In this document: one piece after another, positions 1 through 64,000 of the stretch
How the letters are laid out: the number at the start of each line of letters is the position of its first letter
Numbering within the stretch: position 1 is the stretch's first letter
Source: Caldisericota bacterium
GTDB lineage: Bacteria; Caldisericota; JANLFM01
Reading direction: 5' to 3'
Assembly (NCBI GenBank): GCA_024655965.1
Contig: JANLFL010000003.1
Span: 186,001 to 250,000 of the forward strand
DNA length: 64,000 nucleotides
Notes under the pieces: model-generated
Databases searched by the model: none
The model's input: only the letters and a program-made list of their open reading frames with translations
Told to the model about the DNA's origin: nothing
Made by a program: the position numbers and the translations under genes

Positions 1-1
1 C

Positions 2-256
2 CTTGAGCTTAATTTCAGAAAGAACGGAGTGGCTTCCCAGAGGGCAAACCAGGTTTTAAATGACGCCCTTGAGATTCTGAATCGAATCCGGGAATGGGGA
101 ATCTGGAATTCCCTCTCCAAAGGCGTTTTTTCCAGGATCAGGAGGGAGAAGCGCGGGGGGAGGGGATTTGATGGGGTCTTTCGCAAAGGGAAATTTTATT
201 TGAATCCCTTTCTGGAGCCAGGGGTTGTAGAGGAGGCAAGGAGGAAAAGGGGATGA
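2..256 (+). CDS. kamD: Lysine 5,6-aminomutase alpha subunit, C-terminal end (partial)
   Basis: This is the last 84 codons of a gene that enters from the left edge. The frame is open from base 2, so the GTG at 29 in the ORF track is internal. The tail resembles the C-terminus of the alpha (PLP/B12-binding barrel) subunit of D-lysine 5,6-aminomutase, with a helical stretch followed by a GGRGFDGVFRKGKFYLNPF-type ending. The stop overlaps the start of the beta subunit gene as ATGA, the usual alpha-beta arrangement. The enzyme migrates the terminal amino group of lysine or beta-lysine in anaerobic lysine fermentation. Only the tail is visible, so the call leans strongly on the downstream kamE. Confidence 0.75.
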   Translation, partial: LELNFRKNGVASQRANQVLNDALEILNRIREWGIWNSLSKGVFSRIRREKRGGRGFDGVFRKGKFYLNPFLEPGVVEEARRKRG

Positions 257-999
257 GCTTTGGGAGCGTCAAACCTTACGGGGATCGGATGAACGACGGA
301 GCGGTCCAAGTGTCCTTTTCCCTTCCCGTCCCACTTTCCCCTCGCTCCCTTGAAGCCGCAAAAATCATCGGGGAAAAATTTGGTTTGACCAATGTCAGGG
401 TTGTGTTTTCCCGCAATATGGGCGATGGCTTCTCCTTTTATATCCTCTACGGATCCGTGAATTTTTCAGTTGACCTTGATTCCATTCATGTCCCAGAGGT
501 GAATATCCCCCTTCTAAACTTTGAGGAAATCAATGACTTAATCAAGAGGGAAATTAAAAAGAAAGTGGTGGTTTTAGGGGCAACTATTGGGTCTGATGCT
601 CACACCGTTGGACTCGATGCCATCTTGAGCGCAAAAGGTTTTGGTGGTGAACCTGGTCTGGAAAGGTTCCCCATCTTTGAAGTTCACAACCTGGGAGCCC
701 AGGTTCCCCCGGAACAGGTTGCCGAGTTCGCTTTTAAGTACTCCGCGGATGTGGTTTTAATCTCCCAGGTGGTCACCCAGCGGAATATACATTTAGCAAA
801 TCTTTCCTTGCTTTCCGAGCTGATTGAAGCTGAAGGAATCAGGGAAAAGGTCCTTTTGATCTGTGGGGGACCTTACATTCGCCCGGAGGTCGCCCTTGAA
901 GTGGGGTTCGATGCCGGATTTGGTCCAGGAACCACCCCACTCCAGGTTGCCAGTTTTATAGTTTTAGAATTGATAAGGCGGAAATTCAGGAAGAAATGA
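253..999 (+). CDS. kamE: Lysine 5,6-aminomutase beta subunit (B12-binding)
   Basis: The 248-residue protein has an N-terminal dimerisation domain (about 1-100) and a Rossmann-type cobalamin-binding domain (about 103-245). The base-off B12 motif DxHxxG is present as SDAHTVG with ligand His117. Lys128 sits 11 residues after that histidine, matching the spacing between the cobalamin His and the PLP Schiff-base lysine known in the clostridial enzyme. A GGP loop near residue 200 fits the B12 nucleotide-tail pocket. Length is close to characterised KamE. It overlaps kamD by 4 bases and pyrG by 4 bases. Methylmalonyl-CoA mutase small subunits share the B12 motif but lack the PLP lysine, so the aminomutase call is favoured. 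Confidence 0.9.
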   Translation: MSFGSVKPYGDRMNDGAVQVSFSLPVPLSPRSLEAAKIIGEKFGLTNVRVVFSRNMGDGFSFYILYGSVNFSVDLDSIHVPEVNIPLLNFEEINDLIKREIKKKVVVLGATIGSDAHTVGLDAILSAKGFGGEPGLERFPIFEVHNLGAQVPPEQVAEFAFKYSADVVLISQVVTQRNIHLANLSLLSELIEAEGIREKVLLICGGPYIRPEVALEVGFDAGFGPGTTPLQVASFIVLELIRRKFRKK

Positions 1000-2609
1000 C
1001 AAAATTTATCTTTATTACCGGCGGGGTCGTTTCCGGTTTAGGGAAGGGGATCCTCGCGGCTTCCACCGGGGCTTTGATAAAAGCTCGGGAAAAAAAGGTG
1101 ACCATGCTCAAGTTCGACCCCTACTTCAACCTTGATGCGGGCACCATGAGCCCTTACCAGCATGGCGAGGTATTCGTTTTGAAGGACGGGACCGAGACCG
1201 ACCTTGACCTGGGGCATTACGAGAGGTTTCTCGATCAAGACTTAACCGGTCTTTCCAATGTTACCTCGGGAAAGATATATTCCTCGGTAATCTCCAAGGA
1301 AAGAAAGGGGGAGTACTTGGGGGCCACCGTCCAGATGATCCCTCATGTGACAAATGAGATTAAGCGAGCCCTTTTTAATTTGGCTGAACAATCTAATGCC
1401 GATGTTCTGGTTGCCGAGGTGGGGGGTACCGTGGGGGATATTGAGGGGCTTCCTTTCCTGGAAGCTATCAGGCAGGTCCGCCTGGACTTGAATGGGAAGG
1501 ATGTTTTCTATGTCCATACAACCCTGGTCCCTTTTCTGGAGACCTCAGGGGAGCAGAAGACCAAACCCACCCAGCATAGCGTCCGGGAATTAAGGAGCAT
1601 TGGAATTCAGCCGGATGTGATTGTCTGCCGGTCCCGAACCCCGATGACCAAGCAAATGAGGGAAAAGGTGGCCCTTTTTTGCGATGTTGGGATCGAGGGA
1701 GTAATTTCCCTCCCCGACTTGGATTCCATATACCAGGTCCCCCTTTTTTTGGAAGAAGCAGGTTATGGGGAGATTCTCTCCCGGTTTTTGGGTTTCCAGG
1801 GGGAGCCAAATCTGGAAAAGTGGCAGGACCTGTCCCAGATTTTGAGGGAGGAAAAGCCCCCCGTGAAGATCGGAATTGTGGGGAAATATGTGGGGATGAA
1901 GGATACCTATCTTTCGGTTATTGAAGCCTTGAGACATTCCTGCCTAAAAAACAGGGTTGATTTGAAAGTCCAATGGATTCCCTCCGAAAAACTCGAAGGG
2001 GAGGGAAATTTGAACCTCCTACTTTCCCTTGATGGGATAATCGTTCCCGGGGGGTTTGATCGCAGAGGAGTTGAGGGGAAAATCAACGCCATCAAATTCG
2101 CCCGGGAAAATGGCATCCCCTTTCTGGGACTTTGTCTGGGAATGCAATGTGCGGTGATCGAATTTGCTCGGAACGTTTGCGGCCTAAAAAAGGCAAACAG
2201 TACCGAATTCGACCCCGAGACCCCTTTTCCAGTGATCGACCTTTTGAAAGGCCAAGAAAAGGTTAAGAGGAAGGGTGGGACAATGAGGTTGGGGGCTTAT
2301 CCCTGCAAGGTAAAAAAAGGTTCGATGGCCAGCGAGGCTTATGGGTCGGATCTTGTTTGGGAAAGGCACAGGCACCGGTACGAGGTGAACGGCGACTTTT
2401 TAAGCCTTCTGGAGGAAAAAGGGCTAACGGTTTCTGGAATTTATCCAAAACAGGGGCTTGCGGAGATAGTTGAAATTCCCGGCCATCCTTTTTTCCTGGG
2501 TAGCCAGTTTCATCCGGAGTTTACCTCTCGGCCGGGGAGACCCAATCCCCTTTTCGATAGTTTCGTAAAAGCCGCAAAAAGGAGGGCTAACCAAAGTTGG
2601 AAAAGTTAA
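996..2609 (+). CDS. pyrG: CTP synthase
   Basis: A full-length 537-residue CTP synthase that makes CTP from UTP, ATP and glutamine. The N-terminal synthetase domain starts with the P-loop region [12 protein letters not shown] and contains [12 protein letters not shown] and [10 protein letters not shown]. The C-terminal class I glutamine amidotransferase domain (about 290-530) has the nucleophile elbow GLCLGMQ and the His-Glu pair in SQFHPEF. The start ATG overlaps the kamE stop and the end overlaps the kce start, so it is transcribed and probably translationally coupled inside a lysine-fermentation gene set, an unusual neighbourhood for a pyrimidine gene. All key residues look intact. Confidence 0.97.
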
Positions 2610-3415
2610 TTATTACCGTGGCGGTCTGCGGGGCGGAAGTAACCAAAAAAGAAAACCCCAATCTTCCCACCACTCCTGAGGAAATCGCTGAGGACGTATA
2701 TAATTGCTACCTCAAAGGGGCTTCAATTGTCCACCTTCACGCCAGGGACGAGCAAGGGAATCCAACCTCCGATGTTCAGGTTTTTAGAAAAACCATGGAT
2801 TTAATCAAATCCAAATGCAACATCATCATCCAGATCTCCACGGGAGGAGCTTTAGGGATGACTCCAGAGGAAAGGGCTGCCCCTCTTGCTCTTAAGCCGG
2901 AAATGGCCTCTTTGACTTGCGGGACCGTGAACTTCGGCACCGGGGTTTTCTGGAATCCTCCCGATTTGATTGAAAATTTCGCTTTGAAGATGAGGGAACT
3001 TGGGGTAAAACCAGAAATAGAAGTTTTTGAAGCCGGAATGATCAATAATGCGCTTCAGCTTCAAAAGAAAGGGTTGATACAGCAACCGATTCATTTTGAT
3101 TTTGTGATGGGGGTTCCGGGAGGAATAACCGGGAATGTCCGGGATTTAATATATTTAGTTGAAAGTATTCCCTCTGGTTCCACATGGAGCGTTGCCGGAA
3201 TCGGACGCCATGAACTCCCCCTGGGTGTTGTAGCCATTATTTTGGGAGGGCACGTGAGGGTGGGCTTTGAGGACAATATCTATTACTCCAAAGGAGTTCT
3301 TGCCCAGAGCAACGCCCAACTTGTGGAAAGGATAGTCAGAATTTCCCTGGAACTTGGGAGGGAAGTTGCCTCTCCCGATGAAGCGCGCAAAATCCTGGGG
3401 ATCGATGTTTCATGA
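2597..3415 (+). CDS. kce: 3-keto-5-aminohexanoate cleavage enzyme (BKACE family)
   Basis: A 272-residue DUF849/BKACE protein. In lysine fermentation Kce condenses 3-keto-5-aminohexanoate with acetyl-CoA, giving 3-aminobutyryl-CoA and acetoacetate. The zinc ligands His46 and His48 occur in VHLHARD at the same numbers as in the characterised Cloacimonas enzyme, Glu14 is conserved, and the later HVRVGFEDN segment supplies the Arg/Glu/Asp positions. The best start is the TTG at 2597, inside the end of pyrG, with a GGAGG about 11 bases upstream. Proximity to kamDE supports the lysine substrate over other BKACE substrates, but the family is broad. Dehydrogenase (kdd) and ammonia-lyase (kal) genes are not in this window. 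Confidence 0.88.
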   Translation: MEKLIITVAVCGAEVTKKENPNLPTTPEEIAEDVYNCYLKGASIVHLHARDEQGNPTSDVQVFRKTMDLIKSKCNIIIQISTGGALGMTPEERAAPLALKPEMASLTCGTVNFGTGVFWNPPDLIENFALKMRELGVKPEIEVFEAGMINNALQLQKKGLIQQPIHFDFVMGVPGGITGNVRDLIYLVESIPSGSTWSVAGIGRHELPLGVVAIILGGHVRVGFEDNIYYSKGVLAQSNAQLVERIVRISLELGREVASPDEARKILGIDVS

Positions 3416-3511
3416 AGGAGGAAAAAATCAAATTTCTTTTGGGAAGCTCATAGATTTTTGTTGCCCTCCAAAGCTAATTTGAACGCAGGAAACTGAAGAA
3501 GGAGGAAGAGA

Positions 3512-4693
3512 ATGCAAGAGGTAGTCATCTGCGATGCCAGGAGGACCCCTGTTGGGACTTTTATGGGGGCATTGAAGGACGTCCCTGCCACCGACCTTGG
3601 GGCGATTCTTCTTAAAGATATTCTTGAAAGGAATAGCCTTGATCCCTCCCAGGTCGAAGAAGTGATCGTGGGAAATGTACTCCAGGCAGGACAGGGGATG
3701 AATCCAGCCCGCCAGGTTGCCCTGAAAGGAGGGCTGCCCCCTTCATCGACCGCCATGACCGTTAACAGGGTCTGCGGGTCAGGTCTTCAGGCGGTTATTT
3801 CTGGGGTCCAGGAAATAAAGTCCGGGGATTCGTCTTTAATTGTTGCGGGAGGGATCGAGAATATGTCCCGGGCTCCCTACCTTCTGCTTAAAGGGAGAAC
3901 CGGATACCGGCTGGGCCACGATTCCCTGATTGACTCCATGGTATTTGACGGGCTCTGGGACGTTTTTAACGACGTTCACATGGCAGTTACCGCGGAAAAT
4001 TTGGCCCTGAAATTTAACATCTCTCGGGAGGAACAAGACCGGTTTGCTTTGGAGAGCCAGATGAAGGCTAAAGAAGCCATAACCCAGGGGAGGTTCCATC
4101 GGGAGATCGTCCCGGTTGAAGTTCCTCAAGCCAAGGGGGAAAAAATCATATTTGAGACCGATGAACACCCGCGTTTTGACACCACCTTAGAAAAACTTGC
4201 CCGGCTGAAACCCGCATTTAAAAAAGACGGAACAATAACCGCGGGAAACTCCTCCGGGATAAATGACGGTGCTGCCCTTGTTCTTCTCCTGAGCGGGCAA
4301 ATGGCAAAAGAACTTGGATTTAAAGCCCGGGTAAAAATTTTAGGGTACGCCGTTGGAGGAATCGACCCTATGGAAATGGGTCTCGGCCCCGTGGAAGCGA
4401 TAAAAAAATTAATGAAAAAAACCGGGCTGAAATTATCCCACTTTGAAGTTGTCGAATTGAACGAAGCCTTTGCTGCTCAATCCCTTGCGGTCCTGAGAAA
4501 CCTCGATTTGGACCCGGGAATCGTCAATCCCAATGGCGGGGCAATCGCCCTGGGACATCCAATTGGAGCTTCTGGAGCCCGGCTTTTGGTAACCTTAATC
4601 CACGAGCTGGAAAGGACCGGAAAAACAATTGGACTTGTCTCCCTCTGCATCGGCGGGGGACAGGGGATTGCCATGGCAGTGGAAAGGGTTTAG
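3512..4693 (+). CDS. Acetyl-CoA C-acetyltransferase (thiolase)
   Basis: A 393-residue biosynthetic-type thiolase of standard length. The three catalytic positions are visible: acyl-accepting Cys88 in NRVCGSGLQ, His349 in ALGHPIGASG, and Cys379 in SLCIGGGQG. It follows kce after a 96-base gap with a good GGAGG ribosome site. In the lysine pathway acetoacetate is activated to acetoacetyl-CoA and split by a thiolase, which fits this location. The enzyme can also run in the condensing direction for butyrate formation. The sequence does not fix which direction dominates. Confidence 0.93.
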   Translation: MQEVVICDARRTPVGTFMGALKDVPATDLGAILLKDILERNSLDPSQVEEVIVGNVLQAGQGMNPARQVALKGGLPPSSTAMTVNRVCGSGLQAVISGVQEIKSGDSSLIVAGGIENMSRAPYLLLKGRTGYRLGHDSLIDSMVFDGLWDVFNDVHMAVTAENLALKFNISREEQDRFALESQMKAKEAITQGRFHREIVPVEVPQAKGEKIIFETDEHPRFDTTLEKLARLKPAFKKDGTITAGNSSGINDGAALVLLLSGQMAKELGFKARVKILGYAVGGIDPMEMGLGPVEAIKKLMKKTGLKLSHFEVVELNEAFAAQSLAVLRNLDLDPGIVNPNGGAIALGHPIGASGARLLVTLIHELERTGKTIGLVSLCIGGGQGIAMAVERV

Positions 4694-4722
4694 TTGCTTT
4701 ATTTATCAATTTACAGTAAAGT
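4694..4722 (+). promoter_or_regulatory. Possible promoter before the transaldolase-rho gene run
   Basis: TTGCTT and TAAAGT are separated by 17 bases just after the thiolase stop. This would give a short leader before the transaldolase gene. The match is moderate and no experimental support is available. Confidence 0.35.
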
Positions 4723-4781
4723 CAAGGCAAGTTCGGTCTGGAAATTTCCGGCGGGAAGGCCTTTTTTAGGAGGGAAAACTC

Positions 4782-5444
4782 ATGGAACTATTCCTTGATA
4801 CTGCAAACATCAATGAAATTCGTGAGGCTTTGGGTCTTGGGCTTATCAGTGGAGTCACCACAAATCCGACCTTAATCGCCAAGGAAAAGGTTGATTTCCA
4901 GGAAAGGGTCAGGGAGATTGCCAAACTCATTTACCCAGGACCGGTTTCCGTTGAAGTTCTTGCCCAGGATGCTGAGGGCATGTTAAAGGAGGCTGTGGAA
5001 TACTCCTCCTGGGAACCAAATATTGTCATTAAAGTCCCGATCATTAAAGAAGGGTTAAAGGCTCTTAAGAAGATCCACGAAAAAGGGATCAAAACGAATG
5101 TTACCCTGGTTTTCTCTCTTAACCAAGCCCTTCTCGCCGCCTTAAGCGGGGCAACCTATGTTAGTCCCTTTGTAGGAAGGCTTGACGATGTCGGTCACGA
5201 TGGCATGGAGCTCGTTTCTCAGATTTCCACGGTTTATAACATGTACGGTTTCCCTACAAGGATCATCGCGGCTTCCATCCGTCATCCCCTACACGTTATC
5301 CAGGCAGCTTCCGTGGGTGCCCATATCGCCACAATACCCTTTTCTGTCCTTGAGGGGATGATCAAGCATCCTCTCACGGAAATCGGGGTTAAAAGATTTT
5401 TAGACGACTATCAAAAAGCAAAGGAGTTTTTGGAGAAAAAATAA
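4782..5444 (+). CDS. tal: Transaldolase (short MipB/TalC type)
   Basis: A 220-residue TIM-barrel enzyme that moves dihydroxyacetone units between sugar phosphates in the non-oxidative pentose phosphate pathway. The Schiff-base lysine is Lys84 in VIKVPI. Two positions help separate transaldolase from fructose-6-phosphate aldolase in this subfamily: Glu in VSVEVLA (Gln in the aldolase) and Phe in YVSPFVGR (Tyr in the aldolase). Both are the transaldolase type here. A GGAGGG ribosome site precedes the ATG. It sits one base before rho, so the two are probably co-transcribed. Confidence 0.92.
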   Translation: MELFLDTANINEIREALGLGLISGVTTNPTLIAKEKVDFQERVREIAKLIYPGPVSVEVLAQDAEGMLKEAVEYSSWEPNIVIKVPIIKEGLKALKKIHEKGIKTNVTLVFSLNQALLAALSGATYVSPFVGRLDDVGHDGMELVSQISTVYNMYGFPTRIIAASIRHPLHVIQAASVGAHIATIPFSVLEGMIKHPLTEIGVKRFLDDYQKAKEFLEKK

Positions 5445-5445
5445 G

Positions 5446-6795
5446 ATGGAACACCTTACCCTTGAAGAACTACAACAAAAGAAAGTCCGCGATCTGCAAA
5501 AAATCGCCAGGGAGTTGAAAGTCCCTTATTACGGCAGACTTCACCGTGATGAGCTGGTCTTAAAAATTTGGGAGAGGCTTTCCCCAAAAATTGAAGAGGC
5601 CCCAAAGCCTCAAGTGGAGGAGAAAGTCGTACCCCAAGCTCCCCCCGAAACCAGAGAGGCTCGCAAACCCATGGAGGACTTCCCCAAAGGGGACATAGTT
5701 GAGGGGATATTGGAAATTCACGAGGAGGGATACGGCTTTCTCCGGGCAAATTACGCCCCTTCTTCCTCGGATATCTATGTCTCTCCTTCCCAGATCAAAA
5801 GATTCAGCCTTCGGGATGGTGATGTGGTCCAAGGGTGGGTCAGGCAACCCCAGGAGAAGGAAAAGTACCTTGCGCTTCTGCGGGTGAAGGAAGTAAACGG
5901 CGCTGATCCTGAATTAGCACGGATTAGACCCTATTTTGAGAGCCTTACCCCTATTTTCCCCAACAAGAGGTTGAAATTAGAAACCTTCCCCAATGAATTC
6001 TCCACCCGTTTGATTGACCTTGTTGCTCCCCTGGGGAGGGGTCAGAGAGGGATGATCGTCTCTCCCCCCAAAGCTGGAAAGACCACTATCCTCAAGAAGA
6101 TCGCCCAGGCCATTACCAAGAATTACCCGGAAATCATTGTCATGGTCCTTTTAGTTGACGAACGACCAGAAGAGGTCACCGATTTTAAACGGTCCACCAC
6201 CGCGGAAGTCATCTCATCTACCTTTGACCAGCTTCCCGAAAACCACATCCGGGTCGCCCGGCTTGTCCTGGAAAGGGCAAAGAGGCTTGTGGAGGCCAAA
6301 AAAGACGTTGTGATTCTCCTCGATGGAATTACAAGGCTTACCAGGGCTTACAACCTTGTCATGCCCCCCTCGGGGCGGACCCTTTCCGGTGGTCTTGACC
6401 CGGTAGCCATCCATGGGCCAAAGAGCTTTTTTGGAGCTGCCCGAAACATTGAAGAAGGAGGTAGCCTCACTATCCTTGCCACTGCTTTAATCGAGACGGG
6501 ATCGAAAATGGACGAGGTTATTTTTGAAGAATTTAAAGGAACTGGGAATTTTGAGCTCGTTCTCGATCGTAAGATTTTTGAAAGAAGGGTGTTTCCGGCG
6601 ATTGACATTAAAAAATCCGGAACGAGAAGGGAAGAGCTCCTTTATTCGGAAGAGGAGATGCGGAAGATCTGGAATATTCGCCGGGCTTTGAGCAACCTGG
6701 AATCCGGAGAAGCCCTCGAGAAATTAATCGACCTTCTCACCAGAACCCGGTCCAACTCCGAGTTTCTCCGTTATATTGGAAGCGAAGAATTATAA
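5446..6795 (+). CDS. rho: Transcription termination factor Rho
   Basis: A 449-residue Rho helicase. The order is an N-terminal helical Rho_N domain (about 1-45), a charged Pro/Glu-rich linker, a cold-shock-like RNA-binding domain (about 80-145, with GYGFLRA) and a RecA-type ATPase. Walker A is SPPKAGKTT near residue 206 and Walker B is [11 protein letters not shown]. The Q- and R-loop region [19 protein letters not shown] is intact. It lies between transaldolase and thyX with 1-base and 0-base gaps. Rho presence means that some operons here may end without hairpin terminators, as seems true for most of this window. Confidence 0.97.
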
Positions 6796-7905
6796 ATGAA
6801 GCTGGAATTGATAGCCTGGACCCCGCATGCGGAGGAAGTTTGCGCCGCAGCGGCCCGCCTGTGCTATCAACCGGGGGGAATTGAGGGATTCAAGGAGATT
6901 TCCCCGGGAAAAATCCAATCATTGCTTTCCCGGGTAATATCCAGCGGGCACCATTCGGTACTGGAACACGCTTCCTTTACCTTTGCCCTGGAAGGGGCCT
7001 CCCGTGCTTGCACTCATCAATTGGTCAGGCACAGGATCGCCTCGTATTCACAGCAGAGCCAGCGCCATGTTAGGGTAGGGGAGCAGGATTTTGTTATTCC
7101 TCCATCCGTACGCTCCAACCCTGCCTTTCGGGAAGTCTTCCAGGGTGCCCTTGAATTGTCTTTTGAAGCCTACCGAAAGTTGCTCGAATCCGGTGTTCCG
7201 GTTGAAGATGCCCGTTATATCCTCCCTCAGGCCAGCGGCTCCCGGATCGTCTTCACCATGAACGCCAGGGAGTTGTGGCACTTTTTCGAATTGCGCTGTT
7301 GCGAAAAAGCTCAATGGGAAATAAGGGCCATTGCTTTCCTCGCTTTGAAGAAAGTTCAGGAAATCTGCCCCAATTTATTCCGGAACGCCGGGCCTTTTTG
7401 CTTTCACGATTCATGCAAGGAGTTCGATTTCCCCTGCTGGCGTCAGGGATCGGCCTTTTTTAAAAAGAGGAAAGAATTATTCCTCAAGCGTCTAAAATGT
7501 TTAATCCCCCAAATCGAGGAATTTCAACTTCCAAATTACTCCCTTGACCCAAGGAAAATTTCCAGATTCCTCTTTTCCTCCCCCGAGCATCTCCTCCAAG
7601 CAAGGATCGGGGAAATTGGTGGTCAGCCCATAGTGGTTCTTTTTTCCGGTCTTAAAGGCCCTCCCCCTTTAGGGGAGTATTTTCAGCCCTGGAGGGAACA
7701 AAAGATAAGAAAAGAAACCGGTTTTTCCTCCTTAGCCCTTCCCATTTTGCCTTTCCCGGAAAAGGCGGTCTTTTATATCGAGGAGGGGGTTTTGAGCCGG
7801 GAATACCTTTTTACCAATCTGGCCTCCCCCTGGTATTACGGGAAAATTCCGGGCCCTTCCTTAAAAAGAATCGAAGCTTTTGCAAAGGAAGTGAGGGTAA
7901 TATGA
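6796..7905 (+). CDS. thyX: Flavin-dependent thymidylate synthase with a C-terminal extension
   Basis: Residues 1 to about 215 form a ThyX domain that makes dTMP from dUMP with FAD and methylenetetrahydrofolate. The signature RHRxxSxxxxSxR is present as [13 protein letters not shown] (78-90), with HHSVLEH before it and LPQASGSR and [18 protein letters not shown] after it. Typical ThyX ends near here. This protein is 369 residues, so about 150 residues follow that I cannot assign, rich in Phe/Pro/Leu with [13 protein letters not shown] at the junction. The gene overlaps tdk by 4 bases, joining de novo and salvage dTMP routes in one operon. Confidence 0.92.
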
Positions 7906-8504
7906 GCGAAAAGAAACAGGGATGGATTGAGGTGATCGCGGGTTGCATGTTTTCCGGAAAGAGCGAGGAACTTATCCGCCGGGTAAAAAGGGCGAGGATT
8001 GCCAAACAAAAAGTCCAGGTTTTTAAGCCTGCCCTTGATAATCGCTTCTCTCAATCTCACGTGGTTTCCCACGATGGGGGTTCGACCCTGGCGATTAACA
8101 TCGAACACCCCGAGGACATTTTTCTTTACGTCGATCCCGACTGCCAGGTTGTGGCTATCGACGAGGCTCAGTTCTTTTCCCCAGAATTGGTTGATGTTTG
8201 CCAGGAACTTGCGGATAGAGGCTTGAGGGTTGTCGTCGCAGGCCTTGATATGGATTTCCGGGGGGAGCCCTTCGGCTGCATGCCCGAACTTCTGGCGGTT
8301 GCTGAAAAGGTGGACAAACTTCAAGCGATTTGCATGGTCTGTGGCGAACCAGCTTCCCGGACTCAGAGGGTAATTGAGGGAAAGCCAGCTTCCTATTTCG
8401 ACCCTGTCGTCCTTCTTGGGGCTTCGGAGAAGTACGAGGCTCGATGCCGGAACTGTCACGAGGTGCCAAATAAACCAGAACGCGAATTCAAAAGAAAAAA
8501 ATAA
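7902..8504 (+). CDS. tdk: Thymidine kinase (type II)
   Basis: A 200-residue thymidine kinase that phosphorylates thymidine to dTMP. The P-loop is [11 protein letters not shown] (14-24), the Walker B segment is AIDEAQFF, and the lasso domain holds two CxxC pairs (CMVCGEP and CRNCHE) for structural zinc. Length is normal for the family. The start ATG overlaps the thyX stop. The 3' end overlaps the DUF1385 gene by an amount that depends on that gene's start. Confidence 0.95.
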
Positions 8505-9369
8505 CAGGGAAATCCTTGTCGGAGGCCAGGCGGTCTGGCAAGGAGTCTTGATGCGCAGTCCCTCGGGAACCGCCCTCGCCGTGAGAAACGATTCAGGGGA
8601 AATCCTCACAGCGAGGATATCCTACGTTCCTTTGTCTTCCCGCTACCCCATTTTTCGCCTCCCATTTTTCCGGGGAGTGGGGGCATTGTGGGAATCACTT
8701 GTCGTGGGAATTAAAGCTTTGAACCTCTCCTTGAACCTTGCTTCCAAGGAAGAGGAACGACTCTCTCCCGGGGGAATGGTCCTTTCCATGGTATTTGCCC
8801 TCGGCCTGGTGGTCATCCTCTTTTTTGTCCTCCCTTACCTTCTCTCCCGTCTTTTTTCCTCCTTGCTTTCCCGGGAGTGGGTTCTGATCGTGGAAGGCGT
8901 TTTGCGCTTTCTCATTTTTTTTGCATACCTCGGTTTGATGTCTTTAATCCCCGAAGTCCGGGATGTACTTTTTCGGTATCATGGGGCGGAACATAAGGTG
9001 GTTCACGCTTTTGAGAAGGGAGAAGTTCTCCAACCGGATGTGGCATTGAAATATTCCCGGCTTCATCCCCGTTGCAGCACAAGTTTTCTCCTGGTGGTCT
9101 TGATCGTGAGTTTTATTCTCTTTATTTTTCTGGATTTCAATAATTATTTTTTGAGGCTTTTTTCCCGAATTTTCCTGCTCCCGGTGGTCGCCGGGGTTTC
9201 TTACGAACTGATCCGGCTTTTTGCTTTATATCCCAACAATTTTTTGAGTAAAATAATTATCCTGCCGGGGCTTTTAACCCAGAAGCTGACGACCTGCGAA
9301 CCCGGAAGAGAGCAGGTGGAAGTGGCAATTAAAGCCTTGGAAGCCTCAATTAATTCCAAAAATGCTTGA
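8470..9369 (+). CDS. DUF1385 membrane protein
   Basis: A multi-pass membrane protein of the DUF1385 family, function unknown, often found beside prfA/prmC. Family features are [14 protein letters not shown] at the N-terminus, the [13 protein letters not shown] segment and [10 protein letters not shown]. Several hydrophobic helices follow. The start is a problem: the conserved motif begins near 8515, the only in-frame TTG codons upstream (8374, 8416) lie deep in tdk, and the ATG at 8551 cuts the motif. An AUA at 8470 preceded by GAGGTG would give a natural N-terminus, so it is used here provisionally. The ORF track start is 8374. Confidence 0.85.
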
Positions 9370-10438
9370 ACAGAAAGAGAAAATTCAGACAAAAAAGGAT
9401 GAACTGGAAAGGAAGCTCCTCGATCCCGTCGTGCAACAGGATCCCAAGGCGCTTCAAAAGTACTCCATTGCTTACCATCAAGTGACAAGTATTTTAGAGA
9501 AAATGGAAGAACTGGAAGAAATTCAAAAGGCAATTGAGAAAACCAGGCCTTTATTGAATGAGAAAGACCCCGAGTTGAACTTACTTGCTGAACAAGAAAT
9601 CGAAAACCTAAAAATCAGGGAAAGCGCCCTTGAGAGGGAGATCAAAATCCTTCTCGTCCCCAAGGACCCGGCCGATGAAAAGAGCGTAATCGTGGAAATT
9701 AGAGCCGCTGCCGGAGGGGAAGAAGCTGCCCTATTTGCCGCGGATCTTTTTCGAATGTACGCCAATTACGCGGAGAAGAAAAACTGGGAACTGGAGATTT
9801 TATCCTCCAACCCCACAGACCTTGGGGGTTTCAAGGAGATAATCTTCGGGCTAAAAGGAAAGAACGTTTACTCCCGTTTAAAATTCGAAGGAGGGGCCCA
9901 CCGGGTGCAAAGGGTCCCGGTAACCGAGGCCTCCGGGAGAATCCACACCTCCACGGTGACGGTTGCGGTGCTCCCAGAAGCTGAAGAAGTCGATGTCCAA
10001 ATTAACCCTGATGATTTGAGGATTGATGTTTTCAGGGCTTCTGGCCATGGGGGACAATGCGTCCAAAAAACGGATTCCGCGGTTAGAATAACCCATATCC
10101 CCACGGGAATTGTCGTCAGTTGTCAAGACGAGCGCTCCCAATTGAAGAACAAGGAGCGAGCGATGAGGATTTTGAGGTCCCGAATTCTGGAGATCGCCCA
10201 AAGGGACCAGGCTGAAAAAATCACGGAATCGAGGAGGGTCCAGGTAAAGACCGGTGAGAGGGCGGAGAAAATTCGGACTTATAACTTTCCCCAGAACAGG
10301 GTTACCGATCACCGGATCAACCTGGACCTCTACAACCTTCAGGCAATACTTGATGGAGAACTTGATGAATTGCTGGATGCTCTGGAGTCAAATTATATAG
10401 AGAAAAAGTTGGAGGAAGGGCTATTGCTTCCATTTTAA
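9362..10438 (+). CDS. prfA: Peptide chain release factor 1
   Basis: A 358-residue class I release factor that terminates at UAA and UAG. The GGQ motif that triggers peptidyl-tRNA hydrolysis is at 230-232 in [12 protein letters not shown]. The codon-recognition tripeptide is Pro-Val-Thr at 186-188, where RF1 usually has Pro-Ala-Thr. RF2 would have SPF, so RF1 is clear. The gene overlaps the end of DUF1385 by 8 bases and the proposed start of plsY by 16. A prmC gene for GGQ methylation is not adjacent. Confidence 0.96.
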
Positions 10439-11019
10439 TCCTTATCGCCTTTTTTGCCGGTTCCATTCCCTTTGGGTGGATCATCGGGAAAATTTTGGGG
10501 ATTGACCTTCGTCAGGTGGGGAGTGGGAACATAGGGGCGGCCAACACTCTTCGAACCCTCGGTTTTTTCCCAGCTTTTTTGACCTTTTCTTTCGACTTTA
10601 TTAAGGGTTTTCTTCCCGTGTACTTCTCCCGGGCCTTCCCCATGGACGTGAGGTCTTTAGTTTGCCTGGCAGGGGTCCTGGGACACGATTTCTCCCCATT
10701 TTTGAAGTTTAAGGGAGGGAAAGGGGTTGCCACTTCTTTCGGGGGGATTTTCGCTCTTGATTGGAAGATCGGGGTAATTGTCCTTTTATCATGGTTGGTG
10801 GTCTTTGCCATTTTTCGGATCCCCTCCGTTGCCTCTCTCTCCTCACTGGGCATTTCCACGATTGTTTCAATTTTTCTTGGAGGGGGTTTTTTCCTCGTTA
10901 CTTTGATTCTCTTTGGGTTGTGCTTGATCAGACACAGGAAAAATATCGAAAAATTGAAATCGGGGGAGGAGAAACCAATCCGACTCACCGGAAGAGGCCA
11001 AGATGGGGATGGAATTTGA
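10423..11019 (+). CDS. plsY: Glycerol-3-phosphate acyltransferase PlsY
   Basis: A membrane enzyme that transfers an acyl group from acyl-phosphate to glycerol-3-phosphate, the first step of phospholipid synthesis. The PlsY signatures are present: SIPFGW in the first helix, [20 protein letters not shown] and RHRKNIEKL. The ORF track start (TTG 10495) would remove the first membrane helix. The frame has no AUG/GUG/UUG before that helix. An AUU at 10423, seven bases after a perfect GGAGG, gives a 198-residue protein of normal length, so AUU is proposed. A second PlsY-like gene lies at 61.7 kb. Confidence 0.9.
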
Positions 11020-11929
11020 CCTGGAATACTTTGCTGAAATTGTAAAAAAGGGTGGGATTGGAGCCTTCCCCACGGAAACTGTTTACGGCTTGGGCGGGCA
11101 TTCCCTTCTGGAGAATTCCCTGGAAAGGATTTATGCGATAAAGGGGAGGGAGAAGGCTTTCCCCCTTGCTCTTCACATTTCCTCCCTCTCGGAGCTGTAC
11201 AAATTTGCCAGGGATGTGCCCAAGGAAGCGAACCTTTTAATCTATGAATTCTGGCCCGGCCCTCTGGCGTTAATTCTTCCTGCTTCCCCCCTTGTTCCCT
11301 CTTACGCCCTCTCCGAAAAGGGGACGGTTTCCTTCCGCTACCCCGATTGCTCCAAATTTCTGAGTTTCGCCCGGCTGGTGGGAGCGCCAATTGCTGGCAC
11401 ATCCGCCAACAGGAGCGGTTCCCTTTCCCCCATTTTCCCCGGGGATGTGAAGGGGGAGCTCGGGGATTCCTTGGAGTTCATAATTGATGGCGGGGTGACT
11501 AAGCATAAACTTGAATCCTCGATTGTCGACCTGACCCAGCGGCCCTTTTTGCTTCTCAGGGAAGGGGTAATAAAAAAGGAGGAATTGGAAAATCGAACGG
11601 GAATGGAATTTCAATTCTCAGGGAACCGAATTAAACATCAAAATTTGATCCTCTTCGAGGAGGGGGGGATGGACCCCTCCAAACTTGAAAATTTTCTTCA
11701 AGGGGAAGAAACCGTTATCCTTTCCTTCTCTCCCCTTGATCTTCCCCACATCCAATTGAAAAAGGACACGGGGGAGGGCCAACTCTTCCGGCTTCTTGGA
11801 GAACTGCAAAAACAGGGAAAGAGCCTTGTCCTTCTAGAGAACATCTGGAATGAAGAAGACCGGATTTTTCAGCGGTTGAAAGTTAGGACTCTGAAGATAG
11901 TCAAAAAAAACAAAAGAGAGGAGATTTGA
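11003..11929 (+). CDS. tsaC: Threonylcarbamoyl-AMP synthase (Sua5/TsaC)
   Basis: A 308-residue protein that makes threonylcarbamoyl-AMP for the t6A37 modification of ANN-decoding tRNAs. The YrdC domain (about 1-195) has GAFPTETVYGLGG, IKGREKAFPLALHI, the FWPGPL segment and GTSANRSG. About 110 residues follow, weakly like the Sua5 C-terminal domain, ending in a helix-strand pattern seen in Sua5. That makes it Sua5-like rather than a bare TsaC. It overlaps plsY by 17 bases and the next small gene by 4 bases. Confidence 0.88.
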   Translation: MGMEFDLEYFAEIVKKGGIGAFPTETVYGLGGHSLLENSLERIYAIKGREKAFPLALHISSLSELYKFARDVPKEANLLIYEFWPGPLALILPASPLVPSYALSEKGTVSFRYPDCSKFLSFARLVGAPIAGTSANRSGSLSPIFPGDVKGELGDSLEFIIDGGVTKHKLESSIVDLTQRPFLLLREGVIKKEELENRTGMEFQFSGNRIKHQNLILFEEGGMDPSKLENFLQGEETVILSFSPLDLPHIQLKKDTGEGQLFRLLGELQKQGKSLVLLENIWNEEDRIFQRLKVRTLKIVKKNKREEI

Positions 11930-12267
11930 GGATGAGGATACCCGTGGAAAAAGACAGTGTCCTGAAGGGTTTAAACGCCTTTAAAGCCATTGCCAAGCAG
12001 GATGTTTTAGTGGCTAACACCACCGACAACCCGGAATTCTGGCAAAGACATGCTGAGGCCAGGAGGCAAATTTACAAGACCCTGATTTCCCTTGTTGAGG
12101 AAAAAGGTGTTGACGCGGCTTGCGCACAAGCCTTAAGCGATTACCGGGTTCTTTCCCAATCTCACGACGAAACCCCCGAATCGAAGGGGAAAATCGAAGC
12201 CCTGGAAAATTTCCTCGGCCTGTGCGGCTTCGACGAACGAGCGATCAAGCAGAGCCAATCGAAGTAA
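11926..12267 (+). CDS. Hypothetical protein, 113 residues
   Basis: I do not recognise this protein. It starts with ATGA overlap at the end of the Sua5 gene and its stop abuts the GTG of the next gene, so it is clearly part of the operon. It is predicted largely helical and soluble, without membrane segments or cysteine clusters (only two Cys near the middle and end). The arrangement of helices separated by short loops, with several charged residues and one NTTDNPEFW segment, suggests a small cytoplasmic helical-bundle protein. No function is inferred. Confidence 0.7.
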   Translation: MRMRIPVEKDSVLKGLNAFKAIAKQDVLVANTTDNPEFWQRHAEARRQIYKTLISLVEEKGVDAACAQALSDYRVLSQSHDETPESKGKIEALENFLGLCGFDERAIKQSQSK

Positions 12268-13332
12268 GTGGATTATTTTTGGCGCCGGCACTCCTTGGAA
12301 GAACTCCAGGGGGCGTGGAATTCCCTTGTCTTTCGCTCCTCCTTCCCCAACTTTTTTTCCTCCTATGAGTGGGTCCGCTCATGGTGGAAAATTTTTGGAA
12401 AGGGAAAGGAGGAATGGGTTTGGGGATTCTATCAATCCGGAACCCTTATCGGGATCGCTCCTATGGCTCTCTCTGGGAAATCCCTTTCCTTTATTGGAAC
12501 GGGGCTCTCCGATAGGCTCGATTTCATCATTGAAAAGGGAAAAGAAGGGGAGTTCCTCTTGAGTTTCCTTGATTTGATTCAAGAGCAGGGGTGCTGGGAT
12601 CTGTTAGACCTTCAAGAGGTTGACTCCGAAAGCCCCACTTCACTCTTTTTTCAAAGTCTGGTAGGAAGGGTTTCCCCCGGAGTCTACCTTCAAAGCAAGC
12701 TTCCCTTTCTTAGCCTCCCCTCCACCTGGGAGGAATTCCTGGGGAGGTATTCAAAAAAGAGAAGGGATAAGATCAGCTATTACCCTCGAAACCTCGGCAA
12801 AAGTTTTCCATATTGGATTGAGGAAATTGAAGAGGAAAATTTGCCAAGGGGGCTGGAATTTTTTTTCAAGCTTCACCTTTCCCGGTTTAAGCGGAAGCTC
12901 ATGCCAACACTGCTCATGTTACCGAGGTTCCGCGAATTTCACCTTGAACTCGCCCGAGGACTTTCGGGAAAAGGGACCATGAAAATATTCCTCCTTTTGA
13001 TTAAAGGCGAACCAGCAGGGAGCCTTTACGGGTTTCAATTTGGAGATCGTTTCAACTTTTATTTATCCGGGCAAGATGAAAGGTACCATCCCTTTGGCCT
13101 GGGGTTCATCCTTCAGATCCATGCCATTAAAACAGCAATCGAAAAAGGGATCAAATATTTCGATTTTCTCCGGGGTATTGAGGGGTACAAAACCCACTGG
13201 AAGCCAGGCATCAGGCAAAATTTCCGCATTATTACCCACAAAAGGACTTTAAGGGGTAAAATATCCTTTAATGTCAAAAGAATTGAGCATGGAATCACGG
13301 ACTTCATTAAGAAGAGGGCAGGACGCATTTGA
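12268..13332 (+). CDS. BioF2-like (GNAT_6/CelD-type) acetyltransferase
   Basis: A 354-residue protein of the CelD/BioF2-like GNAT group, related in fold to FemABX. Supporting segments are the N-terminal SSYEWVRSWWKIFG, the middle YSKKRRDKISYYPRNLGK and the C-terminal half with EPAGSLYGFQFGDRFNFYLSG followed by GLGFILQIHAIKTAIEKG and FDFLRGIEGYKTHW, a typical pattern for this family. Substrates in the group include cell-surface polysaccharide or amino sugar intermediates, but none can be assigned. The GTG start directly follows the previous stop. Confidence 0.8.
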   Translation: MDYFWRRHSLEELQGAWNSLVFRSSFPNFFSSYEWVRSWWKIFGKGKEEWVWGFYQSGTLIGIAPMALSGKSLSFIGTGLSDRLDFIIEKGKEGEFLLSFLDLIQEQGCWDLLDLQEVDSESPTSLFFQSLVGRVSPGVYLQSKLPFLSLPSTWEEFLGRYSKKRRDKISYYPRNLGKSFPYWIEEIEEENLPRGLEFFFKLHLSRFKRKLMPTLLMLPRFREFHLELARGLSGKGTMKIFLLLIKGEPAGSLYGFQFGDRFNFYLSGQDERYHPFGLGFILQIHAIKTAIEKGIKYFDFLRGIEGYKTHWKPGIRQNFRIITHKRTLRGKISFNVKRIEHGITDFIKKRAGRI

Positions 13333-13946
13333 TCACCATTCCTAACCTCCTAACCTTTTTGAGGTTGATATTCTCCTTCCCTGTTTTTTGGGGGATCCTC
13401 ACCGGGAACACCCTGATTGCCATAATCTTCATCTGCCTCGCAGGGGTTTCGGACTTCTTGGATGGTTTCCTGGCCCGGAAATTGAATCAGGAAAGTCGAA
13501 TCGGGAAGATCTCCGACCCTTTCGTTGATAAATTTTTTGGAGGGTTATGCCTCCTGGGCCTGGTTATGGCTAATTACGCCCCCTGGACTATTTTCTGGTT
13601 ATTTCTTGCTCGCGACCTCTTCCTTGTCCTTGTAAGTATAATCCTCCTCTGGCAGCACAAGGATCTTGTTGCCGAGACAAAGGTGGGAAAAATCTCCACT
13701 GGGATTTTCATCTTCAGCCTTGTTTTGATCGTCGCGCAAATACCCTACGGGCTAATCCTCTTTTACGCTTGTTTTGCCCTTTATGTTTTGTCCGGTCTCC
13801 TTTATTCCATTCGGATTTTCCAATCCCCCCAAGCTTCCGCCATCAAAGAGAAAGCAGCCGCAAAGATAAAGAGTATAAAAACCAGGCCTTTTCCCTTGGA
13901 AGACCCTGAGGATCAAAATGGGGAAGATCAAGCCCGCGGTAGTTGA
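13329..13946 (+). CDS. pgsA: CDP-alcohol phosphatidyltransferase (probably PgsA)
   Basis: A 205-residue membrane enzyme with the CDP-alcohol phosphotransferase signature DGx2ARx8Gx3Dx3D, seen as SDFLDGFLARKLNQ and GKISDPFVD. N-terminal IPNLLTFLRLI is typical of CDP-diacylglycerol-glycerol-3-phosphate 3-phosphatidyltransferase, the first committed step to phosphatidylglycerol. About six membrane helices are expected. The TTG start overlaps the previous stop by four bases (TTGA). The alternative family members (phosphatidylserine or inositol synthases) cannot be fully excluded. Confidence 0.82.
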   Translation: MITIPNLLTFLRLIFSFPVFWGILTGNTLIAIIFICLAGVSDFLDGFLARKLNQESRIGKISDPFVDKFFGGLCLLGLVMANYAPWTIFWLFLARDLFLVLVSIILLWQHKDLVAETKVGKISTGIFIFSLVLIVAQIPYGLILFYACFALYVLSGLLYSIRIFQSPQASAIKEKAAAKIKSIKTRPFPLEDPEDQNGEDQARGS

Positions 13947-14601
13947 ATACAAAGGGGAGCTCTATCTCAGAATTCCGGTAAGGACCCACGAGATAAAACC
14001 CCCCGATGACTTGAAGGAAGTCCTTTGGAGGTATGTGGGGGGGCTTATAAGGCCAGGTGATATCCTCGTTTTATCCTCAAAAGCCGTGGCTTCCGCTCAG
14101 GGAAGGCTCGTTTCCTCCAAAGACATAAAGCCAAGAAAAATTGCTCACTTCCTCGCACGGAAAGTAAAGAAAGTCCCTTACGGGATCGGCCTTGGTAGCC
14201 CGGAGACAATGGAAATGGCTATCAGGGAATGCGGTTTATTCCGGATCCTTTTTGCCTCGGCTTTCGGTTTTTTGGGAAAGATCCTCGGGATAAAAGGTCT
14301 CTTCTACCTCGTTGCTGGGAGGCAAGCTGCCTGGATCGATGGTGATGCCCCTTACGGAGTGCTCAGAGGGTACGTTGTTTTGGGGCCCAGGGAACCCTGG
14401 AAGACCTGCAGGGAACTTCAGAAATTTTTGGGGGTCCCGGTGGCTATTATGGATGTTAACGATATTGGAGGTTGTGAGATCTGCGGGGCAAGCCCCGGGG
14501 TTTCAAAGGACCTCCTCCTTTTTTTAATGAAGGATAACCCCCTGGGGCAGGATGTGGAGTATACCCCAATCGGAATTCTTAGGAAAATTCCCAAACAATG
14601 A
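13918..14601 (+). CDS. F420-0:gamma-glutamyl ligase-like protein (CofE family)
   Basis: A 227-residue protein resembling the CofE/F420_ligase fold: RPGDILVLSSKAVASAQGRLV near the start, a middle IDGDAPYGVLRGYVVLGP segment, and VAIMDVNDIGG near the end. CofE adds glutamates to coenzyme F420 in methanogens and actinobacteria. Many anaerobic bacteria without F420 carry distant paralogs of unknown role, and no other F420 gene is in this window. A CxxC (CEICGASPG) near the C-terminus is notable. It overlaps pgsA by 29 bases. Confidence 0.75.
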   Translation: MGKIKPAVVEYKGELYLRIPVRTHEIKPPDDLKEVLWRYVGGLIRPGDILVLSSKAVASAQGRLVSSKDIKPRKIAHFLARKVKKVPYGIGLGSPETMEMAIRECGLFRILFASAFGFLGKILGIKGLFYLVAGRQAAWIDGDAPYGVLRGYVVLGPREPWKTCRELQKFLGVPVAIMDVNDIGGCEICGASPGVSKDLLLFLMKDNPLGQDVEYTPIGILRKIPKQ

Positions 14602-14649
14602 TCAGAAAAAACTTTTAAATTCCCCCCAATTAGTTTATACTTTTTAAAG

Positions 14650-14675
14650 AAAGAGTGGGAAATCCCACTCTTTTG
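14650..14675 (+). terminator. Hairpin with T-run between the CofE-like gene and rimP
   Basis: GAGTGGG and CCCACTC, flanked by pairing A and T bases, form a 9-10 bp stem with an AAAT loop, followed by TTTTG. It looks like a rho-independent terminator for the preceding operon. A TATACT (14636-14641) just upstream could be a -10 box, in which case the hairpin would instead be the 5' end of the rimP-nusA leader and act as an attenuator. Confidence 0.55.
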
Positions 14676-14684
14676 TATTGGTGA

Positions 14685-15134
14685 ATGATGAAGAAAGAAT
14701 TATTAAGCCAGATTGAAAACGCTTGCAAGCCCATCCTGGCTCGTGCGGGATATACCTTGCTCGACCTTGAGGTATTTCCTGGAAAAGAGCCCAGGGTGGT
14801 CGTGGTCATTTATAAACCCGAGGGGGTTTCCATAGGAGATTGTGAAAAGGTCACCTCCTTATTGAGCGATGAGGTCGACCAGTTTTTTGCTGGGAGGTAC
14901 CACCTGGAGGTCTCCTCGCCAGGCCTTGACCGGGAGTTGAAGAAAGTCGAGGAATTCCAGCTTTTTCGGGGGAGAGAAGCCCGAATTTTCCTTAAAAGAC
15001 CCCTTGAGGGGGAGGATATCCTCGAAGGGGTTCTTGAGGGGCTTGAAGGGGAAAATTTGAAATTTCTTTTCCGGGAAAAAACGCTGCAAATTCCCTTGGA
15101 GAACATACAGAAAGCGCGTTTACTTTTTAAATAA
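14685..15134 (+). CDS. rimP: Ribosome maturation factor RimP
   Basis: A 149-residue RimP, needed for 30S subunit maturation. Segments typical of the family are DLEVFPGKEPRVVVVIYKP, ISIGDCE-like VSIGDCEKVT, and YHLEVSSPGLDREL in the middle. The C-terminal SH3-like domain follows with GVLEGLEGENLKF. It heads the rimP-nusA-ylxR-infB operon in the conventional order, 3 bases before nusA. Confidence 0.94.
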   Translation: MMKKELLSQIENACKPILARAGYTLLDLEVFPGKEPRVVVVIYKPEGVSIGDCEKVTSLLSDEVDQFFAGRYHLEVSSPGLDRELKKVEEFQLFRGREARIFLKRPLEGEDILEGVLEGLEGENLKFLFREKTLQIPLENIQKARLLFK

Positions 15135-15137
15135 GGG

Positions 15138-16193
15138 GTGAGGACTCTGACCAAGGATTTAATTATTGCTCTGGAACAAATTGAAAGAGAGAAGGGGATT
15201 CCCAAACGAGAACTGCTTGAGTTTCTTGAGGCAGCTCTTTTGACCGCATACAGGAAGAATTTCGGGGTCGCCCGGGATATAAAAATTGAGGTTAACGAAA
15301 AGACCGGGGAAATAAAGGTTTTTTCCTTGAAGGAAGTTGCGGCGAATCCGGACAACTCCCTTCCCCAGATTTCCCTGGAGGAAGCTCGGAAGATCAATCC
15401 CGAAGCAAAAATTGGGGACCTCGTTCCGGTGGAGATCCCCTCCCAGGAGTTCGGGCGGATTGCTGCCCAAACCGCCAAACAAGTTATTTTTCAAAAGATC
15501 AAGGAAGCCGAGAGGGAGGCTGCCTATCAAGAGTACGCTGACAAAGAGGGCGAGCTCTTCATGGGTGTTGTCCGCCGGCGAGAGGGCCAGAACGTTTATT
15601 TAGACCTGGGGAAAGGGGAGGGGCTGCTGCTCCCCAAGGAGCAGGTTCCCGGGGAGAGGTACGAGATTGGAGGCCGCTATCAAGTCCTTTTGGTTACTGT
15701 CCAAAAAACCCCCCGCGGTCCGGAGTTGCTTGTTTCCCGCGCTCACCCCAACCTGGTCCTCAGGCTTTTCGAGCTTGAAGTTCCGGAGATTTACGAGGGA
15801 AGGGTGGAGATCAAAAGCATTGCTCGTGAGCCTGGACAGAGGACCAAGGTTGCCGTTTCCTCCCGGGAGGAAAGGATTGATCCTGTCGGGGCTTGTGTAG
15901 GTCCCAAGGGGTCCCGCATTCAAGCCATTGTCAGGGAATTGAGAGGAGAGAGAATTGACATCATCCGCTTCTCCAAGGACATGAAAGAGTTCATCGCCAA
16001 TTCCTTGAGTCCGGCCAAAATTAACCGGGTGGAACTTGATGAAAAAAATAAAATGGCAAAGGTCTTTGTGGCCCCTGACCAATTGTCCCTGGCCATTGGA
16101 AAGGAAGGGCAGAACGCCAGGCTTGCCGCAAAACTTACTAATTGGAAGATCGATATTCAATCTGAAGGAGAAGGACCGGAGGATGAGGGGTAA
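15138..16193 (+). CDS. nusA: Transcription termination/antitermination protein NusA
   Basis: A 351-residue NusA. The N-terminal RNA polymerase-binding domain (about 1-130) is followed by an S1 domain (FMGVVRRREGQNVYLDLGKGEG), then KH1 and KH2 with VGACVGPKGSRIQAIVREL and SLAIGKEGQNARLAAKLTNW. There are no C-terminal acidic repeats, as in Bacillota forms. It starts with GTG shortly after rimP, and its last codons overlap ylxR. Confidence 0.96.
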   Translation: MRTLTKDLIIALEQIEREKGIPKRELLEFLEAALLTAYRKNFGVARDIKIEVNEKTGEIKVFSLKEVAANPDNSLPQISLEEARKINPEAKIGDLVPVEIPSQEFGRIAAQTAKQVIFQKIKEAEREAAYQEYADKEGELFMGVVRRREGQNVYLDLGKGEGLLLPKEQVPGERYEIGGRYQVLLVTVQKTPRGPELLVSRAHPNLVLRLFELEVPEIYEGRVEIKSIAREPGQRTKVAVSSREERIDPVGACVGPKGSRIQAIVRELRGERIDIIRFSKDMKEFIANSLSPAKINRVELDEKNKMAKVFVAPDQLSLAIGKEGQNARLAAKLTNWKIDIQSEGEGPEDEG

Positions 16194-16470
16194 GCACATT
16201 CCCATGAGAACATGCGTTGGCTGCGGGGTGATCTCACCAAAGAAGACCCTTCTTCGCCTGGTTCTCACCACAGAAAACGGGCTGAAATTTGACCCTACCG
16301 GAAAATTCCCCGGTAGGGGATTTTATATTTGTCCTAAAGTCGCCTGCCTTGAAAAAGCAATAAAAAATAAAAATTGGGTGAAGAAATTCAACATTTTGCT
16401 GAGCCCCGATTTGATTTCGGCACTCAGGGAGGCAATCGAGAAAGAGGAGGGAAAAGTTGGCCAAGGTTAG
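16183..16470 (+). CDS. ylxR: YlxR family protein (RNase P modulator type)
   Basis: A 95-residue YlxR/DUF448 protein with PMRTCVGCG, the GRGFYICPKVACLEKA segment and a basic tail. Recent work on Bacillus links YlxR (RnpM) to RNase P RNA binding. The ORF track start (16036) lies far inside nusA and is wrong. The ATG at 16183 gives the family N-terminus and overlaps nusA by 11 bases. An ATG at 16204 is a weaker alternative. Confidence 0.9.
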   Translation: MRGKHIPMRTCVGCGVISPKKTLLRLVLTTENGLKFDPTGKFPGRGFYICPKVACLEKAIKNKNWVKKFNILLSPDLISALREAIEKEEGKVGQG

Positions 16471-18361
16471 AGTTTATGAGCTTGCTCGGAATTTAAACAT
16501 ATCCAATTCCCATTTATTGGAAATTCTGAAGGAATTGGGAATCTCCGTAAAGAGCCACAGTTCCACCATCGATGAAGAGACCGCCCGCCTGGTCGAGGAC
16601 CTTGTAAAAGAGGAAGAGCGGAAATCAGCTCCTCCTCCGGATTCGAAACCTGCCATCTTCCCTGGCCAAATTACTCTTCGGGAATTCGCTTCGAGACAGT
16701 CTCTTGACCCCAGCAAGGTTGTGGAGTTCCTCTTTAAGAAGGGCCAACTTGTCAACATTAACCAGACCCTTAATGAGGAGCAATTGCAGCTCCTCCAGGA
16801 ACTTGTCCCTTCCTCCCAGAAGGGGATTTCAGCGTTTGAGAAAGTTTCCCCAAAGGAAAAAGAAAAACCACCTGGGGAAGGAAACCTCGTCCCCCGGGCT
16901 CCAGTTGTTACCGTCCTCGGGCATGTAGACCATGGAAAGACCACCCTTCTCGATGCCATAAGGAAAACCTCCGTTGCCGAAAAGGAGAGGGGAGGGATCA
17001 CCCAGAAAATAGGGGCTTCCGAGGTTGAATTTCAAGGTAAGAAGGTAGTCTTTATCGATACCCCCGGTCATGAAGCTTTCACCGCAATGCGAGCCCAGGG
17101 AGCAAAGGTGACGGACATCGCCGTCTTGGTGGTTGCCGCTGATGAAGGAGTGATGCCCCAAACCGTTGAAGCCCTTAACCACGCCAAAGCAGCAAAAGTA
17201 CCCATAATCGTGGCGGTTAACAAGATGGATAAAGAGGGAGCCAACCTTGATAAGGTAAAACAGCAACTTTCAGATTTAGGGCTCGTCCCGGAGGAATGGG
17301 GCGGGGAAACGATATTTGTACCCCTTTCCGCAAAAACAGGGGAAGGGGTTGAGCACCTCCTGGAAATGATTGTCCTCCTGGCGGAAGTTTTGGAATTAAA
17401 AGCCGACCCCAAACTTCCCGCATCGGGAACCGTAATCGAGGCAAGGCTGGATAAAGGTCTTGGCCCCGTGGCTGATGTTATCGTGCAATCCGGGACCCTT
17501 CGTCTTGGTGATCAGGTCCTCCTTTCGAGCACATGGGGAAAAGTTCGTTCAATGCTCGATTACCGGGGGAACCGGGTCAAGGAAGCGGGGCCATCTACTC
17601 CGGTGGAAATTATTGGCTTGGAGGATGTTCCGGTTCCCGGGGAAGCCTTTAAAGTGGTCTCCGATTTGAAGGTTACCAAGCCGTCCCAGGAAAAGAAGTC
17701 CCCATTACCTTTTGCCCCCCGGCCAACGATCGAGCAACTTTTCAAGGAAAAAGAAACCGAGGATATCTTCCACCTGATTATCAAGGCCGATTCCCAGGGA
17801 ACCCTGGATGCCTTGAACTCCGTGGTGAAGAAGGTTAAATTTCCGGAGATTAAATTAGAAATTCTCCATTCCGGGGTGGGGGCCATCTCCGAATCAGACG
17901 TCCTCCTTGCCTCTGTGGCAAACGCCACCATTTTTGGATTTAATGTTCGCCCCGATCCCATGGCCAAAAAAGCAGCGGAAAGAGAAGGGGTGGAAATCCA
18001 TACCTATGATCTGATCTACGAATTGGTAACCGACCTCGAGAATATTCTCAAGGGCAAACTAAAACCCAAATGGGAGGAGAAAATCCTGGGTAAGGCCATT
18101 GTCCGAAAAATTTTCCGTATCCCCAAGGTTGGGGTGGTCGCCGGATCCTATGTTACTGAGGGGAAGGCTGAAAGAAATGCTAAGGCGCGCATCATCCGCG
18201 ACAATATTGTAATCCAGGAAACCCGAATCTCTTCCTTAAAGCGCTTCAAAGAGGATGTTAAGGAAGTCGCCGCGGGATTCGAATGCGGAATTGGACTGGA
18301 AAGGGCAGGGGATTTGAAGGAGGGGGACCTTTTGGAGTTCCTCTCTGTGGAACAGATTTGA
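16457..18361 (+). CDS. infB: Translation initiation factor IF-2
   Basis: A 634-residue IF-2, on the short side because the linker region is small. Two IF2_N-type helical modules occupy about 1-55 and 70-120. The GTPase domain has GHVDHGKTTLLDAI, DTPGHEAFTAMRAQGAK and NKMD. The C-terminal initiator-tRNA binding domains end with CGIGLERAGDLKEGD. The TTG start overlaps ylxR by 14 bases. It brings fMet-tRNA to the 30S subunit. Confidence 0.97.
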   Translation: MAKVRVYELARNLNISNSHLLEILKELGISVKSHSSTIDEETARLVEDLVKEEERKSAPPPDSKPAIFPGQITLREFASRQSLDPSKVVEFLFKKGQLVNINQTLNEEQLQLLQELVPSSQKGISAFEKVSPKEKEKPPGEGNLVPRAPVVTVLGHVDHGKTTLLDAIRKTSVAEKERGGITQKIGASEVEFQGKKVVFIDTPGHEAFTAMRAQGAKVTDIAVLVVAADEGVMPQTVEALNHAKAAKVPIIVAVNKMDKEGANLDKVKQQLSDLGLVPEEWGGETIFVPLSAKTGEGVEHLLEMIVLLAEVLELKADPKLPASGTVIEARLDKGLGPVADVIVQSGTLRLGDQVLLSSTWGKVRSMLDYRGNRVKEAGPSTPVEIIGLEDVPVPGEAFKVVSDLKVTKPSQEKKSPLPFAPRPTIEQLFKEKETEDIFHLIIKADSQGTLDALNSVVKKVKFPEIKLEILHSGVGAISESDVLLASVANATIFGFNVRPDPMAKKAAEREGVEIHTYDLIYELVTDLENILKGKLKPKWEEKILGKAIVRKIFRIPKVGVVAGSYVTEGKAERNAKARIIRDNIVIQETRISSLKRFKEDVKEVAAGFECGIGLERAGDLKEGDLLEFLSVEQI

Positions 18362-18362
18362 T

Positions 18363-18641
18363 ATGGTCGGCTGGGGTGAAGTTGAAATCATTATTCCGGG
18401 GAGCAACTCTTTGAAAAGCAAAAGGCATGTCCTTGCCCCAATAATGGTCAAATTGAAGCAAACCTATAATGTCTCGGTTTGCGAAGTGGAAGGACAGGAC
18501 ACCTGGCAAAGGGCGATCCTTCAGCTGGCGATTGTTGGGACTTCCTCAGAAATCCTCCATCAGGCTTTCCATTCCATTTTAAAAACCCTGGAGGAAAATC
18601 CCCGGATAGCTTTAATTCGACAAGACTTTCAGGTGCTATAA
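18363..18641 (+). CDS. DUF503 (YlxP-like) protein
   Basis: A 92-residue DUF503 protein with the family start IPGSNSLKSKRHVLAPIM and later WQRAILQLAIVGT. Function is not established, and the gene regularly sits between infB and rbfA in Bacillota and Actinomycetota, as here. Its stop shares one base with the rbfA start (TAATG). Confidence 0.9.
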   Translation: MVGWGEVEIIIPGSNSLKSKRHVLAPIMVKLKQTYNVSVCEVEGQDTWQRAILQLAIVGTSSEILHQAFHSILKTLEENPRIALIRQDFQVL

Positions 18642-18991
18642 TGCGGAATCTCAGACGGGAAAGACTCCGGACACTAATCCGGGAGGAAGTCAGTGCCATT
18701 TTCGAAAAAGAGCTCAAAGACCCCAGGGTCGGGTTCGTTACCATAACGGATGTGGAGGTTTCACCAGACGGAAGGTATGTAAAAATCCGGGTATCCGTTC
18801 TCGGTTCCGAAGAGGAAGCCAAGGAGACCATGGAGGGATTGAACCACGCCCTGAGTTTTATTCGTTCGAGGATTGCCCAAACCCTCCAACTTCGTTATGC
18901 TCCCTTAATCGCCTTCGAGTACGACTCCTCCCTTGCCAAGTCTGCCAAGGTCCAGGAGATTCTGAAGTCCCTTGAAGAAAAGGGAGAATGA
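18641..18991 (+). CDS. rbfA: Ribosome-binding factor A
   Basis: A 116-residue RbfA for late 16S rRNA/30S maturation, with a KH-like fold: FEKELKDPRVGFVTITDVEV, SPDGRYVKIRVSV and LRYAPLIAFEYDSS. The track start at 18479 runs through DUF503 and is rejected. The ATG at 18641 gives the normal MRNLRRERLRTLIREE start. The stop overlaps the nrnA start. Confidence 0.95.
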   Translation: MRNLRRERLRTLIREEVSAIFEKELKDPRVGFVTITDVEVSPDGRYVKIRVSVLGSEEEAKETMEGLNHALSFIRSRIAQTLQLRYAPLIAFEYDSSLAKSAKVQEILKSLEEKGE

Positions 18992-19917
18992 CTTTAAGGG
19001 ATGTCCTCAGCAACTTTACAAGTTTTTTAATTGTTTCCCATCAAGGGTTGGATGGGGATGCTGTTGGGAGCTCCCTGGGAATGGGTCACCTGATTTCCTC
19101 CCTTGGGAAAGATGTTTCAATTATTTTCCCCGAGCCTCTCCCCCAAAAATACCTTCCCCTTGCGGGGGAATTGTCGGTTCTTTCCGAATTTCCTTCCCAG
19201 CTCTCCGATTCTGCCCTCCTTTTTCTCGATTGCGCTGACCCGGAAAGGGGTTTAAAGGTGGAGATTTCCCGATTCCTTTTTGTGGCAAACATTGATCACC
19301 ATATTTCCAACACCAACTTCGGAACCTGGAATGTGGTAAAGCCTGAATACTCCTCAACCGGGGAGGTTCTTGCAGAAATTCTTTTTAATGAGGGAATCGA
19401 AGCACCGGAAAGGGTTTGGGACTGCTTATACTTAGCGATCTTCTCCGATACGAACGGGTTCAGGTTTTCAAACACCAGACCCCAGACCCTGGAAATTGCC
19501 GGAAAGGTCCTTTCCCGCGGTTCTGGCCCCGAGGTTTCCTCAATCTTTTTTTCCCTGTCCCAGCTGGACTTGAAAGTTTTAGGGGTGGTTTTCACAAACA
19601 TGGTTTACGACCCACCCATCGCTTTCTCCTACCTTCCTCTTTCCCTGGGCTTGCCGGAAGGTTTTGATTCCGACTTCATTATGAATATCTGGAAGAATTG
19701 GCCTGAACCCCAGGTTTATCTTCTTTTTAAAGAAATTTCCCCAAATTCATTCAAAGTGAGCATGAGGGGTCGAGGAGATATCGACCTTTCAAAAATTGCC
19801 GGGAAATTTCAGGGCGGAGGACACCCTTCCGCCTCGGGTTGCCGGGTAAAAGGGAACCTCCAGGAGGTGGAGAAAATTCTCAGGGAGGCAATTCTGGATG
19901 AAATCCGTAGGGATTAA
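18988..19917 (+). CDS. nrnA: DHH/DHHA1 phosphoesterase (NrnA-like nanoRNase)
   Basis: A 309-residue bifunctional oligoribonuclease/PAP-phosphatase type protein. Metal-binding motifs are SHQGLDGDAVGSSL (usually HxxPDGDAIGS), FLDCADPERG, NIDHHISNTNFG and the DHHA1 glycine loop GGGHPSASGC. The first motif has Gly-Leu where His-x-x-Pro-Asp is usual, but the metal-binding His and Asp are kept. It degrades 2-5 nt RNA and may hydrolyse pAp. Its place after rbfA is standard. Confidence 0.93.
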   Translation: MTLRDVLSNFTSFLIVSHQGLDGDAVGSSLGMGHLISSLGKDVSIIFPEPLPQKYLPLAGELSVLSEFPSQLSDSALLFLDCADPERGLKVEISRFLFVANIDHHISNTNFGTWNVVKPEYSSTGEVLAEILFNEGIEAPERVWDCLYLAIFSDTNGFRFSNTRPQTLEIAGKVLSRGSGPEVSSIFFSLSQLDLKVLGVVFTNMVYDPPIAFSYLPLSLGLPEGFDSDFIMNIWKNWPEPQVYLLFKEISPNSFKVSMRGRGDIDLSKIAGKFQGGGHPSASGCRVKGNLQEVEKILREAILDEIRRD

Positions 19918-20779
19918 TGGTTTCTTAAGCCTGATAAAGCCCCCGGGGATGACCTCCTTCGACCTCATCCGGGCTTTGAGGAGGAAGTGGCCCAAAGAGA
20001 AGATGGGCCATTCAGGAACCCTTGACCTTCCCGCTTGCGGGGTTGTAGTGGTTGCCCTGGGAAATGCCACAAAATTTTTAAGTTATCTTTTAAGCCGGAA
20101 AGAATACGTTTTTGAAGTGGTTTTCGGGCTGGATACTGAGACCTTCGATCTCTGGGGAAAGGTCATCGAAAAAACCCCCATGGAAGTGGACGAAGGCAAA
20201 GTAAAAAATGTCCTCCCTCAGCTTGAGGGGAGGATCCTGCAAGAAGTTCCTTCCTTTTCCTCAAAAAGGGAGAAAGGTAAAAGGTTCTACCAGATTGCCC
20301 AGGAAGATCTGGAATCCGTTCCCAAAAGGGAAGCGGAAGTTGAAATTTTTTCCCTTGAACTTCTGGATTTCCTTCCCGGGGAATTTCCCAGAGCACGCCT
20401 GTTCATGAGTTGTTCAGCGGGAACATATGTGCGGAGCCTCGCCCGCGAACTTGGAAGGTTAGCCGGCGGAATCGCTTGTGCGGGTTTCATCGTCCGGGTG
20501 AGATCCGGTCCCTTTACGCTGGAGAACAGCTTCACCCTTGAGGAGGTCTTAGGGGGAGAAAGCTCCCTTGTCCCCGTTGAAGAAGCCCTTTCTCATTTTC
20601 CCCAGACAATTATTCCTGACAGATATCTGTCTCAATATTTCAATGGGCACCCTTTCCCCTCCTCTTCAGCCCTTGAAACTGGAGAGATTTTCAGGCTTAA
20701 AGACCGAAGGGGAAACTTCCTCGGGCTTGCTCGGGCCTGCGGAAAAGGAATCTTAAAAGCGGAAAAAGTTTTTAAATGA
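19898..20779 (+). CDS. truB: tRNA pseudouridine(55) synthase TruB
   Basis: A 293-residue TruB, which makes pseudouridine 55 in the T loop of tRNA. NGFLSLIKPPGMTSFD at the start, and the catalytic aspartate in GHSGTLDLPACGVV (usually GHTGTLDPxAxGVL, so a Pro-to-Leu change follows the Asp). KEYVFEVVFGLDTET and CSAGTYVRSLARELG are also typical. It overlaps nrnA by 20 bases. The frame has no nearer standard start; AUU 19913 is a theoretical alternative that would begin with NGFL. Confidence 0.94.
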   Translation: MKSVGINGFLSLIKPPGMTSFDLIRALRRKWPKEKMGHSGTLDLPACGVVVVALGNATKFLSYLLSRKEYVFEVVFGLDTETFDLWGKVIEKTPMEVDEGKVKNVLPQLEGRILQEVPSFSSKREKGKRFYQIAQEDLESVPKREAEVEIFSLELLDFLPGEFPRARLFMSCSAGTYVRSLARELGRLAGGIACAGFIVRVRSGPFTLENSFTLEEVLGGESSLVPVEEALSHFPQTIIPDRYLSQYFNGHPFPSSSALETGEIFRLKDRRGNFLGLARACGKGILKAEKVFK

Positions 20780-21534
20780 AAGAAATCCTCCTTTCCGAAG
20801 GCCTTCCTCCTCTTCAAACAGTAGTAGGAATCGGGGTTTTTGATGGACTTCACCTCGCCCACCGAAGACTCCTTTCCCAGGTAACTGAACTGGCAAAGGA
20901 AAAAGGTTTAAAATCGGGGGTTTTGACCTTCCACCCTCCTCCTCCCACCTTTTTCCAACGTAAGGATTACCGGCTTATTACCACCCTTGAGGAAAAAATT
21001 TCTCTCCTTTACAAGTTAAAACTTGACTTCGTTTTTGTTTTGGATTTCACGGAGGAGGTTCGCTCCCTAACCCCCCGGGAATTCGTTGAGAAGATCCTCA
21101 TCGGAAAAGTAAAGGCCAAAGCCGTGGTGGTGGGTGAGAACTTTTCCTTTGGAAGAAACAGGGAAGGAAATGTAAAGCTCCTGGAAACCCTTGGGGTTGA
21201 GTTTGGCTTCCAGGTAATCAAGATTCCCCTTTTAAGGTTGGATTCCGGGGAGGTTGTATCTTCCTCCCTGATTAGAAGGCTACTCCAGGAAGGAAGAATC
21301 AAGGAAGCGAATAAACTTCTCTGCGCCCCCTTTTCCCTGAAATTCCAAAAAGGGAATCCCCCGGATTTGTTCTTCTTGAAGGAAGAGGGGAAGGTAGTCC
21401 CTCCTTCTGCCCTCTACCTGGTTTCTTTGAACCCTGGTGGTGTGATTCGGGAAATTCATTTTCAAAACCCCCTAACTTTGAGGGATTTGCAGGAGAAAGA
21501 GGTAACGATCTCTTTTCTTGAAGATCGTTTTTAA
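20776..21534 (+). CDS. ribF: RibF-like FAD synthetase with a reduced riboflavin kinase domain
   Basis: Residues 1 to about 180 form the FMN adenylyltransferase module: GIGVFDGLHLAHRRLL, TFHPPP, VVGENFSFGRNREGN and SSSLIRRLLQEGRI. Standard RibF (about 310 residues) then has a riboflavin kinase barrel with a GxxxGRTLGFPTAN-type motif. Here only about 65 residues follow, that motif is absent, and just the end (EKEVTISFLEDRF) resembles the barrel. It may therefore make FAD from FMN but not FMN from riboflavin. The ATG overlaps truB by 4 bases. Confidence 0.88.
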   Translation: MKEILLSEGLPPLQTVVGIGVFDGLHLAHRRLLSQVTELAKEKGLKSGVLTFHPPPPTFFQRKDYRLITTLEEKISLLYKLKLDFVFVLDFTEEVRSLTPREFVEKILIGKVKAKAVVVGENFSFGRNREGNVKLLETLGVEFGFQVIKIPLLRLDSGEVVSSSLIRRLLQEGRIKEANKLLCAPFSLKFQKGNPPDLFFLKEEGKVVPPSALYLVSLNPGGVIREIHFQNPLTLRDLQEKEVTISFLEDRF

Positions 21535-21589
21535 CTTTACCCAGCATTCTATCTATGTTAGAATTAATTTACCTCATTCTGAGCCATAG

Positions 21590-21645
21590 CCTCCTCCGGA
21601 CTATTCGCCCGGTTTGAGGAATAAAAGGAAAGGAATTTAAGGAGG
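21590..21645 (+). promoter_or_regulatory. Possible rpsO leader structure
   Basis: In the 116-base gap before rpsO, CCTC-CT-CCGG pairs with CCGG-TTT-GAGG to form a hairpin (21590-21619). The same CCTCCT at 21590-21595 is exactly complementary to the rpsO Shine-Dalgarno AGGAGG at 21640-21645. The two pairings are mutually exclusive. S15 represses its own mRNA in several bacteria through leader structures, so such a role is plausible but inferred. Confidence 0.4.
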
Positions 21646-21650
21646 AAGAA

Positions 21651-21920
21651 TTGACACTAAGTAAGGAACAAAAGCAGGAAATCATCCGGAAATTTCAGAT
21701 CCATGAATTGGATACTGGTTCTCCGGAAGTCCAGATTGCCATTCTTACAGAAAGGATTAACCTTTTAACCGGACACCTGAAAGTGCACTCCAAAGATCAC
21801 CATTCCCGCAGGGGCCTCCTGAAGATGGTCGGAGAGAGAAGAAGGTTGCTCAATTACCTGAAAAGGCAATCCCCGGATAGGTATACAAATCTAATTAAAG
21901 CCTTAGGCTTAAGGAAGTAG
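21651..21920 (+). CDS. rpsO: 30S ribosomal protein S15
   Basis: An 89-residue S15 of standard length, with [22 protein letters not shown] and [20 protein letters not shown]. It binds the central domain of 16S rRNA. The TTG start has a strong AAGGAGG ribosome site. It is followed 4 bases later by pnp, the conserved pairing in which both genes are often autoregulated at the RNA level. Confidence 0.97.
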
Positions 21921-21924
21921 AAGC

Positions 21925-24063
21925 TTGGAAAATTTTATTGAAAAAGAAATTGAAATTGGAGGAAAGAGTTTAATTCTCCAGACGGGAAAGCTCGGAAAAC
22001 AGGCTTCTGGTTCCGTGACCGTCCGGCATGGGGACAACGTGGTCCTGGTAACTGCTTGCATTTCCCCCACCCCAAGGGAAGGAATCGATTTCTTCCCTCT
22101 AATTGTTGATTACGAAGAGAGGCTTTACGCCGCGGGGAAGATCCCCGGGGGCTTCTTCAAAAGGGAAGGAAGGCCCTCGGAAAAAGAGATACTTCGCTCC
22201 AGGCTGATTGATCGTTCCATCCGACCCCTTTTCCCCCATTCCCTCCGGAACGATGTTCAAATTGTAGCGAAAGTCCTCGCTGCGGATCCGGATTTTCCTC
22301 CGGACATCGCTGCCATGGTCGGAGCCTCCGCCGCCCTCTCCATTAGCCCCATTCCCTTTTCTGGGCCAATTGGGGCTGTTCGTATCGGCTACCTTGACGG
22401 GAAATTCATTTTGAACCCTTCCTATGTGGAAATTGATGAGGGGATGCTGGATTTAATTGTTGCTGCCTCCGAAGATGCAATCATCATGGTTGAGGCTGGA
22501 GCAAAAGAAGCCCCGGAGGAATTAATCATCGAAGCCCTTGGTTATGCCCATCAGGAGATCCGAAGGATCATTCAGCTGCAAAAATTCTTAATTGAATCAT
22601 GCGGACAGCCAAAACTGGAAATCCCTGAAACTGTCCCGCCTTCCGACCTCGTTGCCGCAGTGGAACGAGAGGTGAGGAGCAGGATCAAGGAAGCGATAAA
22701 GATCGCCGATAAAAAACAGAGGGAGGAATCCCTCGCCCTCATCGACCAAGAAGTAAGGGCAAAACTTGCGGTTGATTTTCCCGAACAGGACCTCTTGGTC
22801 CAAGAAATCGAGAGGCAGATCCTCAAGGAAGAAACCAGGCGGATGATCCTGGAAGAAGGGGTCCGTCCCGATGGCCGAAGGACAGAAGAAATCCGGCCCA
22901 TTTCCTGTGAAGTGGGAATTCTCCCCCGGGTTCACGGCTGTGGCCTTTTTACCCGGGGCCAGACTCAGGTTTTGACCATCCTCACCCTGGGAGCAATCGG
23001 CGAAGTTCAGATCATTGAAGGGCTGGGAATCGAGGAATATAAAAGATACATGCACCACTACAATTTCCCTCCCTTTTCCGTGGGAGAAGTCCGCCCGCTC
23101 AGAGGACCTGGAAGAAGGGAAATCGGCCACGGTGCCCTTGCTGAAAGGGCTTTGTTGCCGGTAATTCCTTCTCAAGACGATTTTCCCTATACCATCCGCT
23201 TAGTTTCCGAGGTCTTGGAATCCAATGGCTCTACCTCCATGGCTTCCGTCTGCGGAAGTACCCTTGCCCTTATGGACGCCGGGGTTCCCATTAAGACACC
23301 CATTGCCGGTATTGCCATGGGACTGATTAAAGAGGGAGACAAAGTGGCAGTTCTCACCGACATCCAGGGCATGGAAGATGCCCTCGGGGATATGGATTTC
23401 AAGGTCGCGGGATCTTCCAAGGGGATCACCGCGCTCCAGATGGATATGAAAATTACTGGAATTGACCTGGAGATTCTCAAGAAAGCCCTGGCTCAAGCCC
23501 GGGAAGCCCGGCTTTTCATCCTGGAAAAAATTAAAGAAACAATTCCCGCTCCCCGGCCGGAACTCAATCCTAACGCCCCGCGGGTCTTGGTGATGGATAT
23601 CGATACCGATAAAATCAGGGAAGTTATCGGGCCTGGAGGCAAGGTAATCAAAAAGATCATCGAGGATACGGGAGCGGTCATCGACATCGAGCAAACTGGA
23701 CGGGTTTTCATCACCGCCCCCACCGCTGATGCCTGCCAGAAGGCAAAACAGCAGATCGACCTTCTCGTTGGGGATGTGGAAATCGGGAGCGTTTACATGG
23801 GGAAGGTAACCCGGCTTGCTTCCTACGGAGCATTTATTGAAATTGCTCCTGGCAAGGAGGGACTCCTCCACATTTCTCAGGTTTCGGATAAGAGGGTGGG
23901 AAAGATCGAGGATCTCTTCAAAGTTGGGGATCAGGTTCTGGTCAAGGTCGTAAAAATTGACGAACAGCATCGGATCGGGCTCAGCCGTAAGGGCCTCTCC
24001 GATGACATGAGCCCCACTGCTGGAATCAGAGGAAAAAAGGAATTCCCTGACCGAAAGGGATAA
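21925..24063 (+). CDS. pnp: Polyribonucleotide nucleotidyltransferase (PNPase)
   Basis: A 712-residue PNPase for phosphorolytic 3'-5' RNA decay. Two RNase PH domains flank a helical linker (second domain: [52 protein letters not shown] and [17 protein letters not shown]). A KH domain ([15 protein letters not shown]) and an S1 domain ([19 protein letters not shown]) complete the protein. Length is normal. The start is TTG. Confidence 0.97.
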
Positions 24064-24072
24064 AAGGGAGCT

Positions 24073-24510
24073 TTGGAACTTTTAATCCCTATAAAAGTTG
24101 ACCCTGAAGCCTCGGATCTGCCTATTCCCCAGTACATGACACCAGGGGCTTCCGGAATGGACCTTTTAGCAAGCTGCTCTTTAACCATCCCTCCTGGAGA
24201 ATGGAGGCTGATCCCCTGCGGATTTTACATCTCCATTCCCCCCGGATATGAAGGCCAAATAAGGCCCAGAAGTGGATTGGCTTTGAAATATGGGGTCACA
24301 GTCTTAAACGCCCCGGGCACGATTGACAGCGACTATCGAGGGATGGTCCAGGTCATTCTCGTTAATTTTGGCACTACTCCCTTCTTAGTGGAGAGGGGTT
24401 CCCGAATCGCTCAGATGGTAATCTGCCCTGTCCAAAAGGCGATTTTAAAGCGGGTTTCCGAACTTGACGAAACTTCCCGATCCGAAGGGGGGTTCGGTCA
24501 CACTGGATGA
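24073..24510 (+). CDS. dut: dUTP diphosphatase
   Basis: A 145-residue trimeric dUTPase that hydrolyses dUTP to dUMP and keeps uracil out of DNA. The five motifs are visible: ASGMDLLA, RPRSGLALKYG, VLNAPGTIDSDYRG, RIAQMV and the C-terminal SEGGFGHTG. Its product feeds ThyX. It starts with TTG, nine bases after pnp, and overlaps the uracil-DNA glycosylase gene. Confidence 0.95.
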   Translation: MELLIPIKVDPEASDLPIPQYMTPGASGMDLLASCSLTIPPGEWRLIPCGFYISIPPGYEGQIRPRSGLALKYGVTVLNAPGTIDSDYRGMVQVILVNFGTTPFLVERGSRIAQMVICPVQKAILKRVSELDETSRSEGGFGHTG

Positions 24511-25066
24511 AAGAAGGTCGATTTTTTCAGAAATTGAGAGGGAAATTCTGAATTGCCGGGGTTGCCAGCTTTGGCGTTCCAGAAGGAACCCGGTTCCCGG
24601 TGAGGGAAACCTTCAGGCAACTTTAATGTTCGTGGGGGAAGGACCGGGGGAACAGGAAGACCTTAAAGGAAGGCCCTTTGTTGGCGCCGCGGGAAAGCTT
24701 TTGGATCAATTGATCGAAACCCTTTCTTTAAAAAGAAAGGATGTTTTCATTACCAATATCGTCAAGTGCAGGCCACCCGGGAACAGGGACCCGCTTCCCG
24801 AGGAAATTTCCTCCTGTCAACCATTTTTGATCGGTCAGATCGGTTTAATTTGCCCCCGGATAATCTGCACCCTCGGAAGGCATGCTTTTCACACCCTTGT
24901 GGACCCCCAAAAAAACATCACCCGGGCTCATGGTCAGCCGACAACAAAGGACGGGATTATTTATTTCCCCACCTTCCATCCGGCTGCGGCTCTTTATCAC
25001 GATTCAGTTCTTTACCAGTTAATTGAAGATTTTCAGAAATTGAAAGTTCTTTTAAAGGAGGTTTAA
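24464..25066 (+). CDS. udg: Uracil-DNA glycosylase, family 4 (Fe-S)
   Basis: A roughly 200-residue family 4 UDG that removes uracil from DNA. Motif A is GEGPGEQEDLKGRPFVG, motif B is FHPAAALYH. Four cysteines for the 4Fe-4S cluster are in place: two in NCRGCQLW, one in VKCRPPGNRDP and one in SSCQPFL. The start is uncertain. TTG 24464 overlaps dut by 47 bases; CTG 24503 or AUU 24521 would reduce this. Neighbouring dut is functionally coherent, as both limit DNA uracil. Confidence 0.92.
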   Translation: MTKLPDPKGGSVTLDERRSIFSEIEREILNCRGCQLWRSRRNPVPGEGNLQATLMFVGEGPGEQEDLKGRPFVGAAGKLLDQLIETLSLKRKDVFITNIVKCRPPGNRDPLPEEISSCQPFLIGQIGLICPRIICTLGRHAFHTLVDPQKNITRAHGQPTTKDGIIYFPTFHPAAALYHDSVLYQLIEDFQKLKVLLKEV

Positions 25067-26719
25067 ATGAACCTCGAGTTTATCGCTTTGGGAGGATTGG
25101 GGGAGATCGGGAAAAACATGATGGCCTTTAAATTCGAAGACCGTCTTCTGGTTGTGGACGCCGGAGTAAAATTTCCAGATGAGAAAACCCCGGGAGTTGA
25201 TTTGATTATCCCCGATTATTCCTATCTTGTCCAAAATCGGGAGAAGGTTCTGGGGATCCTTTTAACCCATGGGCACGAGGATCATGTTGGCGCCCTACCT
25301 TTCCTTCTTCAGGAAGTTCCCGCCCCGGTTTTCGGGACCGACATCACCCTCGGGCTGGCGAGCGGGAGGATAAACGAATTGGGCATCGATTGGGAACCGA
25401 ACCCCGTAAATCCTGGTGACCAGCTGGAACTCGGGCCTTTTTCCGTTGAGTTCCTCCAGGTCACTCATAGCGTTCCCGGTTGTCTGGGCCTGGCAATAAA
25501 GACCTCTCTGGGGACGGTAATCTATTCCGGGGATTTTAAGTTCGACCAAACCCCGGTTGACGGACGGAAAATTGATCTCGCCAGGTTTGCGGAACTTTCC
25601 CGTCAAGGGGTCCTTTGTCTTCTTTGCGACTCAACAAACGCGGAAGAGGAGGGCTTTGCACCTTCGGAACAAAAGGTTAAGGCCGTATTCGAGGGGATTT
25701 TCAGGTCAGCTCCCCACAGGATCATCGTCACCACATTCGCCTCCAATGTCCACCGAATTCAGCAGATTATCTCCACGGCCTACGAATTTAATCGGAAGGT
25801 CTTAATCGACGGTATGTCCCTTGTGCGGGTTGTGAATGTGGCTCAGGAACTCGGATACCTTCGCATCCCTGAGGGGACGCTCATCAAAGCCGAGGATATC
25901 TCGAGGTACCCTCGGAAGTCCGTTTTGATTATTACAACTGGCAGCCAGGGTGAGCCCTTATCGGCGCTTTCCCGAATCGCTTCCGGAGAACACAAAAAAA
26001 TCAAGCTGGAACCCGGAGATACCGTTGTTTTTTCCGCCGATCCCATTCCCGGAAACGAGACCCTCGTTGCGGAAACCATCGATAACCTTTTCCGGCAAAA
26101 AGCGGAAGTTATTTATGGGCCCCTTTCCGATGCCCACGTGTCAGGGCATGGGTACAGCGAAGATATCAAATTGATGATTAACTTAACCAGGCCCCGGTAC
26201 TTCATTCCCGTTCACGGAGAATACCGCCACCTGGTGAAAAGCGGCCGCCTTGCCCTGGAAATGGGAATCAAGGAATCCCAGATTTTTATCCTGGAAAATG
26301 GGGACCAAGTGAGCTTCTCCCCGGGGAAGGCATTCGTAAAGGGAAGAATTCCCATTTCCCCGAAATTTGTTGACGGCCTGTCGGTTGACGACCTTTCCAG
26401 CGTTGTCCTCCGGGAGAGACAACACCTCGGCCAAGAGGGATTCGTCGCTTTCTTTTCCTGCCTGAACAGGAAAATAAGGAAGATAATTGGTCCGGAAATT
26501 CACTTCAAGGGTTTCCTTCCGGAGAGGATGGCCCAGGAGATCAGGGAGGAGTTGCGTTCCAATGCTATTTTGGTTTTAAATCAATGTATGAGCGAGAACC
26601 TCGACTTAGGGGCTTGCAAGCAAAAAGTTAAGGAGGTTCTCCAGAGGTATTTTTCCAAAAAGCTGAGGAAGAGGCCCTTCATCCTGGTGGATCTCTTGGA
26701 GGAAAATGAAGGCGAATAA
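25067..26719 (+). CDS. rnj: Ribonuclease J
   Basis: A 550-residue RNase J with endonuclease and 5'-3' exonuclease activity. The metallo-beta-lactamase motif HxHxDH is THGHEDH (His68, His70, Asp72, His73), followed by YSGDFKFDQT, a beta-CASP region with TTGSQGEPLSALSRIA and VHGEYRH, and the C-terminal domain. The N-terminus FIALGGLGEIGKNM is diagnostic. It follows the UDG stop directly after an AAAGGAGG site. Confidence 0.96.
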   Translation: MNLEFIALGGLGEIGKNMMAFKFEDRLLVVDAGVKFPDEKTPGVDLIIPDYSYLVQNREKVLGILLTHGHEDHVGALPFLLQEVPAPVFGTDITLGLASGRINELGIDWEPNPVNPGDQLELGPFSVEFLQVTHSVPGCLGLAIKTSLGTVIYSGDFKFDQTPVDGRKIDLARFAELSRQGVLCLLCDSTNAEEEGFAPSEQKVKAVFEGIFRSAPHRIIVTTFASNVHRIQQIISTAYEFNRKVLIDGMSLVRVVNVAQELGYLRIPEGTLIKAEDISRYPRKSVLIITTGSQGEPLSALSRIASGEHKKIKLEPGDTVVFSADPIPGNETLVAETIDNLFRQKAEVIYGPLSDAHVSGHGYSEDIKLMINLTRPRYFIPVHGEYRHLVKSGRLALEMGIKESQIFILENGDQVSFSPGKAFVKGRIPISPKFVDGLSVDDLSSVVLRERQHLGQEGFVAFFSCLNRKIRKIIGPEIHFKGFLPERMAQEIREELRSNAILVLNQCMSENLDLGACKQKVKEVLQRYFSKKLRKRPFILVDLLEENEGE

Positions 26720-28676
26720 GGGGAAGAGGAACGGTGCCAAAAAAATAAAGGGAAAGGGGAAAGGGATTCCCGATAGGAATCTTCTCGAAAGGCGGCTTTT
26801 AATTCTCTTTTCTGTTTTAGTGACTCTTGTGGCTATAGTCGCCCTTTACCTTTACCTTCCCCCCGTATCTTCATTCCTCTGGGATGAACTGGGCTGGAAC
26901 CTCCTTTTAATCGTCCTTTTTTTTCTGGGGCTTGCCCTCCTGGTCAAGAAAGGAGTATTCATCCTCCGGTTTTTCCTGGCCTTCTTTTTCCTTTTTCTCC
27001 TGGCCTTCTCCATCCTGGGATTTTCTGGAGAGGGAGGAAGACTTCTCTTTAACGCTTTAAAACCCAATACCTGGATTTTCATCTTGATTGTATCCCTGTC
27101 ATCTGTAATTGTAGTTCTTTCTTTAACATGGCCCTTTATTCCCCTTTTTAAGAAAAAGGAAGAAAAAGTGGTCGTCCCCCTCCCAAAGGCCCGGAAGCCG
27201 GAAGCCAAAAGGAGAAAAGAAATCTCGCCTGTTTCAGAATCGACCGGGGGGGCAGTTTTTGCCCTACCCCCCTTTGATATCCTGAAAAAGCCACCTGCGG
27301 ATTCGGGGAAAAACCCTCGGAGGGAAACCCGAAATGTCGCCCAAATCCTTGAGCAACTTTTGAGAAGCTTCAACGTGGAAGCGAAAGTGAAAAACATCGA
27401 AGTCGGCCCGGCAATCACAAGATACGAATTGATGCTTGAACCAGGGATTCGCGTAACGAAGGTTTTAAGCTTATCCGAGGATATCGCCCTTGCTTTGGGT
27501 TCTCCGGGAATTAGGATCGAAACCCCTGTTCCCAACAAGCCACTAATTGGAATTGAGGTCCCCTTGGAAACCATTTCCACCGTCTATCTCAGGGAGATTA
27601 TTGAAAGCGAGGAATACCAGAAAGCAAAAACCAAGCTTCCCCTCGCTCTGGGGAAAGATATTGGTGGACATCCGGTAGTTGCCGATTTGCGGGAAATGCC
27701 CCACCTGCTGATTGCCGGGGCAACTGGTTCGGGGAAAAGCGTCTGTGTCAATGCCCTTCTCTGTGGGATCCTCTTTCGTTCCACACCTGACGATGTTCGC
27801 TTCATTTTGATCGATCCCAAGAGGGTGGAACTTTACAACTACCGGAGCCTCCCTCACCTTCTATATCCCCTGGTCGTGGATATCAAGCAAGCGGCTCTGG
27901 TCCTGAGGGATGTTGTGGAAGAGATGGAAGACCGGTTGGCAAAATTCTCCGAAGTTGGAGCCCGGGATATCGAGGCTTACAACTTGAAAGTAAAGGAAAA
28001 CGGGGGTGGCCCTCCCCTTCCTTATCTGGTGGTGATGATCGATGAGCTTGCGGACTTGATGATGGTTGCCCCTGCGGATGTGGAACATTACATTTGCCGG
28101 CTGGCTCAGCTTGCAAGGGCAACGGGAATTCACCTTGTGCTCGTCACCCAGAGGCCCTCCACTGATGTAATTACCGGATTGATCAAGGCCAACATTCCCT
28201 CGAGGATTTCTTTTGCCGTGGCCTCTTTGATGGACTCCAGGGTAATCCTCGACTCTCCGGGAGCGGAAAAACTCCTGGGAAAGGGGGACATGCTTTTCCA
28301 TCCAGTTTATTTGAACAAAGCGGTCCGCATCCAAGGAGCATTCGTAAGTGAGGAAGAAATCGACCGATTGGTGGACTTCTGGTTCAAGCAAGCTCCTGTT
28401 TCTCAATTCCGTCCGCTTCCTCAATACTCAGACGAAGAGGAGGGAGAGGAATACGAGGGTGCTGAGGACCCCTTGTTTGAGAAAGCGGTCGCTTTGGTAA
28501 TTCAAACCGGTGAAGGATCGGCTTCCATGCTCCAGAGAAAGTTGAAGATCGGTTATGCCAGGGCGGGGAGGCTGATCGATTTGATGGAAAAGATGGGGAT
28601 CGTGGGTCCTCCTTCGGGCTCCAAGCCCAGGCCGGTTTTGAAAAATCCCGATCAACAGGGCTTGAAGTTCAAATGA
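26706..28676 (+). CDS. ftsK: DNA translocase FtsK/SpoIIIE
   Basis: A 656-residue FtsK/SpoIIIE. About four N-terminal membrane helices (residues 30-150) anchor it at the septum, followed by a basic linker, the alpha/beta motor and the winged-helix gamma domain. Walker A is GATGSGKSVCVNALL near residue 338, Walker B is LVVMIDELADLMM, and LARATGIHLVLVTQRPSTDVITG follows. The gamma domain near the C-terminus has SASMLQRKLKIGYARAGRLID. The start overlaps rnj by 14 bases. Confidence 0.96.
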   Translation: MKANKGKRNGAKKIKGKGKGIPDRNLLERRLLILFSVLVTLVAIVALYLYLPPVSSFLWDELGWNLLLIVLFFLGLALLVKKGVFILRFFLAFFFLFLLAFSILGFSGEGGRLLFNALKPNTWIFILIVSLSSVIVVLSLTWPFIPLFKKKEEKVVVPLPKARKPEAKRRKEISPVSESTGGAVFALPPFDILKKPPADSGKNPRRETRNVAQILEQLLRSFNVEAKVKNIEVGPAITRYELMLEPGIRVTKVLSLSEDIALALGSPGIRIETPVPNKPLIGIEVPLETISTVYLREIIESEEYQKAKTKLPLALGKDIGGHPVVADLREMPHLLIAGATGSGKSVCVNALLCGILFRSTPDDVRFILIDPKRVELYNYRSLPHLLYPLVVDIKQAALVLRDVVEEMEDRLAKFSEVGARDIEAYNLKVKENGGGPPLPYLVVMIDELADLMMVAPADVEHYICRLAQLARATGIHLVLVTQRPSTDVITGLIKANIPSRISFAVASLMDSRVILDSPGAEKLLGKGDMLFHPVYLNKAVRIQGAFVSEEEIDRLVDFWFKQAPVSQFRPLPQYSDEEEGEEYEGAEDPLFEKAVALVIQTGEGSASMLQRKLKIGYARAGRLIDLMEKMGIVGPPSGSKPRPVLKNPDQQGLKFK

Positions 28677-28894
28677 AACCCCCCCTCCCTCTCAACCTGG
28701 GGGACGTCCTTCTTTTAAGGAAGAAACATCCCTGCGGGAACGACACCTGGGTGGTCATTCGCCTGGGAGCTGACATTAGAATTCGCTGTTTAAAATGTGG
28801 GCACTCCGTTTTGATCCCTCGCTCCAAACTGGAAAGGATGATCCGCAAAATTCTGGAGAGGGCAAATGAAAATAGGGATAGTCGGCCTGACTAA
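28673..28894 (+). CDS. DUF951 small protein
   Basis: A 73-residue DUF951 protein: GDVLLLRKKHPCGNDTW, VIRLGADIRIRCLKCGHSVLIPR. The three cysteines and compact size suggest a small metal-binding or nucleic-acid-binding fold, but no function is known. It commonly precedes ychF in Bacillota-like genomes, as here, and overlaps both neighbours. Confidence 0.9.
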   Translation: MKPPLPLNLGDVLLLRKKHPCGNDTWVVIRLGADIRIRCLKCGHSVLIPRSKLERMIRKILERANENRDSRPD

Positions 28895-29954
28895 CGCTGG
28901 GAAATCGACCCTTTTTACCGCATTGACCCGGGTTAAGGTTCCAATTAATAATTTTCCCTTTTGCACCATCGACCCCAATGTCGGGATTGTCCCGGTCCCT
29001 GATTTCCGGGTGGAAAAAATCGCCCAGATCACCAAACCTGAAAGAAAAGTTTACGCCACCGTGGAATTCGTGGATGTCGCTGGCCTCGTTCGGGGAGCGA
29101 GCAGGGGAGAGGGTTTAGGGAACCAGTTCCTGGCAAAAATGCGGGAAATGGACCTCCTGGTCCTGGTTATTCGGGCCTTCCCCGACCCTGAGGTCGTCCA
29201 TGTGGAAGGGGATGTCCAGCCCTTGAGGGACCTTGACCTGGTCCTCACCGAATTGGCTTTAAGCGACCTTGAGATCCTTTCCCGTAGACTTTCATATCTG
29301 GAAAAGGTGCCCAGGGGCTCCACATCTCAAGTACAAGAACTAAATGCCCTGAAAGAAGTTAAAGCTCTTCTGGAAAGAGGCGATTTCCAGGGACTTTCCC
29401 GGATTTCCGGGGATATTCGCAATTCCTTAGGGGGGTTTGGCTTCTTAACTCTCAAACCGATGGTTGTCCTGTTCAATCTTTCGGAGGGACAGCTTCAAAA
29501 TCAGGAGGAAACGGAAAGGCTCCTTGGGGAATTTAATGTGCGTTTTCCTTTCCTTAAAGGATTGAAGGCCTGTGCCCTTTTGGAAAAAGACCTCTGGGAA
29601 CTTTCCCCGGAGGAAAGGCAGGAATACCTGAAAGAATTGAAAATTGAGAGGAGTTCCCTTGAGGAGCTGATCCTGGCTTCCTACCGCATGCTTCAGTTGA
29701 TTACTTTCTTTACCATTCAGAGCTCAGAAGTCCGTGCCTGGTCGGTTCCCGAGGGAACCCGGGCCCAAAACGCTGCGGGGAAGATTCACACGGACATGGA
29801 AAGGGGATTCATCAAAGCCGAGGTGGTCTTCTGGGAGGAACTGGTTCGCGCTGGTGGGTGGGTTTCCGCAAAAGAAAAGGGGTTTTTGCGTTTGGAAGGA
29901 AAAGATTATAAGGTCCAGGATGGGGATGTCATTTTATTTAAATTTCAGGCGTAA
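28866..29954 (+). CDS. ychF: Redox-regulated ATPase YchF
   Basis: A 362-residue YchF/OLA1, an Obg-family member that prefers ATP and associates with ribosomes. G1 is GLTNAGKSTLFTAL (6-19), where most have GLPNVGKST. Then NFPFCTIDPNVGIVPVPD, DVAGLVRGASRGEGLGNQFL, and the C-terminal TGS domain with GTRAQNAAGKIHTDMERGFIKAEV. The noncanonical G4 segment that lacks NKxD fits the ATP preference of the family. Confidence 0.95.
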   Translation: MKIGIVGLTNAGKSTLFTALTRVKVPINNFPFCTIDPNVGIVPVPDFRVEKIAQITKPERKVYATVEFVDVAGLVRGASRGEGLGNQFLAKMREMDLLVLVIRAFPDPEVVHVEGDVQPLRDLDLVLTELALSDLEILSRRLSYLEKVPRGSTSQVQELNALKEVKALLERGDFQGLSRISGDIRNSLGGFGFLTLKPMVVLFNLSEGQLQNQEETERLLGEFNVRFPFLKGLKACALLEKDLWELSPEERQEYLKELKIERSSLEELILASYRMLQLITFFTIQSSEVRAWSVPEGTRAQNAAGKIHTDMERGFIKAEVVFWEELVRAGGWVSAKEKGFLRLEGKDYKVQDGDVILFKFQA

Positions 29955-29969
29955 AGGAGGTACTTAAAG

Positions 29970-30950
29970 TTGGTCATTCGGAATTTTATCATCCTGTTAA
30001 TTGATTTAATTTTCGGGGCCCTCATCGGGCTGGAATTGAAATTTTCCCTTTTGGGCCAGCTTTTCATCGAGCCTTACCGGTCTCTTATGCCGGCTGGATG
30101 GGGAATTCTTTTCCTTCTCTGGCTCCTGGTTCAAATCCCGGTGGTCAAAAAGGCTGTCTGGCCAGCCCTTGGAGCTATAATTGGACTTGCGGTAGCAGCC
30201 ATTATTCCCCTCTGGGAAAACCTTCCAGCAATTCACCTGGAAACAATTTTCGGTCCAGCTCTGTCGTTAATTTTCATCCTTTTGGCAACTGTTTTTGTTT
30301 CCCTTCCCCTGGAAAGGGCTGAAGCTCTGAGCAACTATCTTCCTGTTTTAAGGAGCAAGAGGATCATCATTCATTCCCCCGCAGGGCCATTCTGGCTTTT
30401 GTTTTCTATTGCCCTGGGGATCATCGGCGGAGTCACCTTATATCATCATTGGATCCCTTCCGCTTTTTTGATCTTTGTCAGTTCCCCCGAGCTTTTCCGG
30501 CTTATCTTTTATGTCCTTTTTGCCTCCTTATCCGGGTATTTAACCCTTTCCCCAGGTTGGGGAGCTTTTTCAGTTGCCCTCTTTGTTTTTTCCACGGAGT
30601 TTACCTTTCAATTCCTCTATACGGCTTACGCTTCATTAAGGGAAATGGTTTGGGAATTTGCGGGGATTTTTCTCGATCCCGCAAGGGTGATCGCTCCCTT
30701 GGCTTTCATCGTCGTTTCCTTCCTTTGGGGTTGGGCTTCTGGGAGATATGCCCGGAACCGACAGGCCCTTAAAGAAGCAAGGTTGGAAGCCCAGGTTGAA
30801 AAAGGCCCGGAAGCTCCCCCTCCTTCCCAAGAAAACCTCCAGATTGAGGCTCCCAACCCACCATCCTTAAAGAACTGTCCATCTTGCGGGGCTTCCATTG
30901 ACCCAGAAGCGGTTTTTTGTCCTAAGTGTGGGTTTAAGCAGGAAGGGTAG
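29970..30950 (+). CDS. Multi-pass membrane protein with a C-terminal zinc ribbon
   Basis: I do not recognise this 326-residue protein. It starts with TTG behind a GGAGG site. It has about eight hydrophobic helices (first at 3-25, then pairs to about 260), a charged helix with RNRQALKEARLEAQVEKG, a Pro-rich spacer, and a terminal zinc ribbon CPSCGASIDPEAVFCPKCGF. The ribbon resembles the zinc_ribbon_2 type found at ends of many bacterial membrane proteins. It sits between ychF and the rpsF operon. Role unknown. Confidence 0.75.
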   Translation: MVIRNFIILLIDLIFGALIGLELKFSLLGQLFIEPYRSLMPAGWGILFLLWLLVQIPVVKKAVWPALGAIIGLAVAAIIPLWENLPAIHLETIFGPALSLIFILLATVFVSLPLERAEALSNYLPVLRSKRIIIHSPAGPFWLLFSIALGIIGGVTLYHHWIPSAFLIFVSSPELFRLIFYVLFASLSGYLTLSPGWGAFSVALFVFSTEFTFQFLYTAYASLREMVWEFAGIFLDPARVIAPLAFIVVSFLWGWASGRYARNRQALKEARLEAQVEKGPEAPPPSQENLQIEAPNPPSLKNCPSCGASIDPEAVFCPKCGFKQEG

Positions 30951-30966
30951 AATTTTTCCCCCTATA

Positions 30967-31012
30967 TGGTAAAATACCTTGAATTTTAACCCTGTTCCGT
31001 AAAAGCGGAACC
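30967..31012 (+). promoter_or_regulatory. rpsF operon promoter (-10) and leader hairpin
   Basis: An extended -10 element TGGTAAAAT ends at 30975, with a poor -35. About 20 bases later GTTCCG and CGGAAC form a 6-bp stem around TAAAAG. The hairpin would lie near the 5' end of the rpsF-ssb-rpsR-rplI mRNA. rpsF leaders in other bacteria bind the S6:S18 complex, so this could be a regulatory site, though this is not shown by the sequence alone. Confidence 0.45.
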
Positions 31013-31037
31013 ATTTAGCCCGAAGGGAGTGATTTTT

Positions 31038-31343
31038 TTGCGTCAATACGAAACATGTTTCATTCTTCGCTCTTCGCTTTCTCCTGAAGAGACGGAAAAG
31101 GTGATGGAAAAAATCCAGAGCCTGATCACCGAATCCGGTGGGGAAATCCTCAAGAGGGACTCCTGGGGAAAGCGGCGGTTGGCTTACACCATCGAAAAGG
31201 AGAAGGAAGGCCAATACTTCTTCCTTCAGTTTAAGGAGAACCCCGCAGCCCTGATGGAATTCAAAAGGCAGTTAAAACTAATGCCCGAGGTCTTGCGATT
31301 CATGGTTTTAAAATTAGAGGACGGAGGAAAAAGTGCTGAATAG
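31038..31343 (+). CDS. rpsF: 30S ribosomal protein S6
   Basis: S6, about 101 residues, binding 16S rRNA with S18. RQYETCFILRSSLSPEE at the start and KRRLAYTIEKEKEGQYFFLQF in the middle are typical. The track start GTG 31029 overlaps the Shine-Dalgarno sequence AAGGGAG (31023-31029). TTG 31038 is eight bases after it and gives the usual MRxYE beginning, so it is preferred. It overlaps ssb by 11 bases. Confidence 0.94.
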   Translation: MRQYETCFILRSSLSPEETEKVMEKIQSLITESGGEILKRDSWGKRRLAYTIEKEKEGQYFFLQFKENPAALMEFKRQLKLMPEVLRFMVLKLEDGGKSAE

Positions 31344-31773
31344 GGTTTTTTTAATTGGCAGGTTGACCGCTGATCCCCAGTTGAAATTTACCCAGCAGGG
31401 AACTTCTTTCGCCACCTTCACGGTCGCCGTTGACACCGTCTCCTTGACCCCTTCCGGGGACAAGCGGACTAATACGGACTTTATTGATGTTGTCGTCTGG
31501 AGGAAGCAGGCGGTAAACGTATCTAATTTCCTGAAGAAAGGACGGTTGGTCTTCATCGAGGGAAGGCTGGCAATTCGTTCTTATGAGACCCAAGACGGGC
31601 AGAAGAGGAAAAAAGCTGAAGTAATCGCCCGGCAAGTCAAATTCCTGGAAAAAGCGGGCGTTCCCGCGGAGACGGGTGAATTGCCCGAGCTTCCCGAAAC
31701 CGAGGAAGAGGAAATTCCTGACCTTGGAAATGCAGACCTGGTTCCAGACACTGGAAACGACATACCCCTATAG
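31333..31773 (+). CDS. ssb: Single-stranded DNA-binding protein
   Basis: A 146-residue SSB with an N-terminal OB fold (LNRVFLIGRLTADPQLKFT, FIDVVVWRKQA, GRLVFIEGRLAIRSYET) and an acidic tail. The tip is NDIPL, where most bacterial SSBs end in DDIPF; this tip is the docking peptide for repair and replication proteins. The GTG start lies in the rpsF end, and the gene sits between rpsF and rpsR as in many Bacillota. Confidence 0.95.
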   Translation: MLNRVFLIGRLTADPQLKFTQQGTSFATFTVAVDTVSLTPSGDKRTNTDFIDVVVWRKQAVNVSNFLKKGRLVFIEGRLAIRSYETQDGQKRKKAEVIARQVKFLEKAGVPAETGELPELPETEEEEIPDLGNADLVPDTGNDIPL

Positions 31774-31783
31774 GAGGAAATAG

Positions 31784-32041
31784 ATGGAAGTTTCAAGAAG
31801 AAAGATGAGAGTTTCAAGGGACCGGAGGCCTAAGAAAAAATTCTGCGTTTTTTGCGCGGAAAAGGTGGAGGAGATCGATTATAAGGATATCAGCAGGTTA
31901 AAAAGGTTCCTTTCCGAGAAGGGGAAGATCATCCCCAGGAGGGTAACGGGAAACTGCGCCAAGCATCAAAGGGTCCTCGCCCGGGCAATTAAGCGGGCGA
32001 GGGAGATGGCCCTGATCCCCTACACCTCTGACCAAAAATGA
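31784..32041 (+). CDS. rpsR: 30S ribosomal protein S18 (zinc-binding type)
   Basis: An 85-residue S18 with the C+ zinc motif: KFCVFCAEK and a later NCAKHQR, plus [18 protein letters not shown] and the basic [11 protein letters not shown]. It partners S6 on 16S rRNA. Strong GGAGG site upstream. The stop overlaps the rplI ATG. Confidence 0.96.
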
Positions 32042-32490
32042 AAGTAATCCTTTTAAAGGATCATCCTTCCCTGGGAAAGGAGGGTGAGGTGGTCAACGTA
32101 AGCGATGGCTTCGCCAGGAATTTTCTGATCCCCCGGGGTATTGCAGCGGAGGCAACCCCGGGAATTGTCCAGGTTTTCCAAGAGAAAAAAGCCTCCCTTA
32201 AACAAAGGGAAGCCAAGGATCGCGCTGCAGCCCTGGCAATCGCTGAAGCCTTAAAAGGAAAGCGGATTGTGATCCCTGCGGAAGCCGGGGAAAAGGGAAG
32301 GCTTTTCGGTTCAGTAACAAACCAGCAGATCGTGGAGACGATCGAAGCTCTTTTCGGTTACCACCTGGACAAGAAGATGGTCATGTTGGATGAATCCATC
32401 CGCAGTGTGGGGGTCCATAAAGTCCCGATCAAACTCTTTCGGGATGTGCACCTTGAGCTGGAGGTTGAGGTCGTAAAGAAGGAGGATTAA
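32038..32490 (+). CDS. rplI: 50S ribosomal protein L9
   Basis: A 150-residue L9 of standard length. The N-terminal rRNA-binding domain has [19 protein letters not shown] and [17 protein letters not shown], followed by a long connecting helix and the C-terminal domain with [16 protein letters not shown]. It overlaps rpsR by four bases and precedes dnaB by four, a widespread arrangement. Confidence 0.96.
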
Positions 32491-32494
32491 GGAA

Positions 32495-33841
32495 GTGAAA
32501 ACGGAAGTAACCCGCCTTCCTCCTTATAATTTAGAAGCGGAACAAGCTGTTTTGGGGTCAATGCTCATTGACCGGGACGCAATTGCCCAGGCTCTGGAAA
32601 TTTTAACCCCCGCGGATTTTTATCGGGAGCCCCACGGTGTGATCTTCAGCGCCATTTCCGAAATTTTTGAAAAAGGGGAGCCGGTGGACATCGTCACCGT
32701 GGTGGACTTTTTGAAGGATAAAGGGAAACTGGAACTGGTAGGGGGGGCTTCGTACATTGCCTCCCTTGCCCAGGTCGTTCCCACCGCTTCCAACGTTGTC
32801 TACTATGCCAGAATTGTGGAGGAGAAGGCAACCCTAAGAAGGCTGATCGAGGTGGGGACAAAAATCGCCTCTTTAGGGTACGATACGGAAACCAACGTGG
32901 AAGAACTGGTTGATCAAGCCGAAAAACTGGTTTACATGATCGCCCAGAGGCGGATGTCCAGCGACCTTATCCCCATGAACGAGCTTGTGAAAACAAGTTT
33001 TGAAAGAATCGACACCCTCTTTCAGAAAAAAACCCAGACAACGGGCGTCCCTTCGGGTTTCGAGGCTTTGGATCGCATCACCAGGGGTTTCCAGCCTGCC
33101 GATTTGATCATTGTGGCTGCCCGTCCCTCTGTGGGAAAAACCTCTTTCTGTCTCAATATCGCCGAGCACGTAGCGATAAAGGAAAAGATCCCCGTGGCCA
33201 TCTTCTCCCTGGAAATGTCCGCGGAGATGCTCGTTCAAAGGGTTCTCTGCTCCCGGGCAATGGTGGACAATCAAAGGCTGAGGAGCGGTTTCCTCGACGA
33301 CCAGGATTTCCATCGTTTGACCACCGCTTACGGAGAACTCTACCAGGCGCCCATTTTTATCGATGACACCCCCGGAATTTCGGTCATGGAAATTCGGCTT
33401 AAAGCGAGGAAGTTGAAGTCGAAAATGGGGGGCTTGGGACTGGTAATTGTGGACTACCTTCAACTGATGAGCACCCGAGGCAAGGCGGAGAATCGCGTTC
33501 AGGAAATTTCGGAGATCACCAGGAGTTTAAAGAACCTTGCCCGGGAGCTCAACGTACCCTTCCTGGTCATTTCTCAACTTTCCCGGGAGGTGGAAAAGAG
33601 GGAGAGCAAGAAGCCTCAACTTTCGGACCTGAGGGAGTCCGGTTCCATTGAACAAGATGCCGACGTGGTGATTCTCCTTTACCGCCCCGACGTGTATCAA
33701 CGCAATCTGGCCGATCCGGGGGTTACAGAGGTGAACATCGCCAAGCACCGCAATGGCCCCACGGACGTGATCGAATTGAAATTCCTCTCCCAGTTCACCA
33801 AGTTCGTTTCCATCGATAAGGCAAGGAAAGAGGAATATTAG
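32495..33841 (+). CDS. dnaB: Replicative DNA helicase DnaB
   Basis: A 448-residue DnaB. The N-terminal primase-binding collar starts PPYNLEAEQAVLGSMLID and the RecA-like motor has Walker A ARPSVGKTSFCLNIA, IFSLEMSAEMLVQR, the Walker B LGLVIVDYLQLM and SDLRESGSIEQDADVV. No intein is present. The start is GTG. It closes the rpsF operon. Confidence 0.97.
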   Translation: MKTEVTRLPPYNLEAEQAVLGSMLIDRDAIAQALEILTPADFYREPHGVIFSAISEIFEKGEPVDIVTVVDFLKDKGKLELVGGASYIASLAQVVPTASNVVYYARIVEEKATLRRLIEVGTKIASLGYDTETNVEELVDQAEKLVYMIAQRRMSSDLIPMNELVKTSFERIDTLFQKKTQTTGVPSGFEALDRITRGFQPADLIIVAARPSVGKTSFCLNIAEHVAIKEKIPVAIFSLEMSAEMLVQRVLCSRAMVDNQRLRSGFLDDQDFHRLTTAYGELYQAPIFIDDTPGISVMEIRLKARKLKSKMGGLGLVIVDYLQLMSTRGKAENRVQEISEITRSLKNLARELNVPFLVISQLSREVEKRESKKPQLSDLRESGSIEQDADVVILLYRPDVYQRNLADPGVTEVNIAKHRNGPTDVIELKFLSQFTKFVSIDKARKEEY

Positions 33842-33946
33842 AGGGGATATTTTTCGGGGACCTTTGGTAAGCCTACCCAAAATTTACAAAACCGGTTATA
33901 ATCACCATGGCTCCGGAAGGAGACTATTTTTTTCCCGCCTTAATAT

Positions 33947-33974
33947 TTGAGGCAAGCCGAATTACGGGTAAAAT
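33947..33974 (+). promoter_or_regulatory. Promoter for tRNA-Lys
   Basis: TTGAGG and TAAAAT with a 16-base spacer, ending 25 bases before the mature tRNA. The spacing suits initiation shortly upstream of the tRNA. Confidence 0.55.
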
Positions 33975-33999
33975 TCGCTTAAGGGAAAATCAATTTTGT

Positions 34000-34075
34000 G
34001 GGCCGTTAGCTCAGACGGTAGAGCATCTGCCTTTTAAGCAGAGGGTCGCAGGTTCGAGTCCTGCACGGCTCACCA
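34000..34075 (+). tRNA. trnK: tRNA-Lys (UUU)
   Basis: A full cloverleaf: 7-bp acceptor GGGCCGT/ACGGCTC with one G-T pair, D arm TAGCTCAGACGGTAGAGC, anticodon loop CTTTTAA in a TCTGC/GCAGA stem giving UUU, T arm with GGTTCGAGTCC, and an encoded CCA end. A T-run follows at 34076. Confidence 0.97.
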
Positions 34076-34091
34076 TTTTTTTAATTAAACC

Positions 34092-35096
34092 ATGAAAGCC
34101 TGGGTCCTCCGCTCTCAAGGAAAACCGATCAGGGAAAGGCTAAATTTTGAGAATTTTCCCGATCCTGTTCCTCACCAGGGTGAATTGTTGGTCAAGGTTT
34201 CTGCCTGCGCTTTATGCCGAACAGATTTACACATCCTTGAAGGGGACATCCCAGCGCACAAACTTCCCCTTATCCTCGGCCACCAAATTGTGGGAAGGGT
34301 ATTTAAGGTTGGGAAAGGCGTGAAAAAATTCCGGGTTGGCGATCGAGTGGGAATCCCCTGGTTAAACAGCGTTGACCAATCCTGCGATTTCTGCAAAAAG
34401 GGCCTGGAGAATTTATGTTCCGAGGGAAGGTTCACCGGCTACGATGTTGATGGGGGTTTTGCTGAATACACCATTATTAAAGAGGATTTTGCCTATGCTC
34501 TTCCCGAGGGACCCAGGGATTACGATCTGACCCCGCTATTGTGCGGGGGAGTGATCGGCTACCGGGCATTTCGTCTGGCCGAAGTTTCCCCGGGGGGGAA
34601 GCTCGGCCTTTATGGTTTTGGTTCCTCCGCCCACATCATCCTTCAGCTTGCAGTTAAGAAAGGGATCAAGGTCTTTGTCCGCTCAAGGGGGAGCTCGCGC
34701 CTTGAACTGGCAAAGACACTGGGTGCCACCTGGACAGGCGATTATTTTTCTCCTCTTCCGGAAGCCCTTCATTCGGTTATCATCTTCGCTCCCGCCGGGG
34801 AGATTGTCCCTCTGGCCCTTAAAGATGTGGAACGAGGGGGGAGGGTGATCCTCGCGGGGATCCACATGACCCCGATCCCCTCTTTTCCCTATCAATTGAT
34901 TTACCAGGAGCGGATGTTAAAATCCGTGGCTAATTCCACGAGGAACGACGTAAAGGAATTTTTAGAGGAAGCAATTCAGCACCAAGTGAAACCGGAGATA
35001 ACTCTTTACAAATTCCAGGATCTCCCCCAGGCCTTTGAGGACCTGTCCTCCGGGAAGCTCAAAGGGACCGGGGTTATTCTGGTAAAAAACGCATGA
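34092..35096 (+). CDS. Zinc-dependent alcohol dehydrogenase family protein
   Basis: A 334-residue medium-chain dehydrogenase/reductase. Catalytic zinc region: Cys42 in CALCRTDLH and His64 in LGHQIVG, where Gln replaces the usual Glu after His. The structural zinc loop normally has four cysteines; here the first is Asp95 (DQSCDFCKKGLENLC leaves Cys98, 101 and 109). The Rossmann segment LGLYGFGSSAHIILQLAVKKG is intact. The closest type is the AdhA-like alcohol dehydrogenase group; the substrate is unknown. Confidence 0.86.
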   Translation: MKAWVLRSQGKPIRERLNFENFPDPVPHQGELLVKVSACALCRTDLHILEGDIPAHKLPLILGHQIVGRVFKVGKGVKKFRVGDRVGIPWLNSVDQSCDFCKKGLENLCSEGRFTGYDVDGGFAEYTIIKEDFAYALPEGPRDYDLTPLLCGGVIGYRAFRLAEVSPGGKLGLYGFGSSAHIILQLAVKKGIKVFVRSRGSSRLELAKTLGATWTGDYFSPLPEALHSVIIFAPAGEIVPLALKDVERGGRVILAGIHMTPIPSFPYQLIYQERMLKSVANSTRNDVKEFLEEAIQHQVKPEITLYKFQDLPQAFEDLSSGKLKGTGVILVKNA

Positions 35097-35118
35097 CTTT
35101 TTTTGCTGGAGGAAGTTG

Positions 35119-36009
35119 ATGGCTCAGTTAATCATCCACGGAGGGGCGGGGAAGATCCGGGAGGAGGAGGAACACCGAAAGGGTATTCAAGAAGCATTAA
35201 AATTGGGGTGGGAAGCTCTTTTAAATCAGGGGCCTCTTGAGGCGGTCCTGGCTGCCGTCTGCTCAATGGAGGACAACCCGGTATTTAATTGCGGCTTCGG
35301 TTCCTCCCTAAATCTGGAAAAAGAGGTTGAGATGGACGCTTCCGTGATGCTTTCGGATGGCTCCTTCGGGGGTGTGGCGGCTTTGAAGGCGGTCAGGCAC
35401 CCGATCCTGGTTGCCCGGAAAGTGATGGAGGAGACGGACCACCTCCTCCTTTCCGGGGATGGCGCCTTAAAGTTCGCGCGAAAAATGGGATTTGAACCCT
35501 TCGATCCCGCCACAGAGGAAAGGTTAAAAATTCTCGAGGAACAAATTCAATCCGGAAACCTTCCTTACCTTCCTCGTCTTTCCCGGGCCTTGAGGGAAAA
35601 TCCTTCTCAAGTTTTTGAAAAGTGGGGAACCGTGGGGGCAGTTGCCCGGGATGACACAGGGGTGATTGCCGTGGCCACCTCCACCGGGGGGATTTCGGGG
35701 AAACTTCCCGGAAGGGTAGGGGATTCCCCCATTCCCGGGGCAGGCACTTTCGCCTCCAATTTCGGTGGAGTCTCTTGCACCGGACATGGCGAGGAGATCC
35801 TCCGGCTTCTTCTCGCTTTCAGGGCCTGTGAGGGAATGCAATTTAAAACCGCTCCCCAGGTCCTGGAAGAACTGGCTACCTGGGCAAATAGCCGGGGTTG
35901 CTCTTGCGGGCTAATTGGGATTGACTGGCGGGGAAACATTGGATTTGCTTTCAATACCCAGAGCATGTCCTACGGGTTCACCGATGGAAAGAGAACGGTG
36001 ATTTTTTAA
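35119..36009 (+). CDS. Isoaspartyl peptidase/L-asparaginase (Ntn hydrolase)
   Basis: A 296-residue plant-type asparaginase/isoaspartyl dipeptidase. These precursors cut themselves just before a threonine that becomes the nucleophile, here Thr171 in KWGTVGAVARD. IHGGAGK at the start, the substrate loop STGGISGKLPGRVGDSPIPGAGTFA and TGHGEEILR are family features. The ATG at 35119 has a GGAGGA site six bases upstream and is preferred to the TTG at 35116. It fits an amino-acid-using organism. Confidence 0.92.
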   Translation: MAQLIIHGGAGKIREEEEHRKGIQEALKLGWEALLNQGPLEAVLAAVCSMEDNPVFNCGFGSSLNLEKEVEMDASVMLSDGSFGGVAALKAVRHPILVARKVMEETDHLLLSGDGALKFARKMGFEPFDPATEERLKILEEQIQSGNLPYLPRLSRALRENPSQVFEKWGTVGAVARDDTGVIAVATSTGGISGKLPGRVGDSPIPGAGTFASNFGGVSCTGHGEEILRLLLAFRACEGMQFKTAPQVLEELATWANSRGCSCGLIGIDWRGNIGFAFNTQSMSYGFTDGKRTVIF

Positions 36010-36024
36010 AACCCGAAAGAGTCC

Positions 36025-36053
36025 TTGCGCCTTTTTTTCTAATCGGGTAAACT
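36025..36053 (+). promoter_or_regulatory. Promoter for tRNA-Glu
   Basis: TTGCGC and TAAACT with a 17-base spacer, 18 bases upstream of the tRNA. Confidence 0.5.
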
Positions 36054-36070
36054 ATCACGGCGTTATTTTC

Positions 36071-36146
36071 GCCCTCATCGTCTAGCGGCCCAGGACATCG
36101 CCCTTTCAAGGCGAAAACGGCGGTTCGACTCCGCCTGGGGGCACCA
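36071..36146 (+). tRNA. trnE: tRNA-Glu (UUC)
   Basis: Acceptor GCCCTCA/TGGGGGC, D arm CGTCTAGCGGCCCAGGACA, anticodon stem TCGCC/GGCGA with loop CTTTCAA giving UUC, T arm CGGTTCGACTCCG, and encoded CCA. All stems pair. Confidence 0.97.
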
Positions 36147-36152
36147 AAATCC

Positions 36153-36182
36153 TTTCACCCGAAAGAAAAAATCTGGCATAAT
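36153..36182 (+). promoter_or_regulatory. Possible promoter for tRNA-Gln and glmU
   Basis: TTTCAC and CATAAT are 18 bases apart, ending 18 bases before the tRNA. As glmU starts nine bases after the tRNA, the pair may share this promoter. Confidence 0.4.
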
Positions 36183-36200
36183 TATTTAAGAGGGCTTATC

Positions 36201-36274
36201 TGGGGAGTCGTCCAGTGGTAGGACAACGGACTTTGGATCCGTAAACGGTGGTTCGAGTCCATCCTCCCCAGCCA
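36201..36274 (+). tRNA. trnQ: tRNA-Gln (UUG)
   Basis: Acceptor TGGGGAG/CTCCCCA with G discriminator and encoded CCA, D arm GTCCAGTGGTAGGACA, anticodon stem ACGGA/TCCGT with loop CTTTGGA giving UUG, T arm GGTTCGAGTCC. The unusual first T and last A of the acceptor pair are typical for glutamine tRNA. Confidence 0.97.
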
Positions 36275-36283
36275 TTAGAGAAA

Positions 36284-37231
36284 ATGATTTATTCAGCTGT
36301 CCTGGCAGCAGGATTAGGAAAAAGAATGAAATCCGACCTCCCCAAGGTCCTCCACCCAATCCTGGGGAGGCCGATGATTTTTTATGTCCTCGATGCCCTG
36401 AGCTTCCTTCCTCCTGAAAAAGTTTTCCTGGTGATCGGGCACAAGGGGGAACTGGTGAAAGAAAAGGTCCAGGGGAACTTTAATTTCGTTTATCAAAACG
36501 AACAATTGGGGACTGGCCACGCCCTCGCCCAACTTGAGCCATTCCTTTCCCGGGAATCAGGAACGCTTGTCGTTGTTCCAGGGGATATGCCCCTTTTGGA
36601 AAAAAAGCACATTGAGCAAGTCCTCGCCTTTCATGAAAAGGGGGAATATCTGGCAACCATCCTTACAGCCTTGGTTGAAGACCCTTCCACCCTGGGGAGG
36701 GTTCTTCGGGAGAAGGACGGTTCCTTCAAAGTGATCGTGGAGGAAGCAGATGCTTCCGAGGAGGACCTGAAAATCAGGGAGGTCTGTACTTCCGTGTACG
36801 CCTTTCGCCTCCCCGAGATCTTCGGATTTTTAAAGATGCTCAAGCCGGAAAATAGGCAAGGGGAATATTACTTGACCGACGTTTTTCCCTTGATGAAAAA
36901 AAGCGGGAAGGTCGGGGTTGTTACCGCTGAGGATATCCCCATAATTGGGGTGAATGACCGGGAACAACTCTATTCTTCACAGGAAGCCTTGCGTTCCCGC
37001 CTTTTTTCTCGTTTAATGAAAGAGGGTGTAACCCTGGAGGATACCAGGACAATTTTCATTGACTGGAATGTTCAAATCGGCCGGGATACCGTGATAAAGC
37101 CATTCACCTTGATTGAGGGGAATACGGTGATTGGTCAATCCTGCGTCCTTGGCCCTTTTATTTGGTTGAAGGACGAGATCGTGGAAGATTACTCCCAAAT
37201 TTGGGGAAAAATAGAGAGGAGATCAAAGTGA
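36284..37231 (+). CDS. glmU: UDP-GlcNAc pyrophosphorylase half of GlmU (truncated GlmU)
   Basis: A 315-residue protein with the GlmU uridyltransferase domain (1 to about 230): AVLAAGLGKRMKSDLPKVLHPI, NEQLGTGHALAQ, VPGDMPLL and GEYYLTDVFPLM. Full GlmU is about 450 residues; here the left-handed beta-helix stops after about three coils (IGRDTVIKPFTLIEGNTVIG), before the acetyltransferase active-site region. It can probably join GlcNAc-1-P to UTP but not acetylate GlcN-1-P. The ATG at 36284 is used instead of the track's 36248, which lies in the tRNA. The stop overlaps prs (GTGA). Confidence 0.87.
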   Translation: MIYSAVLAAGLGKRMKSDLPKVLHPILGRPMIFYVLDALSFLPPEKVFLVIGHKGELVKEKVQGNFNFVYQNEQLGTGHALAQLEPFLSRESGTLVVVPGDMPLLEKKHIEQVLAFHEKGEYLATILTALVEDPSTLGRVLREKDGSFKVIVEEADASEEDLKIREVCTSVYAFRLPEIFGFLKMLKPENRQGEYYLTDVFPLMKKSGKVGVVTAEDIPIIGVNDREQLYSSQEALRSRLFSRLMKEGVTLEDTRTIFIDWNVQIGRDTVIKPFTLIEGNTVIGQSCVLGPFIWLKDEIVEDYSQIWGKIERRSK

Positions 37232-38202
37232 GCACTCCTGAGAGAATCCATCTTTTTACCGGAAACAGCAACCGACCTCTGGCCGAGGAAGTTGCTGGTT
37301 TTTTGGGGATTAAACTCGGTGAGATGGAAGTTTCCCGATTCGCTGACGGGGAGACAAGGGTTAGGTGCGCGGAGAGCGTGAGGGGGCTTGACGTCTTTGT
37401 CCTTCAGCCTACCTGCCCACCTGTAAATGAAAATTTGATGGAACTTTTAATTATTATCGATGCTTTAAAGAGGGCCTCCGCGAAGAGCATCACCGTCCTC
37501 GTACCCTATTACGGGTATGCCCGTCAGGATCGGAAAACCCGACCCCGGGAACCCATCACCGCAAAACTGGTAGCCGATTTAATCACCGTTGCCGGGGCAA
37601 ACAGGGTGGTAGCTGTGGACCTTCACGCAGGTCAAATTCAGGGTTTCTTCAATATCCCCTTCGATAACCTCACAGCTTCCCTCCTTTTCCAGGATTACTT
37701 TTCCCGGAAAGGAGTCCAGGACGCGGTGATCGTTGCCCCGGACATAGGCAGGGTTCCCCGGACCAGGATTCTTTCCAGCAAGATGAACTGGTCTCTGGCA
37801 ATCGTGGAGAAGAGAAGGCCCGAACCGGATAAAGCTGAAGTGGCAAGCGTCATCGGGGACGTGAAAGGGAAGCTCGCCATATTGGTTGACGATATGATTA
37901 CCACGGGTAATACCTTAATCACGGCAGCGGAAGCAGTATGGAAAAACGGAGCGCGGAAAATTCTTGCGGCTTGTACCCACGCAGTCCTCGTTGGCGAGGC
38001 GATTAAAAAACTTGAGGAGTCCCCAATTGAGGAGCTTGTGGTAACGAACACCGTCCCAATTCCCCCGGAGAAAATGCTTCCCAAGATCACGGTTCTTTCC
38101 GTGGCTCCCCTTCTGGGAGAAGCGATAATTCGAATTCTTGAGAACCGGTCAATTTCTGATTTGTTCACCGTTGGCGCATCAGAACAAATTGCACTTTATT
38201 GA
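37228..38202 (+). CDS. prs: Ribose-phosphate pyrophosphokinase
   Basis: A 324-residue PRPP synthase making PRPP from ribose 5-phosphate and ATP. LFTGNSNRPLAEEVA, RFADGETRV, PYYGYARQDRKTRPREPI (ATP-binding flexible loop), DLHAGQIQGFFNIP and the PRPP motif LVDDMITTGNTL are present. The true start is GTG 37228 overlapping glmU; the track start 37162 is inside glmU. The glmU-prs-rplY-pth-mfd order is the same as in Bacillota. Confidence 0.97.
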   Translation: MSTPERIHLFTGNSNRPLAEEVAGFLGIKLGEMEVSRFADGETRVRCAESVRGLDVFVLQPTCPPVNENLMELLIIIDALKRASAKSITVLVPYYGYARQDRKTRPREPITAKLVADLITVAGANRVVAVDLHAGQIQGFFNIPFDNLTASLLFQDYFSRKGVQDAVIVAPDIGRVPRTRILSSKMNWSLAIVEKRRPEPDKAEVASVIGDVKGKLAILVDDMITTGNTLITAAEAVWKNGARKILAACTHAVLVGEAIKKLEESPIEELVVTNTVPIPPEKMLPKITVLSVAPLLGEAIIRILENRSISDLFTVGASEQIALY

Positions 38203-38223
38203 AACCAGGAAAGGAGAATTAAC

Positions 38224-38877
38224 ATGGCTGAAATCACTCTTGAGGTATATACAAGAAGCACGAAATCAAAAGGGGAAACACGGGGACTAAGGCAACAGGG
38301 GAAAATCCCTGCGATCCTTTACGGAAAAGGAGTCTCTCCTCTTCCTCTTTCTGTTGACGGGAAAGCCTTTCAAAAAGCCCTAAAGAACCCCGCCGGCTTA
38401 AATGCCATTTTTAAGCTCAAAGTAAAGGATGATGGTTCCGAGGATTCTTATATCGCCATGGTAAAGGACATTCAGCGGGATTACCTGAATGAAAACATCC
38501 TCCATGTTGATTTCCATGCTATCTCCCTGACGGAAAAAATTTCCGTCATGATCCCCGTGCGCCTGGTTGGCGTTTCCAGGGGGGTCAAGGAAGGAGGAGT
38601 CCTCCAGCAGAACCTCCACGAGATCGAAGTAGAGTGCCTTCCCACCCAGATACCACCCCATATTGACCTGGATATTTCCAACCTGGAGATCGGCGACTCT
38701 CTTTTTGCTCGGGACATTCCCCTTCCCGAAGGCCTATCCCTTTTGACCGATGGGGGCTCCCCCATTGTGACCATCGTTCCTCCCGAAGTTGAGGAAGCTC
38801 CGGCGGAAGCCGCCCCCGCAGAGCAAGAGACCCCTTCGGCTCCTCCCTCTGAAAAAGCTGAGGCCAAAAAAGAATAA
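38224..38877 (+). CDS. rplY: 50S ribosomal protein L25/general stress protein Ctc
   Basis: A 217-residue Ctc-type L25: the N-terminal 5S rRNA-binding domain (RSTKSKGETRGLRQQGKIPA, LYGKG) and a C-terminal TL5-like domain (HVDFHAIS, IPVRLVGVSRGVKEGGVL), ending in an acidic, Ala/Pro-rich tail. It sits between prs and pth in the standard order with a clear AAGGAG ribosome site. Confidence 0.95.
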   Translation: MAEITLEVYTRSTKSKGETRGLRQQGKIPAILYGKGVSPLPLSVDGKAFQKALKNPAGLNAIFKLKVKDDGSEDSYIAMVKDIQRDYLNENILHVDFHAISLTEKISVMIPVRLVGVSRGVKEGGVLQQNLHEIEVECLPTQIPPHIDLDISNLEIGDSLFARDIPLPEGLSLLTDGGSPIVTIVPPEVEEAPAEAAPAEQETPSAPPSEKAEAKKE

Positions 38878-38879
38878 AT

Positions 38880-39443
38880 TTGAAACTGATTGTTGGGCTG
38901 GGTAACCCCGGAAAACAATTCGAGAAAAACCGCCACAATATTGGATTTCGGATCCTGAGGGCTTTTGCCAGGAAAAGGGGGTTAACCCCTTGGGTGAGGA
39001 GGGGAAATTCCAGGTTCATCCTTCATGCCGACTTTACCCTCCTCCTCCCCTTAACTTTTATGAACAGATCGGGAATCGCCGTAAAAAAATGGATGATTCA
39101 ATTGGGGGTCTCCCCATCTGAAATTCTGGTCATCCACGACGACGTGGACATCGAATTCGGGGAAATCAGGTTTAAATCGGGGGGGTCCAGCGGAGGGCAC
39201 AAAGGCTTGAATTCCATCATTTCGGAAATAAAAACCCAGGACTTCTCCCGCTTGAGGTTCGGAATTGGAAAGGACCCCGATTTTCCCACGGAGGAATTCG
39301 TGCTCCAGGATTTTTCCCCGGAGGAAGAAGGAAGGATTCAAGTTCTTTTGGAAAGCGCAATTCAAGGATTGGACCTCTGGTTGGAAGAAGGAATTGAAGC
39401 CTGCATGAACCGGTTCAATCGAAAAAATTTACTTTCCCCTTGA
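38880..39443 (+). CDS. pth: Peptidyl-tRNA hydrolase
   Basis: A 187-residue Pth that rescues tRNAs from dropped-off peptidyl-tRNA. IVGLGNPGKQFEKNRHNIGF holds Asn9 and catalytic His19, then PLTFMNRSGIAV, VIHDDVDIEFGEIRFKSGG and GGHKGLNSI. The start is TTG two bases after rplY, and the stop overlaps the mfd start. Confidence 0.95.
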   Translation: MKLIVGLGNPGKQFEKNRHNIGFRILRAFARKRGLTPWVRRGNSRFILHADFTLLLPLTFMNRSGIAVKKWMIQLGVSPSEILVIHDDVDIEFGEIRFKSGGSSGGHKGLNSIISEIKTQDFSRLRFGIGKDPDFPTEEFVLQDFSPEEEGRIQVLLESAIQGLDLWLEEGIEACMNRFNRKNLLSP

Positions 39444-42400
39444 ACCTTTTCCGAGTTTTCCACCCCGGAACCTCCTTAATCTCTTATTTGAAGGAACGCC
39501 CCCAAAGGGGCTCAATTCTTTTGGGGAAAGTCCTTCAGGGCTACTTTCCTTTTCTTTTGGGTATCCTCAGGGAAGAATTTAAATCCCCCGTCCTGGCCCT
39601 CTATTCCCAGGAAGACGACCTGGAGAAGGGGTTCCTGCTCTTGAAGGCCCTGGGGTTTCCTGTTTTTAAATTCCCCGGTTTTCAAGGATACCTGGGGGAA
39701 AAATCCCCCCTGGATCCCGCCATCCGTGGGGAGAGGATATCAACCCTCAGGGCAATTAAAAGCGAGAAAAACCCCGTGGTCCTTTCCAAGGTAAAATCGA
39801 TCCTCCAGTTGACTCCCCCTCCCGAGTACCTTGAGAAGTTCTCTTTGAAACTCAAGAAGGGCTCCCAATATCCCTGGGAGGAACTCCTGGGGTATTTGAA
39901 TCAAATTGGGCTTCAAAGGGTCCCCAGAGTGGAACAGCTCGGGGAATATTCCGTAAGAGGGGGGATCATAGATGTATTCACCCCTTCCAATGACCTTCCT
40001 TTACGGTTTGAGTTCTTGGGGGATGAACTTAATTCAATAAGGATTTTCGACCCGGAAACTCAGGTTTCCCGGGAGGAAATAGAAGAAACGGTTCTCCTCC
40101 CCTGGAGGCTTTTTGAGGTCAAAGAAGAAAGGCTTATTGACCTGGAAGAGGCTTTCAAAATCCAGATCGAAAAGTTAAAGAGGGACCGGAAATTCTCCGA
40201 GGCCCGATTCTTATCCCAGACCTTCATGCGGGATCTCGAATACCTGAAAAAGGGGATTAGCTTCCTCGAAGAGGATTATTATCTTCCCTTTTTCGCCCGG
40301 AATTCCTTCCTCTGGGAGCACCTCCCATCCGACTTCATCCTGATTTGCGAGGAAAAATCGCGAATCTCGCATGCTTTTGAAGAATTCCTCAATTCATCAC
40401 GAAGGATTTACCAAGAAGCTTTAGATAGGGGGGAACAGGTTCCTTACCATTCGGGGATCTTTTTTAAATGGGAAGAATTCCAGGAGGAATTGGAAAGCCG
40501 AAGGGCGGTTTTTTGCACTCCCTTTAGTTCTCGGGTAGAGCTCCCCCTTGAAGCCCCCCCTCCTTTGCCCCAGTTCGCAGACTTGTCATTGCAATTGAGG
40601 TCCTGGCTCAATTCCGGAAAAACTGTCCTTTTTGCCGGAAAGGGAGCCCGGAGGTACAGGGGTCTCCTGGAAGGGGAAGGAATCTCCTTTCAGGAAGTGA
40701 GCTCTTTCCGAGAAGAAGTGAGTTCGGAATCACCGATAATCTGGGATTTTCCCCTTCCTTCGGGATTCGTCAATTCCGCCTCCGGATTAGTCGTCCTTTC
40801 AGATTTCGAGCTTTTTGGCTGGAAAAAGAGGACCTTTGCGGAAAGCAAGTACAAGCAGGCCAAAGCCGTTTCCTCAGCTGAGCAGCTTCAGGTAGGCGAT
40901 TACGTTGTCCACCAGACTTACGGCATTGGAATCTACCAGGGCCTCCAGACTCTGAACATCGACGGAGTTAGCCGGGATTATTTCAAAATCGCCTATGCGG
41001 GGGAGGACAAACTATACATTCCCAGCGACCAGGTCTTTCTTATTCAAAAATACCTTGGGGACAGCGTTAAACTCCCTCCTCTAACCAGGTTAAACACCAC
41101 CGAGTGGGCAAGGACTAAGAAGAAAGTCAAGGAGTCCGTGGAAAAGGTCGCCCAGGAACTCCTTCAAATCTATGCAAAAAAGGAGACCTCATTTCCTGAA
41201 CCTTTCTTTCCCCTGGAGCCTTGGGAAACGGACCTCTCTCAATCTTTCCCTTACGAAGAAACCCCGGACCAAGCCCAAACAATTGCCGATGTCCTCCGGG
41301 ATCTGGAAAGGGGGAAATGGATGGATCGGCTGGTCTGCGGTGATGTGGGTTACGGAAAAACTGAGGTTGCCATTCGGGCTGCCTTTCGAACCGTTTCCGG
41401 GGGGAAACAGGTTGCGGTTCTCGTTCCCACCACCATCTTATGCCAGCAGCACTTCAACACTTTTCAAGAAAGGATGAAAGGTTTCCCGGTGAGGATTGGG
41501 GTTCTCTCTCGCTTTAAGTCCCCGAGAGAGCAAAACATGGTGATCAAGGGGTTGAAAGAGGGAAAGGTCGATATCGTGATCGGGACCCACAGGTTGCTTT
41601 CCGAAGACGTTCGGTTCAAGGATTTAGGGCTCCTGATCATCGACGAAGAGCATAGGTTCGGGGTATTGCAGAAGGAGAAGATCAGGAAAATAAAAGGAAG
41701 CGTTCACGTTCTCAGCCTCTCCGCCACCCCAATTCCCCGGACGCTTCAGATGAGCCTTCTTGGAATAAAGGATACGAGCGTGATGGAAACTGCCCCTCAA
41801 AACCGGTATCCGGTGAAGACCTTCGTCACCGAGTTCTCCGACGACCTGATCAAGAAAGCCATCCTTTATGAACTTAACCGGGAAGGCCAGGTTTACTTTG
41901 TTCATAACCGCATTCAGGCCCTTCCCAGGCTCTACGGGAAACTGGGGGAACTTGTTCCCCAAGCAAGGATCGGGATTGCCCACGGAGGGATGCCAGAGGA
42001 AAGGTTGGAACAGGTAATGTGGGATTTCGCCCAGGGGGAGTACGATGTCCTCCTTTGCACCACGATAATTGAATCGGGAATTGACATCCCCAGGGCCAAT
42101 ACCCTCATCGTGGCGGATGCCCACAATTTGGGCCTGGCACAACTCTACCAGCTCCGGGGAAGAGTAGGTAGGAGCGACGTCCGTGCTTACGCTTACTTTT
42201 TGTACCCCAAATCTCGGGCTCTAAGCGAAGAAGCGGAAAAGAGACTACAAACGATTCGCGATTTCTCTCAATTAGGGACGGGAATGAAGATTGCTTTAAA
42301 GGACCTGGAAATAAGGGGGGCCGGAAACCTTCTGGGTAAGGAGCAGCATGGGTTCATGCTCCAGGTTGGATTTCAAATGTACCGGGAGATGCTCGAGGAG

Positions 42401-42895
42401 GCAATCGAGAGGGTTAAAAAAGGGGAGGAGCTGCTTCTTCCTTCCGAAGAGCGTCCGGTAATTGAAATCGGGGTTAACGCCTTCATTCCTTCGGATTACA
42501 TGGACCCGGAAAGTAAAATTGAATTTTACGAAAAACTGGCAAGTTTAAAATCAAAGGAAAAATTGAATCTGTTAAAAGCTGAAATGCGGGACAGGTTTGG
42601 ACCCATTCCCCCTCCCTCCGAACTCTTATTTAAAGTTGTTGAGGCGCGCGTACTCTGCGAAAGGATAAAAATAAGCAAGGTAGTCCGCGAGGGAAACCTC
42701 CTGGTTTTTTACTGGAAAGAGGAACCCTATTTTGATCCCCAGAGACTCGTGATCCTTTCCCAAACTTTCCCCCGGCGGTTAAAGATTAAAGAGGATCATT
42801 TCTATTTAAGGCTGGAAGGCGAGCATGATGGAGAGATGGTCGATTTTGTGCTAAAAGTTTTAGGTATCCTTGAAAAGGAAGGGGGGCAAGCTTGA
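39440..42895 (+). CDS. mfd: Transcription-repair coupling factor Mfd
   Basis: A 1151-residue Mfd that removes stalled RNA polymerase and recruits UvrA. The UvrB-like N-terminal half is followed by the polymerase-interacting domain (VGDYVVHQTYGIGIYQGL), the translocase with Walker A CGDVGYGKTEVAIRAAF near residue 635, IIDEEHRFGV, SATPIPRTLQMSL and QLRGRVGRSD, and a C-terminal TRCF domain. Length matches the family. TTG start with TTGA overlap to pth. Confidence 0.97.
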   Translation: MNLFRVFHPGTSLISYLKERPQRGSILLGKVLQGYFPFLLGILREEFKSPVLALYSQEDDLEKGFLLLKALGFPVFKFPGFQGYLGEKSPLDPAIRGERISTLRAIKSEKNPVVLSKVKSILQLTPPPEYLEKFSLKLKKGSQYPWEELLGYLNQIGLQRVPRVEQLGEYSVRGGIIDVFTPSNDLPLRFEFLGDELNSIRIFDPETQVSREEIEETVLLPWRLFEVKEERLIDLEEAFKIQIEKLKRDRKFSEARFLSQTFMRDLEYLKKGISFLEEDYYLPFFARNSFLWEHLPSDFILICEEKSRISHAFEEFLNSSRRIYQEALDRGEQVPYHSGIFFKWEEFQEELESRRAVFCTPFSSRVELPLEAPPPLPQFADLSLQLRSWLNSGKTVLFAGKGARRYRGLLEGEGISFQEVSSFREEVSSESPIIWDFPLPSGFVNSASGLVVLSDFELFGWKKRTFAESKYKQAKAVSSAEQLQVGDYVVHQTYGIGIYQGLQTLNIDGVSRDYFKIAYAGEDKLYIPSDQVFLIQKYLGDSVKLPPLTRLNTTEWARTKKKVKESVEKVAQELLQIYAKKETSFPEPFFPLEPWETDLSQSFPYEETPDQAQTIADVLRDLERGKWMDRLVCGDVGYGKTEVAIRAAFRTVSGGKQVAVLVPTTILCQQHFNTFQERMKGFPVRIGVLSRFKSPREQNMVIKGLKEGKVDIVIGTHRLLSEDVRFKDLGLLIIDEEHRFGVLQKEKIRKIKGSVHVLSLSATPIPRTLQMSLLGIKDTSVMETAPQNRYPVKTFVTEFSDDLIKKAILYELNREGQVYFVHNRIQALPRLYGKLGELVPQARIGIAHGGMPEERLEQVMWDFAQGEYDVLLCTTIIESGIDIPRANTLIVADAHNLGLAQLYQLRGRVGRSDVRAYAYFLYPKSRALSEEAEKRLQTIRDFSQLGTGMKIALKDLEIRGAGNLLGKEQHGFMLQVGFQMYREMLEEAIERVKKGEELLLPSEERPVIEIGVNAFIPSDYMDPESKIEFYEKLASLKSKEKLNLLKAEMRDRFGPIPPPSELLFKVVEARVLCERIKISKVVREGNLLVFYWKEEPYFDPQRLVILSQTFPRRLKIKEDHFYLRLEGEHDGEMVDFVLKVLGILEKEGGQA

Positions 42896-44109
42896 AAAAT
42901 ATTTTCTGGGTGACCGAAAATCTGGCTTTCTCTCCCCAGGTGATTCCCGAGGATTTCCAAGATTTATTTCGGGATGGGATCGGGGCAGTAGTTTCCCTCA
43001 CGATCTCTCCCTTGAATAAGGAGGATTTTCCGGGGTTTGAACTCTTCCACCTGCCAATGGAAGAAAAGGTCCCCTCTCTTTCCCAGATCCAGGAATTCCT
43101 TTCGTTCCTGCGCTTGATGAGGACCATGAAGCGGAAGGTATTAGTGCATTGCTACGCAGGCCTTGAAAGGAGCCCGACAATGGTCGCCTCATACCTCATA
43201 AGTTCGGGAATGAAACCTCAAGAAGCCATTTCCCGGATAAGATATCTCCGTCCGGAGGCCATAAACCAGGAGGAGGAACAATTCTTGAACGGTCTACCCT
43301 CCCTCCTAAAATTCGATTGCCCAAAAGATGGTGAATCGTTTGAAAACCTTCTCCAGGTGATGAGGACCCTGCGAAAAAAATGTCCTTGGGATAAGGAGCA
43401 ATCCCACCAGAGCTTGGCAAAATACCTGATCGAGGAATCATGGGAGTTGCAATCAGCGATAGGAAGTGGGGATCCGGAAAAAATAAAGGACGAGCTGGGG
43501 GATGTCCTTCTTCAGGTCGTTTTCCACGCAGTAATCGGTGAGGAAAGCGGGGATTTCACTGTTTCCGATGTAATTTACCATTTAATTGAAAAGTTAGTCC
43601 GCCGTCATCCCCATGTCTTTTCCTCCCAGGCTTCCCTCACCCCCGATGGGGTAAAAAAGCAATGGGAAGAATTGAAATCGGAGGAGGGAAGATCGGGGCA
43701 AGAGAACAGGAGAAAATACATGCCCGCCCTCCTTCGCGCGGAAAGAATCCAGGAATCCGCCTCCGTAAATGGCTTCGATTGGGAATCCCCATCGGGAATC
43801 CTGGAGAAATTCCGGGAAGAGATGGGAGAATTGGAAGCTTTACTTGAAGGGAAAGATACAGAAAGGATGCGGGAAGAAATCGGGGACCTGCTATTTACCC
43901 TGGTCAACCTTTCCCGCTTTTTGAAGATCAACCCTGAAGAGGCCCTTCACCTGGCCACGGATAAATTCCTTGAAAGGTACGAAAAGGCCAGACGAAAGAT
44001 CCAGGAAAAGGGGCTCAAACCCAGCAACCTTTCCCCGGAGGAAATAGATGGTTTTTGGGAAGAAACGAAAAGAGAGGACCCAGCTCGAGACAAACATAAG
44101 GGCGAATAA
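42892..44109 (+). CDS. mazG: Fusion of a Tyr/dual-specificity phosphatase with MazG
   Basis: A 405-residue two-part protein. Residues 1 to about 140 look like a dual-specificity phosphatase: the P-loop CX5R is HCYAGLERS (86-94, Cys87 and Arg93) followed by SPTMVASYLI. Residues from about 145 form a full MazG nucleotide pyrophosphohydrolase with CPWDKEQSHQSL, the EExxE...ExxD pair in EESWELQSA and DELGDVLLQ, a second MazG-like repeat (EEMGELEALL, EEIGDLLFTLVNL) and HPHVF. In Bacillota the YabN MazG is fused to a tetrapyrrole-methylase-like domain, so this fusion partner is different. It follows mfd with a 4-base overlap, the usual mazG position. Confidence 0.9.
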   Translation: MKNIFWVTENLAFSPQVIPEDFQDLFRDGIGAVVSLTISPLNKEDFPGFELFHLPMEEKVPSLSQIQEFLSFLRLMRTMKRKVLVHCYAGLERSPTMVASYLISSGMKPQEAISRIRYLRPEAINQEEEQFLNGLPSLLKFDCPKDGESFENLLQVMRTLRKKCPWDKEQSHQSLAKYLIEESWELQSAIGSGDPEKIKDELGDVLLQVVFHAVIGEESGDFTVSDVIYHLIEKLVRRHPHVFSSQASLTPDGVKKQWEELKSEEGRSGQENRRKYMPALLRAERIQESASVNGFDWESPSGILEKFREEMGELEALLEGKDTERMREEIGDLLFTLVNLSRFLKINPEEALHLATDKFLERYEKARRKIQEKGLKPSNLSPEEIDGFWEETKREDPARDKHKGE

Positions 44110-45250
44110 CTTCAACGGTCTTTTCAATTCCCTCGCCCAGAACATGGTCCTTCCTTTCCTGGGGGTTTTCGCCCGGGATTTGGGGGCGAGTTCCTTCCAG
44201 TTCGGCCTCCTGAATGCCCTCCCTTCCGCGGTATCCACAATTTCCTTTCTCCCGGCCCTCCCCTGGATTGAAAGGCAAAAGGAAAAGGTTAAATTCACTG
44301 CCATCCTCACCTTGATCGCCAGAATGTTTTACCCTTTGTTCGCCCTGGCCACCCTTTTGGACAACGGGGTTTACCTTCTCCTCGCCTTTTATGGCTTATC
44401 CGCTCTTCCATGGTCCTGGAGCAGTCTTTCCTGGAAGTCCCTGGTCGGCGATGCCATCCCCGAGGATAGCCGAGACCACGCTTTTTCCCAGAGGAACAGG
44501 CTGGTGGCAATTTCCAGCATCCTTATCACCTTGCTCGCGGGAATGGTCATGGACGCCCTAAAATTTCCCTGGAGCTACCGGGTAGTTTTCCTCGCCTCCT
44601 TCATCTTCTCCCTGGCTGAGGTTTCCTTCCTTTTCCGGATGAAGCCCCTTGTTCATTTAAGCGAGGCCCGGACCACGATTCCCTTGAGGATGATTTTTAA
44701 GGTCAGCCCTGAATACCGAAGGTTCACCATCGGCAACCTGATCTTCCAGATCGGTTACCAGGGTTTATTGCCCCTCTTCACGATTTACACGGTTCAAAAT
44801 TTAAAGGCTACCCCGGGCTGGGTCTCCCTGATCAGCATTGCTTCAGCAATCGGGCAGATCGCTTTTTACCCCTTATGGGCGAAATTTTCCCGGCGATTCG
44901 GCCAGAGGTTGTTGATTTCCCTGGCATCTTTTTTGATGGCTCTCTCTCCCATTTTTTACGCTCTTTCCACCAACCTCCTAAGCCTTGTGATTTTCAATTT
45001 TTTCATCGGCGCTTTCTGGGCAGGTTATTACCTGGTTTCTTTCAATTTTCTTCTCACCGTTTCCCCTTCTGATTCCCGGGAAAGGTACATTGCCATTTTT
45101 AACACTCTGACAAACGCCACCGGCATTTTTTTGCCCCTTCTGGGGGTGGGTCTTTCCAGCCTGATCGGGATCCGGCTGGCCTTTTTAGTTGGCGCGGCCT
45201 TCAGGGCGGGAAGCGGGCTATACCTCTTTCTTAAATTGGAGCGGAAATGA
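44048..45250 (+). CDS. MFS transporter
   Basis: A 400-residue protein with about 12 hydrophobic helices of the major facilitator superfamily; IERQKEKVKF is the basic loop between early helices, and AQRFGQR-like FSRRFGQRLL occurs in the second half. The start ATG overlaps the MazG fusion by 62 bases; the frame has no later standard start before the first helix, so it is kept. The substrate is unknown. It may be a drug or metabolite exporter. Confidence 0.82.
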   Translation: MVFGKKRKERTQLETNIRANNFNGLFNSLAQNMVLPFLGVFARDLGASSFQFGLLNALPSAVSTISFLPALPWIERQKEKVKFTAILTLIARMFYPLFALATLLDNGVYLLLAFYGLSALPWSWSSLSWKSLVGDAIPEDSRDHAFSQRNRLVAISSILITLLAGMVMDALKFPWSYRVVFLASFIFSLAEVSFLFRMKPLVHLSEARTTIPLRMIFKVSPEYRRFTIGNLIFQIGYQGLLPLFTIYTVQNLKATPGWVSLISIASAIGQIAFYPLWAKFSRRFGQRLLISLASFLMALSPIFYALSTNLLSLVIFNFFIGAFWAGYYLVSFNFLLTVSPSDSRERYIAIFNTLTNATGIFLPLLGVGLSSLIGIRLAFLVGAAFRAGSGLYLFLKLERK

Positions 45251-45266
45251 ACCGTTCTGCTATAAT
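45236..45266 (+). promoter_or_regulatory. Promoter before the PPIase gene
   Basis: TTGGAG and TATAAT with a 19-base spacer, 33 bases before the ATG. The -10 is a perfect consensus; the spacer is a little long. Confidence 0.5.
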
Positions 45267-45298
45267 CGGGATGTATTGATTGGAAAGGAAGGCTACCC

Positions 45299-46663
45299 AT
45301 GAGCAAAAAACAAAGAGCACGGAAACAAGCAGAACTTGAACGGAAAAAACAACTTAAGTCAAAGGGTTCTCACATTAGCTCCAGGTACCAGAAAATCTTG
45401 AAATGGGTAGGAATTGGAGCGGGGGTGGCGATCGTTATCCTCGCGGTGGTCCTCGGTTTCTGGTATTTTTCCACCAAAAACGTTGTGGCCTACGTTGGGG
45501 GAGAGAAAATTTATCGGGCTGATGTTGACCGCTTGCTTTACTCCTGGCTTTCCCAGCTCAACATTCAGGAAGGGGATATTCAGGTGGGTTCCGAGGAGTG
45601 GAACAACCTCTGGAACCAGATGCGGGAAAGCCTGATTCAGGAAAAATTGGCTCTAAAAGAGGCCAGAAGAAGAGGGCTTGAGCCAAGCCCAACTGAAATC
45701 GATGAGGAAATCAAAAAATTTGAGGAACAGCAAGGGTTGACAGAGGACGAGATTAAGACAAACCTTTCCAAGCAGGGTAAAACCTGGGAGGAGTTTCAAA
45801 ACGCCATGTCGGAGCAAATCCTCAGGCGAAAGATCTACGAGGAGATTACCGGGACTGTGACCGTCACCGCCCAGGATATTGACGATTACTTCAGCCAGTT
45901 CCATAAAAACTACGATCAGACGGAACAGGTGGCCTTGAAATTCATTTTCTTGACCTACGTTCAGACAGTTAATGGAAACCGGAGCGAGGAGGACACGATT
46001 AAACTTGGCCAGGAGCTCATCCAGAGGATAAAAAACGGTGAGGACTTTGGGGAGCTGGCAAAGCAGTACTGCGAAGATAACACGGTCAAAAATAAATCCG
46101 GGGACCTCGGCTTCATTGAAAAGGATGATTATGTGGGAGCCTTCGGGGAACAGTTCCAGGAGACCGCTTTTTCCCTCAAGGTTGGGGAGCTGAGCGACCT
46201 CGTTCCCGTCAAGAATGGCTACGGTATCTTCTACGTTTACGACCGTAAGGAACCCTATGAGGCCAAACTGGATGACCCATACAAATTCCACTTCCGTCAG
46301 ATTCAGCTGGACGACCGGCAAACGGCAGAGGGCGTCCTGAATAGACTTTCGGAGGGCCAGGATTTTGCGGAATTAGCCAAAAGCACTTCCACCGATACCA
46401 CCACCGCCTCCTCGGGCGGAGATATGGGCACCATTGAAAGGAATAACCTAAAAAAATGGCAATTGGACGCTCTCTGGGGAATGTCCCCGGGGTCAATTTC
46501 CGGGATCATCGAAACGGATGGCAAGTTCTACATCCTCAACCTGGTTGAGGTGAAAACCATAAAGGAGGATATTCTCGATACTTTGACCGAGAAGAAGAAA
46601 ACGGAAGCCTGGAATAAATTTATCGAAGAATTGAAATCCCAGGTGGAAATCGTAACCCTATAG
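45299..46663 (+). CDS. Membrane-anchored SurA/PrsA-type peptidyl-prolyl isomerase
   Basis: A 454-residue extracytoplasmic foldase. A basic N-terminus (SKKQRARKQAELERKK) precedes one membrane helix (about 38-60), then a SurA N-type helical chaperone region and two parvulin domains: the first around LKFIFLTYVQTV, GEDFGELAKQYCEDN and GDLGFIEKDDYVGAFGE; the second around FHFRQIQL, GQDFAELAKSTSTD and GGDMGTIERN. It would help fold exported proteins such as the SLH proteins here. PrsA is normally a lipoprotein; this one is held by a transmembrane helix. Confidence 0.88.
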   Translation: MSKKQRARKQAELERKKQLKSKGSHISSRYQKILKWVGIGAGVAIVILAVVLGFWYFSTKNVVAYVGGEKIYRADVDRLLYSWLSQLNIQEGDIQVGSEEWNNLWNQMRESLIQEKLALKEARRRGLEPSPTEIDEEIKKFEEQQGLTEDEIKTNLSKQGKTWEEFQNAMSEQILRRKIYEEITGTVTVTAQDIDDYFSQFHKNYDQTEQVALKFIFLTYVQTVNGNRSEEDTIKLGQELIQRIKNGEDFGELAKQYCEDNTVKNKSGDLGFIEKDDYVGAFGEQFQETAFSLKVGELSDLVPVKNGYGIFYVYDRKEPYEAKLDDPYKFHFRQIQLDDRQTAEGVLNRLSEGQDFAELAKSTSTDTTTASSGGDMGTIERNNLKKWQLDALWGMSPGSISGIIETDGKFYILNLVEVKTIKEDILDTLTEKKKTEAWNKFIEELKSQVEIVTL

Positions 46664-46674
46664 AGAAATGAAAA

Positions 46675-46770
46675 AAACCCTGTATAATTTTTTTGCGGAA
46701 AATCAGGGTTTAAGGAGGTGAGGATATTAAAATTTTCTTAATGAGTTTAGGAAATTCTCAATTTTAAAAA
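46675..46770 (+). promoter_or_regulatory. Promoter -10 and structured leader of the SLH-binding-protein gene
   Basis: TATAAT (46683-46688) lies inside the inverted repeat AAACCCTG...CAGGGTTT (46675-46711). A strong AAGGAGGTGAGG follows, then TTAAAATT...AATTTTAA (46727-46767) with inner TGAG/CTCA, then the gene's own AAAGGAGG. The first Shine-Dalgarno could serve a leader peptide of a few codons. Function inferred only from layout. Confidence 0.45.
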
Positions 46771-46782
46771 AGGAGGTTTGAA

Positions 46783-48432
46783 ATGAAGAAGTTCCTGATT
46801 GCTGTGTTAACATTGGCCCTGCTTCTGCCCCCCGCCATCTTGCCGGTAATTGCTCAACCTGCACTTTCTGACATTTCGGGGCACTGGGCTGAGGCCACCA
46901 TCCTCAAATTAGTCGAAAAGAACTACATCTCCGGTTACCCTGATGGGACTTTTAAGCCCAACAACACCATTACCAGGGCGGAATTCGTGAAAATTTTGAC
47001 CTCGGTAATGGGCATTGCCCCTGCTACGGGGGGAGAGTCTGCTTTTTCTGATGTTAGCACCTCAGATTGGTTCTTCGGCTTTGTCTCCGCTGCGGTAGAG
47101 AAAGGGATCATTGGAGGGTACCCCGATGGCACCTTCCGTCCCAACGATCCGATAACCAGGGAGCAGGCCGCCAAGATCGTGGTCCTCGCCAAGGGGATCG
47201 ATCCTGCTGAAGTCGATACCGAGTATGTCTTCGAGCATGCAGGCAATTTTGTCGATAAGGATGGAATTTCCGACTGGGCAAAGCCCTTCGTGGCCGCCGC
47301 AGTTGAGAAAGGTATCATGAAAGGTGACGCCAACAACGCTTTCCGCGCCACCGAAAACATTACCAGGGCTGAGACCGCGGTAATCGCTTACCGCGTCATG
47401 CCCAAAGCCGGTATTAAGGTAGGTCTGGTCACCGACGTGGGCGGCCGCGGCGATAAGTCCTTCAACGATTCCGCTTTACGCGGACTCGAGGACTGGGCTG
47501 CGGGATGGGCCCTTGAAACCGTTCCCGCCGACCTCGCCAATGTAGGAATCACCTCCCTGGATGTAAACCCGGTGATCGTTGAGTCCAAGGCAAACGAGGA
47601 CTACGTCCCCAACCTGACCAAGATGGCCGCCGATGAGAAGTGCGACCTGGTAATCGCCGTGGGCTTCATGCTCACCAGCGCGGTACAGGAAGTCTCTGCC
47701 CAGTTCCCCGACACCAAGTTCATGCTGATCGACGGCGTAATCACTGACGAAAATTTCAATGTCCTCGATCCCTATCCCGCAAACGTGGTTTCCTACACCT
47801 TCAAGGAGCACGAGGGTTCCTTCCTGGTGGGTGCGCTGGCAGGTTATATGACCAAGAACAACATCGTGGGCTTCATCGGGGGAATGGAAGTCCCGATCAT
47901 CAAAAAGTTTGAAGCCGGATACAAGGCCGGTGTAATGACCGCTAACCCCGATGCCCAGGTGCTCGTGGGCTACACCGGAAACTTCACCTCCGCTGACGAC
48001 GGGAAAAAGCTTGCAGTGGCCCAGTTCGGGCAGAATGCGGACATCATCTTCGCCGCTGCCGGCGCCTGCGGAATCGGCGTGATCGAAGCTGCCAAGGAAA
48101 AAGGCGAGGGCTACTTCGCCATCGGCGTTGACTCCGACCAGGACTACATGGCACCCGGTCGGGTCCTCACCTCTATGATCAAACACGTTGACCTTGCGGT
48201 TTGGCTGGCTTGCAAATCGGTCATCGACGGGACTTTCCAGGGTGGAATCGTTGACCTCGGTGTGAAAGAGGGCGGCGTCAACCACAGCCTTCTTACTTAC
48301 ACCAAGGACATTATCCCCCAGGAAGTTTTGGATAAAGTTGCAAGAATCCGCGACATGATTGCCAGCGGCGTTATCGTTGTCCCTGACACTCTTGAAAAGT
48401 TAGCTGAATTCAAGGCCCCTGCCATTCCGTAA
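46783..48432 (+). CDS. BMP-family substrate-binding protein with three N-terminal SLH domains
   Basis: A 549-residue exported protein. A Sec signal (MKKFLIAVLTLALLLPP) has no lipobox cysteine. Three SLH domains follow (about 29-77, 88-138, 155-207) with GYPDGTFKPN, GYPDGTFRPND and TRAE/TREQ/TRAE anchor motifs; the third is more divergent. From 212 on is a BMP (PnrA/TmpC-like) periplasmic-binding domain: GLVTDVGGRGDKSFNDSA, VGFMLTSAVQEV, GFIGGMEVPIIKKFEAG, GVDSDQDYMAPG. The genes downstream encode the rest of the importer, so this protein probably captures nucleosides or similar ligands while fixed to the cell wall. Confidence 0.93.
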   Translation: MKKFLIAVLTLALLLPPAILPVIAQPALSDISGHWAEATILKLVEKNYISGYPDGTFKPNNTITRAEFVKILTSVMGIAPATGGESAFSDVSTSDWFFGFVSAAVEKGIIGGYPDGTFRPNDPITREQAAKIVVLAKGIDPAEVDTEYVFEHAGNFVDKDGISDWAKPFVAAAVEKGIMKGDANNAFRATENITRAETAVIAYRVMPKAGIKVGLVTDVGGRGDKSFNDSALRGLEDWAAGWALETVPADLANVGITSLDVNPVIVESKANEDYVPNLTKMAADEKCDLVIAVGFMLTSAVQEVSAQFPDTKFMLIDGVITDENFNVLDPYPANVVSYTFKEHEGSFLVGALAGYMTKNNIVGFIGGMEVPIIKKFEAGYKAGVMTANPDAQVLVGYTGNFTSADDGKKLAVAQFGQNADIIFAAAGACGIGVIEAAKEKGEGYFAIGVDSDQDYMAPGRVLTSMIKHVDLAVWLACKSVIDGTFQGGIVDLGVKEGGVNHSLLTYTKDIIPQEVLDKVARIRDMIASGVIVVPDTLEKLAEFKAPAIP

Positions 48433-48445
48433 ACAAACCTTTTTG

Positions 48446-48480
48446 CGGGAGATGGGGGAAACCCCATCTCCCGTTCTTTT
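48446..48480 (+). terminator. Strong hairpin between the binding protein and the ABC ATPase
   Basis: CGGGAGATGGGG pairs perfectly with CCCCATCTCCCG over 12 bp with a GAAA (GNRA) loop, followed by TTCTTTTTAA. It probably ends or attenuates transcription so that the binding protein is made in excess over the transporter. Confidence 0.85.
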
Positions 48481-48506
48481 TAATTTGAGTTCGCAAAGAG
48501 GTGATC

Positions 48507-50036
48507 ATGGCTGTCGCACTGGAGTTGAAAGGAATTACCAAGAGATTCCCCGGGGTTCTGGCTAATGATCATATCGATTTAACCATTAACGAGCAGGAAG
48601 TATTTGCCATCGTCGGGGAAAATGGGGCGGGGAAGACCACCCTGATGAACATCATTTATGGCCTATATCAGCCCGATTCAGGGAAAATTTTCGTTCGGGG
48701 GAAAGAGAGGAAAATCCACGGACCCGGGGATGCGATCTCTTTGGGAATTGGCATGGTGCACCAGCATTTCATGCTGGTCCCCGTTTTCACGGTCGCTGAA
48801 AATGTGGTCCTGGGAACTGAACCCACAAAATATGGAGGAGTCCTCGACCTGGATAGGGCAAGGAAAGAAGTGAGGGAATTCTCCGAAAAATTCGGCATGA
48901 AGATCGACCCCGACGCCCGGGTGGAACACATTTCCGTTGGTATGCAACAGAGGGTGGAAATTCTCAAAGCTCTCTTCCGGGGAGCGGAAATCTTGATCCT
49001 TGACGAGCCAACTGCCGCCCTTACTCCCCTTGAAACCCAGGAACTTTTTGAGACCATCCGGTCCCTGAAAGCTCAGGGCAAGACTGTAATTTTTATTTCT
49101 CATAAGCTTCAGGAAGTACTGGCGATAGCCGACCGGATCGCCGTTTTAAGGGGGGGAAAAGCGGTGGGAGTGGTGGACGCCAAAGAAGCCACCACTACCC
49201 AGCTGGCCAGGATGATGGTGGGAAGGGATGTGATTTTAGAGTACGAAAAGGCCCCTCCCAAATTGGGGGACGTCCTCCTTGAGGCCAGGAACCTCGTTGC
49301 CCAAAACGACCGGGGGATTACTTCTTTAAAGGGGGTTTCCTTCAAACTTCGGGCCGGGGAAATCCTGGGAATTGCCGGGGTTGAGGGAAACGGACAGGCG
49401 GAATTGGTGGAGGTCCTGACCGGTTTAAGGAGCCCCGTTTCAGGGGAATTAATTGTCAAAGGGAAGCCTTTCCGCTATGCCGATGCCCGTATCCTTCGGA
49501 ACACTGGAATGGCTCACATCCCCTCCGACCGTCATAAACTGGGTTTGGTATTAAAATTCGACGTAGCCGAGAACCTCATTCTGGGGATGCATCATTCTCC
49601 TCCCTTTGCCAGGGGGAATGGAATTAATCGGGAGGAAGTGGAAAGATTTGCCCGAGAAAAAGTGATGGAATTCGATATCCGTCCCCACGACCATCGCATT
49701 CTTGCTTCCAAACTCTCCGGGGGAAATCAACAGAAGGTGATCGTCGCCCGGGAAATATCCGCCAAACCCGAGATCATGATCGCCTCTCAACCCACCCGGG
49801 GGCTGGATATCGGGGCTACGGAATTTGTCCACAAACAACTTTTGAAGGAGCGGGACAGCGGAAAAGCCGTCCTTCTCGTTTCCCTTGAACTCGATGAGAT
49901 CCTTTCCCTTTCCGATCGAATCGCCGTGATGTATGGTGGGGAAATAGTTGCTGCCTTCGATTCCAAGGAAGTTTCCGAAGAAGAAATTGGCCTTTATATG
50001 CTTGGCGTGAAAAGACAGGAGGCCGTCTATGTCTGA
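48507..50036 (+). CDS. ABC transporter ATP-binding protein, dual domain (nucleoside/sugar type)
   Basis: A 509-residue protein with two fused ABC ATPase domains, typical of BMP-associated importers such as Bacillus NupO. Domain 1 has Walker A GENGAGKTTLMN (38-49) and signature ISVGMQQR; domain 2 has the degenerate Walker A GVEGNGQAELVE and an intact signature LSGGNQQKVIVAREI. ATG 48507 follows AGAGGTGATC and is preferred over GTG 48501. It overlaps the first permease by 8 bases. Confidence 0.93.
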   Translation: MAVALELKGITKRFPGVLANDHIDLTINEQEVFAIVGENGAGKTTLMNIIYGLYQPDSGKIFVRGKERKIHGPGDAISLGIGMVHQHFMLVPVFTVAENVVLGTEPTKYGGVLDLDRARKEVREFSEKFGMKIDPDARVEHISVGMQQRVEILKALFRGAEILILDEPTAALTPLETQELFETIRSLKAQGKTVIFISHKLQEVLAIADRIAVLRGGKAVGVVDAKEATTTQLARMMVGRDVILEYEKAPPKLGDVLLEARNLVAQNDRGITSLKGVSFKLRAGEILGIAGVEGNGQAELVEVLTGLRSPVSGELIVKGKPFRYADARILRNTGMAHIPSDRHKLGLVLKFDVAENLILGMHHSPPFARGNGINREEVERFAREKVMEFDIRPHDHRILASKLSGGNQQKVIVAREISAKPEIMIASQPTRGLDIGATEFVHKQLLKERDSGKAVLLVSLELDEILSLSDRIAVMYGGEIVAAFDSKEVSEEEIGLYMLGVKRQEAVYV

Positions 50037-51342
50037 GAAGATGGAAAATCCCAATAGCGCTGCCCTCGCATACCCCAAGTACAAGAGGTTTACCTACGAG
50101 CGAGTGGTTGATTTCCTCGTTCCCGTAGTCTGTATCATCCTTGGTTTTTTGGTGGGTATGATCTTGATCGCCATCGCCGGGAAAAGCCCGATCGGGGCTT
50201 ATTACGCCCTTTTTAAAGGGGCGTTTGGAAGCCTGACAAACATCTCCGAATCCCTGCTGAAGGCGGCAATTTTAATTTTCACTGGTTTATCGGTAGGGCT
50301 CGCTTTTCGCTGTGGCCTGTTCAATATCGGAGCGGAAGGGCAATTCATGGTGGGGGCAATTTCCGCTGCCTTCATCGGGCACTGGGTCTCCCTTCCTCCT
50401 TATCTCCACATTCCCCTGGTCTTTCTTTTCGCCGCGCTGACCTCCGGAATTTGGGGTTTAATCGCCGGTTGGTTAAAAGTCACAAGGGGAGTGCACGAGG
50501 TCATTTCCACCATCATGCTCAACTGGATCGCTTATTACCTGATCCAAAACTGGCTGGTCACCGGACCCATGGCTGTAAAAACGACCTCCACCCAGATCGT
50601 GGTATCGGAAGCCGGGACACCTGCAATTTACTCTTCCGCAAAACTCTGGAGGTTCCTGGCTGAACCACCCAACAGCGTGGGGCGAATTGCCCTGATTGTC
50701 ATAGTATTCCTCGTTTCCTTTTTCGCCCTTTTTCTCATTCTTAAAAGAGCAAAAAAGTTGGGGGCTGGAACCTGGTTATTCTCCTTACTGGGCTCTTTAG
50801 GGATTGCCGGAATTAGCGGTTTTTTCATTTACCAGTGGCATTACGGGATTCCCGGGGTGCGTTTGAACATTGGGCTGTTCCTGGCTCTCGCTGCGGTTGC
50901 TTTTGTGTTCTGGCTCCTTTACCGGACTGTAGTAGGCTACGAGATTAGAGCTGCGGGATATAACCCCCATGCCGCACGTTATGCGGGGATAAATGTCAAC
51001 AAAAGGATTCTCCTTTCCATGTTCATCGCCGGCGCCCTTGCCGGTTTCGGGGGAGTCTTAATGGTTTTAGGGACCGAATTTAAATTCCCGGGAGTTTTTC
51101 CCGGTGGTTATGGTTTCGACGGAATCGCCATGGCTTTAATCGGCCAGAACCATCCCATAGGGATCATGCTTTCCGCAACACTCTTCGGCTTCATCCGTGG
51201 CGGCGCCACCGCCATGCAACTTCCCCCATATAAGATCCACAAGTCATTCGCCGATATCATCCAGGGATCGGTGGTGCTGTTCATCGCCGCTTACTACATC
51301 ATCAAGTACATTTTGATGCTTCCCGCAAGGAGAAAGGAGTAA
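50029..51342 (+). CDS. ABC transporter permease (BPD_transp_2, first)
   Basis: A 437-residue membrane permease with a soluble N-terminus and about nine to ten helices. The conserved FRCGLFNIGAEGQFMVGAI, GVHEVISTIMLNWIAYYLI and the coupling segment RAAGYNPHAARYAGINV place it in the branched-chain/simple-sugar permease family next to a BMP protein. A long loop near residues 190-270 contains an extra pair of hydrophobic helices. It works with the next permease as a heterodimer. Confidence 0.92.
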   Translation: MSEKMENPNSAALAYPKYKRFTYERVVDFLVPVVCIILGFLVGMILIAIAGKSPIGAYYALFKGAFGSLTNISESLLKAAILIFTGLSVGLAFRCGLFNIGAEGQFMVGAISAAFIGHWVSLPPYLHIPLVFLFAALTSGIWGLIAGWLKVTRGVHEVISTIMLNWIAYYLIQNWLVTGPMAVKTTSTQIVVSEAGTPAIYSSAKLWRFLAEPPNSVGRIALIVIVFLVSFFALFLILKRAKKLGAGTWLFSLLGSLGIAGISGFFIYQWHYGIPGVRLNIGLFLALAAVAFVFWLLYRTVVGYEIRAAGYNPHAARYAGINVNKRILLSMFIAGALAGFGGVLMVLGTEFKFPGVFPGGYGFDGIAMALIGQNHPIGIMLSATLFGFIRGGATAMQLPPYKIHKSFADIIQGSVVLFIAAYYIIKYILMLPARRKE

Positions 51343-51345
51343 GAG

Positions 51346-52449
51346 ATGGTTGACCAAATTATCACCCTTTCACTCGCTTCCATGCTCCAATTTGGAACTC
51401 CTATCCTCCTTTCCGCCTTAGGAGGAGTGATCACTGAAAACTCCGGAGTGGTGAACATCGCCCTGGAAGGGTTGATGAGGATGGGGGGTTTCTTTGCCGT
51501 AGTCGGTTCGTATTTCTCAGGTAACCCCTGGATCGGTCTCCTCCTGGGAATAGGGGTTGGCCTGGTGATGGGCCTTCTTCATGCCTACATTTGCGTTACC
51601 TGGAGAGGAGATCAGATAGTATACGGTGTGGCGATCAACATCTTCGCCCTGGGAGGGATGACCTACCTTCTGGAGCGAATATTTAACACCACGGGTCATT
51701 CTCCCTCCGTTCCCTCCTTCGCTCAAGGGGTAAAACTCTCCCCTGAGGTCGCTTTCTGGCTCCTGGTAGCAATCCTTTTGATCTCTTTCCTCTTCATTTT
51801 CCAAGCAATTTTTAGAAAGAACCCGAAGAAACTCCTTTTTTCCGCTTTAGGCACTTTGATAATTGGCTTCCCCCTTTCCTACTTCATTTCCAAGATTGAA
51901 ATCGTCTCCTCCATTTTCTGGGGCGTGATGAACAAGCAGACGGTCTTCGTTTATTTTGCCCTGGTCGTCCCCTTCCTGCTGCATTTTCTCCTTTACAAGA
52001 CCAAGTGGGGATTGCGCATTCGGGCAGTGGGCGAACACCCCAAAGCCGCAGATACCCTAGGTGTGAACATATACCTCGTTCGCTATTTGTGCGTGATCGC
52101 TTCCTGCGTACTTGCGGCGATCTCCGGAGCCTCAATGTCCCTTGGACAACTTGATATTTTCGACAACCACATGCCCGCAGGGAAAGGGTTCATTGCCTTG
52201 GCGGCGATGATTTTCGGGAAATGGAAACCATTGAACACCCTCCTTGCGGTCCTTTTCTTCACCCTCGCTGGAGTTGCGGGAGACGTAATCCAGACCCTTA
52301 CCTCTTCTTACCCCTGGTTGGCTAACATCCCCAGGGGATGGCTTGGTTCTCTTCCCTATATCTTAACCCTCCTTGCCCTGGCAGGTTTCGTGGGGAGAGC
52401 TGTCCCTCCTGCTGCGGACGGAATCCCTTATGAGAAAGGGGAAAAGTAA
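51346..52449 (+). CDS. ABC transporter permease (BPD_transp_2, second)
   Basis: A 367-residue second permease: TPILLSALGGVITENSGVVN, NIALEGLMRMGGF, and RAVGEHPKAADTLGVNIY as the coupling loop. The gene starts 3 bases after the first permease. Together with the ATPase and SLH-anchored receptor, it makes a complete BMP-type importer, likely for nucleosides. Confidence 0.92.
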   Translation: MVDQIITLSLASMLQFGTPILLSALGGVITENSGVVNIALEGLMRMGGFFAVVGSYFSGNPWIGLLLGIGVGLVMGLLHAYICVTWRGDQIVYGVAINIFALGGMTYLLERIFNTTGHSPSVPSFAQGVKLSPEVAFWLLVAILLISFLFIFQAIFRKNPKKLLFSALGTLIIGFPLSYFISKIEIVSSIFWGVMNKQTVFVYFALVVPFLLHFLLYKTKWGLRIRAVGEHPKAADTLGVNIYLVRYLCVIASCVLAAISGASMSLGQLDIFDNHMPAGKGFIALAAMIFGKWKPLNTLLAVLFFTLAGVAGDVIQTLTSSYPWLANIPRGWLGSLPYILTLLALAGFVGRAVPPAADGIPYEKGEK

Positions 52450-52464
52450 AAAAAGAAACCACCG

Positions 52465-53199
52465 ATGCCTGCCCTGGTAGGAATTGAAGGCCTAACAAAA
52501 AAATTTGGCCCCCTCGAGGCTTTAAAGGATTTAAACCTTTCAATCCCCGCGGGTGTGACCTTCGGGCTGGTGGGTCCCAACGGAAGCGGTAAGACCACCT
52601 TGATCCGGATCATCTGTGGTCTCCTTCGCCCCTCGTCAGGGAAGGTCACCATATTAGGGAAAACAGTCCCCTTCCCCGAAATGAGGCATTTGATCGGTTA
52701 TATGCCTCAACTTGAAAGCCTTTACCTCGATTTGACCGTGGAGGAAAACCTCTTCTTCTTCGCCTCCCTCTACGGTTTAAAAGGCCCGCGAAAGAAGCAG
52801 AGGATTCAGGAGGTCCTCGATTTAGTCGAGCTTAAAGAGAGGCGGAATTTCCGAGTTGAACACTTAAGCGGGGGGTTAAGGCAGAGGCTTTCCCTGGCTT
52901 GTTCCCTCCTTCATTCACCCCAGCTCCTCCTCCTTGACGAACCCACGGTGGGGATTGACCCTGAACTTCGGTTCTCTTTCTGGGGCTATTTTTCCCATCT
53001 GGCAAAAGGGGGAACCTCGATCATTATTTCTACTCACTACCTGGACGAGGCTTCCAGATGCAAAAAAGTCCTGATGCTCCGGGGAGGAAAAATCCTCGCC
53101 CTTGGTTCCCCGGAGGAAATCCTCTCTCAAACCGGGGAGGGAAACCTGGAGAGGGCTTTTTTGAAGTTGAGCAGGGGGGCGCAAGATGGCCCTGGATAG
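52465..53199 (+). CDS. ABC-2 type exporter ATP-binding protein
   Basis: A 244-residue ATPase with Walker A GPNGSGKTTLIRI, signature LSGGLRQRLSLACSLL and Walker B LLLLDEPTVGIDPE. The pattern is that of ABC-2 exporters (DRA/Nod/Ccm-like), and the next gene is an ABC-2 permease overlapping by 14 bases. The substrate is unknown; drugs, lipids or polysaccharides are options. It starts 15 bases after the nucleoside-type permease but is a separate transporter class. Confidence 0.93.
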   Translation: MPALVGIEGLTKKFGPLEALKDLNLSIPAGVTFGLVGPNGSGKTTLIRIICGLLRPSSGKVTILGKTVPFPEMRHLIGYMPQLESLYLDLTVEENLFFFASLYGLKGPRKKQRIQEVLDLVELKERRNFRVEHLSGGLRQRLSLACSLLHSPQLLLLDEPTVGIDPELRFSFWGYFSHLAKGGTSIIISTHYLDEASRCKKVLMLRGGKILALGSPEEILSQTGEGNLERAFLKLSRGAQDGPG

Positions 53200-54277
53200 G
53201 GTTTTCGCCCTGGCACTGCGCATTATCCAGCAGTTTTTAAGGGACAAGAGAACCCTGGCCCTGATTTTCATCGTTCCCGTAGTGGTGATGGGACTTCTCG
53301 CTTACCTCATTTCCTCCCCGAATCAAAACCTGGAAATCGGACTTTCCCTCCCCTCCGGTTTTCCCCTTGAGAAAGTCATTCAACAAAACCTGGAAACCTA
53401 CGGGCTAAAATCCAGGATCATCGCTCAGGAAGAGGCAATCCCCCTTTTGCAAAAGGGGGAAATTCAGGCCGCATTATTCATTCCTCCCGAAGCCCTTAAC
53501 CCTTCATCGCTTAAAGGTGCGGAAATAAAAGTGATCCTTGAAGGAAGCGACCCATCAACGACTTCCCAAATCATGGAAAAATTATCCCTGGCTTTCCGGG
53601 ACCTCATTTCCCAGATCCCCGGAGGAGCTGGTTTCCCCAATCTGGTACCCGAATTTCTCTACGGTGGCGAGGGATTCGATATCGTCGATTACCTGGCCCC
53701 CGTATTCATCTCCTTCTTCGTTTTCTTCTTCGTCTTCCTCCTCTCCGTGGTTTCCTTCCTCCGGGAGAGGACCCGGGGAACGATGGAACGCTTGCTGGTT
53801 TCCCCCATCGAGCGGGGGGAAATTATTTTGGGCTATGCTCTGGGGTTTTTGATTTTTGCCCTGATCCAATCCCTGATCGTCCTCCTCTTCGGGATTTACG
53901 TCTTGGGGATTCAATACCGGGGAAGCCTGTGGCTCGTTTACCTTGTGAACCTTTTCGTTATTTTTGCTGCGGTGAGCCTTGGGATCTTCCTTTCCTCATT
54001 TGCAAGGAACGAATTTCAAGCCATTCAATTCATCCCCATCGTGATTATCCCCCAGGCTCTCCTTTCAGGTTTCTTCTGGCCCGTGGAGCAGCTGGCCCCG
54101 GTCCTCCGGGTTTTCTCCTATGCCATGCCCATGACCTACGCAACCTGGGCCTTGAAAGGGGTAATGATAAAAGGGCAGGGATTCGGGGAAATTCTGGTTT
54201 TTCTGCTGGCCCTCTGCGGTTTCACCATTTTCTTTTTCCTTTTGGCGGGAATTTCCATCAAGCGGGCACCTGAATAA
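53186..54277 (+). CDS. ABC-2 type exporter permease
   Basis: A 363-residue permease. One N-terminal helix (FIVPVVVMGLLAYLI), an extracytoplasmic loop of about 150 residues, then five or six helices, with VSFLRERTRGTMERLLVSPI as the conserved loop and FSYAMPMTYATWALKG near the end, the YhgE/NatB-type ABC-2 pattern. It works with the preceding ATPase. Confidence 0.92.
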   Translation: MALDRVFALALRIIQQFLRDKRTLALIFIVPVVVMGLLAYLISSPNQNLEIGLSLPSGFPLEKVIQQNLETYGLKSRIIAQEEAIPLLQKGEIQAALFIPPEALNPSSLKGAEIKVILEGSDPSTTSQIMEKLSLAFRDLISQIPGGAGFPNLVPEFLYGGEGFDIVDYLAPVFISFFVFFFVFLLSVVSFLRERTRGTMERLLVSPIERGEIILGYALGFLIFALIQSLIVLLFGIYVLGIQYRGSLWLVYLVNLFVIFAAVSLGIFLSSFARNEFQAIQFIPIVIIPQALLSGFFWPVEQLAPVLRVFSYAMPMTYATWALKGVMIKGQGFGEILVFLLALCGFTIFFFLLAGISIKRAPE

Positions 54278-54289
54278 GGGGGATTTCCA

Positions 54290-55168
54290 ATTTCCTTTTT
54301 TATCAGAAAGGCAAAAGAGGCTGATAGAGAGACGATCCTGGATATCTCTTCCCGGATTTGGGAGGGAGAGGACTACGTCCCCTCTGTATTGGATCAATGG
54401 ATGAAGGATCCCAATTCCGATCTCTGGGTCTTGGAATTCCAGGGGGTCGTTATCTCCTTTTCCCACTATTTGAGGTTTTTCCCTGGATATGTCTGGTTTG
54501 AAGGGCTAAGGACCGACCCTGAATTTCAGGGAAGGGGGGCGGGAAGGGCCTTGACCCTCCATATGGTTCAAACCGCTAAAAAAGAGGGGGCTTCCCGGAT
54601 TGGCCTTTCCCTTTATTCCGGTAACGTCGCGTCTTTGAGGCTCGCTGAATCCCTGGGCTTCAAAAAAAAGGCATCCTTCGTTTACCTCGAGGGTTCACCG
54701 GGGGACCTGCCATCCAAACAAAAAAAATTTAAAATCGTCCCCATATGCCCATTCGAGGTTGGGGATTTCCTCGGTTCTTCCAATTTTCTCTTCATTTCCA
54801 ACGGATACCTTCCTCTGGGATGGCGGTTCGTGCCGCTTTCCTTGGGAAAGGAATTCGCCCTCTCCCAAATAAAAGTTGCCCTGGGAATAATGGAGGGAGG
54901 GGAAATATCATCGCTTCTCCTTTCAAGCGAATTCTCCCAGCCCTATGAAGGCTTTTCCCTGGATTTCCTTGATGGGGAAAGGGAGGAAATGCTTGGCATT
55001 CTCTCCTCCCTCCGGGAGGTGATCGGGGATAGGAAATCTGTGGAGGCTTTCATTCCCAAGTGCGGAAAAAAGGAGGCTCCAGCCCTTTCCCTTTTTCGGA
55101 ACCTCTCCTTTAAAACCTGGGACGATTTCCAGGAGGATGTCTTCGTCCTGGAGCTGGAACTTTCCTGA
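54290..55168 (+). CDS. GNAT family N-acetyltransferase
   Basis: A 292-residue protein with an N-terminal GNAT domain (IRKAKEADRETILDISSRIW as beta1-alpha1 and the acetyl-CoA loop DPEFQGRGAGRALTLH) and a C-terminal half that I cannot place. The track start TTG 54389 would delete the first strand and helix. No AUG/GUG/UUG precedes them; AUU 54290 lies seven bases after AAGGGGG and is proposed. The substrate is unknown. It ends one base from the convergent aldo/keto reductase gene. Confidence 0.82.
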   Translation: MSFFIRKAKEADRETILDISSRIWEGEDYVPSVLDQWMKDPNSDLWVLEFQGVVISFSHYLRFFPGYVWFEGLRTDPEFQGRGAGRALTLHMVQTAKKEGASRIGLSLYSGNVASLRLAESLGFKKKASFVYLEGSPGDLPSKQKKFKIVPICPFEVGDFLGSSNFLFISNGYLPLGWRFVPLSLGKEFALSQIKVALGIMEGGEISSLLLSSEFSQPYEGFSLDFLDGEREEMLGILSSLREVIGDRKSVEAFIPKCGKKEAPALSLFRNLSFKTWDDFQEDVFVLELELS

Positions 55169-55169
55169 A

Positions 55170-56306
55170 TTATGAGAGCAATTCCTGGTGAACCCTTTTA
55201 AGCCAGAACCTGATGGGGATCCCCTGGGGGCAAACCGACTCGCACTGGCCGCATTCCAGGCACTTATCGGCCTTTTTTTCGTCCTTGACCCATTCCCGGT
55301 AGGCTTTTTTCGCCCGGTCCATTTGATCGAAGGAAACCCCGTCGTTGTATAGTTCAAATATTTCGGAGATGGGAATTTCCACCGGGCAATCCTTGCAGTA
55401 ATCGCATGCCGTGCAGGGTATTGGGCGAAGGGTCTGATAGGTTTTTCTAACCTCCTCGATTAATTCAAGGTCCTCATCCTTGAGCATTCCCGCCTTTGCC
55501 CGGGAGGCCACCTGAATATTTTCCTCAACCTGCTTCAAAGTGGTCATCCCGCTAAGGACAACCGAAACTTGGGGATGGTTCCATACCCAGAGAAGGGCCC
55601 ATTCCGCGGGGCTCCTTTTTTCCCTTGCCCGATCCCAAATGACCTTCACCGGGGGCGGGGCCTTTGCCAAGAAACCGCCTTTTAATGGTTCCATTACCAC
55701 AACCGCCAAGCCCTTTTGGTAGGCATAATTTAGCCCTCTGGTCCCCGCCTGAAAATCCTGGTCGAAAAAATTGAACTGGATCTGGCAGAAATCCCAGTTA
55801 TCGTAAAAGTGAATGATCTCCTGGAAAAGGGAGAAATCGTCGTGAAAGGAGAAACCGAGGTGTGCGATTTCACCTCTGGCTACTTTTCCCTCAGCCCAGC
55901 CCAAAAGGTCAAGCTCTCGGGTCTTTTTCCAGGTATCCTTTGAAAGCCCGTGGAAAAGGTAAAAATCCACTTTATGCTCATCGAGCCTTTCCAGTTGTTC
56001 TTCGAAGAACCGGTCGCAATCCTCCCTCTTTTCTACAAGCCACACGGGAAGTTTGGTGGCAATTTTTACTTTCTTCCGGTATTCCCCTTTGAGGATCTTC
56101 CCCAAAAATGGTTCGCTTCTCCCTTTGTGATAAGGGTAGGCAGAGTCGATGTAGTTAACCCCATGATCAATGGCGTAATAGATCATTTTGGTCGCTTTTT
56201 CCTCGTCAATCCGGGATGAATCCCCTTCTAAGATAGGAAGCCTCATCGCTCCAAACCCCAGGATTGAGGAATTCCATTCAAGCCTTCCGAACTTACGGTA
56301 ATGCAT
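55170..56306 (-). CDS. Aldo/keto reductase with C-terminal ferredoxin domain
   Basis: A 378-residue protein: an aldo/keto reductase barrel (1 to about 285) with catalytic Asp54 and Tyr59 in YIDSAYPY, Lys85 in ATKLP and His119 in YLFHGL, then an Fe-S domain with CTACDYCKDCP and CLECGQCESVCP. That fusion is common in anaerobes, where electrons may come from ferredoxin or flow between clusters and NADP. GAGGTGAAAG before the ATG fits the start. The substrate is unknown. Confidence 0.92.
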   Translation of the reverse strand: MHYRKFGRLEWNSSILGFGAMRLPILEGDSSRIDEEKATKMIYYAIDHGVNYIDSAYPYHKGRSEPFLGKILKGEYRKKVKIATKLPVWLVEKREDCDRFFEEQLERLDEHKVDFYLFHGLSKDTWKKTRELDLLGWAEGKVARGEIAHLGFSFHDDFSLFQEIIHFYDNWDFCQIQFNFFDQDFQAGTRGLNYAYQKGLAVVVMEPLKGGFLAKAPPPVKVIWDRAREKRSPAEWALLWVWNHPQVSVVLSGMTTLKQVEENIQVASRAKAGMLKDEDLELIEEVRKTYQTLRPIPCTACDYCKDCPVEIPISEIFELYNDGVSFDQMDRAKKAYREWVKDEKKADKCLECGQCESVCPQGIPIRFWLKRVHQELLS

Positions 56307-56406
56307 CTTTCACCTCGAAAAAGGTATTGTCGCTTCAAAACATATTAAAATTAGGGAGAGATTCTGGCAATTTTTAACCGGAAAGAAGCCCGAGGAGGGA
56401 GAATTA

Positions 56407-57222
56407 ATGTCCAATTCAATTCAAAAGTCGGTCTTCGTCCTCTCAGACGCAACCGGGGAGACAGCCCTTCGGGTGGTCCGGGCCGCCCTGGCTCAGTTCA
56501 ATGAGACCCCCGTAAAAATTGAGATCCGCCCGGGCGTCCTCAGGGAAGATCAGGTTGAAGAAATCATTCAGGAAGCAAAATCCTCGAGTGGGATGATCGT
56601 CTACACCCTGGTTGTCCCCTCCCTGAGATCTTTTCTCGTGCAGAGGGCGAGGGAAAATGGGGTGGAGTGCGTGGACCTCCTCGGTCCCCTGTTACTTCGT
56701 TTCACTGATTGGCTGGGCCAGAAACCCCTTTCCCGGCCGGGGCTGAAAAGAGAGCTTGAGGAAGATTACTTCCGGCGGATCATGGCTGTGGAGTTCGCCC
56801 TGGAGCACGATGATGGAAAAAGGATCGACGAACTCGACAAGGCGGACATTGTCCTGGTGGGGGTTTCGCGGGCCACAAAAACCCCCCTGAGCATTTATCT
56901 CGGTTACCGTGGTTGGCTGGTGGGAAACGTTCCCATAATCTTGGGGATCGATCCCCCGGATGTCCTTTTCCAAATCCCTCAATGGAAAATCGTTGCCTTG
57001 ACGGTAAACCCGGAAAGGCTGGCCCTCATTCGTTCGGAGAGGGTGAGGAAGTTTCAGGTGCGTGGGGATTACATCGACCTAGAGGAAATCAAGCAGGAAC
57101 TTCTCTTTGCCCGCCAAATTTTTTTCAAAGCTGGTTGGCCGATCATCGACATGAGCTACAAGTCCGTGGAGGAAGCGGCACAGGAAATCCTCGACCTTTT
57201 GCAGTCCCGCAAACCAAAATAA
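56407..57222 (+). CDS. ppsR: Pyruvate, phosphate dikinase regulatory protein (PPSR/DUF299)
   Basis: A 271-residue PPSR, a bifunctional ADP-dependent kinase and Pi-dependent pyrophosphorylase that inactivates or reactivates PPDK or PEP synthase. FVLSDATGETA at the start, the P-loop-like GVSRATKTPLSIYLGYRG, ALEHDDGK and RFTDWLGQKPLSRPG are signatures. The target dikinase is not in this window. The ATG has a GAGGAGGGAGAA site. Its presence suggests control at the PEP-pyruvate node, consistent with glycolysis/gluconeogenesis switching. Confidence 0.94.
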   Translation: MSNSIQKSVFVLSDATGETALRVVRAALAQFNETPVKIEIRPGVLREDQVEEIIQEAKSSSGMIVYTLVVPSLRSFLVQRARENGVECVDLLGPLLLRFTDWLGQKPLSRPGLKRELEEDYFRRIMAVEFALEHDDGKRIDELDKADIVLVGVSRATKTPLSIYLGYRGWLVGNVPIILGIDPPDVLFQIPQWKIVALTVNPERLALIRSERVRKFQVRGDYIDLEEIKQELLFARQIFFKAGWPIIDMSYKSVEEAAQEILDLLQSRKPK

Positions 57223-57225
57223 ATT

Positions 57226-57254
57226 TTGGAAATATTACAAATTTCTGGTATATT
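57226..57254 (+). promoter_or_regulatory. Promoter P1 upstream of the MFS gene
   Basis: TTGGAA and TATATT with a 17-base spacer; TGG before TATATT gives an extended -10. Confidence 0.5.
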
Positions 57255-57318
57255 CTTTAAACTTTTTTCACCTCCGGAGAGGGTTTTCATTTTTCCCCTT
57301 CCTGAAACTTGACAAAAG

Positions 57319-57347
57319 TTTGACCGGCAAGAGGGCATTTGTAAAAT
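57319..57347 (+). promoter_or_regulatory. Promoter P2 upstream of the MFS gene
   Basis: TTGACC and TAAAAT with a 17-base spacer, 29 bases before the ATG. Another TTGACA (57309) lies 10 bases upstream but is too far from the -10. Confidence 0.6.
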
Positions 57348-57376
57348 TTTTCAAGATCATCTTGTAAGGAGGCTAA

Positions 57377-58741
57377 ATGCAACAAGGAGACGGCAACGGA
57401 AAACCCCTTAATGATATGCGTTCATTTTTCATCGTTTGGGCAGGCCAGGTCTTCAGTCTCCTGGGTTCCGCCATGTCCCGGTTCGCTCTAACCATCTGGG
57501 CGTATCAAGTGACCGGACAGGCTACCGCTTTGACCACCATGGCCTTTTTCGCTTTCGGTCCCGAAGTTTTTATGAGTCCCTTTGCAGGAGCCCTGGTTGA
57601 CCGCTGGAACAGAAAATTCACTATGGCGCTTGCGGACATCGCCACGGGGGTTTCCACCCTGGCAATGCTCGTCCTCCTTCTTCTGGGGAACCTCCAGATC
57701 TGGCACGTGTATATTGCCGTGGCTTTCGCAGGGTTTTTTACTTCCTTCCAGTGGCCCGCTTACGCGGCCTCCATAACTTTAATGGTCCCCAAGACCCAGT
57801 ACGCACGGGCAAGCGCCATGATCTCCCTGGCGGAGTCTGGCACCGGAATTCTCGCCCCTCTTTTGGCCGCCAGCTTGATCGGGATCATCGGTGTGGCGGG
57901 GATTTTCGGTTTGGACATCCTCACCCTTCTCCTCGCCCTGGGAGCGCTTTTAATTGCCCGGATCCCTCAGCCAAGGCAATCTGAGGAGGGGAAAAAGGCA
58001 AGGGGTTCTTTCCTAAAAGAATCCTTTTTCGGGTTCAAGTACATCTTCACCCGCCCTTCGTTCCTTGGGCTTCAGACCGTATTCCTTCTGGGAAACATGC
58101 TTTCGGGAATTGCGGGGATCCTTCTTTCCCCGATGATCCTTGCAAAAACCGGGCAGAACGCCACCATCCTTGGAGCCACGGAATCGATTGGCGGTCTGGG
58201 GGGCGTCCTGGGGGGATTAGTTCTTTCTCTTTGGGGAGGTCCTAAAAAGAAAACCCACGGTGTATTCCTGGGGTGGGCCCTTTCCTCCCTGTTCGGCTTT
58301 TTTTTGATTGGGATCGGAGGAAACTTTTTCTGGTGGGCGGTGGGGAGTTTCATCGGGACTTTCATTTCCCCCTTGATCAACGCTTCAAATCAGGCCATCT
58401 GGCAGTCAAAAGTCCCCCCGGATATCCAGGGGAAAGTCTTTTCCATCCGGCGCTTGATCGCCCAGGTGGTCGCCCCCATTTCCATGCTCGTGGCTGGGCC
58501 TCTTGCGGATAAGGTTTTCGAACCATTAATGATCAACCAAAGCCTGACTTCGCCCCTGGGGAGGATCTTCGGAAATGGACCCGGGGCTGGGATGTCCTTC
58601 CTGATTGCCTTGATGGGGCTTCTGGTTGCTTTGGTTGGTTTTGGCGCCTATCTTTTCCCTGCGATAAGAAACGTGGAAAAAATCATTCCAGACCACGACG
58701 CGCAGATGGTTATTGAGCCGGAAAAGGAACCCGTGTCATAA
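57377..58741 (+). CDS. MFS transporter (MFS_3/macrolide-efflux-like)
   Basis: A 454-residue, roughly 12-helix permease. FFIVWAGQVFSLLGSAMSRFALTIWAYQVTGQ is the usual start of MFS_3 exporters and ALVDRWNRKFTMALAD is the loop 2-3 motif. The gene has its own promoters and a GGAGG site. It probably exports a drug-like or siderophore-like compound, but the substrate is not evident. Charged tail at the C-terminus. Confidence 0.9.
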   Translation: MQQGDGNGKPLNDMRSFFIVWAGQVFSLLGSAMSRFALTIWAYQVTGQATALTTMAFFAFGPEVFMSPFAGALVDRWNRKFTMALADIATGVSTLAMLVLLLLGNLQIWHVYIAVAFAGFFTSFQWPAYAASITLMVPKTQYARASAMISLAESGTGILAPLLAASLIGIIGVAGIFGLDILTLLLALGALLIARIPQPRQSEEGKKARGSFLKESFFGFKYIFTRPSFLGLQTVFLLGNMLSGIAGILLSPMILAKTGQNATILGATESIGGLGGVLGGLVLSLWGGPKKKTHGVFLGWALSSLFGFFLIGIGGNFFWWAVGSFIGTFISPLINASNQAIWQSKVPPDIQGKVFSIRRLIAQVVAPISMLVAGPLADKVFEPLMINQSLTSPLGRIFGNGPGAGMSFLIALMGLLVALVGFGAYLFPAIRNVEKIIPDHDAQMVIEPEKEPVS

Positions 58742-58766
58742 ATTTTAATTAAAAAAAGGAGCAAAA

Positions 58767-59027
58767 ATGTCCAAAGAAGAAATCAGGGTGGAGGAATTTA
58801 AAATCTCCGGGGAAGAGCTGGTCTCAATGATAAGAGGCCTTTTAAAGGAGGGAAACATTCGCCGGATTATCATCAAGAACGAGGAAGGAAGGACCCTGAT
58901 CGAGATTCCCCTGACAATCGGAGTGGTGGCTACCCTCCTCCTCCCCGTTTGGGCGGCCATCGGTGCCCTGGCGGCTCTGGCAACCAGGTGCACCATCGTG
59001 GTGGAAAAGGTGATCCCTGAAAAATAA
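58767..59027 (+). CDS. DUF4342 protein
   Basis: An 86-residue DUF4342 protein: RVEEFKISGEELVSMIRGLLKEGN, RRIIIKNEEGRTLIEIPL, then a hydrophobic helix and VVEKV. The family has an N-terminal helical half and a C-terminal helix, with unknown function. A 25-base gap and an AAAAAGGAGC ribosome site follow the MFS gene. Confidence 0.88.
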   Translation: MSKEEIRVEEFKISGEELVSMIRGLLKEGNIRRIIIKNEEGRTLIEIPLTIGVVATLLLPVWAAIGALAALATRCTIVVEKVIPEK

Positions 59028-59583
59028 GGGGCACGGCTTTTTCCTCTACTCCACTTGATCAAGCAAGGATCCCTTGGCTTTTTCCCAAAAACCGGAAGGG
59101 GGAAGGGTATCCGCGAAGGAATAGAATATAGAACCCCCCTCTCCTTTCTTTGAAGGGGGCATTGACTGGTTGATATATTGAAACCGGGCTTCCCCTTCCT
59201 CCAGCAACCATCGAACTTCCCCCAAAATCCAAACGAGGGGGTTTTTTCGTGGGGCAAGGTGCCATTTTTTTTCCTTGGGAGCCAAATTTGGGAAGGGAAA
59301 TGTCTTCATACTTTCCCTTTTTTGGAAAAAAAGAGGGGCTTTTCCCCAGGGTGACCCTAAAAAAAACCGAGTTACCCCCTTCCCAATAGGCAAAAAGGGG
59401 CCTCGTGCAAACCTTACCCTTTTTTCCCCAATTGCCTGGGAAAGTCCCGGGAAGGATTAATTGTTTAATGCCGAATTACAGGACTTTTCAAAGTAAATTT
59501 CCCACAGAAAAACTTGCCCTCCTTGGGTTTTTTGCTGGGGGAACCCAAAAAATATTTTACCGGGGCTATTGATCAAAACATTT
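59028..59583 (+). other. 556-base intergenic stretch without a recognisable gene
   Basis: Between convergent DUF4342 (+) and the SLH-propeller gene (-). It is rich in G, C, A and T homopolymer runs. One minus ORF (59046-59393, 115 aa) has no family look and no convincing ribosome site. CCCCCC and GGGGG at 59133-59158 could pair. No tRNA or repeat was seen. It may be a decayed gene or plain spacer. Confidence 0.6.
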
Positions 59584-61377
59584 TCACATGGAAAGTCTGG
59601 GCAAAGCCCGAAAAAGGAATACCGCAGTCTGCGCCCGTGAGGCGGGAGAATTGAGACTGACGATGTACTCACCTCCACCCGATCCCGGCGTGGTGATCTG
59701 GGGATAATCCGGGAAGAGGATCAGGCCGTTTATCATTGAAGCCCCAACGTATTGGTAAAACCAATCCTCGGAACCGATCTGGCGGGTGGAAGCGTCAGCG
59801 CCAGAAAGCATTATGTAGGGGGGTGGACCGGGGGGATCCTGAAGGCTCCATTCCCTTGCCCGGACTATGACCGTGAGGACTTCAGCCATTGTGATGTTCG
59901 CATCAGGTTTGAAAGTCCCATCAGGATACCCCTTCACCAAGCCGTACTTGGCAGCTCCCTCTACGTACTGGTAAGCCCAGTGGGTGGAAGGCACATCGGG
60001 GAAGGAAGGGCTGGAATGAGATTCCGGCGCAAGCATTGAACTGAGCAAGGCCATTTTGGCGAATTCCGCCCTTGTAACCGCCAACTCCGGTTTGAAGGTT
60101 CCATCGGGGTACCCGTTGATAATTCCCATAGAGGCAAGTTCCATGATTTCCCTATGAGCCCAAAAAGAGGAGGGAACATCGGGGAAAGAGAGGGGTGGGG
60201 AAGGAGGGGAAGCAGAAGGAGAAAAAGGCGCCGGACCTTCTTCCAGGGCATAAAATATCCCTTCTGCGGTCCCGAAATAGACGGCCTTGTTTTTCCCGAT
60301 TGAAGGAGGGGCGGTAACCGCTGACCCAGCATCAAAAACCCATTTCTTTTCCCCCGAGGATTTCAAAGCATAGAGCTTGCCATCCCCAGAGCCAAAATAA
60401 ATAACCTCCTTGGAATCCACAGTTGCTGCGGAATAAAGGCCGTTCCCTTCGGTGAATTTCCAAATGGTCTCGGAAGTCTCGGGGTTGATTGCGTAAAAGC
60501 ATTTATCCGTGGAGCCCAAATAAAGGGTATTATGAAAACCCACCGCAGGAAGAGAAGTGGCTTTAAATGGTATTTGCCATTTTAGAGAACCATCGGTCCT
60601 CATGCCATACAAATTATTTTGGGTATGCGGATAAGAGATACTATCCGAATCTACGGAAAGGGAAAAGACTGTCCCGGAAAGTGGACAATCCCATTTTCGG
60701 TTTAAGTCCTCGTCAAAAGCAGCAACTCCCCCCTGGTAAGGGACAAGGAGCGTTGTACCGGCATTTGCCATAGCAGGGGGAAATGTGTATCCCTCGGGGG
60801 GTCCCAGGCCTTCCAAGCAGTTGAATGTCCCATCTGCGGTGGAAATTAAGTATAACCTGGGGGCCTTGACCGATTGAGCCAAACCAAAAAAGGTTAAATT
60901 TGGAGACCCGTTCACCGCATCTGGAAGGGTAACATTCCATTTCAAAGTCCCATCGAGGAAGAGGGCAAACATTTGATTGGATGCCCCGAAGTAAATTTCG
61001 TTGCTCCAGGGGGAAAGATACGGGGTAACCCAGAATGAGGCAAGTGGATCACCGGTATGCGTTTCGAAGCTCCACCTCAGGCTTCCCTCCGGGGTGAACG
61101 AATAAAGCGTCCCGGATGTGGTCAAAAAGTAAATGTTGCCTTCCGAGTCTATCACCGGGGTGGAAGTGATTGGGTTTCCCGTTTCAAAAAACCATTTCAC
61201 CCGTGGGAAATCGGGGCCAATTTCGCCCGTTCTACCAGAATGGCTGGCCTCATACATGAAACCAAGCCAGATGGGAAGATCAGGGGAAGCTTCAATCCTT
61301 GTATAGGAAGGTGAAAGGAGAATCAAACAGAAAAGAAGAAATGAACAAAAAACCACCCTCAAAGTAGATTTGCTCAT
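59584..61377 (-). CDS. Secreted beta-propeller (PQQ-like) protein with C-terminal SLH domains
   Basis: A 597-residue exported protein. The track start (61425) is replaced by ATG 61377, which follows a perfect AAAGGAGGTAAAC and directly begins the signal peptide MSKSTLRVVFCSFLLFCLILL. About six blade repeats follow (NIYFLTTSGTLYSF, EIYFGASNQMFALF, VIYFGSGDGKLYALKSSGEKKW, AVYFGTAEGIFYALEEG), i.e. a PQQ_2-type seven-or-fewer-bladed propeller. Two good SLH domains then occur (GYPDGTFKPELAVTRAEF and GYPDGTFKPDANITMAEV) and a degenerate third. It is probably a wall-anchored binding or structural surface protein; enzymatic PQQ use is not indicated. Confidence 0.88.
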   Translation of the reverse strand: MSKSTLRVVFCSFLLFCLILLSPSYTRIEASPDLPIWLGFMYEASHSGRTGEIGPDFPRVKWFFETGNPITSTPVIDSEGNIYFLTTSGTLYSFTPEGSLRWSFETHTGDPLASFWVTPYLSPWSNEIYFGASNQMFALFLDGTLKWNVTLPDAVNGSPNLTFFGLAQSVKAPRLYLISTADGTFNCLEGLGPPEGYTFPPAMANAGTTLLVPYQGGVAAFDEDLNRKWDCPLSGTVFSLSVDSDSISYPHTQNNLYGMRTDGSLKWQIPFKATSLPAVGFHNTLYLGSTDKCFYAINPETSETIWKFTEGNGLYSAATVDSKEVIYFGSGDGKLYALKSSGEKKWVFDAGSAVTAPPSIGKNKAVYFGTAEGIFYALEEGPAPFSPSASPPSPPLSFPDVPSSFWAHREIMELASMGIINGYPDGTFKPELAVTRAEFAKMALLSSMLAPESHSSPSFPDVPSTHWAYQYVEGAAKYGLVKGYPDGTFKPDANITMAEVLTVIVRAREWSLQDPPGPPPYIMLSGADASTRQIGSEDWFYQYVGASMINGLILFPDYPQITTPGSGGGEYIVSLNSPASRAQTAVFLFRALPRLSM

Positions 61378-61395
61378 GTTTACCTCCTTTGAGAC

Positions 61396-61425
61396 ATTGT
61401 AAGCCTCAAAGGCCTTAAAAAGCAA
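61396..61425 (-). promoter_or_regulatory. Promoter of the propeller-SLH gene
   Basis: On the minus strand TTGCTT and TACAAT are separated by 18 bases and end 19 bases before the ATG, so the leader would be only about a dozen bases and carry the Shine-Dalgarno sequence. Confidence 0.45.
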
Positions 61426-61694
61426 TTGAATGCTTCAATTTTGGGAAGGATTTAAATATGATTTTGAAAGGCACCATTTTCCTTTGGAAAAAATTGGTCA
61501 TGGTGAACGTTAAAAAGCAAATTGGAGGGAAGCCATCAAGCTTTTTTAAAGGATCTCTTAAAAGCACCAAAAATGGAAAGGGTCAAAAAAATAAGCAAGG
61601 ATTTGTCTTAATTTTTTTGGGGGATTAAGACCTTTTTCATAAATTTTTACTGGTGGAAATTGTGGTGTGAGCTGGAGGGAACAAAATCCTCCAA
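61426..61694 (-). other. Spacer between plsY paralog and propeller-SLH gene
   Basis: No gene recognised. GTCTTAA (61606-61612) and TTAAGAC (61625-61631) form an inverted repeat, and GCTTTTTTAA/TTAAAAGC (about 61540-61566) another. Either might help end the minus-strand plsY paralog transcript, but both stems are AT-rich and weak. Confidence 0.4.
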
Positions 61695-62369
61695 TTACTT
61701 TTTTTGGTCTCCCTTTCTTATTCTCCTTCTGGGGAAGTTGGGAAGCGAAAAAACAAACTTTTTGATTAATTTCCCGATCTCCCTCCTATGGGTAAAAACC
61801 AGAAGGAAGGCGTTAAGCAATGCCACGAAAATGAAATCCCGGCGGAAAAGAAATACAAACACGGTGACCACAAATATCCCCGTTAAGGCCCTGACAGCGT
61901 CAAATTCGGGGGTGGTGCCCTTCCTTTTGATCAAAACGAAAAGGGCGTAAACCGTCCCCAGAATCAGTGGGACCTCGTATTTCGTAAGGGCTGACCAAAC
62001 GCCAAAGGTAGTGGAAATGCCTTTTCCTCCCTTGAATTTGAGCATGGGAGGGAAAATGTGCCCCAGCAGGGGGGCAATGGAAATCAAGGTCAGTTGGAAT
62101 GTGGTAAGCCTACCTGCGGACAAGATGAAATAAAGGGGGATAAATCCCTTGAGATAATCGAGGAAAATCCCCGGAAAGCCCCAGCGGAAACCCTTCAACC
62201 TCCAGAGATTTGTTCCACCAGGGTTGCCGTCCAGGAATTCCCTCAGGTCTTTGCCGGAGATTTTTCCCAGGATAAAGGAAAACATAATCGAGCCGGTTAG
62301 GTATTCCGCCAGGAAATAGAGGAAAAAGATTGGCCAGCTCACCTGACCCTGACCTTCCTTCCCTTCCAT
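61695..62369 (-). CDS. PlsY-family acyltransferase paralog
   Basis: A 224-residue multi-pass protein of the glycerol-3-phosphate acyltransferase PlsY family, but divergent: DGNPGGTNLW replaces the usual SGNIGATN, KFKGGKGISTTFG is conserved and FTHRREIGKL replaces the third motif. The neighbouring glycosyltransferase suggests a role in acylating a glycolipid rather than the main phospholipid route, for which plsY at 10.4 kb exists. ATG 62369 overlaps the glycosyltransferase by 31 bases; GTG 62342 would give a 4-base GTGA overlap and is the alternative. Confidence 0.8.
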   Translation of the reverse strand: MEGKEGQGQVSWPIFFLYFLAEYLTGSIMFSFILGKISGKDLREFLDGNPGGTNLWRLKGFRWGFPGIFLDYLKGFIPLYFILSAGRLTTFQLTLISIAPLLGHIFPPMLKFKGGKGISTTFGVWSALTKYEVPLILGTVYALFVLIKRKGTTPEFDAVRALTGIFVVTVFVFLFRRDFIFVALLNAFLLVFTHRREIGKLIKKFVFSLPNFPRRRIRKGDQKK

Positions 62370-63400
62370 TTAACCTCGCCTTTTATGAGACCGGAGAAAA
62401 TGGAATTTGAAAAAACCAAAAGGAATATTATCAAGTGAACAGGGAAAAGGAAGAGCAAGATTGGGTGGAAATTTCCCAGCACCCTGCCCAATACCAGAAA
62501 TGAAAGCCCGAAAATTATCCCGAATAAATAATGTTTTGAGAGGTTTATGGTAACGGAGACAAGGGAGGTTAAAAAGACGAAAAGAACCAGGAACTCCAGC
62601 GGGTGAATTGAAATTGCCCCCTTGGAAAAATTTTTCGACCAACCCAAAAATAGGTCTCTAAACCCATTTCCGTACATCCGAAAGGACAGGTCTTTTCTAC
62701 CCAAAAAATTCCTAACCTTTATTCCCTGCTTGCGCAGGACTTTCCCCAGGGCCAAATCCTCGGCAATTTCGTGAAGGACATTTTTATGCCCCCCGGTTTC
62801 TTCATAGGTTTTCCTGTCGATCAAGATGCAGGGTCCAAATAACCCCCGGGGAGAAATCAGCCTGTGCAAAAATGAGCTGCTGTTAAGAGCCATGGCTCCG
62901 ATCAGGTTAAACATAAAGGAAAAATTTTCCCAAAAGCCCCCAATTTGGTGATAAGGCCAGACGCTTAAAACCCCCTTTTCTTTCTCGTAGGTATAGACCA
63001 ATTTTTCCAGGGTTTTTTCTTTTAATCTTACATCCGCATCCAGGAAAATTATCAGTTCTCCTCTCGAAGCTTCCCATCCTTTTAGGCAGGCGAACGATTT
63101 TCCCACCACTTCTTCGGGCTTGTCGTCGATTTTTACCACCTTTGCCCCAAAGGATTCAGCCACTTCCGCCGTTTTGTCGGAGGATTCATCGTCAACCACA
63201 ATTATTTCGAAGGGTTTAAAAGTCTGGCTATGTAAGCATTTAATTAAACCGGGAAGGTTCTTTTCTTCGTTTCGCGCAGGGATTACAACAGAGACCTTAT
63301 GCTGGTTTTTTGGTTTTCCCTTCTTCAGGGTCTGAAATGGGAAAAAGGAAAGAAGTCCAAAAACAAATCCGGCAATATATAAGGCTACGTTGTAATCCAT
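62339..63400 (-). CDS. Family 2 glycosyltransferase, membrane-bound (CrtQ/CruC-like)
   Basis: A 353-residue GT2 enzyme. One N-terminal helix (YNVALYIAGFVFGLLSFFPF), then the GT-A domain with VSVVIPARNEEKNLPGLI, IIVVDDESSDKT and the metal-binding FLDADVRLK, and the later HEIAEDLALGKVLRKQG, then three C-terminal helices. The closest type is the group glycosylating carotenoids or lipids at the membrane. Stop overlaps the PlsY paralog, so they form an operon. No carotenoid genes are in view. Confidence 0.86.
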   Translation of the reverse strand: MDYNVALYIAGFVFGLLSFFPFQTLKKGKPKNQHKVSVVIPARNEEKNLPGLIKCLHSQTFKPFEIIVVDDESSDKTAEVAESFGAKVVKIDDKPEEVVGKSFACLKGWEASRGELIIFLDADVRLKEKTLEKLVYTYEKEKGVLSVWPYHQIGGFWENFSFMFNLIGAMALNSSSFLHRLISPRGLFGPCILIDRKTYEETGGHKNVLHEIAEDLALGKVLRKQGIKVRNFLGRKDLSFRMYGNGFRDLFLGWSKNFSKGAISIHPLEFLVLFVFLTSLVSVTINLSKHYLFGIIFGLSFLVLGRVLGNFHPILLFLFPVHLIIFLLVFSNSIFSGLIKGEVKWKGRKVRVR

Positions 63401-63454
63401 TAATTAATTTTAACCCCTTTTCAACCACCCGGTCACCTTAGAAGACCTGCTTTC

Positions 63455-63541
63455 TTAAGGGGGCTTCCCCAGATCCTGCAAAAGAAAACTCAATTTTTCC
63501 GCTTGTTTTTGGGAGAGACTTTTCAATTTGCCAGAAATCAT
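63455..63541 (-). CDS. Possible 28-residue small ORF
   Basis: Minus-strand ATG to TAA encoding a helix-like peptide (SGKLKSLSQKQAEKLSFLL within it). The frame is open upstream by about ten more codons. The ribosome site (AAGGGC 11 bases before) is poor. Composition looks protein-like, but the small size makes chance likely. Confidence 0.2.
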   Translation of the reverse strand: MISGKLKSLSQKQAEKLSFLLQDLGKPP

Positions 63542-63638
63542 ATCACAAATGCCCTTTGGGAAGGTTTTGGGTTTTTTGGGGGGAGGAAACTAATTAGAGT
63601 AGGGGAGGGAAGCCAAAAATCAACCCCAAATTGGGGTC

Positions 63639-63668
63639 TTGATTTTGCTCCTTAAAACTTATGATAAT
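63639..63668 (+). promoter_or_regulatory. Possible promoter of the Cas6-like gene
   Basis: TTGATT and GATAAT are 18 bases apart, immediately after the ACCCC/GGGGT repeat and about 120 bases before the start codon. Moderate match only. Confidence 0.4.
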
Positions 63669-63787
63669 TTATTAACCATGGGAAAAAAGGGTTTTAGGTC
63701 AATTCGAAGGATATTTTTTCAAGGCTTCGGGCTCTTCCCCTCACTTTCTTTGAAGATTAATCTTGTTCTTTTCGGAGGAAATTCCAG

Positions 63788-64000
63788 GTGTTTCAAACAG
63801 AAATATTTCGGGAAAATCTCGAAAAACTCCGTTGGGCACGCTTCAGGCTGACCTACCGGGCAAAAGAAAAAATAATTTTTCCCGAATATAAGGGTTCGAC
63901 TTTTCGGGGCCCTTTCGGGCATGCCTTTCGCCGCCTTGTCTGCACCAGATCTGAATTTCCCGCCTGTTTGCCATGCCCAATCCACTTTAATTGTCCTTAT
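63788..64000 (+). CDS. cas6: Cas6-like CRISPR RNA endonuclease, N-terminal part (runs off the window)
   Basis: This gene is absent from the ORF track because its stop lies beyond the window. From GTG 63788 the frame is open for 71 codons to the edge. The GTG follows GGAGG by nine bases. The product begins with a strand (ARFRLTYRAKEKIIFPEY), then the KGSTFRGPFGHAFRRLVC segment, followed by a cysteine-rich stretch (CLPCPIHFNC). This glycine-rich RGxFGHAxRRLVC pattern with a trailing Cys cluster is typical of the RAMP/Cas6 family that cuts pre-crRNA. The catalytic C-terminal part is unseen, so other RAMP-fold proteins remain possible. An associated CRISPR-cas locus would be expected to the right. 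Confidence 0.75.
   Translation, partial: MFQTEIFRENLEKLRWARFRLTYRAKEKIIFPEYKGSTFRGPFGHAFRRLVCTRSEFPACLPCPIHFNCPY

Follow-up and report, generated by a model that had tools for sequence, protein, structure and literature searches.

A cas6 gene at the edge of a sequence window leads a type III-A CRISPR–Cas locus with mosaic parts

The gene cut off by the right edge of a 64,000-nt window of Caldisericota DNA is, as judged from its sequence, a real cas6 that forms the left end of a type III-A CRISPR–Cas locus. The window, meaning the whole stretch of DNA analysed here, comprises bases 186001–250000 of contig C33 (267,453 bases) in a 1.73-Mb draft genome of 47 contigs with an estimated contamination of about 5%. 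To complete the cut-off gene, we read the sequence of C33 past the right edge of the window. Coordinates marked L002 refer to C33:246001–266000, such that an L002 position plus 60000 gives the window position; L002 1–4000 is identical to window 60001–64000. The presence of a complete adaptive immune locus on C33, large and apparently intact, is now settled, and we hold with high confidence that the frame at the edge is best explained overall as a cas6 leading a complete type III-A system.

Identification of cas6 at the window edge

The cas6 frame opens on the plus strand at GTG 63788, with a GGAGG ribosome-binding site (window 63774–63778) nine bases ahead of the start. It remains open up to base 64000, with codons 1–71 of 329 inside the window, and ends at L002 4777; the complete frame (L002 3788–4777, window 63788–64777) encodes 329 residues followed by a stop. 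A preliminary description of the window had pointed to this frame, start and ribosome-binding site and quoted N-terminal residues, all of which are present exactly as described, and had called the product a Cas6/RAMP N-terminus at which a CRISPR–Cas locus might begin. By itself, the 71-residue fragment has no match in Pfam or NCBIfam, so that call rested on a motif. The complete protein bears it out: the Pfam family CRISPR_Cas6 (PF10040) matches residues 202–326 with 61.6 bits (E = 1e-16) against a cut-off of 25 bits, and the PADLOC Cas6 model matches residues 13–328 (E = 4.6e-94). Of the profile comparisons proposed at the outset, that with PF10040 succeeded, as did a further one with PADLOC, and those of the full 329-residue protein with the NCBIfam/TIGR Cas6 models returned no match.

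Missing family matches, for the fragment in Pfam and NCBIfam and for the full protein among the NCBIfam Cas6 models, are what could be said for a chance frame, or for another RAMP-fold protein with unrelated CRISPR genes nearby. The Pfam and PADLOC matches to the full-length protein already refute a chance frame, however, and the same protein is encoded by 8 of 60 related genomes, with such homologues adjoining cas genes in other genomes; we regard this explanation as having a negligible probability. Two competing open reading frames, at 63639 (plus strand) and 63719 (minus strand), both overlap the conserved cas6 frame and are shadows of it, as had been suspected.

Conservation extends to the features first noticed in the fragment. 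In an alignment of the query with ten homologues, one of them truncated ahead of the N-terminal region, the cysteine cluster C52, C60, C63 and C69 is recognisable in all but the truncated protein, and the motif YKGS..RG is retained in the closer homologues; both are invariant in a three-way alignment with the proteins of two named genomes (L038 and L039). The C-terminal glycine-rich loop GKGTVFGLG (residues 316–324) is intact and is aligned in the homologues. A search of the genome for a second copy found no further match to Cas6. The AlphaFold model of Cas6 was of too low quality for a fold search. Elsewhere in the window, positions 59584–61425 on the minus strand encode a 613-aa protein combining a PQQ-like beta-propeller part with S-layer homology domains.

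A type III-A locus downstream of cas6

Beyond the edge, cas6 does not stop early or resolve into a non-CRISPR family in a neighbourhood empty of cas genes; both repeats and other cas genes, sought within 15 kb, were found. Two minus-strand genes of 112 aa (L002 4847–5185) and 308 aa (L002 5224–6150) lie between cas6 and cas1 and are followed on the plus strand by an adaptation operon of cas1 (L002 6542–7549), cas2 (L002 7550–7813), cas4 (L002 7806–8387) and csa1 (L002 8388–9329; PF06023 and TIGR01896). Behind csa1 come a leader palindrome (L002 9315–9358) and array 1 (L002 9435–11010), and then an effector operon, also on the plus strand, of cas10/csm1 (L002 11734–14190; TIGR02578, 608 bits), csm2 (L002 14183–14587, taking an inner start), csm3 (L002 14599–15426), csm4 (L002 15408–16367), csm5 (L002 16318–17376) and csm6 (L002 17385–18854). 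A second leader palindrome (L002 18897–18940) stands behind csm6, and array 2 begins at L002 19017 and continues as far as the end of the contig (L003 1453).

Curated models place Csm1–Csm5 over their cut-offs, and by these models the locus is type III-A, a subtype that could not be told from 71 residues and was resolved on the full locus. The NCBIfam cut-offs are exceeded by cas1, cas4, csa1 and csm2–csm5, and the Pfam cut-off by cas2; csm6 is recognised by Pfam domains and PADLOC (E = 2e-116), and its NCBIfam score falls below the curated cut-off. All checked catalytic motifs of Cas1, Cas2, Cas4 and Csa1 are intact. The whole genome holds a single Cas1 gene and two Cas10 palm genes, the second belonging to another csm operon described below; the HD and GGDD motifs are intact in both Cas10 proteins, as are GGVD in both Csm3 proteins and R-x6-H in both Csm6 proteins. 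Rfam models had no match in the locus, and the extended locus contains neither type I-A effector genes nor the type I-D effector genes cas10d, csc1, csc2 and cas3.

Two Csm modules and their proposed working

A second contig, C3 (8,459 bases), carries the same repeat core together with a second complete cas10–csm2–csm6 operon, flanked by two array pieces with repeats ending GAAAG. Neither csm module contains internal stops. The two are 80.7% identical in Cas10, 85% in Csm2, 88% in Csm3, 81.5% in Csm4, 74% in Csm5 and 73.5% in Csm6. Because the best other Csm3 found is 62% identical, the modules look like products of a duplication within this lineage. Divergence is fastest in csm5 and csm6, and the cell may need no more than one of the Csm sets. 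The repeats are 37 nt long, GTTGCATCG(A/C)GTGACCCGTTAGATTGGGGACTGAAAC, and number 46 on C33 and 12 on C3; the final base of the repeat distinguishes the arrays of the two modules. CRISPR array ends fall at contig ends in the draft assembly, and more than one way of joining C33, C3 and a third contig, C42, is compatible with it.

From these components we infer an active system in which the arrays would be transcribed and the transcripts cut by Cas6 within each 37-nt repeat to yield crRNAs. Two similar Csm complexes, each of Cas10 and Csm2–Csm5, would carry the crRNAs and detect foreign RNA that matches them, whereupon the target RNA would be cleaved by Csm3 and DNA by the HD domain of Cas10. 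The GGDD palm of Cas10 is predicted to make cyclic oligoadenylate, which would activate the ribonuclease Csm6. Both modules would probably share Cas6 and one Cas1–Cas2–Cas4–Csa1 set, the latter inserting spacers into the arrays. The spacers, 35–45 nt long, matched no target in the host, in 60 relatives or in a phage collection, a search in which the genome comparison scored some first-look candidates only, and immunity is accordingly a prediction.

Origin of the cas6 and adaptation block

Type III-A systems with Cas6 are well known; the mosaic of parts assembled here is less usual. The locus resembles other type III-A (Csm) loci in its cas10/csm1, csm2–csm6, cas6, cas1 and cas2 genes and in arrays whose repeats terminate in GAAAC or GAAAG. 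It departs from them in placing cas6 upstream of the adaptation genes, whereas in the distant III-A loci L029, L030, L038 and L039 cas6 adjoins cas10, and further in containing cas4 and csa1 and in having a duplicated effector operon with arrays at each copy.

A sister genome, G001, offers a closer parallel for the left part of the locus. Its genes (L025) run cas6, a cas3′ helicase, an HD protein, a 666-aa protein, csc2 (TIGR03157, over cut-off), a 253-aa protein, cas1, cas2 and cas4, and the cas6, cas1 and cas2 products of the two genomes are 61–73% identical. In both loci cas6 comes first and cas1, cas2 and cas4 keep the same order, but here the 112-aa and 308-aa minus-strand genes (L002 4847–6150) fill the slot of the I-D-like effector between cas6 and cas1, and the III-A effector comes after the adaptation genes. 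A search with the sister's Csc2 as query, run without a positive control, found nothing in the genome. In some adaptation modules of types I-B and I-D, cas6 is part of the set (PMC5704561), and the exchange of effector modules beside a retained adaptation module, type III included, has already been described (PMC5704561). On this comparison, cas6 and the adaptation genes most probably belong to a block that in the sister genome encloses an I-D-like effector and that here would serve type III-A.

The same comparison could be taken to mean that Cas6 is a remnant of a decayed type I-D locus that does not serve the adjoining III-A operons: in G001 the cas6–cas1–cas2–cas4 block flanks an I-D-like effector, and the distant III-A loci keep cas6 beside cas10 instead. 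Such a remnant is improbable, however, for a Cas6 that is full length with an intact C-terminal loop and that is the only Cas6 match found in the genome. Three arrays, moreover, connect the two csm operons with the adaptation operon: each lies directly behind a cas operon, and all share a leader palindrome that is otherwise absent from the genome. We favour a cas6 and adaptation block that would serve both csm modules.

Csa1 was sought in 60 relatives and is present in none, which points to a separate gain of csa1 in this genome. Two cas4-like genes are typical of no subtype other than I-A (PMC5704561), and the adaptation module here is like that of type I-A in having both Cas4-family genes, with cas4 beside csa1; it differs in being bacterial, in accompanying III-A effectors and in a locus that contains no I-A effector genes. 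The locus is a bacterial case in which the pair of Cas4-family genes regarded as characteristic of I-A stands alongside III-A effectors, and could reveal what role Cas4 and Csa1 play in a PAM-independent type of system. Also less usual are the I-D-associated block, the three palindromes, and the hairpin elements and small open reading frame within array 1.

The codon usage of the 112-aa and 308-aa genes looks coding. No homologue of the 308-aa protein was found in viruses or plasmids, two weak matches in relatives (E = 0.003–0.009) fall in frames that resemble multi-pass membrane proteins and are probably due to chance, and its AlphaFold model was of too low quality for a fold search. We also considered a RelE-like toxin at its C terminus and set this aside, as the resemblance consists solely of a low-confidence pattern of strands followed by a final helix.

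Leader palindromes

The leader palindrome, TTCGAAGATC-N(24–25)-ATCTTCGAA, occurs at exactly three sites in the genome and nowhere else: the two on L002 given above and C3:604–646 on the minus strand. At every site it stands 120–121 bp ahead of an array's first repeat, one site following csa1 and the other two following the csm6 genes. Across the three sites the arms are 87–100% identical, and the sequence between palindrome and repeat is 64–76% identical. The palindrome could be a binding site for adaptation or transcription. In the type I-A system of S. islandicus, efficient adaptation depends on the binding of Csa3a to a leader-distal motif at −143 to −94 (PMC9456107); the position is similar, but csa3 is absent from the locus described here. 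Alternatively, the palindrome may act as a terminator for the preceding operon. Together with the duplicated Csm modules, this unique palindrome is a directly testable feature of the locus.

Insertions and a possible duplication within the arrays

Two copies of a 123-nt element, each folding into three strong hairpins, interrupt array 1 (regions L002 9661–9857 and 10278–10474), and the repeats bordering a copy are degenerate on the side facing the element. Partial copies lie past the terminal repeat on C3 (C3:8041–8136) and at the start of C42 (C42:1–60, within the region C42:1–100), and a diverged copy stands outside any array at C42:4300–4423. The end of array 1 holds a 422-bp insert (region L002 10515–11010) with a 126-aa open reading frame that has a hairpin upstream, a good ribosome-binding site and a stop codon within the terminal repeat. 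On C42 (L024), a repeat and a degenerate repeat enclose two related frames of 95 and 113 aa (201–488 and 1027–1368), the latter of which terminates inside the degenerate repeat; a stop codon inside a repeat is thus found in two of the three array-borne small frames. Codon usage is poorly host-like in the 126-aa frame and looks coding in the C42 frames. Neither the 126-aa frame, with a single weak match (E = 0.008), nor the 113-aa C42 frame has a convincing homologue.

In CRISPR-guarded toxin–antitoxin modules (CreTA), the antitoxin is a crRNA-like molecule that shows extended complementarity to the promoter of the toxin gene. Comparison of the spacers with the cas genes, the array frames and the locus yielded chance-level 13-mers only, in a search that did not cover partial pairing, and a CreTA reading of the array frames is unsupported so far. 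A further reading, unlikely in our estimate, is that a selected arrangement exists in array 1 and in the corresponding part at the beginning of C42, in which strongly folded 123-nt elements between degenerate repeats and small genes between repeats would act as array-borne cassettes, for example guard toxins, or as insulators, of an undescribed kind. At the contig end, a 694-bp block of nine spacers is present twice in tandem (L003 11–1453) with one base differing between the copies, representing either a duplication or an assembly artefact.
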